Positions 1 through 38,557 of a stretch of DNA of 38,557 bases are shown piece by piece. The stretch comes from Dehalococcoidia bacterium (lineage in GTDB: Bacteria; Chloroflexota; Dehalococcoidia; Dehalococcoidales; SURF-40), in contig QZJL01000044.1 of the NCBI GenBank assembly GCA_003599745.1, positions 1-38,557 on the forward strand, read 5' to 3'. The notes under the pieces were generated by a model. It ran no database searches and was not told the origin of the DNA. It saw only the letters and a list, made by a program, of their open reading frames with translations. Position numbers and translations under genes: made by a program. Positions within the stretch are counted from its first letter, which is position 1. Each line of letters opens with the position of its first letter.

Positions 1-165
1 GACGACGATAATGGGTCTATCACCTTTCTTGTGATAGACTCGGTGGCTGCCGCCGCTCTTACGTAACCTGTACCCTAAAGCAATCAGAAGACGCTCACAG
101 TCTTCGGTCGTGATGTGAGTCTCGTCGGTAAGGAATTTTTTGACTAGCTTCTCTTTTCTTTCTAT
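1..165 (-). CDS. HicA-like mRNA interferase toxin, cut by window edge, start unclear
   Basis: Reading the minus strand from about 174 leftwards gives an open frame running off the edge. It carries a lysine/glutamate-rich first helix (RKEKLVKKF), an ERLLIALGYRL helix, then GGSHRVYHKKGDRPIIVV. This is the double-stranded-RNA-binding-like fold of HicA (YcfA) toxins, with the glycine-serine-histidine motif holding the catalytic His. HicA cleaves mRNA and is normally neutralised by HicB. No hicB is seen to the right; it could lie beyond position 1. The frame has no ATG, GTG or TTG after its upstream stop at 175-177, so translation would need ATA (163-165) or another odd codon, or the gene is degenerate. 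Family call is fairly firm; intactness is not. Confidence 0.6.
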   Translation of the reverse strand, partial: MERKEKLVKKFLTDETHITTEDCERLLIALGYRLRKSGGSHRVYHKKGDRPIIVV

Positions 166-173
166 GCTAAGAT

Positions 174-191
174 GCTACCACGAGTAGTAGC
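174..191. promoter_or_regulatory. Imperfect palindrome upstream of the hicA-like frame
   Basis: Positions 174-191 read GCTACCACGAGTAGTAGC: two 8-base arms around a 2-base centre with one G:T-type mismatch. It lies directly in front of the HicA-like reading frame, where a HicB-type autoregulator would bind. The operator role is inferred from position only. It could also form a small hairpin in the RNA. Confidence 0.35.
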
Positions 192-213
192 ATTTGTCAA
201 TTTGATATGTTTG

Positions 214-321
214 TCACCAGTCGGCCAGCAGCAAGCCGCAGTAAAGCGCGTTTTCACCCGCCTGTATTAAAGCCTCGACCTCGCTGACTTTATCCACCGG
301 CGAAAGAATCTTCATCATCAT
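214..321 (-). pseudogene. N-terminal stump of a U32-family peptidase
   Basis: The minus strand from 321 encodes 35 residues beginning with three Met codons, followed by KILSPVDKVSEVEALIQAG and YCGLLLADW, then TGA at 214-216. This is the characteristic first beta-alpha-beta unit of U32 peptidase (collagenase-like/YegQ-type) proteins, which are normally several hundred residues long. Codon use is GC-rich like the native chromosome and unlike the genes on both sides. The frame stops exactly at the end of the conserved block, and what follows is AT-rich. I read it as the 5' end of a native gene cut by insertion or deletion; the rest of the gene is not in the window. Confidence 0.6.
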
Positions 322-340
322 GTAATTATAAACTTTAGGT

Positions 341-356
341 CATAGCTATTGCTATG
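341..356. repeat. Short perfect hairpin between druA-like gene and U32 stump
   Basis: CATAGC-TATT-GCTATG forms a perfect 6-bp stem with a 4-nt loop. It lies about 45 bases downstream of the last gene of the nurA-herA-druA operon. There is no T-tract on either strand, so it is at best a weak transcription terminator or 3'-end stabilising hairpin. Confidence 0.25.
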
Positions 357-398
357 CCGTAGACTGCTGAAATAAGAGTGAACTATTATACTGTTTCT

Positions 399-1652
399 TT
401 ATGTGATAGTTTTTTCGATATTGAAATTTTCGGGTAAGAATTCTCTGACCTTGTTGATTATAAAAGGATTTTGCTTTCGGTTTCTCAACCATCTAGCATC
501 CCAATAATCGACAAGTTTATCTAATGGCATATCTCGATAGAGTGGTGTTTTCGCTTCACCTTTTAAAAATGCTCTGAAGTTTCTAGCTACTCGAACCGCA
601 AATAGTCCTCTCTGAAAAGAATGCTTTAGAATTACGTCCGAATTCAAATCCAGCACATCGCAAGCCGCTCTTATGACTCTCATACGCCAATTAGGGCCGT
701 CCCCAAATCTGTTAGACGTATTGCACCCATTTTCCTCTGCAAGCTGCAACATGGCCTTAAAAGTTTCGTGTGAGATATGAAGAGAGCCATAACCAGACGT
801 TACCCCTATTGGTTTGTATAATAACGTTTTTCCGTACTTCAAACGGTTGTATTGAGAACTATTTTTGCCATATAAGCTCGTTGTCATAATTAAGGCTAGC
901 TCAGATGCTTTGCGCTTCTTAATTATCGTCTCAGATTTTGCATATTTTGCTTTGAAGATTTCCCTTAACTCGTTAGACGCTAGAACATAAGAGACCAACT
1001 TCCCGCCGAGCAGGTAATTGTAAGGCGGAACCGCACCGATGACATATGCATCCATACTATAAATAATTCTATTCGACCTTGTTGCGGTGTCCCATCCAAT
1101 CCACTTGTCTCTATCAGGAATATGGATGATGCTACTCCCCAGAGCTGCAATACCAATAATTGGGCTATCTTTTACTCCATCATCTCTGATAAGTAAGCGC
1201 ATTCTTCTGCCCACATAATCCGATGACGGCGAACTCCAAAAATACCTGAATATCCGAAAAAGGTCATGTTGAGCTTGTGTCTTACACGCTTCTATTCTCG
1301 GATGAATTTGAGATTTCAAAAGAGTGCTTCCAAGCGCCAAATTACTTCGTGCTAAATCGAGATGCTGTTTTATCCAGCTTTCGTTAAGCTCTATCATTTC
1401 ATTTCGAGAATAAGCCATCGCTTTTCTGATTATTTCTTTATGATAAGTGTTTGGCGGTACCAATTTGATGGCATTTGAATTGGATTGTAAATGCCAACCT
1501 AATCTGAGCAGGTCACGCACAAGCAGTAAAGGCACACGTTGTTCCAATGGTAAATTATCTTGGTCTATCGAAAATTGGCTAGCAAACGATGGCTCTAAGA
1601 GTCGGGCGAGTATATCGTCCCCTCGTTGGGTTGGGACAGTTAGCGTCGTCAC
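399..1652 (-). CDS. druA-like: DUF4338 protein, Druantia DruA-like (417 aa)
   Basis: The protein resembles the DUF4338 family, which includes DruA of the Druantia anti-phage system; DUF4338 has no established enzymatic activity. The diagnostic core runs from about residue 148 to 270: RRMRLLIRDDG, then IGIAALGSS, RDKWIGWD (181-188), DAYVIGAVPPYNYLLGGKLV (201-220), and further on SSQYNRLKY. The segment FGDGPNWRMR near residue 320 and the C-terminal helices also fit the longer DruA-type members. The start is GTG, chosen because it overlaps the herA stop (GTGA, 4 bases), which implies translational coupling. The other Druantia genes (DruB-E, including the large helicase DruE) are absent; instead it is linked to HerA and NurA. 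Codon use is AT-rich. The family call is from memory of the motif pattern, so it is good but not certain. Confidence 0.72.
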   Translation of the reverse strand: MTTLTVPTQRGDDILARLLEPSFASQFSIDQDNLPLEQRVPLLLVRDLLRLGWHLQSNSNAIKLVPPNTYHKEIIRKAMAYSRNEMIELNESWIKQHLDLARSNLALGSTLLKSQIHPRIEACKTQAQHDLFRIFRYFWSSPSSDYVGRRMRLLIRDDGVKDSPIIGIAALGSSIIHIPDRDKWIGWDTATRSNRIIYSMDAYVIGAVPPYNYLLGGKLVSYVLASNELREIFKAKYAKSETIIKKRKASELALIMTTSLYGKNSSQYNRLKYGKTLLYKPIGVTSGYGSLHISHETFKAMLQLAEENGCNTSNRFGDGPNWRMRVIRAACDVLDLNSDVILKHSFQRGLFAVRVARNFRAFLKGEAKTPLYRDMPLDKLVDYWDARWLRNRKQNPFIINKVREFLPENFNIEKTIT

Positions 1653-3277
1653 TTGTATAGCTTATCCTTTACTAGTTTCTCAAATTCTATAACTCGGACT
1701 GGCACCGCAAAGGCACGGTCTGAAGTCACCATATATAGATTCCCAGGTATTGTCTCCGTCTGAATGAAATTCGAAATGACGCCATCATAGTTGATATTGG
1801 ACTTAACCAGAGCTTTAATATCATCCGAGTTGCCCATGTAAAAGGTAAAGAAGTTCTCGGCTTGCGTTCTTATTTCTTCGGAAATTGCGGATGGGCGCTG
1901 GGTTATGGCGACCATTCCCAATCCGAATTTTCTTCCTTCTTTGGCACAACGCACAAACGGGTTAGCGTTGCTCTTAACTAATTCATCGGACAACACATTT
2001 TGGGCTTCTTCGACAAAAACCACAGTCTGTATGACAGCGTCAGGCTTGTTGCTAGTAAATTCAGCTTTGTTATGTTCGAAAAGCTTACGAACAAATATGG
2101 TTGAGATAATACTTGCATCCGTTGTGTCCTTTAGCGAAAGGTCTATTACAACAGTCTTGCCCTGTTTGAGGTATTTGAAAACATCTTCAATTAAGGTTGA
2201 ACTGTTGCTGTGAAGACCCTTGCCCTCGTCGATTAAGTGGCGAACACGTTTTCTAATAGCTGCTATTGTTTTCCGTGCACTCTTGTCCTCTTCGCCCCTG
2301 GCATTTGTCGAAAAGAAATCCGGGAAATCTTTATGAATCTTTGAAGGATCATTTACGTACGTGTCGATCTTTGGGATAAAATCAGTGACACCCTCATCGT
2401 CTAAATACAAAAGAAATGACTTCATAACTTCTGAGAACCCCGTGGAGAAGCTTAGAATATCGGCGATGGTTAGGTTCTTGTGCATATTGATCAGAACTTT
2501 ACCGCCAGACTTGAAATGATTTTCATATCCCAGTATCTCTTTGTCGGTATAAACAACAAGGTTGTCACGAATCTTTTGCTCATCGATATTACCCAAACCA
2601 GCAGTCTTCTGACCTTTGAGGAAATATTCACCGTTTAGGTCGAAAATTAGCTTTCCGTAAGATACGTCACCTATAGTTTGATATAAAAGGACTTTTATCA
2701 GATTAGTCTTTCCGAAGCCGGATTGAGCGAATACCATAGTCCTTTTCTCTTTTAGCCTCTTGGTATCGAAAAGTATCTCACCTTTATCTGCGTGTAAATC
2801 TTCCCCTATGCATAGGCATCCTATCGGCGCTCCGGCAGAGTCTGGTTGATTTATTATGGCATCGACTTCTCTTTTATTTAGATGCCTAGCGTGGTATGAG
2901 ACCGTTGGGAGCTTCCGCACAGCAGTTGTAAACACTATTGCATACCCGCTGTCAGTGAATGTTCCCAGCATTCGGACTCTATATGTATAGCTAAACATCT
3001 TCTGCTTATCACGCTCTGAGAGTTCCCTTTCAGCTATGCGAGCATAGTGAACCGCTACGAGTGTCTTATCTTGTGACCGGAATATGGGGTCTTCATCATA
3101 TATTTCAGCTTCAACTCTCGTTAAAAATTTCCTGCCGTCTTCATTTTTCGGGGTAAGGACAATGAAGTCACCTTTATTTGGACTAGCTTTAGCATCCTCA
3201 TAGGAAGAGTAAATTAGCAAAGCGTCTTCGGTAGTCTTTTGTCCATATAGGACGCCGAAATCAGTACGTTGTGGCAT
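1649..3277 (-). CDS. herA: HerA-type hexameric DNA translocase ATPase (542 aa)
   Basis: HerA proteins are FtsK/HerA-superfamily ring ATPases that pump DNA and drive partner nucleases. Residues 1-125 form a beta-rich region consistent with a HAS barrel. Walker A is AQSGFGKTN (184-192, Lys190), a variant of the usual TGSGKSN. The NGEYF block (215-219) is typical. Walker B with the catalytic acidic pair is VVFVEEAQ (419-426). The motif ITQRPSAISEEIRTQ (458-472) supplies the sensor Gln/Arg. The start ATG at 3277 has a strong SD (AAGGAGAG) placed 6 bases upstream, and lies 11 bases after the nurA stop. The last codons overlap the next gene. Association with NurA is the classic DNA-end-resection pair; here the third partner suggests a defence role. 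No Mre11/Rad50 is nearby. Confidence 0.9.
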   Translation of the reverse strand: MPQRTDFGVLYGQKTTEDALLIYSSYEDAKASPNKGDFIVLTPKNEDGRKFLTRVEAEIYDEDPIFRSQDKTLVAVHYARIAERELSERDKQKMFSYTYRVRMLGTFTDSGYAIVFTTAVRKLPTVSYHARHLNKREVDAIINQPDSAGAPIGCLCIGEDLHADKGEILFDTKRLKEKRTMVFAQSGFGKTNLIKVLLYQTIGDVSYGKLIFDLNGEYFLKGQKTAGLGNIDEQKIRDNLVVYTDKEILGYENHFKSGGKVLINMHKNLTIADILSFSTGFSEVMKSFLLYLDDEGVTDFIPKIDTYVNDPSKIHKDFPDFFSTNARGEEDKSARKTIAAIRKRVRHLIDEGKGLHSNSSTLIEDVFKYLKQGKTVVIDLSLKDTTDASIISTIFVRKLFEHNKAEFTSNKPDAVIQTVVFVEEAQNVLSDELVKSNANPFVRCAKEGRKFGLGMVAITQRPSAISEEIRTQAENFFTFYMGNSDDIKALVKSNINYDGVISNFIQTETIPGNLYMVTSDRAFAVPVRVIEFEKLVKDKLYK

Positions 3278-3288
3278 TTCCTCTCTCC

Positions 3289-4527
3289 TTAGAAACGGGA
3301 ATGAATATCAAGGAACATATTTTCGATGTCAACATTATCCATGCGTTGAGTCAAGTACATGGAATGCTTTACCCGGTTTATCACTTCTTCTTTGAAATCT
3401 GCCTTAAGTGTCACGAAATTGTGTGCCTCAACCAATGGATATGGGTAGCCAAGGATATAATGTTCCTGTGTCAGCCGAGTGAGATTATAGAAAATCTCTT
3501 TTAATTTACTAATATTTCGAGTTTGGACATTTTGTTTTATTCCAGGTATTGCATCAAAGATATTAACGTCAGCGACTACCCAATCGTAATTTTGAAGTTT
3601 CTCTACATAATCAAGTCTGGCAGCAAAGAATAAGCCAAATCCCCTGCCACCTGTAATACCTTTTTTCACGAACATTGACCCGCTTCCGTAAGAGTTTAAT
3701 AACACGTTATCGGGAACTTCAAACCAACAACATAATTTTTGACTCTTAGGGTCGGTCTCTTTGAAAGGGTAAGAGGGTCTTAGCTTGTCCTGAAGGTAAC
3801 CATCTATTTGTTTGAAAGTGTAGCTTAGTTCTATTTTTATTGGCGAGTTTTTTGTTATCCCGACAATGATGAGCTTCTTTTCATTGCTCAGAAAGTCACC
3901 GAGCTTAACGAGATACTCTTGTTTAATATTTAGTGACCTGAGAGTCCCATCCTTTAATATGAAATCCCCTTCTTTGACTTCAGGCCGACAAGCGATTTCA
4001 AATATCAGAGACCATTCCAAAATTTCCTGACAAAAGGACAACAGGGTCGAGATCGTGGTGCAAACTGCTTCCTTTGTGTATGGAAATATATCTCCCAAGC
4101 CTGCTGGTTTCAAGAAATCCAAGAATCTTTTTACGGTTGGTAAAGCAATTAGCTCATCATAAATGACAGATAAGTGCTGGTCGCAAGTTATTAAGATATT
4201 CTGGGGAGTGTACGATTGCCCTAAGATTACAGGGTCGTTATAGTTGTTTAAGCGAATCTGTTTTCCCGAATCAAAGCAAACATAGCCGCCTCGATACAAG
4301 CCAATAGTTACCCCATTGTAGAAAGAATGGCTGTTGTCGCTTCCATCAACTGCGAAAAACTTTAAGTCGGTATCGTCAATCTGGTCGAAGGGTATTATCT
4401 CAAAAATCTGCGGCGTTTCTGAGTTCGACTCGTCACCCACTGTAGGAATCGGATATTGCTTATTAGTTCGCAGATTGATATGTTGAGCAACAGAATCAAT
4501 CGCTGATTGTGGAATAAGGTCTTCCAT
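3289..4527 (-). CDS. nurA: NurA-domain nuclease (412 aa)
   Basis: NurA is a 5'-3' single/double-strand exo- and endonuclease that works threaded to the HerA ring. The N-terminal motif FFAVDGS (Asp61) is the hallmark. A second acidic cluster is LIFEIA (Glu177) and ILKDGTLRSL (Asp193), followed by LIIVGITKNSP (219-229). The C-terminal GYPYPLVEAHNF (360-371) supplies the Tyr/His pair (Tyr361, His369, eight residues apart as in Sulfolobus NurA). By this reading all five active-site residues are present, so the enzyme should be active; the exact Glu assignment is tentative. First gene of the operon, preceded by a near-consensus promoter. The SD is weak (TTAGGT, about 10-12 bases before ATG). The middle region (about 230-350) is longer and more variable than in archaeal NurA. 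Confidence 0.82.
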   Translation of the reverse strand: MEDLIPQSAIDSVAQHINLRTNKQYPIPTVGDESNSETPQIFEIIPFDQIDDTDLKFFAVDGSDNSHSFYNGVTIGLYRGGYVCFDSGKQIRLNNYNDPVILGQSYTPQNILITCDQHLSVIYDELIALPTVKRFLDFLKPAGLGDIFPYTKEAVCTTISTLLSFCQEILEWSLIFEIACRPEVKEGDFILKDGTLRSLNIKQEYLVKLGDFLSNEKKLIIVGITKNSPIKIELSYTFKQIDGYLQDKLRPSYPFKETDPKSQKLCCWFEVPDNVLLNSYGSGSMFVKKGITGGRGFGLFFAARLDYVEKLQNYDWVVADVNIFDAIPGIKQNVQTRNISKLKEIFYNLTRLTQEHYILGYPYPLVEAHNFVTLKADFKEEVINRVKHSMYLTQRMDNVDIENMFLDIHSRF

Positions 4528-4556
4528 AATTTATGATACCTAAATAATTTTCCTTA

Positions 4557-4584
4557 ATTATACACCAACATCATTTTATGCCAA
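4557..4584 (-). promoter_or_regulatory. Sigma-70-type promoter of nurA-herA-druA operon
   Basis: On the minus strand TTGGCA (4584-4579) is followed after 16 bases by a perfect TATAAT (4562-4557), 29 bases ahead of the nurA ATG. It is one of the best promoter matches in the window and would transcribe the whole three-gene operon constitutively unless an operator overlaps it. Confidence 0.65.
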
Positions 4585-4616
4585 GCAAGAAACCTTAGTT
4601 GAAGCGAAATCACGAC

Positions 4617-4645
4617 TAGACTTAGCCACGTCGTTGTGTTATATT
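4617..4645 (+). promoter_or_regulatory. Possible promoter of thiolase operon
   Basis: TAGACT, 17 bases, TATATT, ending about 50 bases before the first thiolase ATG. The -35 matches only four of six consensus bases. It lies back to back with the nurA promoter. Confidence 0.35.
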
Positions 4646-4696
4646 TATATTCGGGTTTTTCATCTTTTCGAACTCTTTTAATAAGGAGTGAGCGCA

Positions 4697-5971
4697 ATGG
4701 TGCAACGACAGCGTAAACTGGGGAGGGGCGTGGCTCTGGTCGGAGCCGGGATGAGCAAGTACGGCGTCCGCCAGGGATTTTCCAACCGCGAGATGTTCGT
4801 CGAAGCCTTCCAGAACATGCTCAAATCGGTTGACCGGGGGATTGACCCGAAGGCTATTGAAGCCAACTACGTCGGCTGCTGCGGCGCCTGGACGTGGGAA
4901 ACCCAGGCCGGCATTGCCAAATGGTGCACCGACTGGGCGGGACTGAACCCAATCCCGTCCACCACGATTGACAACGCCTGTGCCAGCGCCTCGGTCGCTA
5001 TGCGCCAGGCCATCATCGGGGTCGCCAGCGGCCTTTACGACATTGCCATCGGCGGCGGCGTCGAGAAGATGACCACCCTGCCCACCGAAGAAACCACTCT
5101 GGTGCTCGCCACCGGCGGCGACATCATCTGGGAAGGCTACGCCGGCTACACTTTCCCCGGCCTCTATGCCACGATGGCCACCGCCCATATGGCCGAGTTC
5201 GGCACCACTCCCGAAGACTTGATGAACGTCGCCATCAAAAACCACTACAACGGAGCTCTCAACCCGATGGCGCAGATGCCCTTCACCCTGGAAGACCACA
5301 TGAAGATGCGCATCGCCAAGGCCAAAGAGAAGGGACAGCCGGTGCCCGACTGGAAAAACGTGATGGACTTCCTGCATGACCCGGCCTTTAACCCGATGAT
5401 TGCTTACCCCCTGAGACTTTTCGATTGCTGTCCCATCACCGACGGCGCCGCCTGCGCCCTGTTCGTCGCCGAGGACATCGCCAAAAACTTCACCGACAAG
5501 CCGCTTTACGTGGTCGGCACAGGGCAGGCCAGCGGCAATGCCCTGCTTAGCCGCGATGCCTTAAACTACATACCGGCGACCCGCCTTGCCGCCAAACAGG
5601 CCTACGAAATGGCCGGCGTCACCGCCAAAGACATCAAAATTGCCGAAGTCCACGACTGTTTCACCATCGCCGAAGTTATGGCGATTGGCGACCTTGGTTT
5701 CTTCGAACCCGGCAAAGAAGCCGCCACCGCCGCCGCGATGGGCAAGACCGCCCGCGACGGCGTTATGCCCATCAACACCTCGGGCGGCCTCAAGAGCAAG
5801 GGGCACCCAGTCGGCGCCACCGGCGCCGGGCAGGCGGTGGAAATTTTCCACCAGATGCGCGGCGAGGCCGGCGCCCGCCAGGTGAAAAAGGACGTCAACC
5901 TGGCGCTGCAGCACAACGTCGGCGCGCACGGCACCACCGTGGTCGTGCAAATCTACGAGAGGAGAGACTAA
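4697..5971 (+). CDS. SCP-x-type thiolase (424 aa)
   Basis: Thiolases of the SCP2/SCP-x or lipid-transfer group cleave 3-oxoacyl-CoA (or catalyse related acyl transfers) and usually need a DUF35 partner. The nucleophile is Cys95 in DNACASAS; the group-specific HDCF motif is at 319-322 and the GHP histidine is His370. The usual C-terminal CxG cysteine is replaced by a QHNVGAHGTT region, as expected for this subgroup. The start is ATG 4697, because the SD AAGGAG (4683-4688) sits 8 bases before it and overlaps the alternative upstream GTG. It heads a same-strand operon of acyl-CoA genes, with the DUF35 gene 2 bases downstream. Confidence 0.85.
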   Translation: MVQRQRKLGRGVALVGAGMSKYGVRQGFSNREMFVEAFQNMLKSVDRGIDPKAIEANYVGCCGAWTWETQAGIAKWCTDWAGLNPIPSTTIDNACASASVAMRQAIIGVASGLYDIAIGGGVEKMTTLPTEETTLVLATGGDIIWEGYAGYTFPGLYATMATAHMAEFGTTPEDLMNVAIKNHYNGALNPMAQMPFTLEDHMKMRIAKAKEKGQPVPDWKNVMDFLHDPAFNPMIAYPLRLFDCCPITDGAACALFVAEDIAKNFTDKPLYVVGTGQASGNALLSRDALNYIPATRLAAKQAYEMAGVTAKDIKIAEVHDCFTIAEVMAIGDLGFFEPGKEAATAAAMGKTARDGVMPINTSGGLKSKGHPVGATGAGQAVEIFHQMRGEAGARQVKKDVNLALQHNVGAHGTTVVVQIYERRD

Positions 5972-5973
5972 CG

Positions 5974-6420
5974 ATGGGCGAAGCAGCTTTACCCTTTACG
6001 GCAGCTTCCTTTGATACCTTTGTCAGCCAGAAGAAAATCATGGCCGCAAGGTGCAAGAAGTGCGGCAATCTCATCTTACCGCCGCGCAACATGTGCGGCA
6101 AGTGCTACGGCGCCGAGCTTGAATGGGAAGAGGTCGCGGGCAAGGGCAAGCTCATTTCTTTTACCGTCATCGGCGTCGGCCCCACCCCGATGATTAACGA
6201 AGGCTACAACCGCGACAATCCCTACTGCTCCGGGGTGGTGCAGCTTGAAGCCGGCCCGCGCATCTGCACCCAGATACTGGGCGTGGACGCCAAGCACCCC
6301 GAGAACATCAAGCTGAATACGCCGCTGGTCGCCGACTTCGTCGAGAGGGGCAGCTACTCGCTGGTGCCCGTTATCGCCAATATCAAGAAGACCTACCTCG
6401 CCTTCCGTCCAACCGAATAA
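5974..6420 (+). CDS. DUF35 Zn-ribbon/OB-fold acyl-CoA-binding protein (148 aa)
   Basis: Small partner protein of SCP-x-type thiolases and HMG-CoA synthase-like enzymes. It has a four-cysteine rubredoxin-like zinc ribbon (Cys27, Cys30, Cys41, Cys44; pattern CKKC and CGKC), then an OB fold beginning around KGKLISFTVIGVGP. It probably forms a stable complex with the upstream thiolase and shuttles the CoA substrate. The two genes are separated by 2 bases, and the SD (GAGAGGAGAG) lies inside the end of the thiolase gene, so they should be translationally coupled. Length is typical of the family. Confidence 0.88.
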   Translation: MGEAALPFTAASFDTFVSQKKIMAARCKKCGNLILPPRNMCGKCYGAELEWEEVAGKGKLISFTVIGVGPTPMINEGYNRDNPYCSGVVQLEAGPRICTQILGVDAKHPENIKLNTPLVADFVERGSYSLVPVIANIKKTYLAFRPTE

Positions 6421-6458
6421 CCCGGAGGGAGAAAATAAATCTCCCAAAACAAACCGGG
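6421..6458 (+). repeat. Intercistronic hairpin in thiolase operon
   Basis: An inner stem GGGAGA (6427-6432) / TCTCCC (6440-6445) with an A-rich 7-nt loop is enclosed by CCCGG (6421-6425) / CCGGG (6454-6458). No T-tract follows, so it is more likely an RNA-processing or stability element than a full terminator. Confidence 0.4.
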
Positions 6459-6484
6459 ACTAAAGAATATTGCGGAGGGATTAA

Positions 6485-7705
6485 ATGGGAACTGAAAGAG
6501 ACACGGTTATCGTAAGCGCGGCGAGAACGCCTTTTGGCCGCTACGGCGGCTCCCTCAAAGACATTGATTACTACGACCTCGGCGCCATCCCCATGAAAGA
6601 GGTCATCAAGCGGGCGAATATCGAGCCTTCGGTGGTTGACGAAGTCTTCTGGGGGGTCGGCGATACCTCGGTTTGCAAAGATGTTTTCACCCCGGTGGCT
6701 GCCCGCCAGTCGCTTATCAAAGCCGGGCTGCCTCCCACCACGCCTTCAATTTCTTTCGATAAAGCCTGCGTCTCCGCCATGTCCGCCGTCAAGATGGCGG
6801 CCACCGCCATCCGCGCCGGCGACATTGACACCGCCATCGCCGGCGGCGCCACCAGCTTCAGCCGCGAACCTCTGGTGGTGCGCAACCTGCGCTTCCAGGG
6901 TTTCCGCATCGGCAACGTCGCTATGGAAGACCCGCTTTTCGCCCTGGGTTACAAGGACTTCAACCCGGTAAGCGTGGACAGCGACAACGTCGCCTACGAA
7001 TACGGCATTGGCCGCGAGGAACAGGACGAGTGGGCGGCGCGCAGCCACGCCAACTACGGTAAGGCCTGGAAAGATGGTAAATTCAAGGACGAGATTATGC
7101 CGCTCACCATCCCCCAGCCCAAGGGGGAGCCGGTGGTGCTTAACATTGACGAACAATACCGCGCCAGCAGCACTAAAGAGAGCCTGGCAGCTCTCAAAAC
7201 CGTCTACAATACCAGGGCAATCACCGCCGGCAACGCTCCCGGCTTGAACGACGGCGCTACCGCCATCCTGGTGATAAGCCGCAAGAAAGCCGGAGAACTC
7301 GGTCTTCCCGTTCTGGCCGAAGTGGTCGCCCAGGTTTCTATTGCGATTGACGCCAGCCGCATGCCGGAAGCTCCCGGATTCGCGATGCAGCTGGCTCTTA
7401 AAAAGGCCGGCCTCAAGCTCGACGACATCGCGGTGATGGAAATCAACGAGGCCTTCGCCTGCGTGCCGCTGGTTTCAATGCGAGTCCTGGCTGGCAAAGA
7501 TAAAACACTCTACACGAAAATCGCCGACCGGATGAACATCAACGGCAGCGCCATCGCCATCGGCCACCCCAACACCGCCAGCGGCGCCCGGCTTATCATG
7601 AACTTATTGTACGAACTGCGGCGGCGGGGCGGCGGCTATGCCATGGGGGGTATCTGCGGCGGGCTTGCCCAAGCCGATGCCAGCATCATTAAAGTGAACG
7701 CCTAA
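6485..7705 (+). CDS. Thiolase, acetyl-CoA C-acyltransferase family (406 aa)
   Basis: Classical thiolase-fold enzyme that condenses or cleaves acyl-CoA with CoA. Nucleophilic Cys95 lies in DKACVSAMS, the NEAFA motif lies near residue 320, His361 in GHPNTASG, and the second catalytic Cys391 in GGICGGLAQ, so the full C-H-C set is present. This is the degradative/biosynthetic thiolase II layout, unlike the SCP-x enzyme upstream. The start ATG has GGAGG 7 bases before it. Two different thiolases in one operon suggest two successive chain-shortening steps or two chain-length ranges. Confidence 0.87.
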   Translation: MGTERDTVIVSAARTPFGRYGGSLKDIDYYDLGAIPMKEVIKRANIEPSVVDEVFWGVGDTSVCKDVFTPVAARQSLIKAGLPPTTPSISFDKACVSAMSAVKMAATAIRAGDIDTAIAGGATSFSREPLVVRNLRFQGFRIGNVAMEDPLFALGYKDFNPVSVDSDNVAYEYGIGREEQDEWAARSHANYGKAWKDGKFKDEIMPLTIPQPKGEPVVLNIDEQYRASSTKESLAALKTVYNTRAITAGNAPGLNDGATAILVISRKKAGELGLPVLAEVVAQVSIAIDASRMPEAPGFAMQLALKKAGLKLDDIAVMEINEAFACVPLVSMRVLAGKDKTLYTKIADRMNINGSAIAIGHPNTASGARLIMNLLYELRRRGGGYAMGGICGGLAQADASIIKVNA

Positions 7706-7748
7706 TCCAGCGGCAAATATAAAACCGGAACCGAATGCAGGAGGGAGC

Positions 7749-8891
7749 ATGCAGTACCTTCAAGGGCTTACCGAAGAGCAGCAGATGATTGTCACCACCG
7801 TACGGGACATCGCCAAGAACGAGATTGCCCCCCGGGCTGAAGCGATTGACCGCGAGGGCGAGTATCCCTGGGACATCGTCAACATTTTCCGCGAGGCGGG
7901 CATACTGGCCCTCCCCATCCCCGAGGAATACGGCGGCGCCGGGGCGAGCGAGCTTACCTGCTGCCTGGTGATTGAAGAGGTCGCCAAGGTCTGCGGCAAC
8001 TCCGGACACTGCCTCTGCGACAACTGGCTGGGAATGGAGCCTATCCTGCTGGGCGGCGGCGAGGCGGTCAAAAAGAAATACCTCAGCCAGCTGGCCGCCA
8101 ACAAGATTGCCGCCTTTTGCCTCACCGAGACCGAAGCCGGCTCCGATATTTCCGGCATCCAGACGAAAGCGGTCCTCAAAGGCGATAATTACATCATCAA
8201 CGGCCAGAAAATTTTCATCACCAACGGCGGCAACGCCGATGTCCTTTCGGTTTTTGCCCGCACCAGCGCCGACCGCAACCGGGGTATGAGCGTCTTCGTC
8301 ATGGAGAAAGGCACCCCCGGCTTCTCCATTGGCAAGAAAGAAGAGCAGCTCGGCATGCGGGGAACACCAGCCTACGAACTCATTTTTGAAGACTGCTCTA
8401 TCCCCGGAGAAAACATCATCGGCCAGGAAGGCGAAGGTTTCAAGACCGCGATGAAAGTTTTCGACCGAAGCCGTCCCTTTGACGCCGTGCTTGGGGTGGG
8501 CATCGCCGCCGGCGCCCTGCAATACGCTATTGATTACGCCAAAGAAAGAAAGCAGTTTGGCCGCGCCATCGCCGACTTCCAGGGGCTGCAGTGGATGATG
8601 GCTGACATGGCTATCCAGCTTGAGGCCGCCCGCCAGCTCGTTTATAAGGCGGCGGTGATGGTTGACGAAGAAGACCCTGATAAAACGATGTTCTCGTCAA
8701 TGGCTAACTGCTTTGCCACCGATGTCGGCGTCAAGGTGACCAACGATGCCATGCAGATTCTGGGCGGCTACGGTTACATCAAGGACCACCCGCTGGAGCA
8801 AAAGATGAGGGACGCCCGGCTGCTCCAGATTGTCGAGGGCACCAACCAGATCCAGCGGGTTATCGTCGCCCGCCGGCTCCTTGAAAGCTAA
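7749..8891 (+). CDS. Acyl-CoA dehydrogenase (380 aa)
   Basis: FAD-dependent alpha,beta-dehydrogenation of an acyl-CoA. FAD/substrate motif FCLTETEAGSD (near residue 125), GQKIFITNG, the helical C-terminal domain ERKQFG, the GGYGYIKDHPLE signature, and the catalytic base Glu363 in VEGTNQIQRV are all seen. The length is typical. The start ATG follows a strong GGAGGG. Substrate chain length cannot be read from sequence. It would feed electrons to an ETF, which is not in the window. Confidence 0.9.
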   Translation: MQYLQGLTEEQQMIVTTVRDIAKNEIAPRAEAIDREGEYPWDIVNIFREAGILALPIPEEYGGAGASELTCCLVIEEVAKVCGNSGHCLCDNWLGMEPILLGGGEAVKKKYLSQLAANKIAAFCLTETEAGSDISGIQTKAVLKGDNYIINGQKIFITNGGNADVLSVFARTSADRNRGMSVFVMEKGTPGFSIGKKEEQLGMRGTPAYELIFEDCSIPGENIIGQEGEGFKTAMKVFDRSRPFDAVLGVGIAAGALQYAIDYAKERKQFGRAIADFQGLQWMMADMAIQLEAARQLVYKAAVMVDEEDPDKTMFSSMANCFATDVGVKVTNDAMQILGGYGYIKDHPLEQKMRDARLLQIVEGTNQIQRVIVARRLLES

Positions 8892-8960
8892 AACTTGAGT
8901 GGAAACCCGCTATAAGCTAAAATATAATCAGGCATATTTATTTTTCGGGAGGAGGAAGCC

Positions 8961-10421
8961 TTGATAACGTCTCAAGAGTTCGTGGAGAGAATGAAATCTC
9001 TCAAGCCCAACTGCTACATGCACGGGGAGCTAATCCAGCGCGACGACCCCCGCATGATGGTGGCGATGAAAGACATCCTGATGACCTACGACATGGTTGA
9101 TGACCCCAGGTTCAAGGATATACTGGTCACCACCTCACACCTCACCGGTAATAAAATCAACCGCTTTACCAACGTCCACCAGAGTGTCGAGGACCTGCTG
9201 GCAAAGCAAAAAATGACCCGTGAGCTGAGCCGCCTCTCCGGCACCTGCATCCAGCGCTGCATGGGCATTGACATGGTGAACGCCCTTTCCATCGTTACCA
9301 AGGAAGCCGACGACAAAAACGGCGGCAAGACCGAATACCACGAACGCTTCAAGGCCTTCCTCAAAGAGTTCCAGGACAAGGACATGGTTGGCGCCGCCGC
9401 CCAGACCGACGTCAAGGGCGACCGCATGCTCCGGCCCCATGAGCAGGCCGACCCCGACCTGTATATGCGCGTGGTTGAGCGCAACGCCAAAGGTATCGTA
9501 GTGCGCGGTTGCAAGGTGCACACCACCGTCGGCCCCTACTGCGACGAGATGATTGTCACGCCCTGCCGCTCGCTGACCAAGGAAGAGGGCGACTACTCGG
9601 TCTGTTTCTCCGTCCCGGCGGATACCAAGGGCATCCATATGTTGATTGAGGCCGCTAACCCGACCGCGAGGAAGGCGCTGCCCGCCGAGGTCGCCAACCA
9701 CGGCATCGCCCACAGCGTCACCATTTTCGACGATGTCTTTGTCCCCTGGGAAAGGGTCTTTCTGGATAACGACCCGCAACTTGGCGCCCGCGCCGCCCTG
9801 CTCTTCGCCCTTTATCACCGCCACAGCTACACCGGCTGTAAACCCGCCTACACCGACGTTTTGATGGGCACTACCGCCCTCATCGCCGAAGTAAGCGGCA
9901 TCGAAAAACAGCAGCACGTTCGCCACAAGATAGCCGAGATGATTTCCGTAGCCGAGCTGGTCTATGCCTCCGGCATCGCCGCCGCCCACACCTCCACCAA
10001 GGCAAGCTCAGGCACTCAGGTACCGGACGTCGTCTTCTGCAACGTGGGCCGCAAGCACGCCGGCACGAACATCTACCACGAATATGACATCCTGTGCGAT
10101 ATCTGCGGCGGCCAGCCCCAGACGATGCCCTACGAAGAGGAATACGCCGACCCGAGGTGGCGGCCCTACCTCGATAAGTACTTTATGCGCAAAGCCGACG
10201 TTCCTCCGGAGACTATTCACCGCGCCTTCCGGCTGGCGCAGGACCTCATCGCCGGCCCGGTAACGTCAAATATGCAAATCGCCGGCGTACACGGCGGCGG
10301 TTCGCCGATTATGGAAGACATCGCTATCTGGGGCAGTTACCCCATCGAGGAGAAAAAGAAGATCGCCCGGCACCTGGCCGGTATTCCCGAGACGCCCAAA
10401 GAACCGAAAGACAAGAAATAA
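8961..10421 (+). CDS. abfD-like: 4-hydroxybutyryl-CoA dehydratase/vinylacetyl-CoA isomerase-type enzyme (486 aa)
   Basis: Member of the HpaB/4-hydroxybutyryl-CoA dehydratase family. In the clostridial enzyme, three Cys and one His bind a [4Fe-4S] cluster beside FAD and dehydrate 4-hydroxybutyryl-CoA to crotonyl-CoA by a ketyl-radical route. The same ligands are here: Cys96 and Cys100 in TCIQRCMG, and His286 with Cys293 in HRHSYTGC, with identical spacings. TDVKGDRMLRP and FDDVFVPWERVF are family signatures. The start is TTG, chosen for the strong SD (GGGAGGAGG, 5 bases upstream). A perfect TATAAT at 8923-8928 has only a poor -35, so an internal promoter is possible but weak. Substrate is likely a 4-hydroxyacyl- or vinylacetyl-type CoA ester; the enzyme should be oxygen-sensitive. 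Confidence 0.85.
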   Translation: MITSQEFVERMKSLKPNCYMHGELIQRDDPRMMVAMKDILMTYDMVDDPRFKDILVTTSHLTGNKINRFTNVHQSVEDLLAKQKMTRELSRLSGTCIQRCMGIDMVNALSIVTKEADDKNGGKTEYHERFKAFLKEFQDKDMVGAAAQTDVKGDRMLRPHEQADPDLYMRVVERNAKGIVVRGCKVHTTVGPYCDEMIVTPCRSLTKEEGDYSVCFSVPADTKGIHMLIEAANPTARKALPAEVANHGIAHSVTIFDDVFVPWERVFLDNDPQLGARAALLFALYHRHSYTGCKPAYTDVLMGTTALIAEVSGIEKQQHVRHKIAEMISVAELVYASGIAAAHTSTKASSGTQVPDVVFCNVGRKHAGTNIYHEYDILCDICGGQPQTMPYEEEYADPRWRPYLDKYFMRKADVPPETIHRAFRLAQDLIAGPVTSNMQIAGVHGGGSPIMEDIAIWGSYPIEEKKKIARHLAGIPETPKEPKDKK

Positions 10422-10448
10422 ACCGACCGGGGCAGGAGTTTTGAACTT

Positions 10449-10484
10449 AAAGGAGGCGGGGCCATAAGGGTTCCCGCCTCCTTT
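10449..10484 (+). repeat. Perfect 12-bp intercistronic hairpin containing an SD-like sequence
   Basis: AAAGGAGGCGGG (10449-10460) pairs perfectly with CCCGCCTCCTTT (10473-10484) around a 12-nt loop. It lies between the dehydratase gene and the SDR gene. The 5' arm is a perfect SD with no gene directly after it. No T-run follows, so a strong terminator is unlikely; attenuation, processing or RNA stability roles are possible. Confidence 0.5.
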
Positions 10485-10502
10485 GACTTAGGGGGTTCTA
10501 AC

Positions 10503-11255
10503 ATGGGCTTTTCGTTGAAGGGTAAAACCGCCCTGGTGACCGGCGCGAGCAGAGGCATCGGCGAAGCCACCGCCCTGGAATTCGCCAGAGCCGGGGCCGA
10601 CGTCGCCATCACCGCCCGCCACCTCGATGAGCTTACGGCGGTTGCCGATAAAATTAAGAGGTTTGGCCGCAAAGCCCTGCCGGTTACCGCGCACTTAGGC
10701 AAAATGAACGAAATCGAAAGTCTCGTGAAGCAGGTTAAGGAAGAGTTCGGACGGATTGATATACTGGTGAACAATGCCGCCGCCAACCCGACGATGGACG
10801 CGGCGATTGACGTTACCGAGCGTGCCTGGGACACCATCATGAACTTGAATCTTAAAGGCCTTTTTTTCCTGAGCCAGACGGTGGCAAAGGTGATGAGAGA
10901 AAATAAATACGGGCGCATCATCAACGTCGCCTCCGCCGGCGGCATCCGCCCCCACATTCTGCCGGTATATTCCATCAGCAAGGCCGGCGTCATTATGGCT
11001 TCAAAGATTATGGCGCTGGAATGGGCGCAGTACGGTATCAATGTCAACGCTATCGCCCCGGGGCTGACTAAAACCCGTTTCAGCCAGGCGCTCTGGGGCG
11101 ATGAGAAAAACCTGAAGTACCTGATGCAGCGCGTGCCCTTAAAGCGCTTTGCCGAGCCGGAAGAAATCGTGGGGGCGATGTTATTCTTAGCCTCAGATAC
11201 GGGCAACTTCGTTACCGGTACTGTCATCAGCGTTGATGGCGGCGAGACAATCTAA
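10503..11255 (+). CDS. Short-chain dehydrogenase/reductase (250 aa)
   Basis: Classical SDR using NAD(P)H. TGASRGIG (cofactor loop, about 14-21), NNAAAN (a variant of NNAG), the YSISK catalytic Tyr/Lys pair, and a C-terminal SVDGGETI are present. The length is typical. In this operon it would plausibly act as the 3-hydroxyacyl-CoA dehydrogenase, since no classical HBDH is encoded nearby; that role is inferred from context. The start ATG follows GGGGG at about 7 bases. Confidence 0.85.
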   Translation: MGFSLKGKTALVTGASRGIGEATALEFARAGADVAITARHLDELTAVADKIKRFGRKALPVTAHLGKMNEIESLVKQVKEEFGRIDILVNNAAANPTMDAAIDVTERAWDTIMNLNLKGLFFLSQTVAKVMRENKYGRIINVASAGGIRPHILPVYSISKAGVIMASKIMALEWAQYGINVNAIAPGLTKTRFSQALWGDEKNLKYLMQRVPLKRFAEPEEIVGAMLFLASDTGNFVTGTVISVDGGETI

Positions 11256-11261
11256 GCTTGT

Positions 11262-11291
11262 TTGACAATTTCCGAACCAAGCACCTATTAT
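11262..11291 (+). promoter_or_regulatory. Promoter of the dehydratase-paralogue gene
   Basis: TTGACA (11262-11267, perfect), 18-base spacer, TATTAT (11286-11291), about 40 bases before the ATG at 11333. It would make the last gene of the cluster a separate transcription unit. Confidence 0.6.
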
Positions 11292-11332
11292 CATCTTAGA
11301 GAGGTTAATTATTCAATTTAAGGAGGGCAGCG

Positions 11333-12838
11333 ATGGCGCTGAAAACGGCAGAGGAATTCCGGGAGAGCCTGCGGGATGGTCGGGTGGTCTACATGGATGG
11401 GGAAAAGGTCGCCGATGTAACCACCCATCCTAAGCTGAAGGTCGCCACCGATACCGCCGCCTTCGACTACGAACTGGCGGAGATGCCCGAGTACCGCGAA
11501 CTGGCGGTGGTCAGGGACGAAAAGACCGGCGAAGAATACAGCCGCTACTTCCACCGGCCAAAGAACGGCGAAGACCTGCTCAAGCGCCACGAGCTGATGC
11601 TGGTCGCCTCCCGCTTAAATTACACCACCACGCCTTTCGCCCGCGAGATGATTGACTCGTTCAACGGCTGCGTGGTCACCGCCCATGCCATGGGCAACCG
11701 CGACTACATCGAACGCACCGACGCTTACCTGGACTACCTGAGGAAGAATGACCTCAGCCTGGCGGGCGCCATCACCGATGTTAAGGGCGACCGCTTGCTG
11801 CGGCCTGCCGACCCCAAGCAGAGTCACCCCGATTATTACCTCAGAGTGATTGACAAAAACAAGGAAGGCATCATCGTGCGCGGCTGTAAGGCGCATATTA
11901 CCTCGCCTGCCTATCTCAACGAAATGCTGGTCATGCCTTGCCGCAATATGACCGAGGCCGACGCCGACTACGCCGTGGCCTTTGCCACACCGGTCAGCGC
12001 CAAAGGCGTCATCCAGATTGTTCATCCCTTCGACTCGCACCGCGGCCCGCTGGACTTCCCCCTTGATATTCCGGTACGGAGCCACACCGACTCCCTGGTT
12101 ATTTTCGATGATGTTTTTGTTCCCTGGGAAAGGGTATTCCTCTGCGGAGAATGGCAGAGTGCCGCCACCGCCGTTTATAACTTCGCCTATCTGCACCGCC
12201 ACACCGCCGTCACCTACCACATCGCCTGGGTCGAGCTAATTGTAGGGCTGGGCGCCGCCATTGCCGATTTCAACGGGGTAACGAAAGCCCCCAACATCAG
12301 GGAAGAAGTCACCGAACTAATCATCTATCTCAATACTATGAAAGCCCTGGCACGGGCTTCCTGCATTGATTACGTGATGCACGGCGACCTGGCAATTCCC
12401 AACCCGGTCACCGCCAACGTCGCCAAGCACTATTATGCCGACAATTATCACAAGGTAGTGAAAATTGTCGAAGACCTTTGCGGCGCGCTGCTAACCACCG
12501 CTCCGAGTTTCCGTGACTGGCAGAATCCCGCCACCGGCAATTTCATGGAGAAGTATCTCGGCGGACGGGCGGGCGCCAGCGCCGAGGCCAGGCTCAGAAT
12601 ATTGCAGGCGCTGCGCCACTACCCATGCCTCGGCACCGAACTAGACGTGAACAACATTCACGCTGAGGGTTCACTTATGGCGGAAAGGCTGACCATCTAC
12701 TCCGAGGCAAGAAAAGACCTTGAGCTTTACAAGCAACTGGCGAACTACCTGGCGGGTAACGTTAAGATGAGCTGGGAAGAGTACAAACAGCTCTGCGGGG
12801 AGCTTTCCAAGCTGGGCAAGGGCGAATCACAGCGGTAA
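11333..12838 (+). CDS. HpaB/4-hydroxybutyryl-CoA dehydratase-family paralogue lacking two cluster ligands (501 aa)
   Basis: Same family as the protein at 8961: shared TDVKGDRLLRPADP, IIVRGCKAHIT and FDDVFVPWERVFL. The cluster motif has decayed. The first Cys is kept in FNGCVVTA, but the second is Ala. The His is kept in LHRHTAVTY, but the partner Cys is Tyr. Two of four [4Fe-4S] ligands are therefore gone, and the N-terminus (about 40 residues) is longer. It should be a cluster-less flavoprotein, such as a flavin-dependent monooxygenase (HpaB-like) or an isomerase that needs only FAD, or it may pair with another subunit. It has a strong SD (AAGGAGGG) and its own promoter. Reaction and substrate are unknown. 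Confidence 0.78.
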   Translation: MALKTAEEFRESLRDGRVVYMDGEKVADVTTHPKLKVATDTAAFDYELAEMPEYRELAVVRDEKTGEEYSRYFHRPKNGEDLLKRHELMLVASRLNYTTTPFAREMIDSFNGCVVTAHAMGNRDYIERTDAYLDYLRKNDLSLAGAITDVKGDRLLRPADPKQSHPDYYLRVIDKNKEGIIVRGCKAHITSPAYLNEMLVMPCRNMTEADADYAVAFATPVSAKGVIQIVHPFDSHRGPLDFPLDIPVRSHTDSLVIFDDVFVPWERVFLCGEWQSAATAVYNFAYLHRHTAVTYHIAWVELIVGLGAAIADFNGVTKAPNIREEVTELIIYLNTMKALARASCIDYVMHGDLAIPNPVTANVAKHYYADNYHKVVKIVEDLCGALLTTAPSFRDWQNPATGNFMEKYLGGRAGASAEARLRILQALRHYPCLGTELDVNNIHAEGSLMAERLTIYSEARKDLELYKQLANYLAGNVKMSWEEYKQLCGELSKLGKGESQR

Positions 12839-12884
12839 TAAATCGTTATTTGTGACCTCATCCCCTTAATCCCCTTCCCCTGAT

Positions 12885-12916
12885 GAAAGCGGCAGGACAT
12901 AAATCCTGCCGCTTTC
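12885..12916. terminator. Strong bidirectional hairpin terminator between converging genes
   Basis: GAAAGCGGCAGGA and TCCTGCCGCTTTC form a perfect 13-bp stem with a 6-nt loop (12898-12903). It lies between the plus-strand acyl-CoA cluster and the minus-strand SDR pair and can stop transcription from either side. Only short T-runs flank it. Confidence 0.7.
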
Positions 12917-12937
12917 CATATTGCCGTTTAATTCAGG

Positions 12938-13708
12938 CTAAAGCCACTGGCCGCCGTCAATAACCATTTCGGTGCCGGTGGTGTAGCTCGATGCCGGTGA
13001 AGCAAGGTAGACGATGATGCCGCGCAGCTCATCGAGGTTACCGGGGCGGCGCGGCGGCCACATGCTTATCATCTTCTTGCCCGCTTCGCTGTCGAAGAAG
13101 TCTTTATTGAGTGGGGTAATGAAGTAGCCCGGGCTTAAGGTGTTGGCCTGGACGTTGTAGCGCGCCAGTTCCAGCGCCAGGGTCTTGGTCAGCATCACCA
13201 CGCCGGCCTTGGCCGCGGAGTAGGCCGACATGCCGATCAGGGGCTTGAAAGACGAGGCTGAAGCGATATTGATAATCTTGCCTGATTTCTGTTCGACCAT
13301 CAGCCTGGCTACTGCCCGGCAGCAGAGGAAAGTGCCCTTCAAGTCAACTGCCAGCACCTTCTCCCAGTTCTCGGGAAGCATCTCCCAGACGCGCTTGTTT
13401 TCCCCGAAGATACCGGCCGAGTTGACCAGGATGTCAATCTTACCGAAATCTTTTGCCGCGCCGGCGACCATATCATCAACGCTGGCCGGGTCGGTGACAT
13501 TACACTTGTAAGCCCTGACATTCGTTCCTACCTTACTGATAGCCGCCACCGCTTCATCGCCCTGGGGTGTCCCTACCAGCAAATCGGCGAGCGCGATGTC
13601 AGCCCCGGCTTCGGCCAGTGCCTCTCCGAAGACGATACCAAGACCGGAGCAACCGCCGGTAATGAGGGCGACTTTACCTTTCAAATCGAACATCTTCAGG
13701 TCTGCCAT
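12938..13708 (-). CDS. SDR-family oxidoreductase (256 aa)
   Basis: NAD(P)-dependent short-chain dehydrogenase. TGGCSGLG cofactor motif, NSAGIFG (Asn-Ser instead of Asn-Asn), catalytic YSAAK, and a C-terminal GTEMVIDGGQWL of the 3-oxoacyl reductase/gluconate dehydrogenase-like type. The start is ATG 13708 because AAGGAG lies 7 bases before it, which is better than an earlier in-frame start at 13765. It is second in a two-SDR operon, 72 bases after the upstream SDR. Substrate is unknown. Confidence 0.85.
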   Translation of the reverse strand: MADLKMFDLKGKVALITGGCSGLGIVFGEALAEAGADIALADLLVGTPQGDEAVAAISKVGTNVRAYKCNVTDPASVDDMVAGAAKDFGKIDILVNSAGIFGENKRVWEMLPENWEKVLAVDLKGTFLCCRAVARLMVEQKSGKIINIASASSFKPLIGMSAYSAAKAGVVMLTKTLALELARYNVQANTLSPGYFITPLNKDFFDSEAGKKMISMWPPRRPGNLDELRGIIVYLASPASSYTTGTEMVIDGGQWL

Positions 13709-13780
13709 GGCTTCACTCCTTAAAATGATTTTCCAGATGTAAGAAGGACTGCGCCCTTTAGACACCCTGATAAGATAGCG

Positions 13781-14554
13781 TTAGTCCCATGGCAACTCAC
13801 CAGGGTCGCCGGTGGCGCAAATAATCTGGCCGGTGATGAAATGGGCATCGTCAGAGGCTAAAAAGACAACCATCGGCGCCACATCCGAAGGCTCACCGAC
13901 CCTCTGCATCACATTCTTCCTGGCGATGGCGTCAAACATTGACTGGCGCAGGTCTTCACGGACATTATCAAACATCTCGGTTTTAGCCATCGGCGCAACC
14001 GCATTTACCCGGATGCCCTTCCTTGCCAACTCCTTGGCATTGGCAAGGGTAAGCCCGATGAGACCGGACTTGGCAGCAGCGTAGTTAGACTGGCCGATGT
14101 TGCCATGGATGCCGACCCCTGAGGTAATATTGACGATGCTTCCTCTGACATTGTTCTGAAGCCAGTATTTGACCGCCGCCTGGGTGTTCATGAAGGCGCC
14201 TCTCAAATGAACGTAAATTACCTCATCCCACATCTCTTCCGATAATGCGCCAATCATCGCGTCACGGGTGATGCCCGCGTTATTAACCAACACGTCCAGA
14301 CGCCCGAATTTCTCAACCGCGGTATTCACCAGCAGTTCCGCCGTCTCCTTGGAACCAACCCTGGCAACCACCGGCACGGCTTCCCCACCGAGACTTTTAA
14401 TCTCTGCCGCCACTCGCTCGGCAGACTTTTTCTGGGGGTCGACACTGTTGACCACCACCTTGCCACCCTCTTTGGCAATTGCCAGAGCAAAGCCTCTGCC
14501 GAGTCCCCGACCGGCGCCAGTTACGATGGCAACTTTACCCTCTAATTTCTCCAT
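13781..14554 (-). CDS. FabG-like SDR (257 aa)
   Basis: 3-oxoacyl reductase-like SDR. TGAGRGLG, NNAGITRD, the INITSGVG strand, catalytic YAAAK, and a long C-terminus ending in GDPGELPWD are seen. The segment VRVNAVAPMAKTEMFD fits the C-terminal substrate loop. First gene of the SDR pair. The SD region is a GGAGG 12 bases upstream plus AAAGG closer. Together with the adjacent acyl-CoA cluster it may act on 3-oxo/3-hydroxyacyl-CoA, but it is on the opposite strand and so not strictly co-transcribed. Confidence 0.85.
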   Translation of the reverse strand: MEKLEGKVAIVTGAGRGLGRGFALAIAKEGGKVVVNSVDPQKKSAERVAAEIKSLGGEAVPVVARVGSKETAELLVNTAVEKFGRLDVLVNNAGITRDAMIGALSEEMWDEVIYVHLRGAFMNTQAAVKYWLQNNVRGSIVNITSGVGIHGNIGQSNYAAAKSGLIGLTLANAKELARKGIRVNAVAPMAKTEMFDNVREDLRQSMFDAIARKNVMQRVGEPSDVAPMVVFLASDDAHFITGQIICATGDPGELPWD

Positions 14555-14641
14555 GCTACCTTTCTGCCTCCTCGAGATAAGTAAAATTTACGCCAGCTTA
14601 TTATACCCCAGCCGTCTCCGATTGGCAAACCGCTTGAACGC

Positions 14642-14686
14642 AAAAAAGAACCGGCCCAGGCAGAAATCAATCTTGCCGGGGCCGGT
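14642..14686 (-). terminator. Rho-independent terminator of the ATC-hydrolase-like gene
   Basis: Read on the minus strand, a 12-bp stem with one mismatch (outer ACCGGCCC / GGGCCGGT, inner GGCA / TGCC) and an 11-nt loop is followed by TTCTTTTTTG. This is a textbook intrinsic terminator just after the gene ending at 14716. Confidence 0.8.
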
Positions 14687-14715
14687 CCGAATCTCAGTTT
14701 AGCCCGGAGACTAAA

Positions 14716-15465
14716 CTATTTCTTTTTCGCTTTCGCTTTCGCTGTCTTGTAATTGGGGTCACGCTCAATGGTAAGCTCGCAGCAATCATCGCCGATGGCC
14801 TTGGTGCGGGAGAGATAGGCGTGGAATTTGGGATTACAGAGCTTGACAAGTTCCCTCTCGTAACCTGCGGTCGCCGAGCAAAGACGATAGTCGCCACGGC
14901 GCACGTCGTAGGGGCAATAGACCGGCAGTCCCTTATAGAGCTGAATTCTGACCCTCTCGTCGGTAGATTCAGCGACCACGATGGGGAAGTTCTGGATGTC
15001 ATACACGGTCGCGATGAAAGAGCCGATTTCTTTGATGGAGCAGTTAGGAGCGTTGGTCAACTGGCCGCGCTTCTGAGCGGCGTCAAATTCAGAATGAGCG
15101 AAGCTGGCATACGCATCGTCAACCGCTTTGTAACCGGCGTCGCCGAAAAGCTCGGGCAGGATGGTGCGGAAAGCACCAATCTCTTTCAGGTGGCGGGTAT
15201 TAGAGCTGATAAACTTGGTGGAAACCGGCAGCTTACGGTAAGGCAGCTCCGGCGGCGGCATCATCACGTAGCGACCGGGGTTTTCCTTGGCTTTCCCACC
15301 AGACTCAATCCACTTTACGAACTGGGAATCATCAAGCGGCGGTGTCGGAGGCGCCGGCATTTCCCCGTAGATATCGCGCCTGGTCTTGGGGGCGTCCTTC
15401 ATCAACTCTTTCTGACTCAACTTGGGCTTGGGTGGATACTTTACCTTGTCCTCTGGTCCTGGCAT
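14716..15465 (-). CDS. ATC-hydrolase-like protein of unknown substrate (249 aa)
   Basis: The C-terminal half resembles the L-2-amino-thiazoline-4-carboxylic acid hydrolase family: a conserved Phe/Asn/Pro patch (KLCNPKFHAYLSRTKAIG) followed by the GDDCCELTI tail motif. The first 80 residues are proline- and lysine-rich and probably disordered. The tail ends in a run of Ala-Lys repeats (AKAKAKKK). There is no signal peptide or membrane segment. Whether it cleaves an amidino/thiazoline substrate or is a divergent relative is not decidable from sequence. It has its own promoter and terminator, so it is a single-gene transcript. The start ATG has a GGAGG about 5 bases upstream. Confidence 0.5.
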   Translation of the reverse strand: MPGPEDKVKYPPKPKLSQKELMKDAPKTRRDIYGEMPAPPTPPLDDSQFVKWIESGGKAKENPGRYVMMPPPELPYRKLPVSTKFISSNTRHLKEIGAFRTILPELFGDAGYKAVDDAYASFAHSEFDAAQKRGQLTNAPNCSIKEIGSFIATVYDIQNFPIVVAESTDERVRIQLYKGLPVYCPYDVRRGDYRLCSATAGYERELVKLCNPKFHAYLSRTKAIGDDCCELTIERDPNYKTAKAKAKKK

Positions 15466-15504
15466 TAATCCCTCCTTTTAACCTCTCCTTTTAGGGTTTT
15501 CACC

Positions 15505-15525
15505 GGCCCTTCTCCGACAAGGGCC
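15505..15525. repeat. Inverted repeat in leader of ATC-hydrolase-like gene
   Basis: GGCCCTT-CTCCGAC-AAGGGCC, a perfect 7-bp stem. It lies between the promoter at 15542-15571 and the gene start, so it would be in the leader RNA and could be regulatory; it also lies after lexA and could weakly end that transcript. Confidence 0.4.
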
Positions 15526-15541
15526 TAGACACACCCTCTGT

Positions 15542-15571
15542 AGTTTAACAGATTGGCTAGTAACCTGTCAA
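15542..15571 (-). promoter_or_regulatory. Promoter of the ATC-hydrolase-like gene
   Basis: On the minus strand a perfect TTGACA (15571-15566) is followed after 18 bases by TAAACT (15547-15542), giving a leader of roughly 70 bases. Confidence 0.6.
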
Positions 15572-15603
15572 GGAAAGGTGAGATTGGGCAAAGCTAACCG
15601 GGC

Positions 15604-16233
15604 TTATGAACCGATGTTCCTGATAACGCCAATGACCCGGCCCTGCACCTCCGCGTTACCGGTACGTTCGTAAAACGACTTCATCTGGCGGTTGGCCGGT
15701 TGCAGGCGGATGCGGTTCGCCTCGCGATAGACTCTTTTCAGCGTCATCTCCTGCTGGGACTTTAGCCAGACGGCAGCCATTTCACCATCGGCCACCGTAC
15801 TGGCCTGCTCCATAAGGACGATGTCGCCATCATCAATCAGGGCATCAATCATCGAGGTACCTTTGACCTTAAGAGCATAAACGTCTTTACGTCCCCGCAC
15901 GATTGATTCGGCCACCGATAATACGCTTTCCGGGACGGACTGCCAGGCATCAGAACCGGGTACCGGTAACGGCTCGCCAGCCGCGATGGTGCCCATCAGC
16001 GGCACGCTGCAAGCCCCGGACGTGCCCGCTCCCAGGCGTATGCTGCGGAACACCTGGGGGTCACGCCGGATGTAACCTTCTTTTTCTAGTACGTCGAGAT
16101 GGTACTGGACTACCGAAGAAGTGCTGATGTCACAACCCCGCACGATATCCCTGACCGTAGGGGCATACCCACGCTCATCAAGGAAGTCACGGATGAAATC
16201 GAGTATACACTGTCTTTTATGGGAAACCGCCAC
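15604..16233 (-). CDS. lexA: LexA repressor (209 aa)
   Basis: SOS-response repressor that autocleaves when RecA* is present. An N-terminal winged helix (about 1-65; TVRDIVRGCDISTSSVVQYH) binds DNA. The C-terminal S24 peptidase domain has cleavage site Ala85-Gly86 in IAAGEP, catalytic Ser127 in KGTSMIDA (most LexAs have GDSM; here Asp is Thr), and general-base Lys166 in TLKRVYR. The length matches Gram-positive-type LexA. It is divergent from comEA, with overlapping promoters, and a candidate operator overlaps the expected transcription start. Confidence 0.93.
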   Translation of the reverse strand: MAVSHKRQCILDFIRDFLDERGYAPTVRDIVRGCDISTSSVVQYHLDVLEKEGYIRRDPQVFRSIRLGAGTSGACSVPLMGTIAAGEPLPVPGSDAWQSVPESVLSVAESIVRGRKDVYALKVKGTSMIDALIDDGDIVLMEQASTVADGEMAAVWLKSQQEMTLKRVYREANRIRLQPANRQMKSFYERTGNAEVQGRVIGVIRNIGS

Positions 16234-16246
16234 CGATACCCTCTTG

Positions 16247-16258
16247 ATACAATCGTTC
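16247..16258 (-). promoter_or_regulatory. Candidate SOS box upstream of lexA
   Basis: Minus strand GAAC-GATT-GTAT matches the Gram-positive LexA operator GAAC-N4-GTTC except for one base in the right half. It sits just downstream of the lexA -10, the expected start site, where autorepression would act. Degenerate; not certain. Confidence 0.35.
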
Positions 16259-16267
16259 TAAACAACA

Positions 16268-16296
16268 AATCTATCACAGGTCAGACTGGTTGTCAA
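16268..16296 (-). promoter_or_regulatory. lexA promoter
   Basis: Perfect TTGACA (16296-16291) on the minus strand, 17-base spacer, TAGATT (16273-16268). Its -35 overlaps the -35 of the divergent comEA promoter. Confidence 0.6.
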
Positions 16297-16316
16297 TAGG
16301 CCCGGCTTGATATACT
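16290..16316 (+). promoter_or_regulatory. comEA-comEC promoter (overlaps lexA promoter)
   Basis: TTGTCA (16290-16295), 15-base spacer, TATACT (16311-16316), some 24 bases before the comEA ATG. The spacer is short, so the -35 match is only moderate. Confidence 0.4.
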
Positions 16317-16339
16317 GAGAGTGTTTTCAGGAGGGCTGA

Positions 16340-16846
16340 ATGGCAGAGGGCAAGAGCAGCAAGTTATGGACATTACTCATCACCGGGCTGTCAATCATCA
16401 TCGTTGTAACCGGCTTTTTTGTCTGGCGCGGTCTGGCAGGCAACCGCCCGCTGGAGATACAGCTTGTTCCGTCAATGACCTTTGAGGGTGAAATATACAT
16501 CGGCGGCAATGTCACCAGTCCCGGTTATTATCCCTTCAACTCCGAAGACCGCCTGTCGGAACTGGTGCGGGCAGCCGGCGGTACGAGTTTCCCAGGCGAC
16601 GGCCGGTGGCGGCTGTACGTTTCCGAAACGCTTTCGGACGATACTCCGCAGCTCATCAACATTAACCACGCCGGAGTCTGGCTGCTCAAGACCCTGCCGG
16701 GTATCGGGGACACGCGCGCTCAGGCTATCGTTGATTACCGCGCTAAAAACGGCCATTTCCGCAACATCGGCGAACTCGTGAACGTGCCGGGTATCGGCTC
16801 GGAAACTCTTAACGGCATCAGGGAACTCATCTCGGTTGCCGACTGA
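16340..16846 (+). CDS. comEA: ComEA-like DNA receptor, membrane anchored (168 aa)
   Basis: Binds incoming DNA at the cell surface during natural transformation. One N-terminal membrane anchor (about residues 10-29, TLLITGLSIIIVVTGFFVW) is followed by an SLBB-like part (EGEIYIGGNVTSPGYYPF). The C-terminal helix-hairpin-helix pair (LLKTLPGIGDTRAQAIVDYR and LVNVPGIGSETLNGI) is the ComEA DNA-binding unit. The start ATG has a GGAGG 5 bases upstream. It is followed by comEC 24 bases downstream, the standard competence gene order. Confidence 0.9.
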   Translation: MAEGKSSKLWTLLITGLSIIIVVTGFFVWRGLAGNRPLEIQLVPSMTFEGEIYIGGNVTSPGYYPFNSEDRLSELVRAAGGTSFPGDGRWRLYVSETLSDDTPQLININHAGVWLLKTLPGIGDTRAQAIVDYRAKNGHFRNIGELVNVPGIGSETLNGIRELISVAD

Positions 16847-16870
16847 AAACCGGTATAAGAAAGGCCAAGC

Positions 16871-19303
16871 GTGACATTAGTCTATATCAGCATTGCCTGG
16901 CTGGCGGGCATTATCCTGGGGTCGAAGCTCCACCTGCCGGCAGCGCTGCTTGCCGTTAGCCCGATTCCCCTCGTAGCCTTGATATTTTGGCGTCACCACC
17001 GCCGGACGGTGATACTCACCGCGGTCTGCCTGCTCACCTTCCTGAGCGCCGCCCTTTACTACTCCCTGCACCTGCCCGGCGGCAATGCATCCGTCATCAG
17101 CTTGTACCAAACCACCGACACGGTAAATTTGAAAGGTTTGGTCAGCGCTCCGCTGGAGACCAGCGGCAAAAACGCGCGGTTCCGTTTTGCCGCCCGGGAA
17201 ATTGAAATTGACGGCCAGTGGCAAGATGTTTCCGGCTCGGCTCTAGTTTATGTTCCCGCTTATTCTGAATACCGGTACGGCGACCTGCTCATACTTACCG
17301 GCCAGCTTGAGACGCCGCCCCGGTTCGACGACTTTAACTATCGGGAATATCTCTCGCACCAGGGCGTCAGCACCATCATTTACTATCCCCGACTTGAGGT
17401 TATGGCACACGACCAGGGTTCAAAGATGATGGGACTGATTTATGCTCTCAGAAACAACCTTGGCCAATCCCTTGCCAGGGCATTACCGGAACCGCAGGCC
17501 TCGCTGGCTCAGGGCATCACCCTGGGTCTCAGAAACAATATCCCGGATGACTTAAAACAGGACTTCTCACGCACCGGAACGGCGCATATGCTGGCTATCT
17601 CCGGCCTTCATCTCGGTATCATCGCCGGTATGTTTATGAGCCTGGGACTTTGGCTTTTCGGACGCCGCCATTATTATTATGTCTGGCTCGCCATGGGCGC
17701 TATCTGGTTTTACGTCCTGATAACCGGCATGCAGGCGCCGGTGGTAAGAGGCGGTATTATGGCCTCAATCTTCCTTTTCGGCGAGATGCTGGGGCGTCAG
17801 CGCAGCGCTCTCACCGCCCTGGCGTTCGCCGCCGCCCTAATGGTAGCCATCAGCCCCGAAGCGCTGTGGACAGTTTCCTTCCAGATGAGCTTTATGGCGA
17901 TGGCGGGGCTTATCCTAATCTTCCCGAAACTACATGCCCTGGGACGCAATGTTATCAAAGCCCGACTGGGCGAAACCGGCAAAACCGTCTCCGCCGCCAA
18001 TTTTCTTGCTGACAGCCTGAGCGTCAGCGCGGCGGCTATCGCCACCACCTGGCCTCTCACCGCCTATTACTTCGGCATCATCTCTTTTACCGGTCTGCTG
18101 GCTAATCTGCTGGCACTGCCGGCACTACCGGCCATCATCGTTACCGGCGGACTGACCAGTGCCCTGGGACTTATTGCGCCGCTCGCCGCCCAGGTTAGCG
18201 GCTGGCTTGCCTGGCTATCCAGTTCTTACCTTATAATGGTGGTTAGTGCTTTTGCCGCGCTACCGGGTACGGCAGTTGAGGCCGGGGCAGGCAACGCTCT
18301 CGTGATATGGGGCTATTACCCGCTTCTCGGCACAGTTCTCTTTTTATCAAGCCGCCGCGCCTTCGCCGGAAAGCTGAGCCGGCTTAACAACGCCCTGAAG
18401 GCAACCGCCTCGAACATAAGCCTAAGAGTAAGCGCCAGGCTAGGCAGGCGGGCAATCCCGCCCCTGCTGCTTATCGCATTGTTAACATCACTCGCCGCCG
18501 CCAGTATGCCGGACGAAAAACTCCACGTCAGTTTTCTTGATATCGGCCAGGGTGATGCCATCTTAATCCAGACACCGTACCGCCAGGATATCCTGATTGA
18601 CGGCGGCCCCGACCCGCAGGCGGTTATCCACGAACTGGGCAAAAAGATGCCCTTCTGGGACCGGACGATTGACCTGGTAATTCTCACGCACCCCCACGCC
18701 GACCACCTCACCGGGCTTATCGAGGTACTAAAAAGATACCGGGTGAAACAGGTGCTCTTCCCTGACCTGGCCGATGATTCGCCGCTCTACCGGTCGTGGC
18801 TGGCGCTCGTGAGCGAGAAGGGCATCGAGAGCGTCATTGCCAGCGAATGGCAGCAGATTAAACTTGGAAGTGAGACCAAGCTCATCGTGTTGAATCCGCC
18901 AGCCGTCCCGGTCGGCGAAAAGACACCGGATATTGACGATAGCGGCATCGTGCTGGAACTGGTGATGGGCGAGATTAGTTTTTTGTTCACCGCCGACATC
19001 AGCGAGGCAACGGAAATGGTACTGGCCAGCCGGCGGGCACTCCCGCTAAGCACCGTGCTCAAGGTCGCCCACCACGGCTCGGACACTGCCACTTCGTCGG
19101 GCTTTCTGACGGTAAGCAGACCGCAGGTCGCGGCAATCTCGGCGGGTACGGATAACCGCTTCGGCCATCCCGACCCTGAGGTTCTTATCCGCTTGGAGGC
19201 AGCCGTTAGCCCCGAGCATATTTATCGCACTGATGCTAGCGGCACCATCGAGTTTATCACCGACGGCGAAAGACTGTGGGTCAAGACCGCAAAAGCCCCC
19301 TGA
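16871..19303 (+). CDS. comEC: ComEC/Rec2 DNA-uptake channel (810 aa)
   Basis: Polytopic inner-membrane protein that carries single-stranded DNA into the cytoplasm. Three regions are seen: an N-terminal two-helix membrane start and extracytoplasmic OB-like part (about 1-180), the Competence membrane domain (about 190-500; motif AHMLAISGLHLGIIAG and PVVRGGIMAS), and a C-terminal metallo-beta-lactamase-like domain with HPHADH near residue 607 and AHHGSD near residue 733, consistent with nuclease function. It starts at GTG with GAAAGG 8 bases before. Length is normal. A full comEA-comEC pair implies capacity for natural transformation, if pilus genes exist elsewhere. Confidence 0.93.
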   Translation: MTLVYISIAWLAGIILGSKLHLPAALLAVSPIPLVALIFWRHHRRTVILTAVCLLTFLSAALYYSLHLPGGNASVISLYQTTDTVNLKGLVSAPLETSGKNARFRFAAREIEIDGQWQDVSGSALVYVPAYSEYRYGDLLILTGQLETPPRFDDFNYREYLSHQGVSTIIYYPRLEVMAHDQGSKMMGLIYALRNNLGQSLARALPEPQASLAQGITLGLRNNIPDDLKQDFSRTGTAHMLAISGLHLGIIAGMFMSLGLWLFGRRHYYYVWLAMGAIWFYVLITGMQAPVVRGGIMASIFLFGEMLGRQRSALTALAFAAALMVAISPEALWTVSFQMSFMAMAGLILIFPKLHALGRNVIKARLGETGKTVSAANFLADSLSVSAAAIATTWPLTAYYFGIISFTGLLANLLALPALPAIIVTGGLTSALGLIAPLAAQVSGWLAWLSSSYLIMVVSAFAALPGTAVEAGAGNALVIWGYYPLLGTVLFLSSRRAFAGKLSRLNNALKATASNISLRVSARLGRRAIPPLLLIALLTSLAAASMPDEKLHVSFLDIGQGDAILIQTPYRQDILIDGGPDPQAVIHELGKKMPFWDRTIDLVILTHPHADHLTGLIEVLKRYRVKQVLFPDLADDSPLYRSWLALVSEKGIESVIASEWQQIKLGSETKLIVLNPPAVPVGEKTPDIDDSGIVLELVMGEISFLFTADISEATEMVLASRRALPLSTVLKVAHHGSDTATSSGFLTVSRPQVAAISAGTDNRFGHPDPEVLIRLEAAVSPEHIYRTDASGTIEFITDGERLWVKTAKAP

Positions 19304-19413
19304 TTGCCATCGTCCCGTGATACAATGGGTTATACACTCCAAGACTATGACTAACCTCTTGGCGGGTTTAACGTTCTTATAGTTATAGAGAACAGATTAG
19401 TAGGAGGCCTGCG

Positions 19414-20544
19414 GTGAAAAAGCTAGTTGTTATCCTGCTGCTTACGGTACTACTGGTAGTTCCAGCTGCCTGCGCTGGCAGAGCGCCGGAAGACAACAAC
19501 CTGGGTACCGACCAGAGCGGCATCACGTTTCCCGGGGTGGCGCCTGCCCCAAGCGAAGGTAAAGGAGGCTTCGAGATGCCCGAGCCTTCTCCGACGACGC
19601 CGCCAGCATTTGACATCTCCGATTCGAGCGCCAGCGCCGCCACTGAATCGATGATCGTGCGCACCGCCAACATGTCCCTGATAGTAGAAGACGTTGCCCG
19701 TATCATTGACCAGATTTCGAACCTGGCGAAAACCAATGACGGCTACGTCGTAACGTCAGGCGTCTGGCGCAGTGGCGAGAGGCTGGTCGGCAGCATCAGC
19801 ATCCGCGTGGCAGTCGGGTCCTTCGATGCAACCATACTGGCCCTGCGGGGGATGGCCGCCGAGGTCACTTCGGAGACCACCTCCAGCCGCGACGTCACCG
19901 AGGAGTACGTTGACCTAGAAGCCAAGCTGCGCAATCTCCAGGCTGCCGAAGAGCAGCTTTTAAGGCTTATGGACAGGGCAGAAAAAGTCGAAGATATCCT
20001 TGCCATCCAGCGTGAGCTTACCCGGGTCCGGGGCGAAATCGAGCAGACCCAGGGACGTATGCAGTATCTTGAGAGGACTTCTTCAAGCTCGCTGATTGAC
20101 ATCAGCCTGCAGGAGTCCAGGCTTTCAGTCAAGTTCAACGCCAGCAACAATGCCGTGAAGACCGGCCAGACCATCCGCTTCGCCCCCGAGGTAAGCGGCG
20201 GTTTTACCCCTTACAGCTATGCCTGGGAATTCGGTGACGGCCGCACCAGCACCAGCCTTTCGCCAACCCACCAGTACACCTCTCGCGGCAGCTACACCGT
20301 CAGCCTGAAAGTGACCGACGACAAGGGCAACACCGCCGAAGAGACAAGGGAAAACTACATCACGGTCACTTCGAGCTGGGCACCCGGTAACGTCGCCAGT
20401 AACGCCTGGAACGCGCTTGGCGGTTTTGGCCGGGGGCTGGTGAACGTCCTCATCTGGGTGGGCATCTTCAGCCCGGTCTGGATTATCATCGGCGCCTTTG
20501 TCTGGTGGCTCACCCACCGTAGGAAGAAGAAAGCCGCCCGTTGA
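19414..20544 (+). CDS. DUF4349 lipoprotein with PKD domain and C-terminal membrane anchor (376 aa)
   Basis: Begins with a lipoprotein-like signal (KKLVVILLLTVLLVVPAAC, Cys20). About residues 75-225 form a DUF4349 domain (RTANMSLIVED, TSETTSSRDVTEEYVDLEAK, then a coiled-coil segment rich in Glu/Leu/Arg). About residues 255-325 are a PKD beta-sandwich (SYAWEFGDG, HQYTSRGSYTVSLKVTDDKGN). The C-terminus has one membrane helix followed by a basic tail (HRRKKKAAR). It starts at GTG after a strong GGAGG. DUF4349 has no assigned enzyme activity; the inserted PKD module is unusual and suggests cell-surface or matrix contact. The two membrane attachment elements at opposite ends are noteworthy. Confidence 0.8.
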   Translation: MKKLVVILLLTVLLVVPAACAGRAPEDNNLGTDQSGITFPGVAPAPSEGKGGFEMPEPSPTTPPAFDISDSSASAATESMIVRTANMSLIVEDVARIIDQISNLAKTNDGYVVTSGVWRSGERLVGSISIRVAVGSFDATILALRGMAAEVTSETTSSRDVTEEYVDLEAKLRNLQAAEEQLLRLMDRAEKVEDILAIQRELTRVRGEIEQTQGRMQYLERTSSSSLIDISLQESRLSVKFNASNNAVKTGQTIRFAPEVSGGFTPYSYAWEFGDGRTSTSLSPTHQYTSRGSYTVSLKVTDDKGNTAEETRENYITVTSSWAPGNVASNAWNALGGFGRGLVNVLIWVGIFSPVWIIIGAFVWWLTHRRKKKAAR

Positions 20545-20809
20545 TTTCGGCCTCGCTGAGGCCGCTCACCGCTACCGTCTTGCGGCGGCTGGTGTGGCCT
20601 CTAACGATAGCGAGGTCAGATGCTTTGAGTTTAAGCGCCTTGCCGAGTAGCTGGAGCAGGGCATCGTTAGCCCGCCCTTCTACCGGCGGCGCTTTGACTC
20701 TTATTTGCCAGACGTCGTCTTTGAGGCCAACTATCTCGTCCCGTGAAGTCCGGGGGGTAACTTTGACGTTAATGAGCATTTGATACCACATCGCCCTTCC
20801 AGGTTTCAT
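20510..20809 (-). CDS. DUF167/YggU-family protein (about 99 aa)
   Basis: Small conserved protein of unknown function. Family motif VKVTPRTSRDEIVG near the start and the core VKAPPVEGRANDALLQLLGKAL, plus RGHTSRRKTV, are diagnostic. The start is taken at the first ATG (20809), since AAAGGGGG lies 6 bases upstream; an ATG at 20779 or 20791 is also possible. It runs tail-to-tail with the DUF4349 gene and overlaps its 3' end by 35 bases. Confidence 0.8.
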   Translation of the reverse strand: MKPGRAMWYQMLINVKVTPRTSRDEIVGLKDDVWQIRVKAPPVEGRANDALLQLLGKALKLKASDLAIVRGHTSRRKTVAVSGLSEAEINGRLSSSYGG

Positions 20810-20821
20810 TTTAGTCCCCCT

Positions 20822-20849
20822 TTGAGATATAATCAATATCAGGTATACT
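20822..20849 (+). promoter_or_regulatory. Promoter of MBL hydrolase gene
   Basis: TTGAGA, 16 bases, TATACT, 24 bases before the ATG at 20874; the resulting leader is only about 15-20 bases and carries no clear SD. Confidence 0.5.
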
Positions 20850-20873
20850 AAAAAATAACCGAATAAAGCGCTT

Positions 20874-21536
20874 ATGAAATTAACCGAACACTTATATTTT
20901 TATCCCGAAAACGGCATGATGGACTGTAATCACTACCTCGTCAAAGACGCCGAGAGCCTGCTCATCGACCCCGGCTCCAGCCAGTTCTCTTCCGAGCTTA
21001 TTGCTCAAATCAAGCGCGACGGCATCAAACCCGAAGACATCAAGCTCATCACCAACACCCACCTCCACCCCGACCACTGCTGGGCCAACTCCGCATTGAA
21101 ACAGGCTTCGGGGGCGAAAATCATCAGCCACCCCGTCCAGGAAAACCATCACAAGGGCGCGCTCAGCCGGATGGGAAGCTACTTCGGCATACCGGGGCTG
21201 GGCTTCGAGGTTGATGAATACCTCAAAGATGGCAAGCTTACCACCGGCAAGCTTACGCTGGAAGTCATTGCCGCGCCGGGACATGCCCGGGAAAGCGTCT
21301 GTTTTTACTGCCCCGAGGAAAAGTTCCTGGTTACCGGCGATGTGGTTTTCTCGCAGAATATCGGGCGGTATGACTTCCCGGGCGGCAGCCTGGAAGACCT
21401 CAAAAAATCCGTCGAAACCCTTTCCCGGCTCGATATCGAATACCTTTTGCCCGGCCACATGGACATCGTCAGCGGCGCAGAAAACGTGCGTCAGAACTTC
21501 GAGTTCATCGCCAGGTACGTCTTCAACTCGCTCTGA
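20874..21536 (+). CDS. MBL-fold metallohydrolase (220 aa)
   Basis: Metallo-beta-lactamase fold of the glyoxalase II-like group. THLHPDHCW (metal-binding HxHxDH) lies at about residues 60-68. The next ligands follow in APGHARES, FLVTGDVVF and LLPGHMDIV. This gives a full set for two metals. It probably cleaves a thioester, lactone or phosphodiester; substrate is not readable. No signal peptide. The SD is weak. Confidence 0.85.
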   Translation: MKLTEHLYFYPENGMMDCNHYLVKDAESLLIDPGSSQFSSELIAQIKRDGIKPEDIKLITNTHLHPDHCWANSALKQASGAKIISHPVQENHHKGALSRMGSYFGIPGLGFEVDEYLKDGKLTTGKLTLEVIAAPGHARESVCFYCPEEKFLVTGDVVFSQNIGRYDFPGGSLEDLKKSVETLSRLDIEYLLPGHMDIVSGAENVRQNFEFIARYVFNSL

Positions 21537-21583
21537 CATAAATTACTCTTCAATCAACCGAGCGCGGGAGTAGTGATACGGAA

Positions 21584-22717
21584 ATGGCAAAGCAAGATAT
21601 TCTTTCTTTTGAAATCGGCCCCTTCCGTCCGCCCAGCGAAGCCTTTTCCCTGCTTATCAGGGCGACCCGCAACTGCCCCTGGAACCGCTGCACTTTCTGT
21701 AACCTCTACAAATCATCAAAGTTCGAGTACCGGCCGGTTGAAGAAATCAAGCGGGATATTGACAGCGCCCGCCGCATAAAAGACGAGATTACGTCTGCAG
21801 GGCCGAATGGTCTTCACCACGCTCTCGCCAGCGTCTATCAGCAGCCGCCCAACGAAGCCTACCGCTACGTCGCTCTCTGGCTTTACGCCGGGGGTAGCAC
21901 CGCCTTCCTCCAGGACTCCAACGCCCTGATAATGAGGACACCCGAGCTGGTAGAGGTTCTAAAATACCTCAAGGCGGCTTTCCCCGCTATCAGCCGCATC
22001 ACCAGCTACGGGCGCTCCGAGACCGCCGACAAAAAGAGCCTGGCCGAGCTATCCGAGATTCATCAGGCAGGGCTTACCCGCCTGCACATCGGCCTTGAGA
22101 CGGGCTACGACCCCCTGCTGAAATATATTGATAAAGGGGCAACCGCCGCCCGCCATATCAGCGCCGGTAAAAAGGTGGTAGCTTCGGGCATCCCCCTCAG
22201 TGAGTACGTTATCTTGGGTCTGGGCGGCAAAGAGATGCGGCGGCAGCACGCTATCGAGACCGCCCGTGTCCTGAACGAAATCAGCCCGGATTTCATCCGG
22301 GCGAGAACGCTGACTCTGGTCGAGGGCATGCCGCTTTACCGGGCGGCACAGGAAGGCACGTTTGTCCGCGCCACTGATGAAGAAATCCTGGAGGAAGAAA
22401 GGCTGCTGCTGGAAAACCTTAATTGCCCGGCCAACTTCGCCAGCGACCACATCATCAACCTGCTAGGGGAAATCGAAGGCATACTCCCCGGTGACAAGGC
22501 GAAGATGCTCGGGGTCATTGACCGCTATTTCGCCCTTTCCGAAGAGGAGCGCACCAATTACCGGGTCGGCAGACGGGCGGGCATCTACGACAGTCTTGAT
22601 GACCTCAGCCGTCCGGCCAAACGCCAGACCGTCGAGAAAATCGTGAGCCGCCTTGCCGGTACTGGCGGGAAAGTCGCCGAAGAGATAATATACGACATGA
22701 TGAAGAGGTTTATCTAG
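21584..22717 (+). CDS. Radical SAM protein of unknown reaction (377 aa)
   Basis: Radical SAM domain with an unusual cluster motif: Cys31, Cys36, Cys39 in RNCPWNRCTFC, spaced CX4CX2C rather than the common CX3CX2C. SAM-barrel features follow: WLYAGGSTAFLQDSNAL, RLHIGLETGYDPLLKYIDKG and GLGGKEMRR (about 207-216). The C-terminal half is alpha-helical and has no obvious auxiliary-cluster cysteine motif. It ends in an overlap (TAGTG) with pncC, so the two are co-transcribed. A tRNA/cofactor modification or sulfur chemistry is possible, but I cannot assign it. Confidence 0.75.
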   Translation: MAKQDILSFEIGPFRPPSEAFSLLIRATRNCPWNRCTFCNLYKSSKFEYRPVEEIKRDIDSARRIKDEITSAGPNGLHHALASVYQQPPNEAYRYVALWLYAGGSTAFLQDSNALIMRTPELVEVLKYLKAAFPAISRITSYGRSETADKKSLAELSEIHQAGLTRLHIGLETGYDPLLKYIDKGATAARHISAGKKVVASGIPLSEYVILGLGGKEMRRQHAIETARVLNEISPDFIRARTLTLVEGMPLYRAAQEGTFVRATDEEILEEERLLLENLNCPANFASDHIINLLGEIEGILPGDKAKMLGVIDRYFALSEEERTNYRVGRRAGIYDSLDDLSRPAKRQTVEKIVSRLAGTGGKVAEEIIYDMMKRFI

Positions 22718-23193
22718 TGGCAAACATCGCCGAAGAGGTCGGACAGTTGTTACAGGAACGCCGCCTCACCCTAGGAGTGGTGGAGTCGGCCACCGGCGGC
22801 CTCATCGCGCACCTGATTACTAATATCGCCGGCAGCTCCGCCTACTTCCGCGGCGCGGTCGTCGCCTATCATAACGAGGTCAAGACGGGCGTGGTCGGGG
22901 TAAGCAAGGCCACCCTCGACCGCTACGGCGCGGTAAGCTCCCGGGTCGCCGAGGAAATGGCCAGGGGCGGCAAGAAACTGCTGGGGGTGGGTATTTGCCT
23001 TTCCGATACCGGCATCGCCGGGCCGGGTGGCGCCACTCCGCAAAAGCCGGTGGGACTTTTTTACCTGGGCCTGGCCTATGGCGATAAAGCATACAGCCGC
23101 AAGCAAACTTTTGCCGGAGACCGCCGTGAAAACAAGGCTTCCGTCGCTGATGCCGCCCTCGAATGGCTCCGAGAATGCCTTAAGACCATCTGA
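22717..23193 (+). CDS. pncC: Nicotinamide-nucleotide amidase, CinA C-terminal type (158 aa)
   Basis: Deamidates nicotinamide mononucleotide to nicotinate mononucleotide in NAD salvage. Stand-alone CinA C-domain: VESATGGLIAHLIT, FRGAVVAYHN, VSSRVAEEMA and SDTGIAGPGGATPQKPVG are all family motifs. It starts at GTG overlapping the stop of the radical SAM gene by one base. Length is normal for PncC without the N-terminal pyrophosphatase domain. A strong terminator follows. Confidence 0.88.
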   Translation: MANIAEEVGQLLQERRLTLGVVESATGGLIAHLITNIAGSSAYFRGAVVAYHNEVKTGVVGVSKATLDRYGAVSSRVAEEMARGGKKLLGVGICLSDTGIAGPGGATPQKPVGLFYLGLAYGDKAYSRKQTFAGDRRENKASVADAALEWLRECLKTI

Positions 23194-23200
23194 AAACAAG

Positions 23201-23230
23201 AAGGCCACCCGTCTAACCGCGTGGCCTTTT
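23201..23230 (+). terminator. Intrinsic terminator after pncC
   Basis: AAGGCCAC / GTGGCCTT 8-bp stem with a 12-nt loop and TTTTATT immediately after. The A-run before the stem makes it usable on the other strand as well, for the small minus-strand gene. Confidence 0.75.
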
Positions 23231-23256
23231 ATTAACTTTCTGGATGCCCGACTGAG

Positions 23257-23457
23257 TTACCCCTTAGCCGGAACGCAACGCCCGTTAATGCAGATGTAGC
23301 CCGGCGGACAATCGGCGTCAATGCGGCAGGTAGAAGAAGTCTCTCTGGTATTCCTCCGGATGGACTGATAGAGCGCGCTGCCGGCGGCAACCCAGATGCC
23401 GATGGGAAACAACAGACCAGCAAGCAACGCAAGACCGACCTTCCCGATACGTTTCAT
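23257..23457 (-). CDS. Small exported cysteine-rich protein (66 aa)
   Basis: The N-terminus has a hydrophobic stretch (GLALLAGLLFPIGIWVAA, about 8-25) after a short basic lead. The C-terminus has the pattern CRIDADCPPGYICINGRCV, four cysteines in a compact disulfide-type knot seen in bacterial secreted or lipid-anchored small proteins (EB-like). The start ATG at 23457 has an excellent SD (AAGGAGGTGG) in front, which rules out the longer upstream reading. Function is unknown; location is membrane or outside the cell. Confidence 0.7.
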   Translation of the reverse strand: MKRIGKVGLALLAGLLFPIGIWVAAGSALYQSIRRNTRETSSTCRIDADCPPGYICINGRCVPAKG

Positions 23458-23623
23458 CATCCACCTCCTTTTCCGAATGCTGAATTTTCCTTCCTGATTT
23501 AATTTTGCTCGCAAGATGCACTTGAACACAAGGGATATTTGTCCAATTCGTCTGACAAAAACACCCCGTTATCAGCGAAATAGATGCCTATTTTAACCGG
23601 CGCAAATTCACCTTCGGACAAGA

Positions 23624-23652
23624 TTGCCGCCATGCAGCATCGGTGTTATACT
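23624..23652 (+). promoter_or_regulatory. Promoter of rph
   Basis: TTGCCG, 17 bases, TATACT, about 28 bases ahead of the GTG start. Confidence 0.5.
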
Positions 23653-23679
23653 GTTTAAGACTTTTCGATGGAGGACACT

Positions 23680-24402
23680 GTGAAGCGTGCCGATGGCCGT
23701 GCCTGGGACGAGTTGCGCCAGGTAAAAATCACCCCGGGTTTTCTGAGTTTTGCCGAAGGCTCGGCACTGATTGAAATCGGCCACACCCGGGTGATTTGCA
23801 GCGTCAGCATCGAGGACCGGGTGCCTAACTTCCTCAAGGGCAAGGGCACCGGCTGGATTACCGCCGAATACGCCATGCTGCCCCGCGCGACTGTCACCCG
23901 CACCCCGCGCGAGGCGGCCACGGGCAGGATTTCTGGCCGCAGCCATGAAATTCAGCGGCTCATCGGGCGCTCGCTAAGAGCGATGGCCGATATGTCGGCG
24001 CTGGGCGAAAGAACCCTGACGGTGGACTGCGATGTCCTCCAGGCCGACGGCGGCACCCGCACCGCCGCTATCACCGGTGCCTGCGTCGCCCTGCACCAGG
24101 CGGTGAAAAACCTTTCCAGCATCGGGATTTTATCAGGTCATCCCCTGAAAAACCTGGTGGCCGCCACCAGCGTCGGCATCGTCCGCCGCAATATGCTGCT
24201 CGACCTCTGCTATGACGAGGACGCCGGCGCCGAGGTGGATTTCAACGTGGTGATGACCGACCGGGGGGAATTTGTGGAAATCCAGGGCACCGCCGAAACC
24301 AGACCGTTCTCCAGAGAGGTCAACAACGACCTGATTTCGCTCGCGGAAAAGGGAATACGGCAGCTACTGGAAATCCAGAAGAAGGTCATTGCGTCGCTCT
24401 AA
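23680..24402 (+). CDS. rph: Ribonuclease PH (240 aa)
   Basis: Phosphorolytic 3'-5' exoribonuclease that trims tRNA precursors. Motifs: [12 protein letters not shown] start, [28 protein letters not shown], and [16 protein letters not shown] with phosphate-binding residues. I place the start at GTG 23680, because GGAGG stands 5 bases before it and family members begin here; the earlier ATG at 23668 has no SD. The 3' end overlaps proA by 4 bases, tail-to-tail. Confidence 0.92.
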
Positions 24403-25664
24403 GGTCTCACCTGACCACTCCCGAAGATAATCCACTTGTAGCTGGTCAGTTCTTTGAGTCCTAATGGGCCGCGGGCGTGCATTTTCTGGGTGCTGATGCC
24501 CACCTCCGCTCCGAGACCGAACTGGCCGCCGTCGGTGAAACGGGTGCTGGCATTGCAGTAAACGCAGGCGGCATCAACCTCGTTGAGAAAACGCATGGCA
24601 GCGCTGTAATCCTCGGTGACGATGGCCTCGGAATGCCCCGAGCCGTAGCGCTCGATATGTACCAGCGCCTCGTCGAGGCTGTCCACCAGCTTGACCGCCG
24701 CCACCAGCGACAGGAATTCCTTACCCCAGTCCTGGTCGGTGGTATCCTTGAGCCTCAGGGAGGCATTTCCCCTCAGAATGGCCATCGCCCGCGGGTCGCA
24801 GTGCATCTCCACCCCGGCTCTGGCCCAAGCAGCGGCAATACGCGGCAGGTAGTCTGCGGCAATATCGGCATTGACCAGAAGACAATCAAGGGCATTACAA
24901 ACGGTAGGACGCTGTACCTTGGCATTATCAGCGATAGCCACCGCCATTTCCAGGTTGGCAGCGCGGTCAACGTAGCAATGGCAGACGCCGATGCCGCCGG
25001 TTACCACCGCCATTACGGCGTTTTCTGCCACGAACTTTATCAGACCAGCGCCTCCCCGGGGAATCAGCAGGTCAATGTAATCGCGCATCGTGAGCATCTC
25101 GTCCACCAGGGCACGGTCGGTATTGGCAACGAACTGCACCGCACCATCGGGAATCCCCGCCCTCTCAACCGCCCGCCGGACAAGCCGCGCCAGGGCAGTG
25201 TTCGAATTCACCGCCTCTTTGCCGCCCCTGAGGATAACGGCGTTACCGGATTTGAGAGACAGCGCCGAAATATCCACGGTTACGTTGGGACGGCTTTCGT
25301 AAATCGCCCCGATGACACCAAGCGGCACGCGCTTTTTGCCAAGCAGAAGACCGTTGGGCAAAGTGCGCATGTCGAAAATCTCCCCTACCGGGTCCGGCTG
25401 GGCAGCCACCGCCAGCACATCGTCGGCAATCGCCACCAACCGTTCTCCGGTAAGTAAAAGTCGGTCGAGCAGGGCATCATTCATACCCTGTGACTTGCCT
25501 GCCTTATAGTCCAGTTCATTAGCTTTCAATATATCACCGGTATACTCTTTCAAGTTCTGTGATATATTATGTAAAGCCTGATTTTTAACGCCGGTGGAAA
25601 GGTAAGCAAGTTTCCGCGCCGCCGCTTTAGCCGCCTTACCGATGTTTTCCATTTCTGCGGACAT
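24399..25664 (-). CDS. proA: Gamma-glutamyl phosphate reductase (421 aa)
   Basis: Second step of proline biosynthesis: NADPH reduction of glutamyl-5-phosphate to the semialdehyde. Aldehyde dehydrogenase fold with [15 protein letters not shown] (about 135-150), the catalytic-Cys region [14 protein letters not shown], and [16 protein letters not shown]. Length is normal. It is last in the proB - unknown - proA operon. The downstream border overlaps rph by 4 bases in convergent orientation. Confidence 0.93.
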
Positions 25665-25675
25665 TTCCCCGCTCC

Positions 25676-25978
25676 TTATCGCGAACGCTGCTCTGGCATG
25701 GTGCCGCCGCTGAGGTGGTAAAAATAGCGTACCGGCAGTCCCATCACCGCTTTATTCACCTTTTTGCGAAGGCAGCAGATGCCCCGGCGACCATCCTCGG
25801 TCTCAATCAGGTAATGGCCGCCGTCAGCGATCTTGACGCTCTCGATTGAGACCATCTCCCCCTGCCACCTTTCAGTGCCGTTAAGCGCCGGCTCAACGAA
25901 GATATTGTATTCCACCGGCGACAGCAGTTCCTCCGCGCCCGGTCGGAAAAGTTTGCCCTGGCCTTTGAGTTCCATCAT
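25676..25978 (-). CDS. Unknown small protein between proB and proA (100 aa)
   Basis: I do not recognise a family. It reads as a small alpha/beta protein with a hydrophobic-charged pattern (SVEYNIFVEPAL-like start after the N-terminus, then SIESVKIADGGHYLIETE and RRGICCLRKKVNKAV with two adjacent Cys). The SD is weak (AAAGGAAC) before two consecutive ATG codons. It lies 11 bases from proA and 20 from proB, so it is co-transcribed with them and may be tied to proline or to RNA/ribosome-related housekeeping. No membrane segment. Confidence 0.65.
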   Translation of the reverse strand: MMELKGQGKLFRPGAEELLSPVEYNIFVEPALNGTERWQGEMVSIESVKIADGGHYLIETEDGRRGICCLRKKVNKAVMGLPVRYFYHLSGGTMPEQRSR

Positions 25979-25998
25979 GTTCCTTTCTACCGAAACTA

Positions 25999-27165
25999 TT
26001 AAAGCACCACCAGGTTATTACGGTGCACCACCTCGGAACCGTAGTCATAGCCAAGCAGCCCGGCAATTTTTCCAGAGTGAACACCTTTGATGGCCGTGAT
26101 GTCGTCGGCACTGTAATTAACGAGACCGCAGCCGAGCAGGTTACCCGCCGCATCGAAAATATTAACGATGTCGCCCCGGCGCACTTTGCCCTGGACTTCC
26201 CGGATACCGGCAGCAAGCAGGCTGCGGTGCTGCTTTTTCAAAGCCGCCGCCGCCCCTTCATCCACAATCAAACGTCCCCGGGTCGAGAGGCCGCTGAGCA
26301 TCCAGCGCTGGCGGCTGCCCAACTCTGCCTCTGCCGGCAAAAAATGGGTGCCATCGTCGCTACCCTTCGCCAGCTTAAGAATAATGTCCGGCTTATTACC
26401 ATTAGCCACCACCACCCGGATACCGCAACTGGTCGCCATCCTGGCAGCTTCGACCTTGGTAATCATGCCGCCGGTTCCCGGCCCATCATGGCTGCCCGCC
26501 GCCAGCTTTTCAATACTGCGGTCAATTTTTTCGACCACTGGTATCAGACAGGCATCGCCACAGCGGCGGGGGTCATCGGTATAGAGGCCATCGGTATCGG
26601 TCAGCATTACCAGCAGGTCAGCGTCAACCAGATTTGCTACCATCGCCGAAAGCGTGTCGTTATCGCCGAATTTTGTATCCTGTAGTTCATCCACCGCTAC
26701 CGTATCGTTCTCGTTGACGATGCAGACCACTTTCAGGTCAAGCAGGGCCATCAGGGTATTACGGGCATTTAAGTACCCGGCACGGTCGCACAGGTCGAGA
26801 CGGGAGAGCAGCGCCTGGGCGACCACCATGTCGTGGCGCTTAAAAAGGCGCTCGTACATCGCCATCAGGCGGTTCTGCCCCACCGCCGCCATCACCTGCT
26901 TAAACGGGATACCCCTGATGCGGCGGGTCACCCCGAGCTTACCGCGCCCCAGCGCCACCGCGCCCGAGGAAACCACGGTAATGCCAACACCCTGGCGATG
27001 CAGCCGGGCTATCTGGTTCACCAGCCGCGAGACGACCTCCTGGTCAATATCGCCTTTGCCGCCGGTGAGCAGCCGCGTTCCCAGCTTAACAACAATGCGC
27101 CGGTAAGAGGGCGCGGTTCTGTTTTTAACTGTCTTTTGTGCCATGCCCGTTAAATTTCCAGCCAT
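25999..27165 (-). CDS. proB: Glutamate 5-kinase with C-terminal PUA domain (388 aa)
   Basis: First step of proline biosynthesis: glutamate to glutamyl-5-phosphate. Amino acid kinase domain (YRRIVVKLGTRLLTGG near residue 20, VVSSGAVALGRGKLG, NENDTV, FGDNDTLSAMVANL) followed by a PUA domain from about residue 285 (SRGRLIVDEGAAAAL, VRRGDIVNIFDAAGNLLGCGLVNYSADD). The expected transcription start coincides with the ATG at 27165, so it may be leaderless; the alternative start is Met8 at 27144. Confidence 0.92.
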   Translation of the reverse strand: MAGNLTGMAQKTVKNRTAPSYRRIVVKLGTRLLTGGKGDIDQEVVSRLVNQIARLHRQGVGITVVSSGAVALGRGKLGVTRRIRGIPFKQVMAAVGQNRLMAMYERLFKRHDMVVAQALLSRLDLCDRAGYLNARNTLMALLDLKVVCIVNENDTVAVDELQDTKFGDNDTLSAMVANLVDADLLVMLTDTDGLYTDDPRRCGDACLIPVVEKIDRSIEKLAAGSHDGPGTGGMITKVEAARMATSCGIRVVVANGNKPDIILKLAKGSDDGTHFLPAEAELGSRQRWMLSGLSTRGRLIVDEGAAAALKKQHRSLLAAGIREVQGKVRRGDIVNIFDAAGNLLGCGLVNYSADDITAIKGVHSGKIAGLLGYDYGSEVVHRNNLVVL

Positions 27166-27171
27166 TGGCCT

Positions 27172-27201
27172 ATTATATCAATTCGCAAAAGTCCAAAACA
27201 A
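27172..27201 (-). promoter_or_regulatory. proB operon promoter
   Basis: Minus strand TTGTTT (27201-27196), 18 bases, perfect TATAAT (27177-27172), only 6 bases before the first ATG, which implies a leaderless or near-leaderless transcript. Confidence 0.5.
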
Positions 27202-27281
27202 GAAGCACACTTGACGACCGATGCCGCAGCAGGCTAGAGTAATCCTGACTTCATCCTATCTTCAAAATCAAGGAGAGCCGA

Positions 27282-28340
27282 ATGAAAACCGAGCCGGGCG
27301 GCACGCCCTTAAAAGTAGTCAGTTGGGCGGGTAACAGCCTCACCATCCTCGACCAGACCAGGCTGCCCCAGCAGGAAATTTATATCCAGACCACCGACTA
27401 CCGTGACGTGATAACCGCCATCAAAGAGCTTAAGGTGCGGGGCGCACCCGCCATCGGCGTAGCGGCCGGCTATGCCGCCGCCCTGGGCGCGTTGAAAATC
27501 AAGGCCGCCACACTTAACGTCTTTTTCAAAGAGTTTGATAAGGTCTTAGAAGAAATTGTCTCTAGCCGCCCCACCGCCCGCAACCTCTTCTGGGCGGTTG
27601 AGCGGATGCGCTGCGTTTCCTGCGATGGTGATAACGTCGCCACCATCAAAGAGAGGCTGGTGAACGAGGCTGTCGCCATTCAGGCAAAAGAGACCGAGTC
27701 CTCGACCCAGATGAGCGTGCATGGCGCTGCCCTTATACCCGATAATGCCGTCATTTTAACGCACTGCAACACCGGCGTGCTGGCGACCGCCGCCCTCTAC
27801 GGCACCGCCCTGGGGGTAATTTTAAGGGCTGCCGAAAACGGCAAAAACATCCGGGTGATTGCCACGGAGACCCGCCCGCTGTTGCAGGGTGCGCGCCTCA
27901 CCACATGGGAAGCGCTGCGGGCAGACATCCCTGTAACGCTTATCACCGACTCGATGGCCGGGCACTTCCTGAGTCGGGGACTGGTAACCTGCGTCATCGT
28001 CGGCGCCGACCGTATTGCGGCCAACGGCGACACCGCCAATAAAATCGGCACTTATTCGCTGGCAGTGCTGGCGAAAGAGAACAAAACGCCATTTTATGTT
28101 GCCGCGCCATACTCGACCGTTGACCTGTCGCTGGCTACCGGCAAAGAAATCCCCATCGAGGAGCGCAACTCCAAAGAGGTGACGCATATCCAAGGCGTCG
28201 CCATCGCCCCCGAAGGCTGCCCGGCGTTTAACCCCGCCTTCGACGTAACTCCTCACCGCTACATCAGCGCCATCATCACCGAGAAGGGAGTTATTCGCAA
28301 GCCTTATGGCAAGGGGCTGAAGACTCTGAGACAGGCATAA
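27282..28340 (+). CDS. mtnA: Methylthioribose-1-phosphate isomerase (352 aa)
   Basis: Methionine salvage: converts 5-methylthioribose-1-phosphate to the ribulose form. Motifs: RGAPAIGVAAGYA, STQMSVHGAALI, ILTHCNTGVLATAALYGTALGVI with the catalytic Cys, IATETRPLLQGARLT and VGADRIAANGDTANKIGTY. Length and order match the family. The start ATG has AAGGAGAG 5 bases upstream. First gene of the SAM-recycling cluster; the next gene, mtnP, makes its substrate. Confidence 0.94.
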   Translation: MKTEPGGTPLKVVSWAGNSLTILDQTRLPQQEIYIQTTDYRDVITAIKELKVRGAPAIGVAAGYAAALGALKIKAATLNVFFKEFDKVLEEIVSSRPTARNLFWAVERMRCVSCDGDNVATIKERLVNEAVAIQAKETESSTQMSVHGAALIPDNAVILTHCNTGVLATAALYGTALGVILRAAENGKNIRVIATETRPLLQGARLTTWEALRADIPVTLITDSMAGHFLSRGLVTCVIVGADRIAANGDTANKIGTYSLAVLAKENKTPFYVAAPYSTVDLSLATGKEIPIEERNSKEVTHIQGVAIAPEGCPAFNPAFDVTPHRYISAIITEKGVIRKPYGKGLKTLRQA

Positions 28341-28355
28341 TTTCTCGTTTTCGAG

Positions 28356-28361
28356 TATAAT
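28356..28361 (+). promoter_or_regulatory. Possible -10 element before mtnP
   Basis: A perfect TATAAT after a CTCG-TTTT-CGAG hairpin in the mtnA-mtnP gap. The -35 region is poor, so an internal promoter is only possible. Confidence 0.25.
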
Positions 28362-28397
28362 AGCAGTTTATCCTGATGCGTTAGGAGGGTCTCGCAA

Positions 28398-29258
28398 ATG
28401 CCTGCTGCGAAAATCGGGGTGATTGGCGGCACCGGCCTTGATGAAATCGAGGGGATGACCGATATTGAAACAGTCGACGTTAACACTCCCTTCGGCAAAC
28501 CCAGCGACCGTTTCACCATCGGCAACCTGGGCAATACCAAAGTCGCTTTCCTGCGCCGGCATGGCCGGGGGCATTATCTCACGCCCGGCGAAGTGCCCGG
28601 CAGGGCGAATATCTACGCCTTCAAGTCGCTGGGCGTCGAGCATATCATCGCCGTCTGCTCGTGCGGCAGCTTCAAGCCGGAACTTAAACCCGGCGACCTC
28701 ATCATCCCCGACCAGCTCGTTGACCGCACCCGAAAGCGCGTCACCTCGTTTTTCAAGGAGGGTATCGTGGCGCACATCCAGTTCGCCGACCCTTTCTGCC
28801 CGGCCACGAGCAAAATTCTATATGAGTCGGCTAAAGAATCAGGTGCGAAAGTACACGAGGGCGGCATTTATGTCTGCATGGAAGGCCCCGCCTTTTCCAC
28901 CCGCGCCGAGTCCCGCCTCTATAAAAGCTGGGGGGCCGATGTCATCGGCATGACGGCGCTTCCCGAAGCCCAGCTCGCCCGCGAGGCCGAAATCTGCTAC
29001 GGGGTCATCGCCTGCGTGACCGACTACGATAGCTGGCACGAGGCCGAGGAGCCGGTGACGATTGATATGGTGCTGGCAACAATGCGCCGTAATATCGAGA
29101 CCGCCAAGCAAATCATCAAGCTTTCGGTAACTGCTCTCTCCGCCGAGCGCACCTGCCAGTGCGCCCATGCCCTGCAAAACGCCGTCGTCACCGCAAAAGA
29201 CGTAATACCAGTGGCACAGAAAGAGAAACTGTCGCTTTTGATTGGCAAGTACCTGTAA
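28398..29258 (+). CDS. mtnP: S-methyl-5'-thioadenosine phosphorylase (286 aa)
   Basis: Phosphorolysis of methylthioadenosine to adenine and methylthioribose-1-phosphate. PNP fold: IGVIGGTGLDEI (2-13), FLRRHGRGHYLTPGEVPGRANIYAFKSLGV, ICMEGPAFSTRAES-type (YVCMEGPAFSTRAESR), GMTALPEAQLAREAEICYGVIACVTDYD. The active-site region SCGSFKPELKPGD differs slightly from the usual VGSL form. The start ATG follows GGAGGG. It directly follows mtnA, so the two steps are coupled. Confidence 0.93.
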   Translation: MPAAKIGVIGGTGLDEIEGMTDIETVDVNTPFGKPSDRFTIGNLGNTKVAFLRRHGRGHYLTPGEVPGRANIYAFKSLGVEHIIAVCSCGSFKPELKPGDLIIPDQLVDRTRKRVTSFFKEGIVAHIQFADPFCPATSKILYESAKESGAKVHEGGIYVCMEGPAFSTRAESRLYKSWGADVIGMTALPEAQLAREAEICYGVIACVTDYDSWHEAEEPVTIDMVLATMRRNIETAKQIIKLSVTALSAERTCQCAHALQNAVVTAKDVIPVAQKEKLSLLIGKYL

Positions 29259-29266
29259 GGAGTAAA

Positions 29267-30292
29267 ATGCCCGACACCGATTTTAACTGCCTGCCCACTG
29301 TCATCGGCAGCCTGCCGCACCGCGACGCCAACGCCGCCTGCGCGCTGGTGGGCCGCTATCTGAAAGACATTCCCGCCTGGCCGCAGCTTCCCCGGCGCTC
29401 GCCCAAAGAAGACATGAACGCCCAGTACAGCGAAGGCTTTCCCGGCATTGCCCTTGAAGACGGTAATCTGCGCGTGCGGCGTCAGGCGAACTTTGAAAAG
29501 GAGCTTGAGAGGCTTTACACCGCCTACCTGGCCGGCGACTTCAGCAAATACCACGTAAGCGATGAGTATGCCGCCGGCTTATACTGCTTTCTAGAGACAA
29601 AGTTTTCGTCTGCTCGGGCGGTTAAGGGACAGGTCACCGGGCCGGTAACCTGGGGACTGGTGGTTGCTGACGAAACCAGACGTGCCATCATCTACGATGA
29701 GGTTCTCGGCGAAGCCTTGCCCAAGTTCCTGCGGCTCAAGGTTGCCTGGATGGAAAATAAGCTGAGGGAAGTTAATCCCCGGACAATCATGTTCATTGAC
29801 GAGCCTTATCTAGCATCTTTTGGCTCGGTGGCGGTGCCGCTTTCCCGCGAAAAGGTCACGAGTCTGCTGGACGAGGTGCTGGGGGGCATTAGGGGCTTGA
29901 AAGGCATCCACTGCTGCGGCAATACCGACTGGCCGGTGGTACTGGCTACCAGCATTGATATACTCAACTTTGATGCCTACAACTTCGCAAATTCGCTCGC
30001 GCTATACACTAAGGACGTAAAACGCTTTATTGATAGGGGTGGGGCAATCGCCTGGGGCATCGTACCATCTAGCGACGCCGACCTTGCCAGAGAAACGGTG
30101 GCCTCGCTGAAAGACCGGCTGGAAGAGGCGATGGCGCCATTTGCCCGTAACGGCATCCATATCCGCCAGCTCAGGGAACAGGCGCTGCTGACACCGAGCT
30201 GCGGCCTTGCCGGACTTAGCGAAGAGGCTGCCGAAGACGCCCTGGTAAAGCTGACCGGGCTATCGAAAACCCTGCAAGAAATCTACCGTTAA
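29267..30292 (+). CDS. Cobalamin-independent methionine synthase/UROD-like protein (341 aa)
   Basis: TIM-barrel protein of the MetE C-terminal/uroporphyrinogen decarboxylase superfamily. The start [33 protein letters not shown], and [11 protein letters not shown] (a His-Cys-Cys metal-like motif) with INFDAYNF-type strand ([11 protein letters not shown]) are seen. It is much shorter than full MetE and probably corresponds to archaeal/core-type methyltransferases, using a zinc-bound thiol to receive a methyl group. The start is ATG 29267, with TAAGGAGT 4-5 bases before. It sits 8 bases after mtnP in the methionine cluster, so a role in methionine or methyl-group metabolism is likely but inferred. 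Confidence 0.7.
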
Positions 30293-30306
30293 GGGAAAAT
30301 ATAGCT

Positions 30307-30501
30307 ATGGAATGTAACATCAGCGCCAATAAAGCCCGATGCAACTGCACGTATGAACCTTGTGAGCGCAAAGGGCGCTGCTGCGAGTGCATAGCCTACC
30401 ATCTCGGGAGCAACGAGCTGCCCGCCTGCGTCTTCCCGCGGGATGTGGAAAAAACCTATGACCGCTCAATGGCCCGGTTCGCCGCGTTATTCAAGCGCTA
30501 A
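30307..30501 (+). CDS. DUF6485 cysteine-rich small protein (64 aa)
   Basis: Eight cysteines in 41 residues (Cys3, 12, 14, 19, 25, 26, 28 and 41) with the family pattern [21 protein letters not shown] and a C-terminal [11 protein letters not shown]. It probably binds zinc or an iron-sulfur cluster. No signal peptide. The family is short and uncharacterised. It follows the MetE-like gene by 14 bases, so they are likely co-transcribed. Confidence 0.75.
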
Positions 30502-30556
30502 GCGGGCAACTAGCGTTGTAGACCGGCTTGAGCTATATTAGCAATGAGGTAACCTG

Positions 30557-32293
30557 ATGGCAGAATTAAGGCTCGGGATGGCCCAGGTCAACACCACCGT
30601 CGGCGACTTCGAGGGCAATACGGCCATCATCTTAAACTACCTGGATATGGCGCGGACGGCAGGTGTTGACATCGTCACCTTCCCTGAACTCGCGCTCTGC
30701 GGCTACCCGCCGGAAGACCTCTTGCTCAAGCCCCAATTCATCAAAGAGGGCTTAAGAACGCTCGACAGAGTGGTAAAAGCCACAAAAGGAATTACCGCCA
30801 TCATCGGCTTCGTTGATGGCGACGACGGCATCTATAATGCAGCAGCCATCATCCACGATGGCAAACTGATAGATAAATACCACAAGATTCTCTTGCCCAA
30901 CTACGGCGTCTTCGACGAGTACCGTTACTTCCGCCCCGGCAACGAGTGCCCGGTCTATACCATCGGCGGCGTCGGAGTGGGCATCAACATCTGCGAGGAT
31001 ATGTGGCACGGGGTCGGGCCGGACAATTTTCAGGCCAGAGCCGGTGCCGGGCTTATCATCAACATCAGCGCTTCGCCATATCACAAAGGCAAAGGCAATG
31101 AACGGAAAAAGCTGTTCAGCGACCATGCCCGTGACAATCTGGCAAACGTGGTTTACAACAACCTAGTCGGCGGCCAGGACGAGCTGGTCTTCGACGGCGA
31201 CAGCTTCATTATCAACGAAAAGGGCGAGGTGATTGTCCAGGGCAAGCAGTTCGAAGAAGACCTTATCGTTGCCGACATTGACGTTGAAACCGCTCACCAT
31301 GCCCGCATGCATGACCCTGGTTGGCAAACGCGGATGGAAAGCAAGGTCGCCAGATGGAACACGAAAAGCGTCATTGTTTCGGAAGAACCAGCCAAAACCC
31401 GCAAACCTCCCCTGTCCCGGAGAGAAACCGTCAAAGAGTATGAGCCGCCCGCCGAGGTTTATCACGCTCTGGTGGTGGGCACCCGCGACTACATCCGCAA
31501 GAACGGCTTCAAAAAAGTGCTCATCGGCCTTTCCGGGGGCATTGATTCAAGCCTGGTGGCCGCCGTCGCTGCCGAAGCGCTCGGGGCTGGCAATGTGGTC
31601 GGGGTCGCCATGCCATCGCGCTATTCATCGCCCGACAGCCTCTCCGATGCCCGAAAGCTGACAGAAAACCTGGGCACCGAACTGCTCACCATCCCCATCG
31701 AAGCGGTCTTTGCCGCCTACCTGGAGACACTTGCGCCGGTTTGCGCGAAGACCGGCCCGGATGTCACCGAAGAAAACCTTCAGGCGCGCATCCGGGGCAA
31801 CCTGCTGATGGCGCTTTCCAACAAGTTCGGCTGGCTGGTGCTCACCACCGGCAACAAGAGCGAATACGCCACCGGCTACACCACGCTCTACGGCGACATG
31901 GCCGGCGGCTTTGCCGTCATCAAAGACGTACCCAAGATGCTGGTCTACCAGGCATGCCGCTACCTCAACCGGCGCGCCGGATATGACCTCATCCCGCAAA
32001 GCGTCATTGACAAAGTGCCTTCGGCAGAACTGCGCCCTGGACAAAAAGACAGCGACACCCTACCACTTTACGAGCAGCTCGACCCGGTGCTCACCGCTTA
32101 CGTCGAGGAAGATAAAAGTATCGAAGAAATTGTGGCGATGGGTTTTCCCGAAGAAGTGGTCAAAAAGACAGCCAGGCTCGTGGACACTAGTGAGTATAAG
32201 AGGCGCCAGGCGCCACCGGGTATAAAAATCACGCCACGGGCTTTTGGCCGAGACCGCCGCCTGCCCATAACCAACCGTTTTTACAAGTGGTAG
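30557..32293 (+). CDS. nadE: Glutamine-dependent NAD+ synthetase (578 aa)
   Basis: Two-domain enzyme making NAD+ from nicotinate adenine dinucleotide. The N-terminal nitrilase-type glutaminase carries the triad Glu44 (TFPELALCG), Lys110 (KILLPNYGVF) and Cys146 (NICEDMW). The C-terminal ATP-pyrophosphatase has SGGIDSS near residue 326 and TTGNKSEYATGYTTLYGDMAGG. Length is typical. An NAD-salvage gene (pncC) is elsewhere in the window. The start ATG has a weak GAGG SD. Confidence 0.94.
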   Translation: MAELRLGMAQVNTTVGDFEGNTAIILNYLDMARTAGVDIVTFPELALCGYPPEDLLLKPQFIKEGLRTLDRVVKATKGITAIIGFVDGDDGIYNAAAIIHDGKLIDKYHKILLPNYGVFDEYRYFRPGNECPVYTIGGVGVGINICEDMWHGVGPDNFQARAGAGLIINISASPYHKGKGNERKKLFSDHARDNLANVVYNNLVGGQDELVFDGDSFIINEKGEVIVQGKQFEEDLIVADIDVETAHHARMHDPGWQTRMESKVARWNTKSVIVSEEPAKTRKPPLSRRETVKEYEPPAEVYHALVVGTRDYIRKNGFKKVLIGLSGGIDSSLVAAVAAEALGAGNVVGVAMPSRYSSPDSLSDARKLTENLGTELLTIPIEAVFAAYLETLAPVCAKTGPDVTEENLQARIRGNLLMALSNKFGWLVLTTGNKSEYATGYTTLYGDMAGGFAVIKDVPKMLVYQACRYLNRRAGYDLIPQSVIDKVPSAELRPGQKDSDTLPLYEQLDPVLTAYVEEDKSIEEIVAMGFPEEVVKKTARLVDTSEYKRRQAPPGIKITPRAFGRDRRLPITNRFYKW

Positions 32294-33706
<1,413 letters not shown>

Positions 33707-33715
33707 AGGAGGCTT

Positions 33716-34939
33716 ATGACCATCACATTTTTTAGCTCACCGTGTTACCTGTTGACCTCGGAATCAGTCACCGAGGGGCATCCCGACAAGATTTGCGACC
33801 AGATTTCCGACGCCGTGCTGGACAATATTATGAAAAGCGACCCTAACGGACGGGTTGCCTGCGAGACGGCAGTCACCACCGGGTTGGTGGTGGTGCTCGG
33901 CGAAATTACTACCAACTGCTACGTGGACGTGCCCAAGGTGGTACGTGAGACCATACGTGAGATTGGCTACACCCACCCGGAATACGGCTTCGACTACCAG
34001 TCCTGTGGCGTGGTTGTCTCTATTAAAGAGCAGTCAACCGATATTGACCGGGGAGTGAGCAAATCGCAGGAGGTGAAAAGCGGCGACGGCAAAGACCCGC
34101 TGGACGCTACCGGCGCCGGTGACCAGGGCATGATGGTGGGATTTGCCTGCAACGAGACGCCGGAACTTATGCCGCTCACCATCTCTCTCTCCCACAAGTT
34201 GTGCCAGAGGCTGGCCCAGGTGAGGAAAGACGGTACTATACCTTATCTCCGCCCGGATGGCAAGTCCCAGGTCACCGTAGAATACTGCAACGGCGCTCCC
34301 AGGCGCATCCACAGCGTCGTCATCGCCGCCCAGCACGACGATAATATTAGAAGCGAACAAATCAGGCAGGACGTCATCAAGAACGTAGTGAAACCGGTCG
34401 TACCGGCTTCGCTGCTTGATGCCAGAACCAATTTTTACGTCAACACCACCGGCCGCTTCGTAATTGGCGGGCCAGTATCCGACACCGGCTTTACCGGCCG
34501 CAAAATCCTGGTGGATACCTACGGCGGTATCGCCCGTCACGGCGGCGGCGCCTTCTCGGGTAAAGACCCGACCAAGGTTGACCGTTCGGCAGCCTACATG
34601 GCGCGCTACATTGCTAAAAACGTGGTCGCCGCCGGACTTGCCAACCGCCTGGAAATCCAGATAGCCTATTCCATCGGCGTTTCCCGCCCGCTCTCGGTCT
34701 CAATCGAGACTTTCGAGACCGCAAAAGTCGACCCCGAGCTTATCCTCAAGCTTATCGGCGAGCACTTCGACCTGAGACCGGCAGCCATTATCAGTGACCT
34801 CGATCTGCGCCGCCCCATCTACCGCGCTACCGCTGCCTACGGCCATTTTGGCCGTACGGACATAGACCTGCCCTGGGAGCGCACCGATAAGGCAACCGTT
34901 TTGAAAAAAGAGGCAGCAAAACTAACTGTCGGGGGGTAA
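33716..34939 (+). CDS. metK: S-adenosylmethionine synthetase (407 aa)
   Basis: Makes SAM from methionine and ATP. Motifs: [19 protein letters not shown] near residue 18, [16 protein letters not shown] (about 137-152), [18 protein letters not shown] (263-280). Length and order are standard. Preceded by GAGGAGG in the ahcY-metK gap; the two genes form an operon. The 3' end is 5 bases from the apparent start of the next gene. Confidence 0.96.
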
Positions 34940-34944
34940 AAATA

Positions 34945-36372
34945 ATTAACCCCATCAAGTTCGGCACCGACGGCTGGCGGGCAATCATCGCCGAGGACTT
35001 CACCTTCGACAACGTTCGCCTATGCGCCCAGGCTACCGCCAGTCACATTCTAGGCACCGGCCAGGCAGACAAGGGCATGGTCATCGGCTACGATACCCGC
35101 TTCGCTTCCGAGGATTTTGCCGCCGCTACCGCCGAGGTGCTGGCCGCTAACGGCATCAAGACGTATCTTTCCTCCGGGGCGGTGCCGACGCCGGTAGCAA
35201 GCCATGGCGTACTATCGCAGAAAGCCGCCGGCGCCATCGTCATCACCGCCAGCCACAACCGCGCCAGTTGGAACGGCTTCAAAATCAAGTCAGCCGACGG
35301 CGCCAGCGCCCCACCCGAAACTACCGACATCATCGAACGGGAAATCGTCAACCTTCAGAAAGACGGCGGAGTAAAACGCCTGGCTCTAGGCGAGGCCATA
35401 AAACAGAGGCTGGTAACTTACACCGACCTGGAAAAGCCTTATACGGCGCGGCTTGCCCGGCTGGTAGGCCTGCCTGAACTTATCCAATCCAGAATTAAAG
35501 TCGTGGTTGACCCTATGTTCGGCGCCGGGGCCGGCTATCTCAGGCGTATGCTGGCGGGGGGCGCTGTCGAGCTGGTCGAAATTAATTATGAGCGTAATCC
35601 CCTCTTCCCCGGATTGGAACGACCGGAACCTCTTGAAGCTAATCTCGGCCACCTGGCAAAAACCGTCATAAACAGCGGCGCCCATATCGGCATCGCCACC
35701 GACGGCGACGCCGACCGGGTGGGCATCATTGATGAAAACGGCCGGTTTTTGACGCAACTCCAGACCTGTGCCCTGCTTACCCTTTATCTGCTGGAAACCC
35801 GCGGCGAAAGGGGGGCACTCGTTAAAACGGTCACCATGACCAGCATGCTTTACCGGCTGGGAGAAATCTTCGGCGTGCCGGTATTCGAAACACCGGTCGG
35901 TTTCAAGTACGTCGCCCCGGTCATGACCCGCGAAAATGCTCTTATCGGCGGCGAAGAAAGTGGCGGCTACGGCTTCCGCGGTCACATACCGGAGCGTGAC
36001 GGCATCCTCGCCGGCCTCTATTTCCTTGATTTCATGGTCAAAACCGGGAAAACCCCTTCAGAGCTTCTAACGTATCTCTACGAAAAAGTCGGGCCGCACT
36101 ATTACCAGCGCCTCGACCAAGAGTTCCCGGCTGCCGAACGGCCGGCGATTATCACGCGCATCAAGGAAACAACACCGGAGAAAATCGCCGGCATGAAAGT
36201 TGACCATTTCGACACCACTGACGGCTTCCGCTATCACCTTATTGACCGTTCATGGCTGCTCATCCGCTTTTCCGGGACGGAGCCGGTGCTGCGCATATAT
36301 GCCGAGGCCGGCCGACCGGAACGGGTGACGGAACTGCTGGCCGCCGGGAAAGACCTTACCGGCACAAAGTAA
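34945..36372 (+). CDS. Phosphoglucomutase/phosphomannomutase, apparently starting at ATT (475 aa)
   Basis: Alpha-D-phosphohexomutase interconverting hexose 1- and 6-phosphates. Domain order: sugar/phosphate start NPIKFGTDGWRAIIAEDF, catalytic phosphoserine loop TASHNRASWNGFK (TASHNP in most members), metal loop ATDGDADRVGII, sugar loop GGEESGGYGFRGHIPERDG, phosphate-binding RFSGTEPVLRIYAEA. The first ATG (35077) would delete the FGTDGWR segment. Reading back, no ATG, GTG or TTG exists in frame after metK, so I place the start at ATT 34945, which is 8 bases after a G-run SD (GGGGGG). It is an AUU initiation (as in infC) or a sequence error. Confidence 0.8.
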   Translation: MNPIKFGTDGWRAIIAEDFTFDNVRLCAQATASHILGTGQADKGMVIGYDTRFASEDFAAATAEVLAANGIKTYLSSGAVPTPVASHGVLSQKAAGAIVITASHNRASWNGFKIKSADGASAPPETTDIIEREIVNLQKDGGVKRLALGEAIKQRLVTYTDLEKPYTARLARLVGLPELIQSRIKVVVDPMFGAGAGYLRRMLAGGAVELVEINYERNPLFPGLERPEPLEANLGHLAKTVINSGAHIGIATDGDADRVGIIDENGRFLTQLQTCALLTLYLLETRGERGALVKTVTMTSMLYRLGEIFGVPVFETPVGFKYVAPVMTRENALIGGEESGGYGFRGHIPERDGILAGLYFLDFMVKTGKTPSELLTYLYEKVGPHYYQRLDQEFPAAERPAIITRIKETTPEKIAGMKVDHFDTTDGFRYHLIDRSWLLIRFSGTEPVLRIYAEAGRPERVTELLAAGKDLTGTK

Positions 36373-36382
36373 GCGAGGCAAG

Positions 36383-37465
36383 ATGAAAAAGAAAACCGAA
36401 GAGCTCAATCTTGACGCCCCCGCGATTTATGAGCAATACGACGCCGGGGGTATGTCCGCGCGCCTGGCCGAAATGCCCGCCCAGTGCCAGCGCGCCTGGC
36501 AGATGGCCCGCGAACTTGAGCTACCCGACGCCTTCGCCCGGGTCAATAGGGTTGTCATCCTGGGGATGGGAGGCTCGGCCATCGGTGGCGACCTGCTCAA
36601 AAGCCTGGTAACCCCGCAGGCCAAAATACCCATTACCGTCCAGCGGGAATACGATTTACCCGGTTTCGTTGACTCCGAAACGCTGGTCATCGCTTCGAGC
36701 TACTCGGGCAACACCGAAGAGACGCTTACCGCTTTCGGGCAGGCACTTAATACTGACGCCAAAAAGCTGGTGATGACCACGGGCGGCAAGTTGAAAAGCA
36801 TGGCCGAAGAAAACGGCGTCCCCAGCTTCGTGTTTGGCTATCCCACCCAGCCCCGGGTCGCCCTACCTTACAGTTTCCTGCCCCTGGTAGCCATCATGCA
36901 GAAGCTGGGGATTTTAACCGTCAAGCCGCCGGGTATGACGGAGACGGTGGCTACTTTAAGGTCACTCGCGGCACAAATCAACCCGAAAGTGCCGGAAACC
37001 GAAAACCCCGCCAAGCAGCTTGCCAGGAACCTTCACCGCCACCTGCCGGTGATATACGGTTCCGGCATCACCGAGGGTGTAGCACGGCGCTGGAAGGGAC
37101 AAATCAACGAAAACGCCAAAGGCTGGGCTTTTTACGAAGTTTTCCCGGAGCTTAACCATAACTCCAGCGCCGGCTACCGCTTCCCCGAGGAGCTCACAAG
37201 CCATCTGGTGGTAGTTATGCTCGGCTCTCCCCTGCACGCCAGGCCAATCAAACAGCGCTACAAAATAACCAGCCAGCTGCTAAAAGACGCCGGGGTGAAA
37301 TGCCTCCAGGTGGAACTGGAAGGCAGCGACCCTCTGGAGCAGATATTAAGCCTGGTGCTCCTTGGTGACTATGCCAGCTACTACCTGGCGATGCTCAACC
37401 AGATTGACCCCACACCGGTTAAGGCGATTGAATACCTCAAGGAGCAGCTTCTTAAAAAGGCCTGA
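36383..37465 (+). CDS. Bifunctional phosphoglucose/phosphomannose isomerase (360 aa)
   Basis: SIS-domain isomerase of the archaeal/Chloroflexota-type PGI/PMI group. First SIS domain: ILGMGGSAIGGDLL near residue 60 and SSYSGNTEETL near 105. Second SIS domain: ENAKGWAFYEVFPELNHNSSAGY, with the Glu/His that catalyse proton transfer. It follows the phosphohexomutase by 10 bases; together they link fructose-6-P, glucose-6-P/mannose-6-P and hexose-1-P for glycan precursors. Start ATG; SD GAGGCAAG is weak. Confidence 0.9.
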   Translation: MKKKTEELNLDAPAIYEQYDAGGMSARLAEMPAQCQRAWQMARELELPDAFARVNRVVILGMGGSAIGGDLLKSLVTPQAKIPITVQREYDLPGFVDSETLVIASSYSGNTEETLTAFGQALNTDAKKLVMTTGGKLKSMAEENGVPSFVFGYPTQPRVALPYSFLPLVAIMQKLGILTVKPPGMTETVATLRSLAAQINPKVPETENPAKQLARNLHRHLPVIYGSGITEGVARRWKGQINENAKGWAFYEVFPELNHNSSAGYRFPEELTSHLVVVMLGSPLHARPIKQRYKITSQLLKDAGVKCLQVELEGSDPLEQILSLVLLGDYASYYLAMLNQIDPTPVKAIEYLKEQLLKKA

Positions 37466-37467
37466 AC

Positions 37468-38557
37468 TCATAACCGCTTGAACATGTAACCGTTATGTAA
37501 TCTATAGCCGAATTCGGTACGGTAGTAGTCCCTCGCACCTACCCCGCTCAAGACTGCCACGCCGCCAACACCGAACTCGGCGGCACAGATTCTCTCAGCC
37601 TCTCTCATTAACCGTTTGCCAAGACCCCGGTGCTGTGCCGCCCCTTTATTCTGCTTCCCTAATGGCACTTCCTGGCCATAGATATGAAGCTCACGGATGA
37701 TGGCCGTCTTATCGCCGGTACTTTCAAATGCCGCAAGCGGCCTATCCTGAATCCGCAGGCGTAGCAGGCCAAAGAGAGTCGCACCATCATCTTCCAGGGA
37801 TAAAAAGACTTCCCGGCTGCCCGAAGCTTCGTAATCGGTGCGCATGATGTGCGGTTCGCCGATTTCCCACCCTTCCCTGAGACGATGGCCGTATTCCCGG
37901 CAGCGGATACACTGACAAGCAACACCCTTCTCTTTAAGCCGTGCTTTGACCGCATCGCGTACCGAGTTTTTGAGACCGCCTACAATATACCGGGACGGGA
38001 TATCGCGCAACACCCGTGAAATCCTCGTGTAGCCGGGCACGATGGCCTTCATCTCTGCCAGCAACTCGATAGATGCGGCGTCGTCATAAGGCCGGTAGCG
38101 GCCCTCGTTATACCACTTCTCCAGCTCGGTGCCTTCTACCACCATGGTCGGATAAATTTTAAGACCATCGGGACGGAAGCGCGGGTCGGTAAAAAGCTGA
38201 CGGAAAAGCGCCAAATCTCTTTCCGGCGTACCGCCGGGGAGTCCCGGCATCCAGTGGTAATGCACTTTCAGGCCGTGTTCCCGGAGCCGCCGGGTTGCAT
38301 CTGCGACATCGGCGACAGTGTGTCCTCTCTTTATCAGGCGGTAGATTTCATCGTCGAGGGTCTGAACGCCAAGCTCCACGCGGGTCGTACCGAATTCGAG
38401 CATCCGCCTGACGTCTTCATCGCTGCAAAAATCGGGGCGGGTCTCAATGCAGAGACCGGTGCAGCGGTGGGCCGCCGCCTCGTTCCATTTTTGGGCTTGT
38501 TCCAGACTTAGCGCCACATTGCCGTTCAAAGCGTCGAAACAGCCCTTCACAAACCAG
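37468..38557 (-). CDS. elp3: Elp3-like tRNA U34 modification enzyme, C-terminal part, cut by right edge
   Basis: Elp3 makes the 5-carboxymethyl group on tRNA wobble uridine. The visible part has the end of the radical SAM domain (IETRPDFCSDEDVRRML, GVQTLDDEIYRLIKRGHT, YHWMPGLPGG), the C-terminal zinc-type cysteines (CQCIRCREYGHR) and a GNAT acetyltransferase domain (RELHIYGQEVPLG, GLGKRLMREAERIC, YYRTEFGYRLHNGYMFKRL). The frame is open at the edge (WF before the first internal GTG), so the N-terminal CX9CX2C-type cluster motif lies beyond the window. It converges on the PGI/PMI gene with a 2-base gap. Confidence 0.9.
   Translation of the reverse strand, partial: WFVKGCFDALNGNVALSLEQAQKWNEAAAHRCTGLCIETRPDFCSDEDVRRMLEFGTTRVELGVQTLDDEIYRLIKRGHTVADVADATRRLREHGLKVHYHWMPGLPGGTPERDLALFRQLFTDPRFRPDGLKIYPTMVVEGTELEKWYNEGRYRPYDDAASIELLAEMKAIVPGYTRISRVLRDIPSRYIVGGLKNSVRDAVKARLKEKGVACQCIRCREYGHRLREGWEIGEPHIMRTDYEASGSREVFLSLEDDGATLFGLLRLRIQDRPLAAFESTGDKTAIIRELHIYGQEVPLGKQNKGAAQHRGLGKRLMREAERICAAEFGVGGVAVLSGVGARDYYRTEFGYRLHNGYMFKRL

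Follow-up and report, generated by a model that had tools for sequence, protein, structure and literature searches.

The window, by which we mean the whole stretch of 38,557 nucleotides analysed here, carries on its minus strand a compact nurA-herA-druA operon, and our comparisons support the view that this combination is a real and undescribed-looking system. No paper describing a NurA-HerA-DruA combination was found in our literature search of open PMC papers. We propose that a restriction-type defence is part of the explanation, a reading to which we give a probability of about 0.75, and that the operon would protect its host from phages or plasmids. More tentatively, at a little short of even odds, we propose that DruA is the component writing a self-mark on host DNA.

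The genes are arranged head to tail, with the coordinates, reading frames and spacings given in the preliminary description. The first, nurA (3289-4527, minus strand), starts with ATG and encodes a NurA/TdpB-like nuclease of 412 aa. After an 11-base gap follows herA (1649-3277, minus strand; ATG start), encoding a predicted HerA/TdpA-like hexameric DNA-translocase ATPase of 542 aa, which overlaps by four bases (GTGA) with druA (399-1652, minus strand; GTG start), encoding a DUF4338/DruA protein of 417 aa with a putative GNAT-like fold. The preliminary description had also placed the operon behind one strong promoter. A promoter-like site, TTGGCA-16-TATAAT (4557-4584, minus strand; a consensus match only), does precede the nurA start codon by 29 bases and matches the consensus at 11 of 12 positions; such sites are common in this region (17 observed vs 11.1 +/- 3.0 expected), which makes this one alone weak evidence. 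The AT-rich island noted earlier has a GC content of 0.40-0.43 across positions 1-4000 vs 0.56-0.62 past 5 kb. The adjoining HicA-like toxin is present as a fragment of 57 residues (171-1, minus strand), which is encoded about 230 bases downstream of druA, likewise on the minus strand, and runs off the contig start. The window is one complete contig of a 1.56 Mb draft genome, and therefore the sequence downstream of druA ends after 398 bases.

Both partners of the nuclease pair have intact active-site motifs, as the preliminary description had indicated. Compared alone with Pfam, the window NurA scored 19.7 bits, under the 21-bit cut-off; at the level of its family, PF09376 was matched by 32 of 32 members (best E 5.5e-11). 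An AlphaFold2 model of the protein (pLDDT 84) matches the fold of TdpB with E 1.5e-11. Residues D61, D193, Y361 and H369 are invariant across the family, and in the alignment with the solved NurA 2ygk, D61, D193 and the GYPYPLVEAH motif, which holds Y361 and H369, fall on the corresponding motifs. HerA matches PF01935 (E 7.3e-16) and possesses the Walker A motif AQSGFGKTN (K190) and the Walker B motif FVEEAQ, with K190, E423 and E424 invariant across its family. For the third protein, the preliminary description had named HMM placement in DUF4338 as a check, and the 399-1652 product falls there with PF14236 at E 8.7e-56. A PADLOC run on the locus, also suggested at that time, returned DruA1 with E 7.1e-85 and no match to a NurA model.

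When genome contigs were scanned with the window's NurA, 41 loci of 51-71% identity were found in about 12 phyla, including Chloroflexota, Cyanobacteriota, Ignavibacteriota, Planctomycetota, Bacteroidota, Acidobacteriota, Nitrospirota, Spirochaetota and Calditrichota, as well as several Patescibacteria-type lineages and others. The adjacency of the three genes, which had been suggested for checking across genomes, was found in 35 of these 41 loci; we counted L019 as complete, its druA being intact although missed in gene calling. Three further loci are incomplete owing to contig ends or assembly (L011 and L038 stop within the operon, while in L012 herA is broken near the contig end), and three are broken. 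Among the latter, herA is truncated in L041 and L047, and in L042 an HNH endonuclease gene (11292-12134) replaces herA between nurA and druA, so that druA is retained there without herA. Every intact nurA-herA pair of the window's lineage is accompanied by druA (35/35). Measured in 33 loci, the distance between herA and druA is 2 nt at the median, and the two genes overlap in 13 of them. The gene order of L014 starts with druA. The linkage of the three genes is far beyond chance. Two of the loci contain a protein of about 340 aa without a Pfam match between nurA and herA, and a third has it beside the operon (L028 1634-2662; L045 11278-12294; L039 14159-15196).

Within the phyla that we counted, the distribution is patchy. 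Window-type NurA occurs in 3 of 400 genomes of the window's own phylum, and 244 cyanobacterial genomes yielded it in three and DruA in six; in all three of the former, DruA is encoded about 2 kb away. Eight carrier genomes searched whole each had exactly one DruA, namely the operon copy. In an uncontrolled scan, the 140 nearest neighbour genes were mostly ordinary, with a few restriction-modification and Mads-like matches, and a usual location in defence islands was not evident. We also considered the operon as phage or plasmid cargo and rejected this, as searches with the window NurA of 50,697 phage records, 72,556 plasmid records and viral contigs all came back empty.

One existing assignment of such a pair would make the operon a module for DNA repair or recombination, with HerA-NurA resecting DNA ends and DruA acting as an accessory factor. 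End resection by HerA-NurA has been proposed for archaea and Deinococcus, whose proteins form the same ATPase-nuclease pair with conserved catalytic residues. Moreover, chromosomal NurA genes are common in the window's phylum (186 of 301 genomes), which is also why the Pfam NurA family, picking up these copies, is unsuitable as a search family for the window's lineage. Unlike the archaeal and Deinococcus genes, however, the window's NurA belongs to a separate lineage that is patchy and horizontally spread over about 12 phyla, always with druA when intact, and in which the third gene is exchanged (see below). In a study of the archaeal complex, HerA pumps DNA into the NurA dimer, where both strands are cut, and its authors argue against end resection and suggest a possible antiviral role (PMC12977600). 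Taken with the distribution above, this makes a repair module the least probable of the readings we considered.

A different kinship, absent from the preliminary description, came from profile comparison with the PDB. Among solved structures, TdpA and TdpB stand closest to HerA and NurA, respectively: the HerA family matched TdpA best (E 2.6e-29), followed by archaeal HerA (E 2.4e-18), and the best match of the NurA family was TdpB (E 6.6e-5). In Thermus, TdpAB carries out restriction within a phosphorothioation system: it degrades DNA without phosphorothioate, the mark being written by TdpC. TdpABC (PDB 8wet, 8wfd, 8y1k) resembles our operon in its three-gene scale and in combining a HerA-type ATPase with a NurA-type nuclease. 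It differs in the low identity of TdpB to the window NurA (11-14% in the fold alignment) and in its third protein, which here is DruA and has no SGGxxS/T-like PP-loop motif as expected of a sulphur-activating ATP pyrophosphatase. A search for TdpA in plasmids gave distant matches only (<60% identity). HerA-DUF4297 and Sir2-HerA likewise couple a HerA-family ATPase to an effector enzyme, but similarity to their structures is weaker (8su9, 8uae, 8wiv; E 1e-17 to 1e-16); neither a DUF4297 nor a Sir2 effector stands beside the window HerA, whose partner is NurA, and druA is an extra gene.

In a related plasmid lineage of HerA-NurA, the pair is found next to an N6/N4 DNA methylase, namely in Deferribacter (L056 460-6933), where herA is interrupted by an IS605/TnpB element, and in the archaeon Halorarius (L103 3942-8718), whose HerA also matches TdpA best. 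A limited literature search found no description of such HerA-NurA-DNA methylase operons. Three cyanobacterial members of the same lineage are without a modification gene. On a Nostoc plasmid, an AbiTii gene directly follows the HerA-NurA pair (L102 5965-8430).

DruA itself is far from confined to Druantia. Within the window's phylum it occurs in 19 of 301 genomes, 12-13 times beside HerA-NurA and only twice beside an ORF of the size of the Druantia helicase; thus, HerA-NurA is the commonest DruA setting in this phylum. Of the 19, two are members of the window's lineage (G000, G122), and ten adjoin a pair of a second lineage, HerA2-NurA2, where druA mostly comes first, followed by nurA2 and herA2. 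In G353, HerA is three genes from DruA with other genes between, G173 and G319 have an ORF of 1,820-1,827 aa beside DruA, and four DruAs are without an assigned partner (G143, at a contig end, G206, G074 and G349). HerA2 resembles the window HerA at E 1e-3 to 1e-11 only, and the remaining cyanobacterial DruA genes pointed to a pair of this second lineage as well (L065, L066). DruA is thus a partner of HerA-NurA in two lineages, with two gene orders, which strengthens the three-way linkage claimed from the window alone. The stricter statement that the nuclease pair never goes without DruA fits the window's lineage but fails for HerA2-NurA2 in a single genus, where three genomes lack druA and have a glycosyltransferase beside the pair instead. 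Elsewhere, L148 (7668-13187) lines up druA, two genes coding for 335 and 429 aa and a HerA (E 1.1e-31), which may be a further DruA-HerA arrangement built around another effector.

With Druantia type I (DruABCDE), the operon shares the DruA/DUF4338 protein but has HerA-NurA in place of the DruE machine. DruE belongs to the YprA helicase family and measures about 1,800 aa, and neither the first 12 kb of the window nor the regions flanking the 41 loci contain an ORF of at least 1,500 aa. Since ORFs of DruE size were seen beside DruA in G173 and G319, a DruE gene would have been detected, and its absence rules out Druantia membership.

What, then, might DruA do? Its predicted structure is confident (pLDDT 89, pTM 0.88), and in a Foldseek search against the PDB the top match and many others were GNAT enzymes, each individually weak (best E 0.09). 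Some giant-virus predicted proteins in BFVD match the DruA fold as well (E 4.8e-15 to 2e-6), among them A0A3G4ZXG3 of Faunusvirus, A0A5K0UAJ3 of Yasminevirus and A0A3G4ZRA1 of Dasosvirus. Across 50 bacterial DruAs, taken from HerA-NurA loci and Druantia-like loci, R149, R150, D157, R181, D182, Y211, K218, S265, R270 and H292 were kept in every sequence, and at least 13 polar or aromatic positions were invariant or nearly so. At the same time, DruA is the fastest-evolving protein of the operon, with a mean identity of 0.42 vs 0.60 and 0.69 for the other two. Invariant residues despite fast evolution form the pattern that would be expected of an enzyme. In our preferred reading, DruA would be an enzyme with DNA as its substrate.

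A GNAT-like fold would also suit an enzyme acting on a protein or a small molecule, for instance one that acylates NurA, HerA or a host target and works as a regulator of the nuclease or as a second effector. DUF4338 has been called a GNAT domain, and GNAT domains fused to DndF were proposed to act on proteins (PMC10853773). The company that DruA homologues keep in phages speaks against such a role. They occur in 31 phage records, including T4-like marine phages of Synechococcus and Pelagibacter, which are without HerA-NurA, and they mostly lie beside clamp, clamp-loader, RegA or polymerase genes, that is, replisome genes (for example, L108 3602-4732, L111 2611-3747 and L112 3001-4122); the relationship of the phage homologue to DruA is clear in hhalign (E 1.3e-22). 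The methylases occupying the same position in related operons also act on DNA, and altogether a protein or small-molecule substrate seems unlikely to us. The deposited name of one cyanophage homologue is 'methylcarbamoylase mom', and for this reason we examined a kinship of DruA with Mom, a DNA-modifying GNAT; it found no support, the hhalign probability being 0.4% for DruA and the phage homologues.

The third gene of the operon is also the most mobile. DruAs of the window's lineage fall into two groups, about 50-60% vs 26-36% identical to the window DruA, and on a concatenated HerA+NurA tree of 31 loci the DruA type changes at least 5-6 times. Loci L033 and L044, for example, are 85% identical in HerA and 75% in NurA but only 27% in DruA, which indicates that the third gene was swapped in place. 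Distance correlations agree with this picture (0.62 for NurA-HerA, 0.18 for DruA-HerA). In the DruA tree, L065 and L066 of the second lineage are nested within the second DruA group of the window's lineage, indicating that druA has also moved between both HerA-NurA machines.

Such mobility is expected of a target-recognition part, and it brings us to the main rival, which takes up the sensor proposed in the preliminary description and in which DruA is a sensor or loader: it would recognise a feature of invading DNA, such as a DNA end, a replication intermediate or a modification, and recruit or license HerA-NurA, with no mark on the host. The nesting of L065 and L066 means that one DruA type serves two machines, and as DruA works in Druantia with another helicase, DruE, a DNA-recognition role would be an economical one. 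This alternative accounts for the exchange and for the Druantia connection as well as marking does. It fits less easily with the invariant charged residues of DruA, which look catalytic, with the methylases holding the third position in related operons, and with the phage homologues, as a stand-alone sensor would be of little gain to a phage, though a decoy is conceivable. We regard a sensor or loader as possible, but less likely than marking.

The comparative evidence leans somewhat to a self-marking enzyme over a sensor or target-selector. A nuclease of the HerA-NurA kind needs a rule for telling self from non-self. In the self-marking scenario, DruA would put a chemical mark on host DNA, and HerA-NurA would read it; the hexameric HerA ring would be expected to pump unmarked double-stranded DNA into the NurA dimer, which would cut both strands and thereby degrade it. 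We favour DruA as the writer of the mark because methylases fill the third position in related operons, because druA is exchanged in place yet constant beside intact nurA-herA in the window's lineage, because the conservation of DruA is enzyme-like, because phages carry homologues, and because HerA and NurA are kin to TdpAB.

Several observations count against self-marking. We know of no enzymatic activity for DruA, its GNAT matches are individually weak, and the profile comparison with Mom is negative. The druA-less HerA2-NurA2 of one genus calls for caution as to how certain a marking model can be, as do the plasmid operons without a modification gene, and the methylase cases are only two, both in one diverged HerA-NurA lineage. 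In canonical Druantia, DruA is to our knowledge used without any self-marking, and deletion of a Druantia I gene reportedly abolishes defence without killing the cell. It is tempting to go further and regard DruA as the founding member of a class of enzymes that mark DNA, probably with an acyl-type group; this class would provide the self-mark for HerA-NurA, be carried by phages to escape and have Druantia as a side branch. We consider this broad version rather unlikely.

Previously, DruA was recognised as a component of Druantia; here, a DNA pump and a nuclease are its commonest neighbours, at least in the window's phylum. This would correct tools for defence annotation in which DruA serves as the signature of Druantia. 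The three-gene operon is small enough for testing in a laboratory strain, which makes DruA function directly testable under either reading. If DruA is a sensor, the operon would be the simplest machine for studying it; if it instead writes a mark, the operon would reveal a DNA modification and a principle of self/non-self recognition that are both new.
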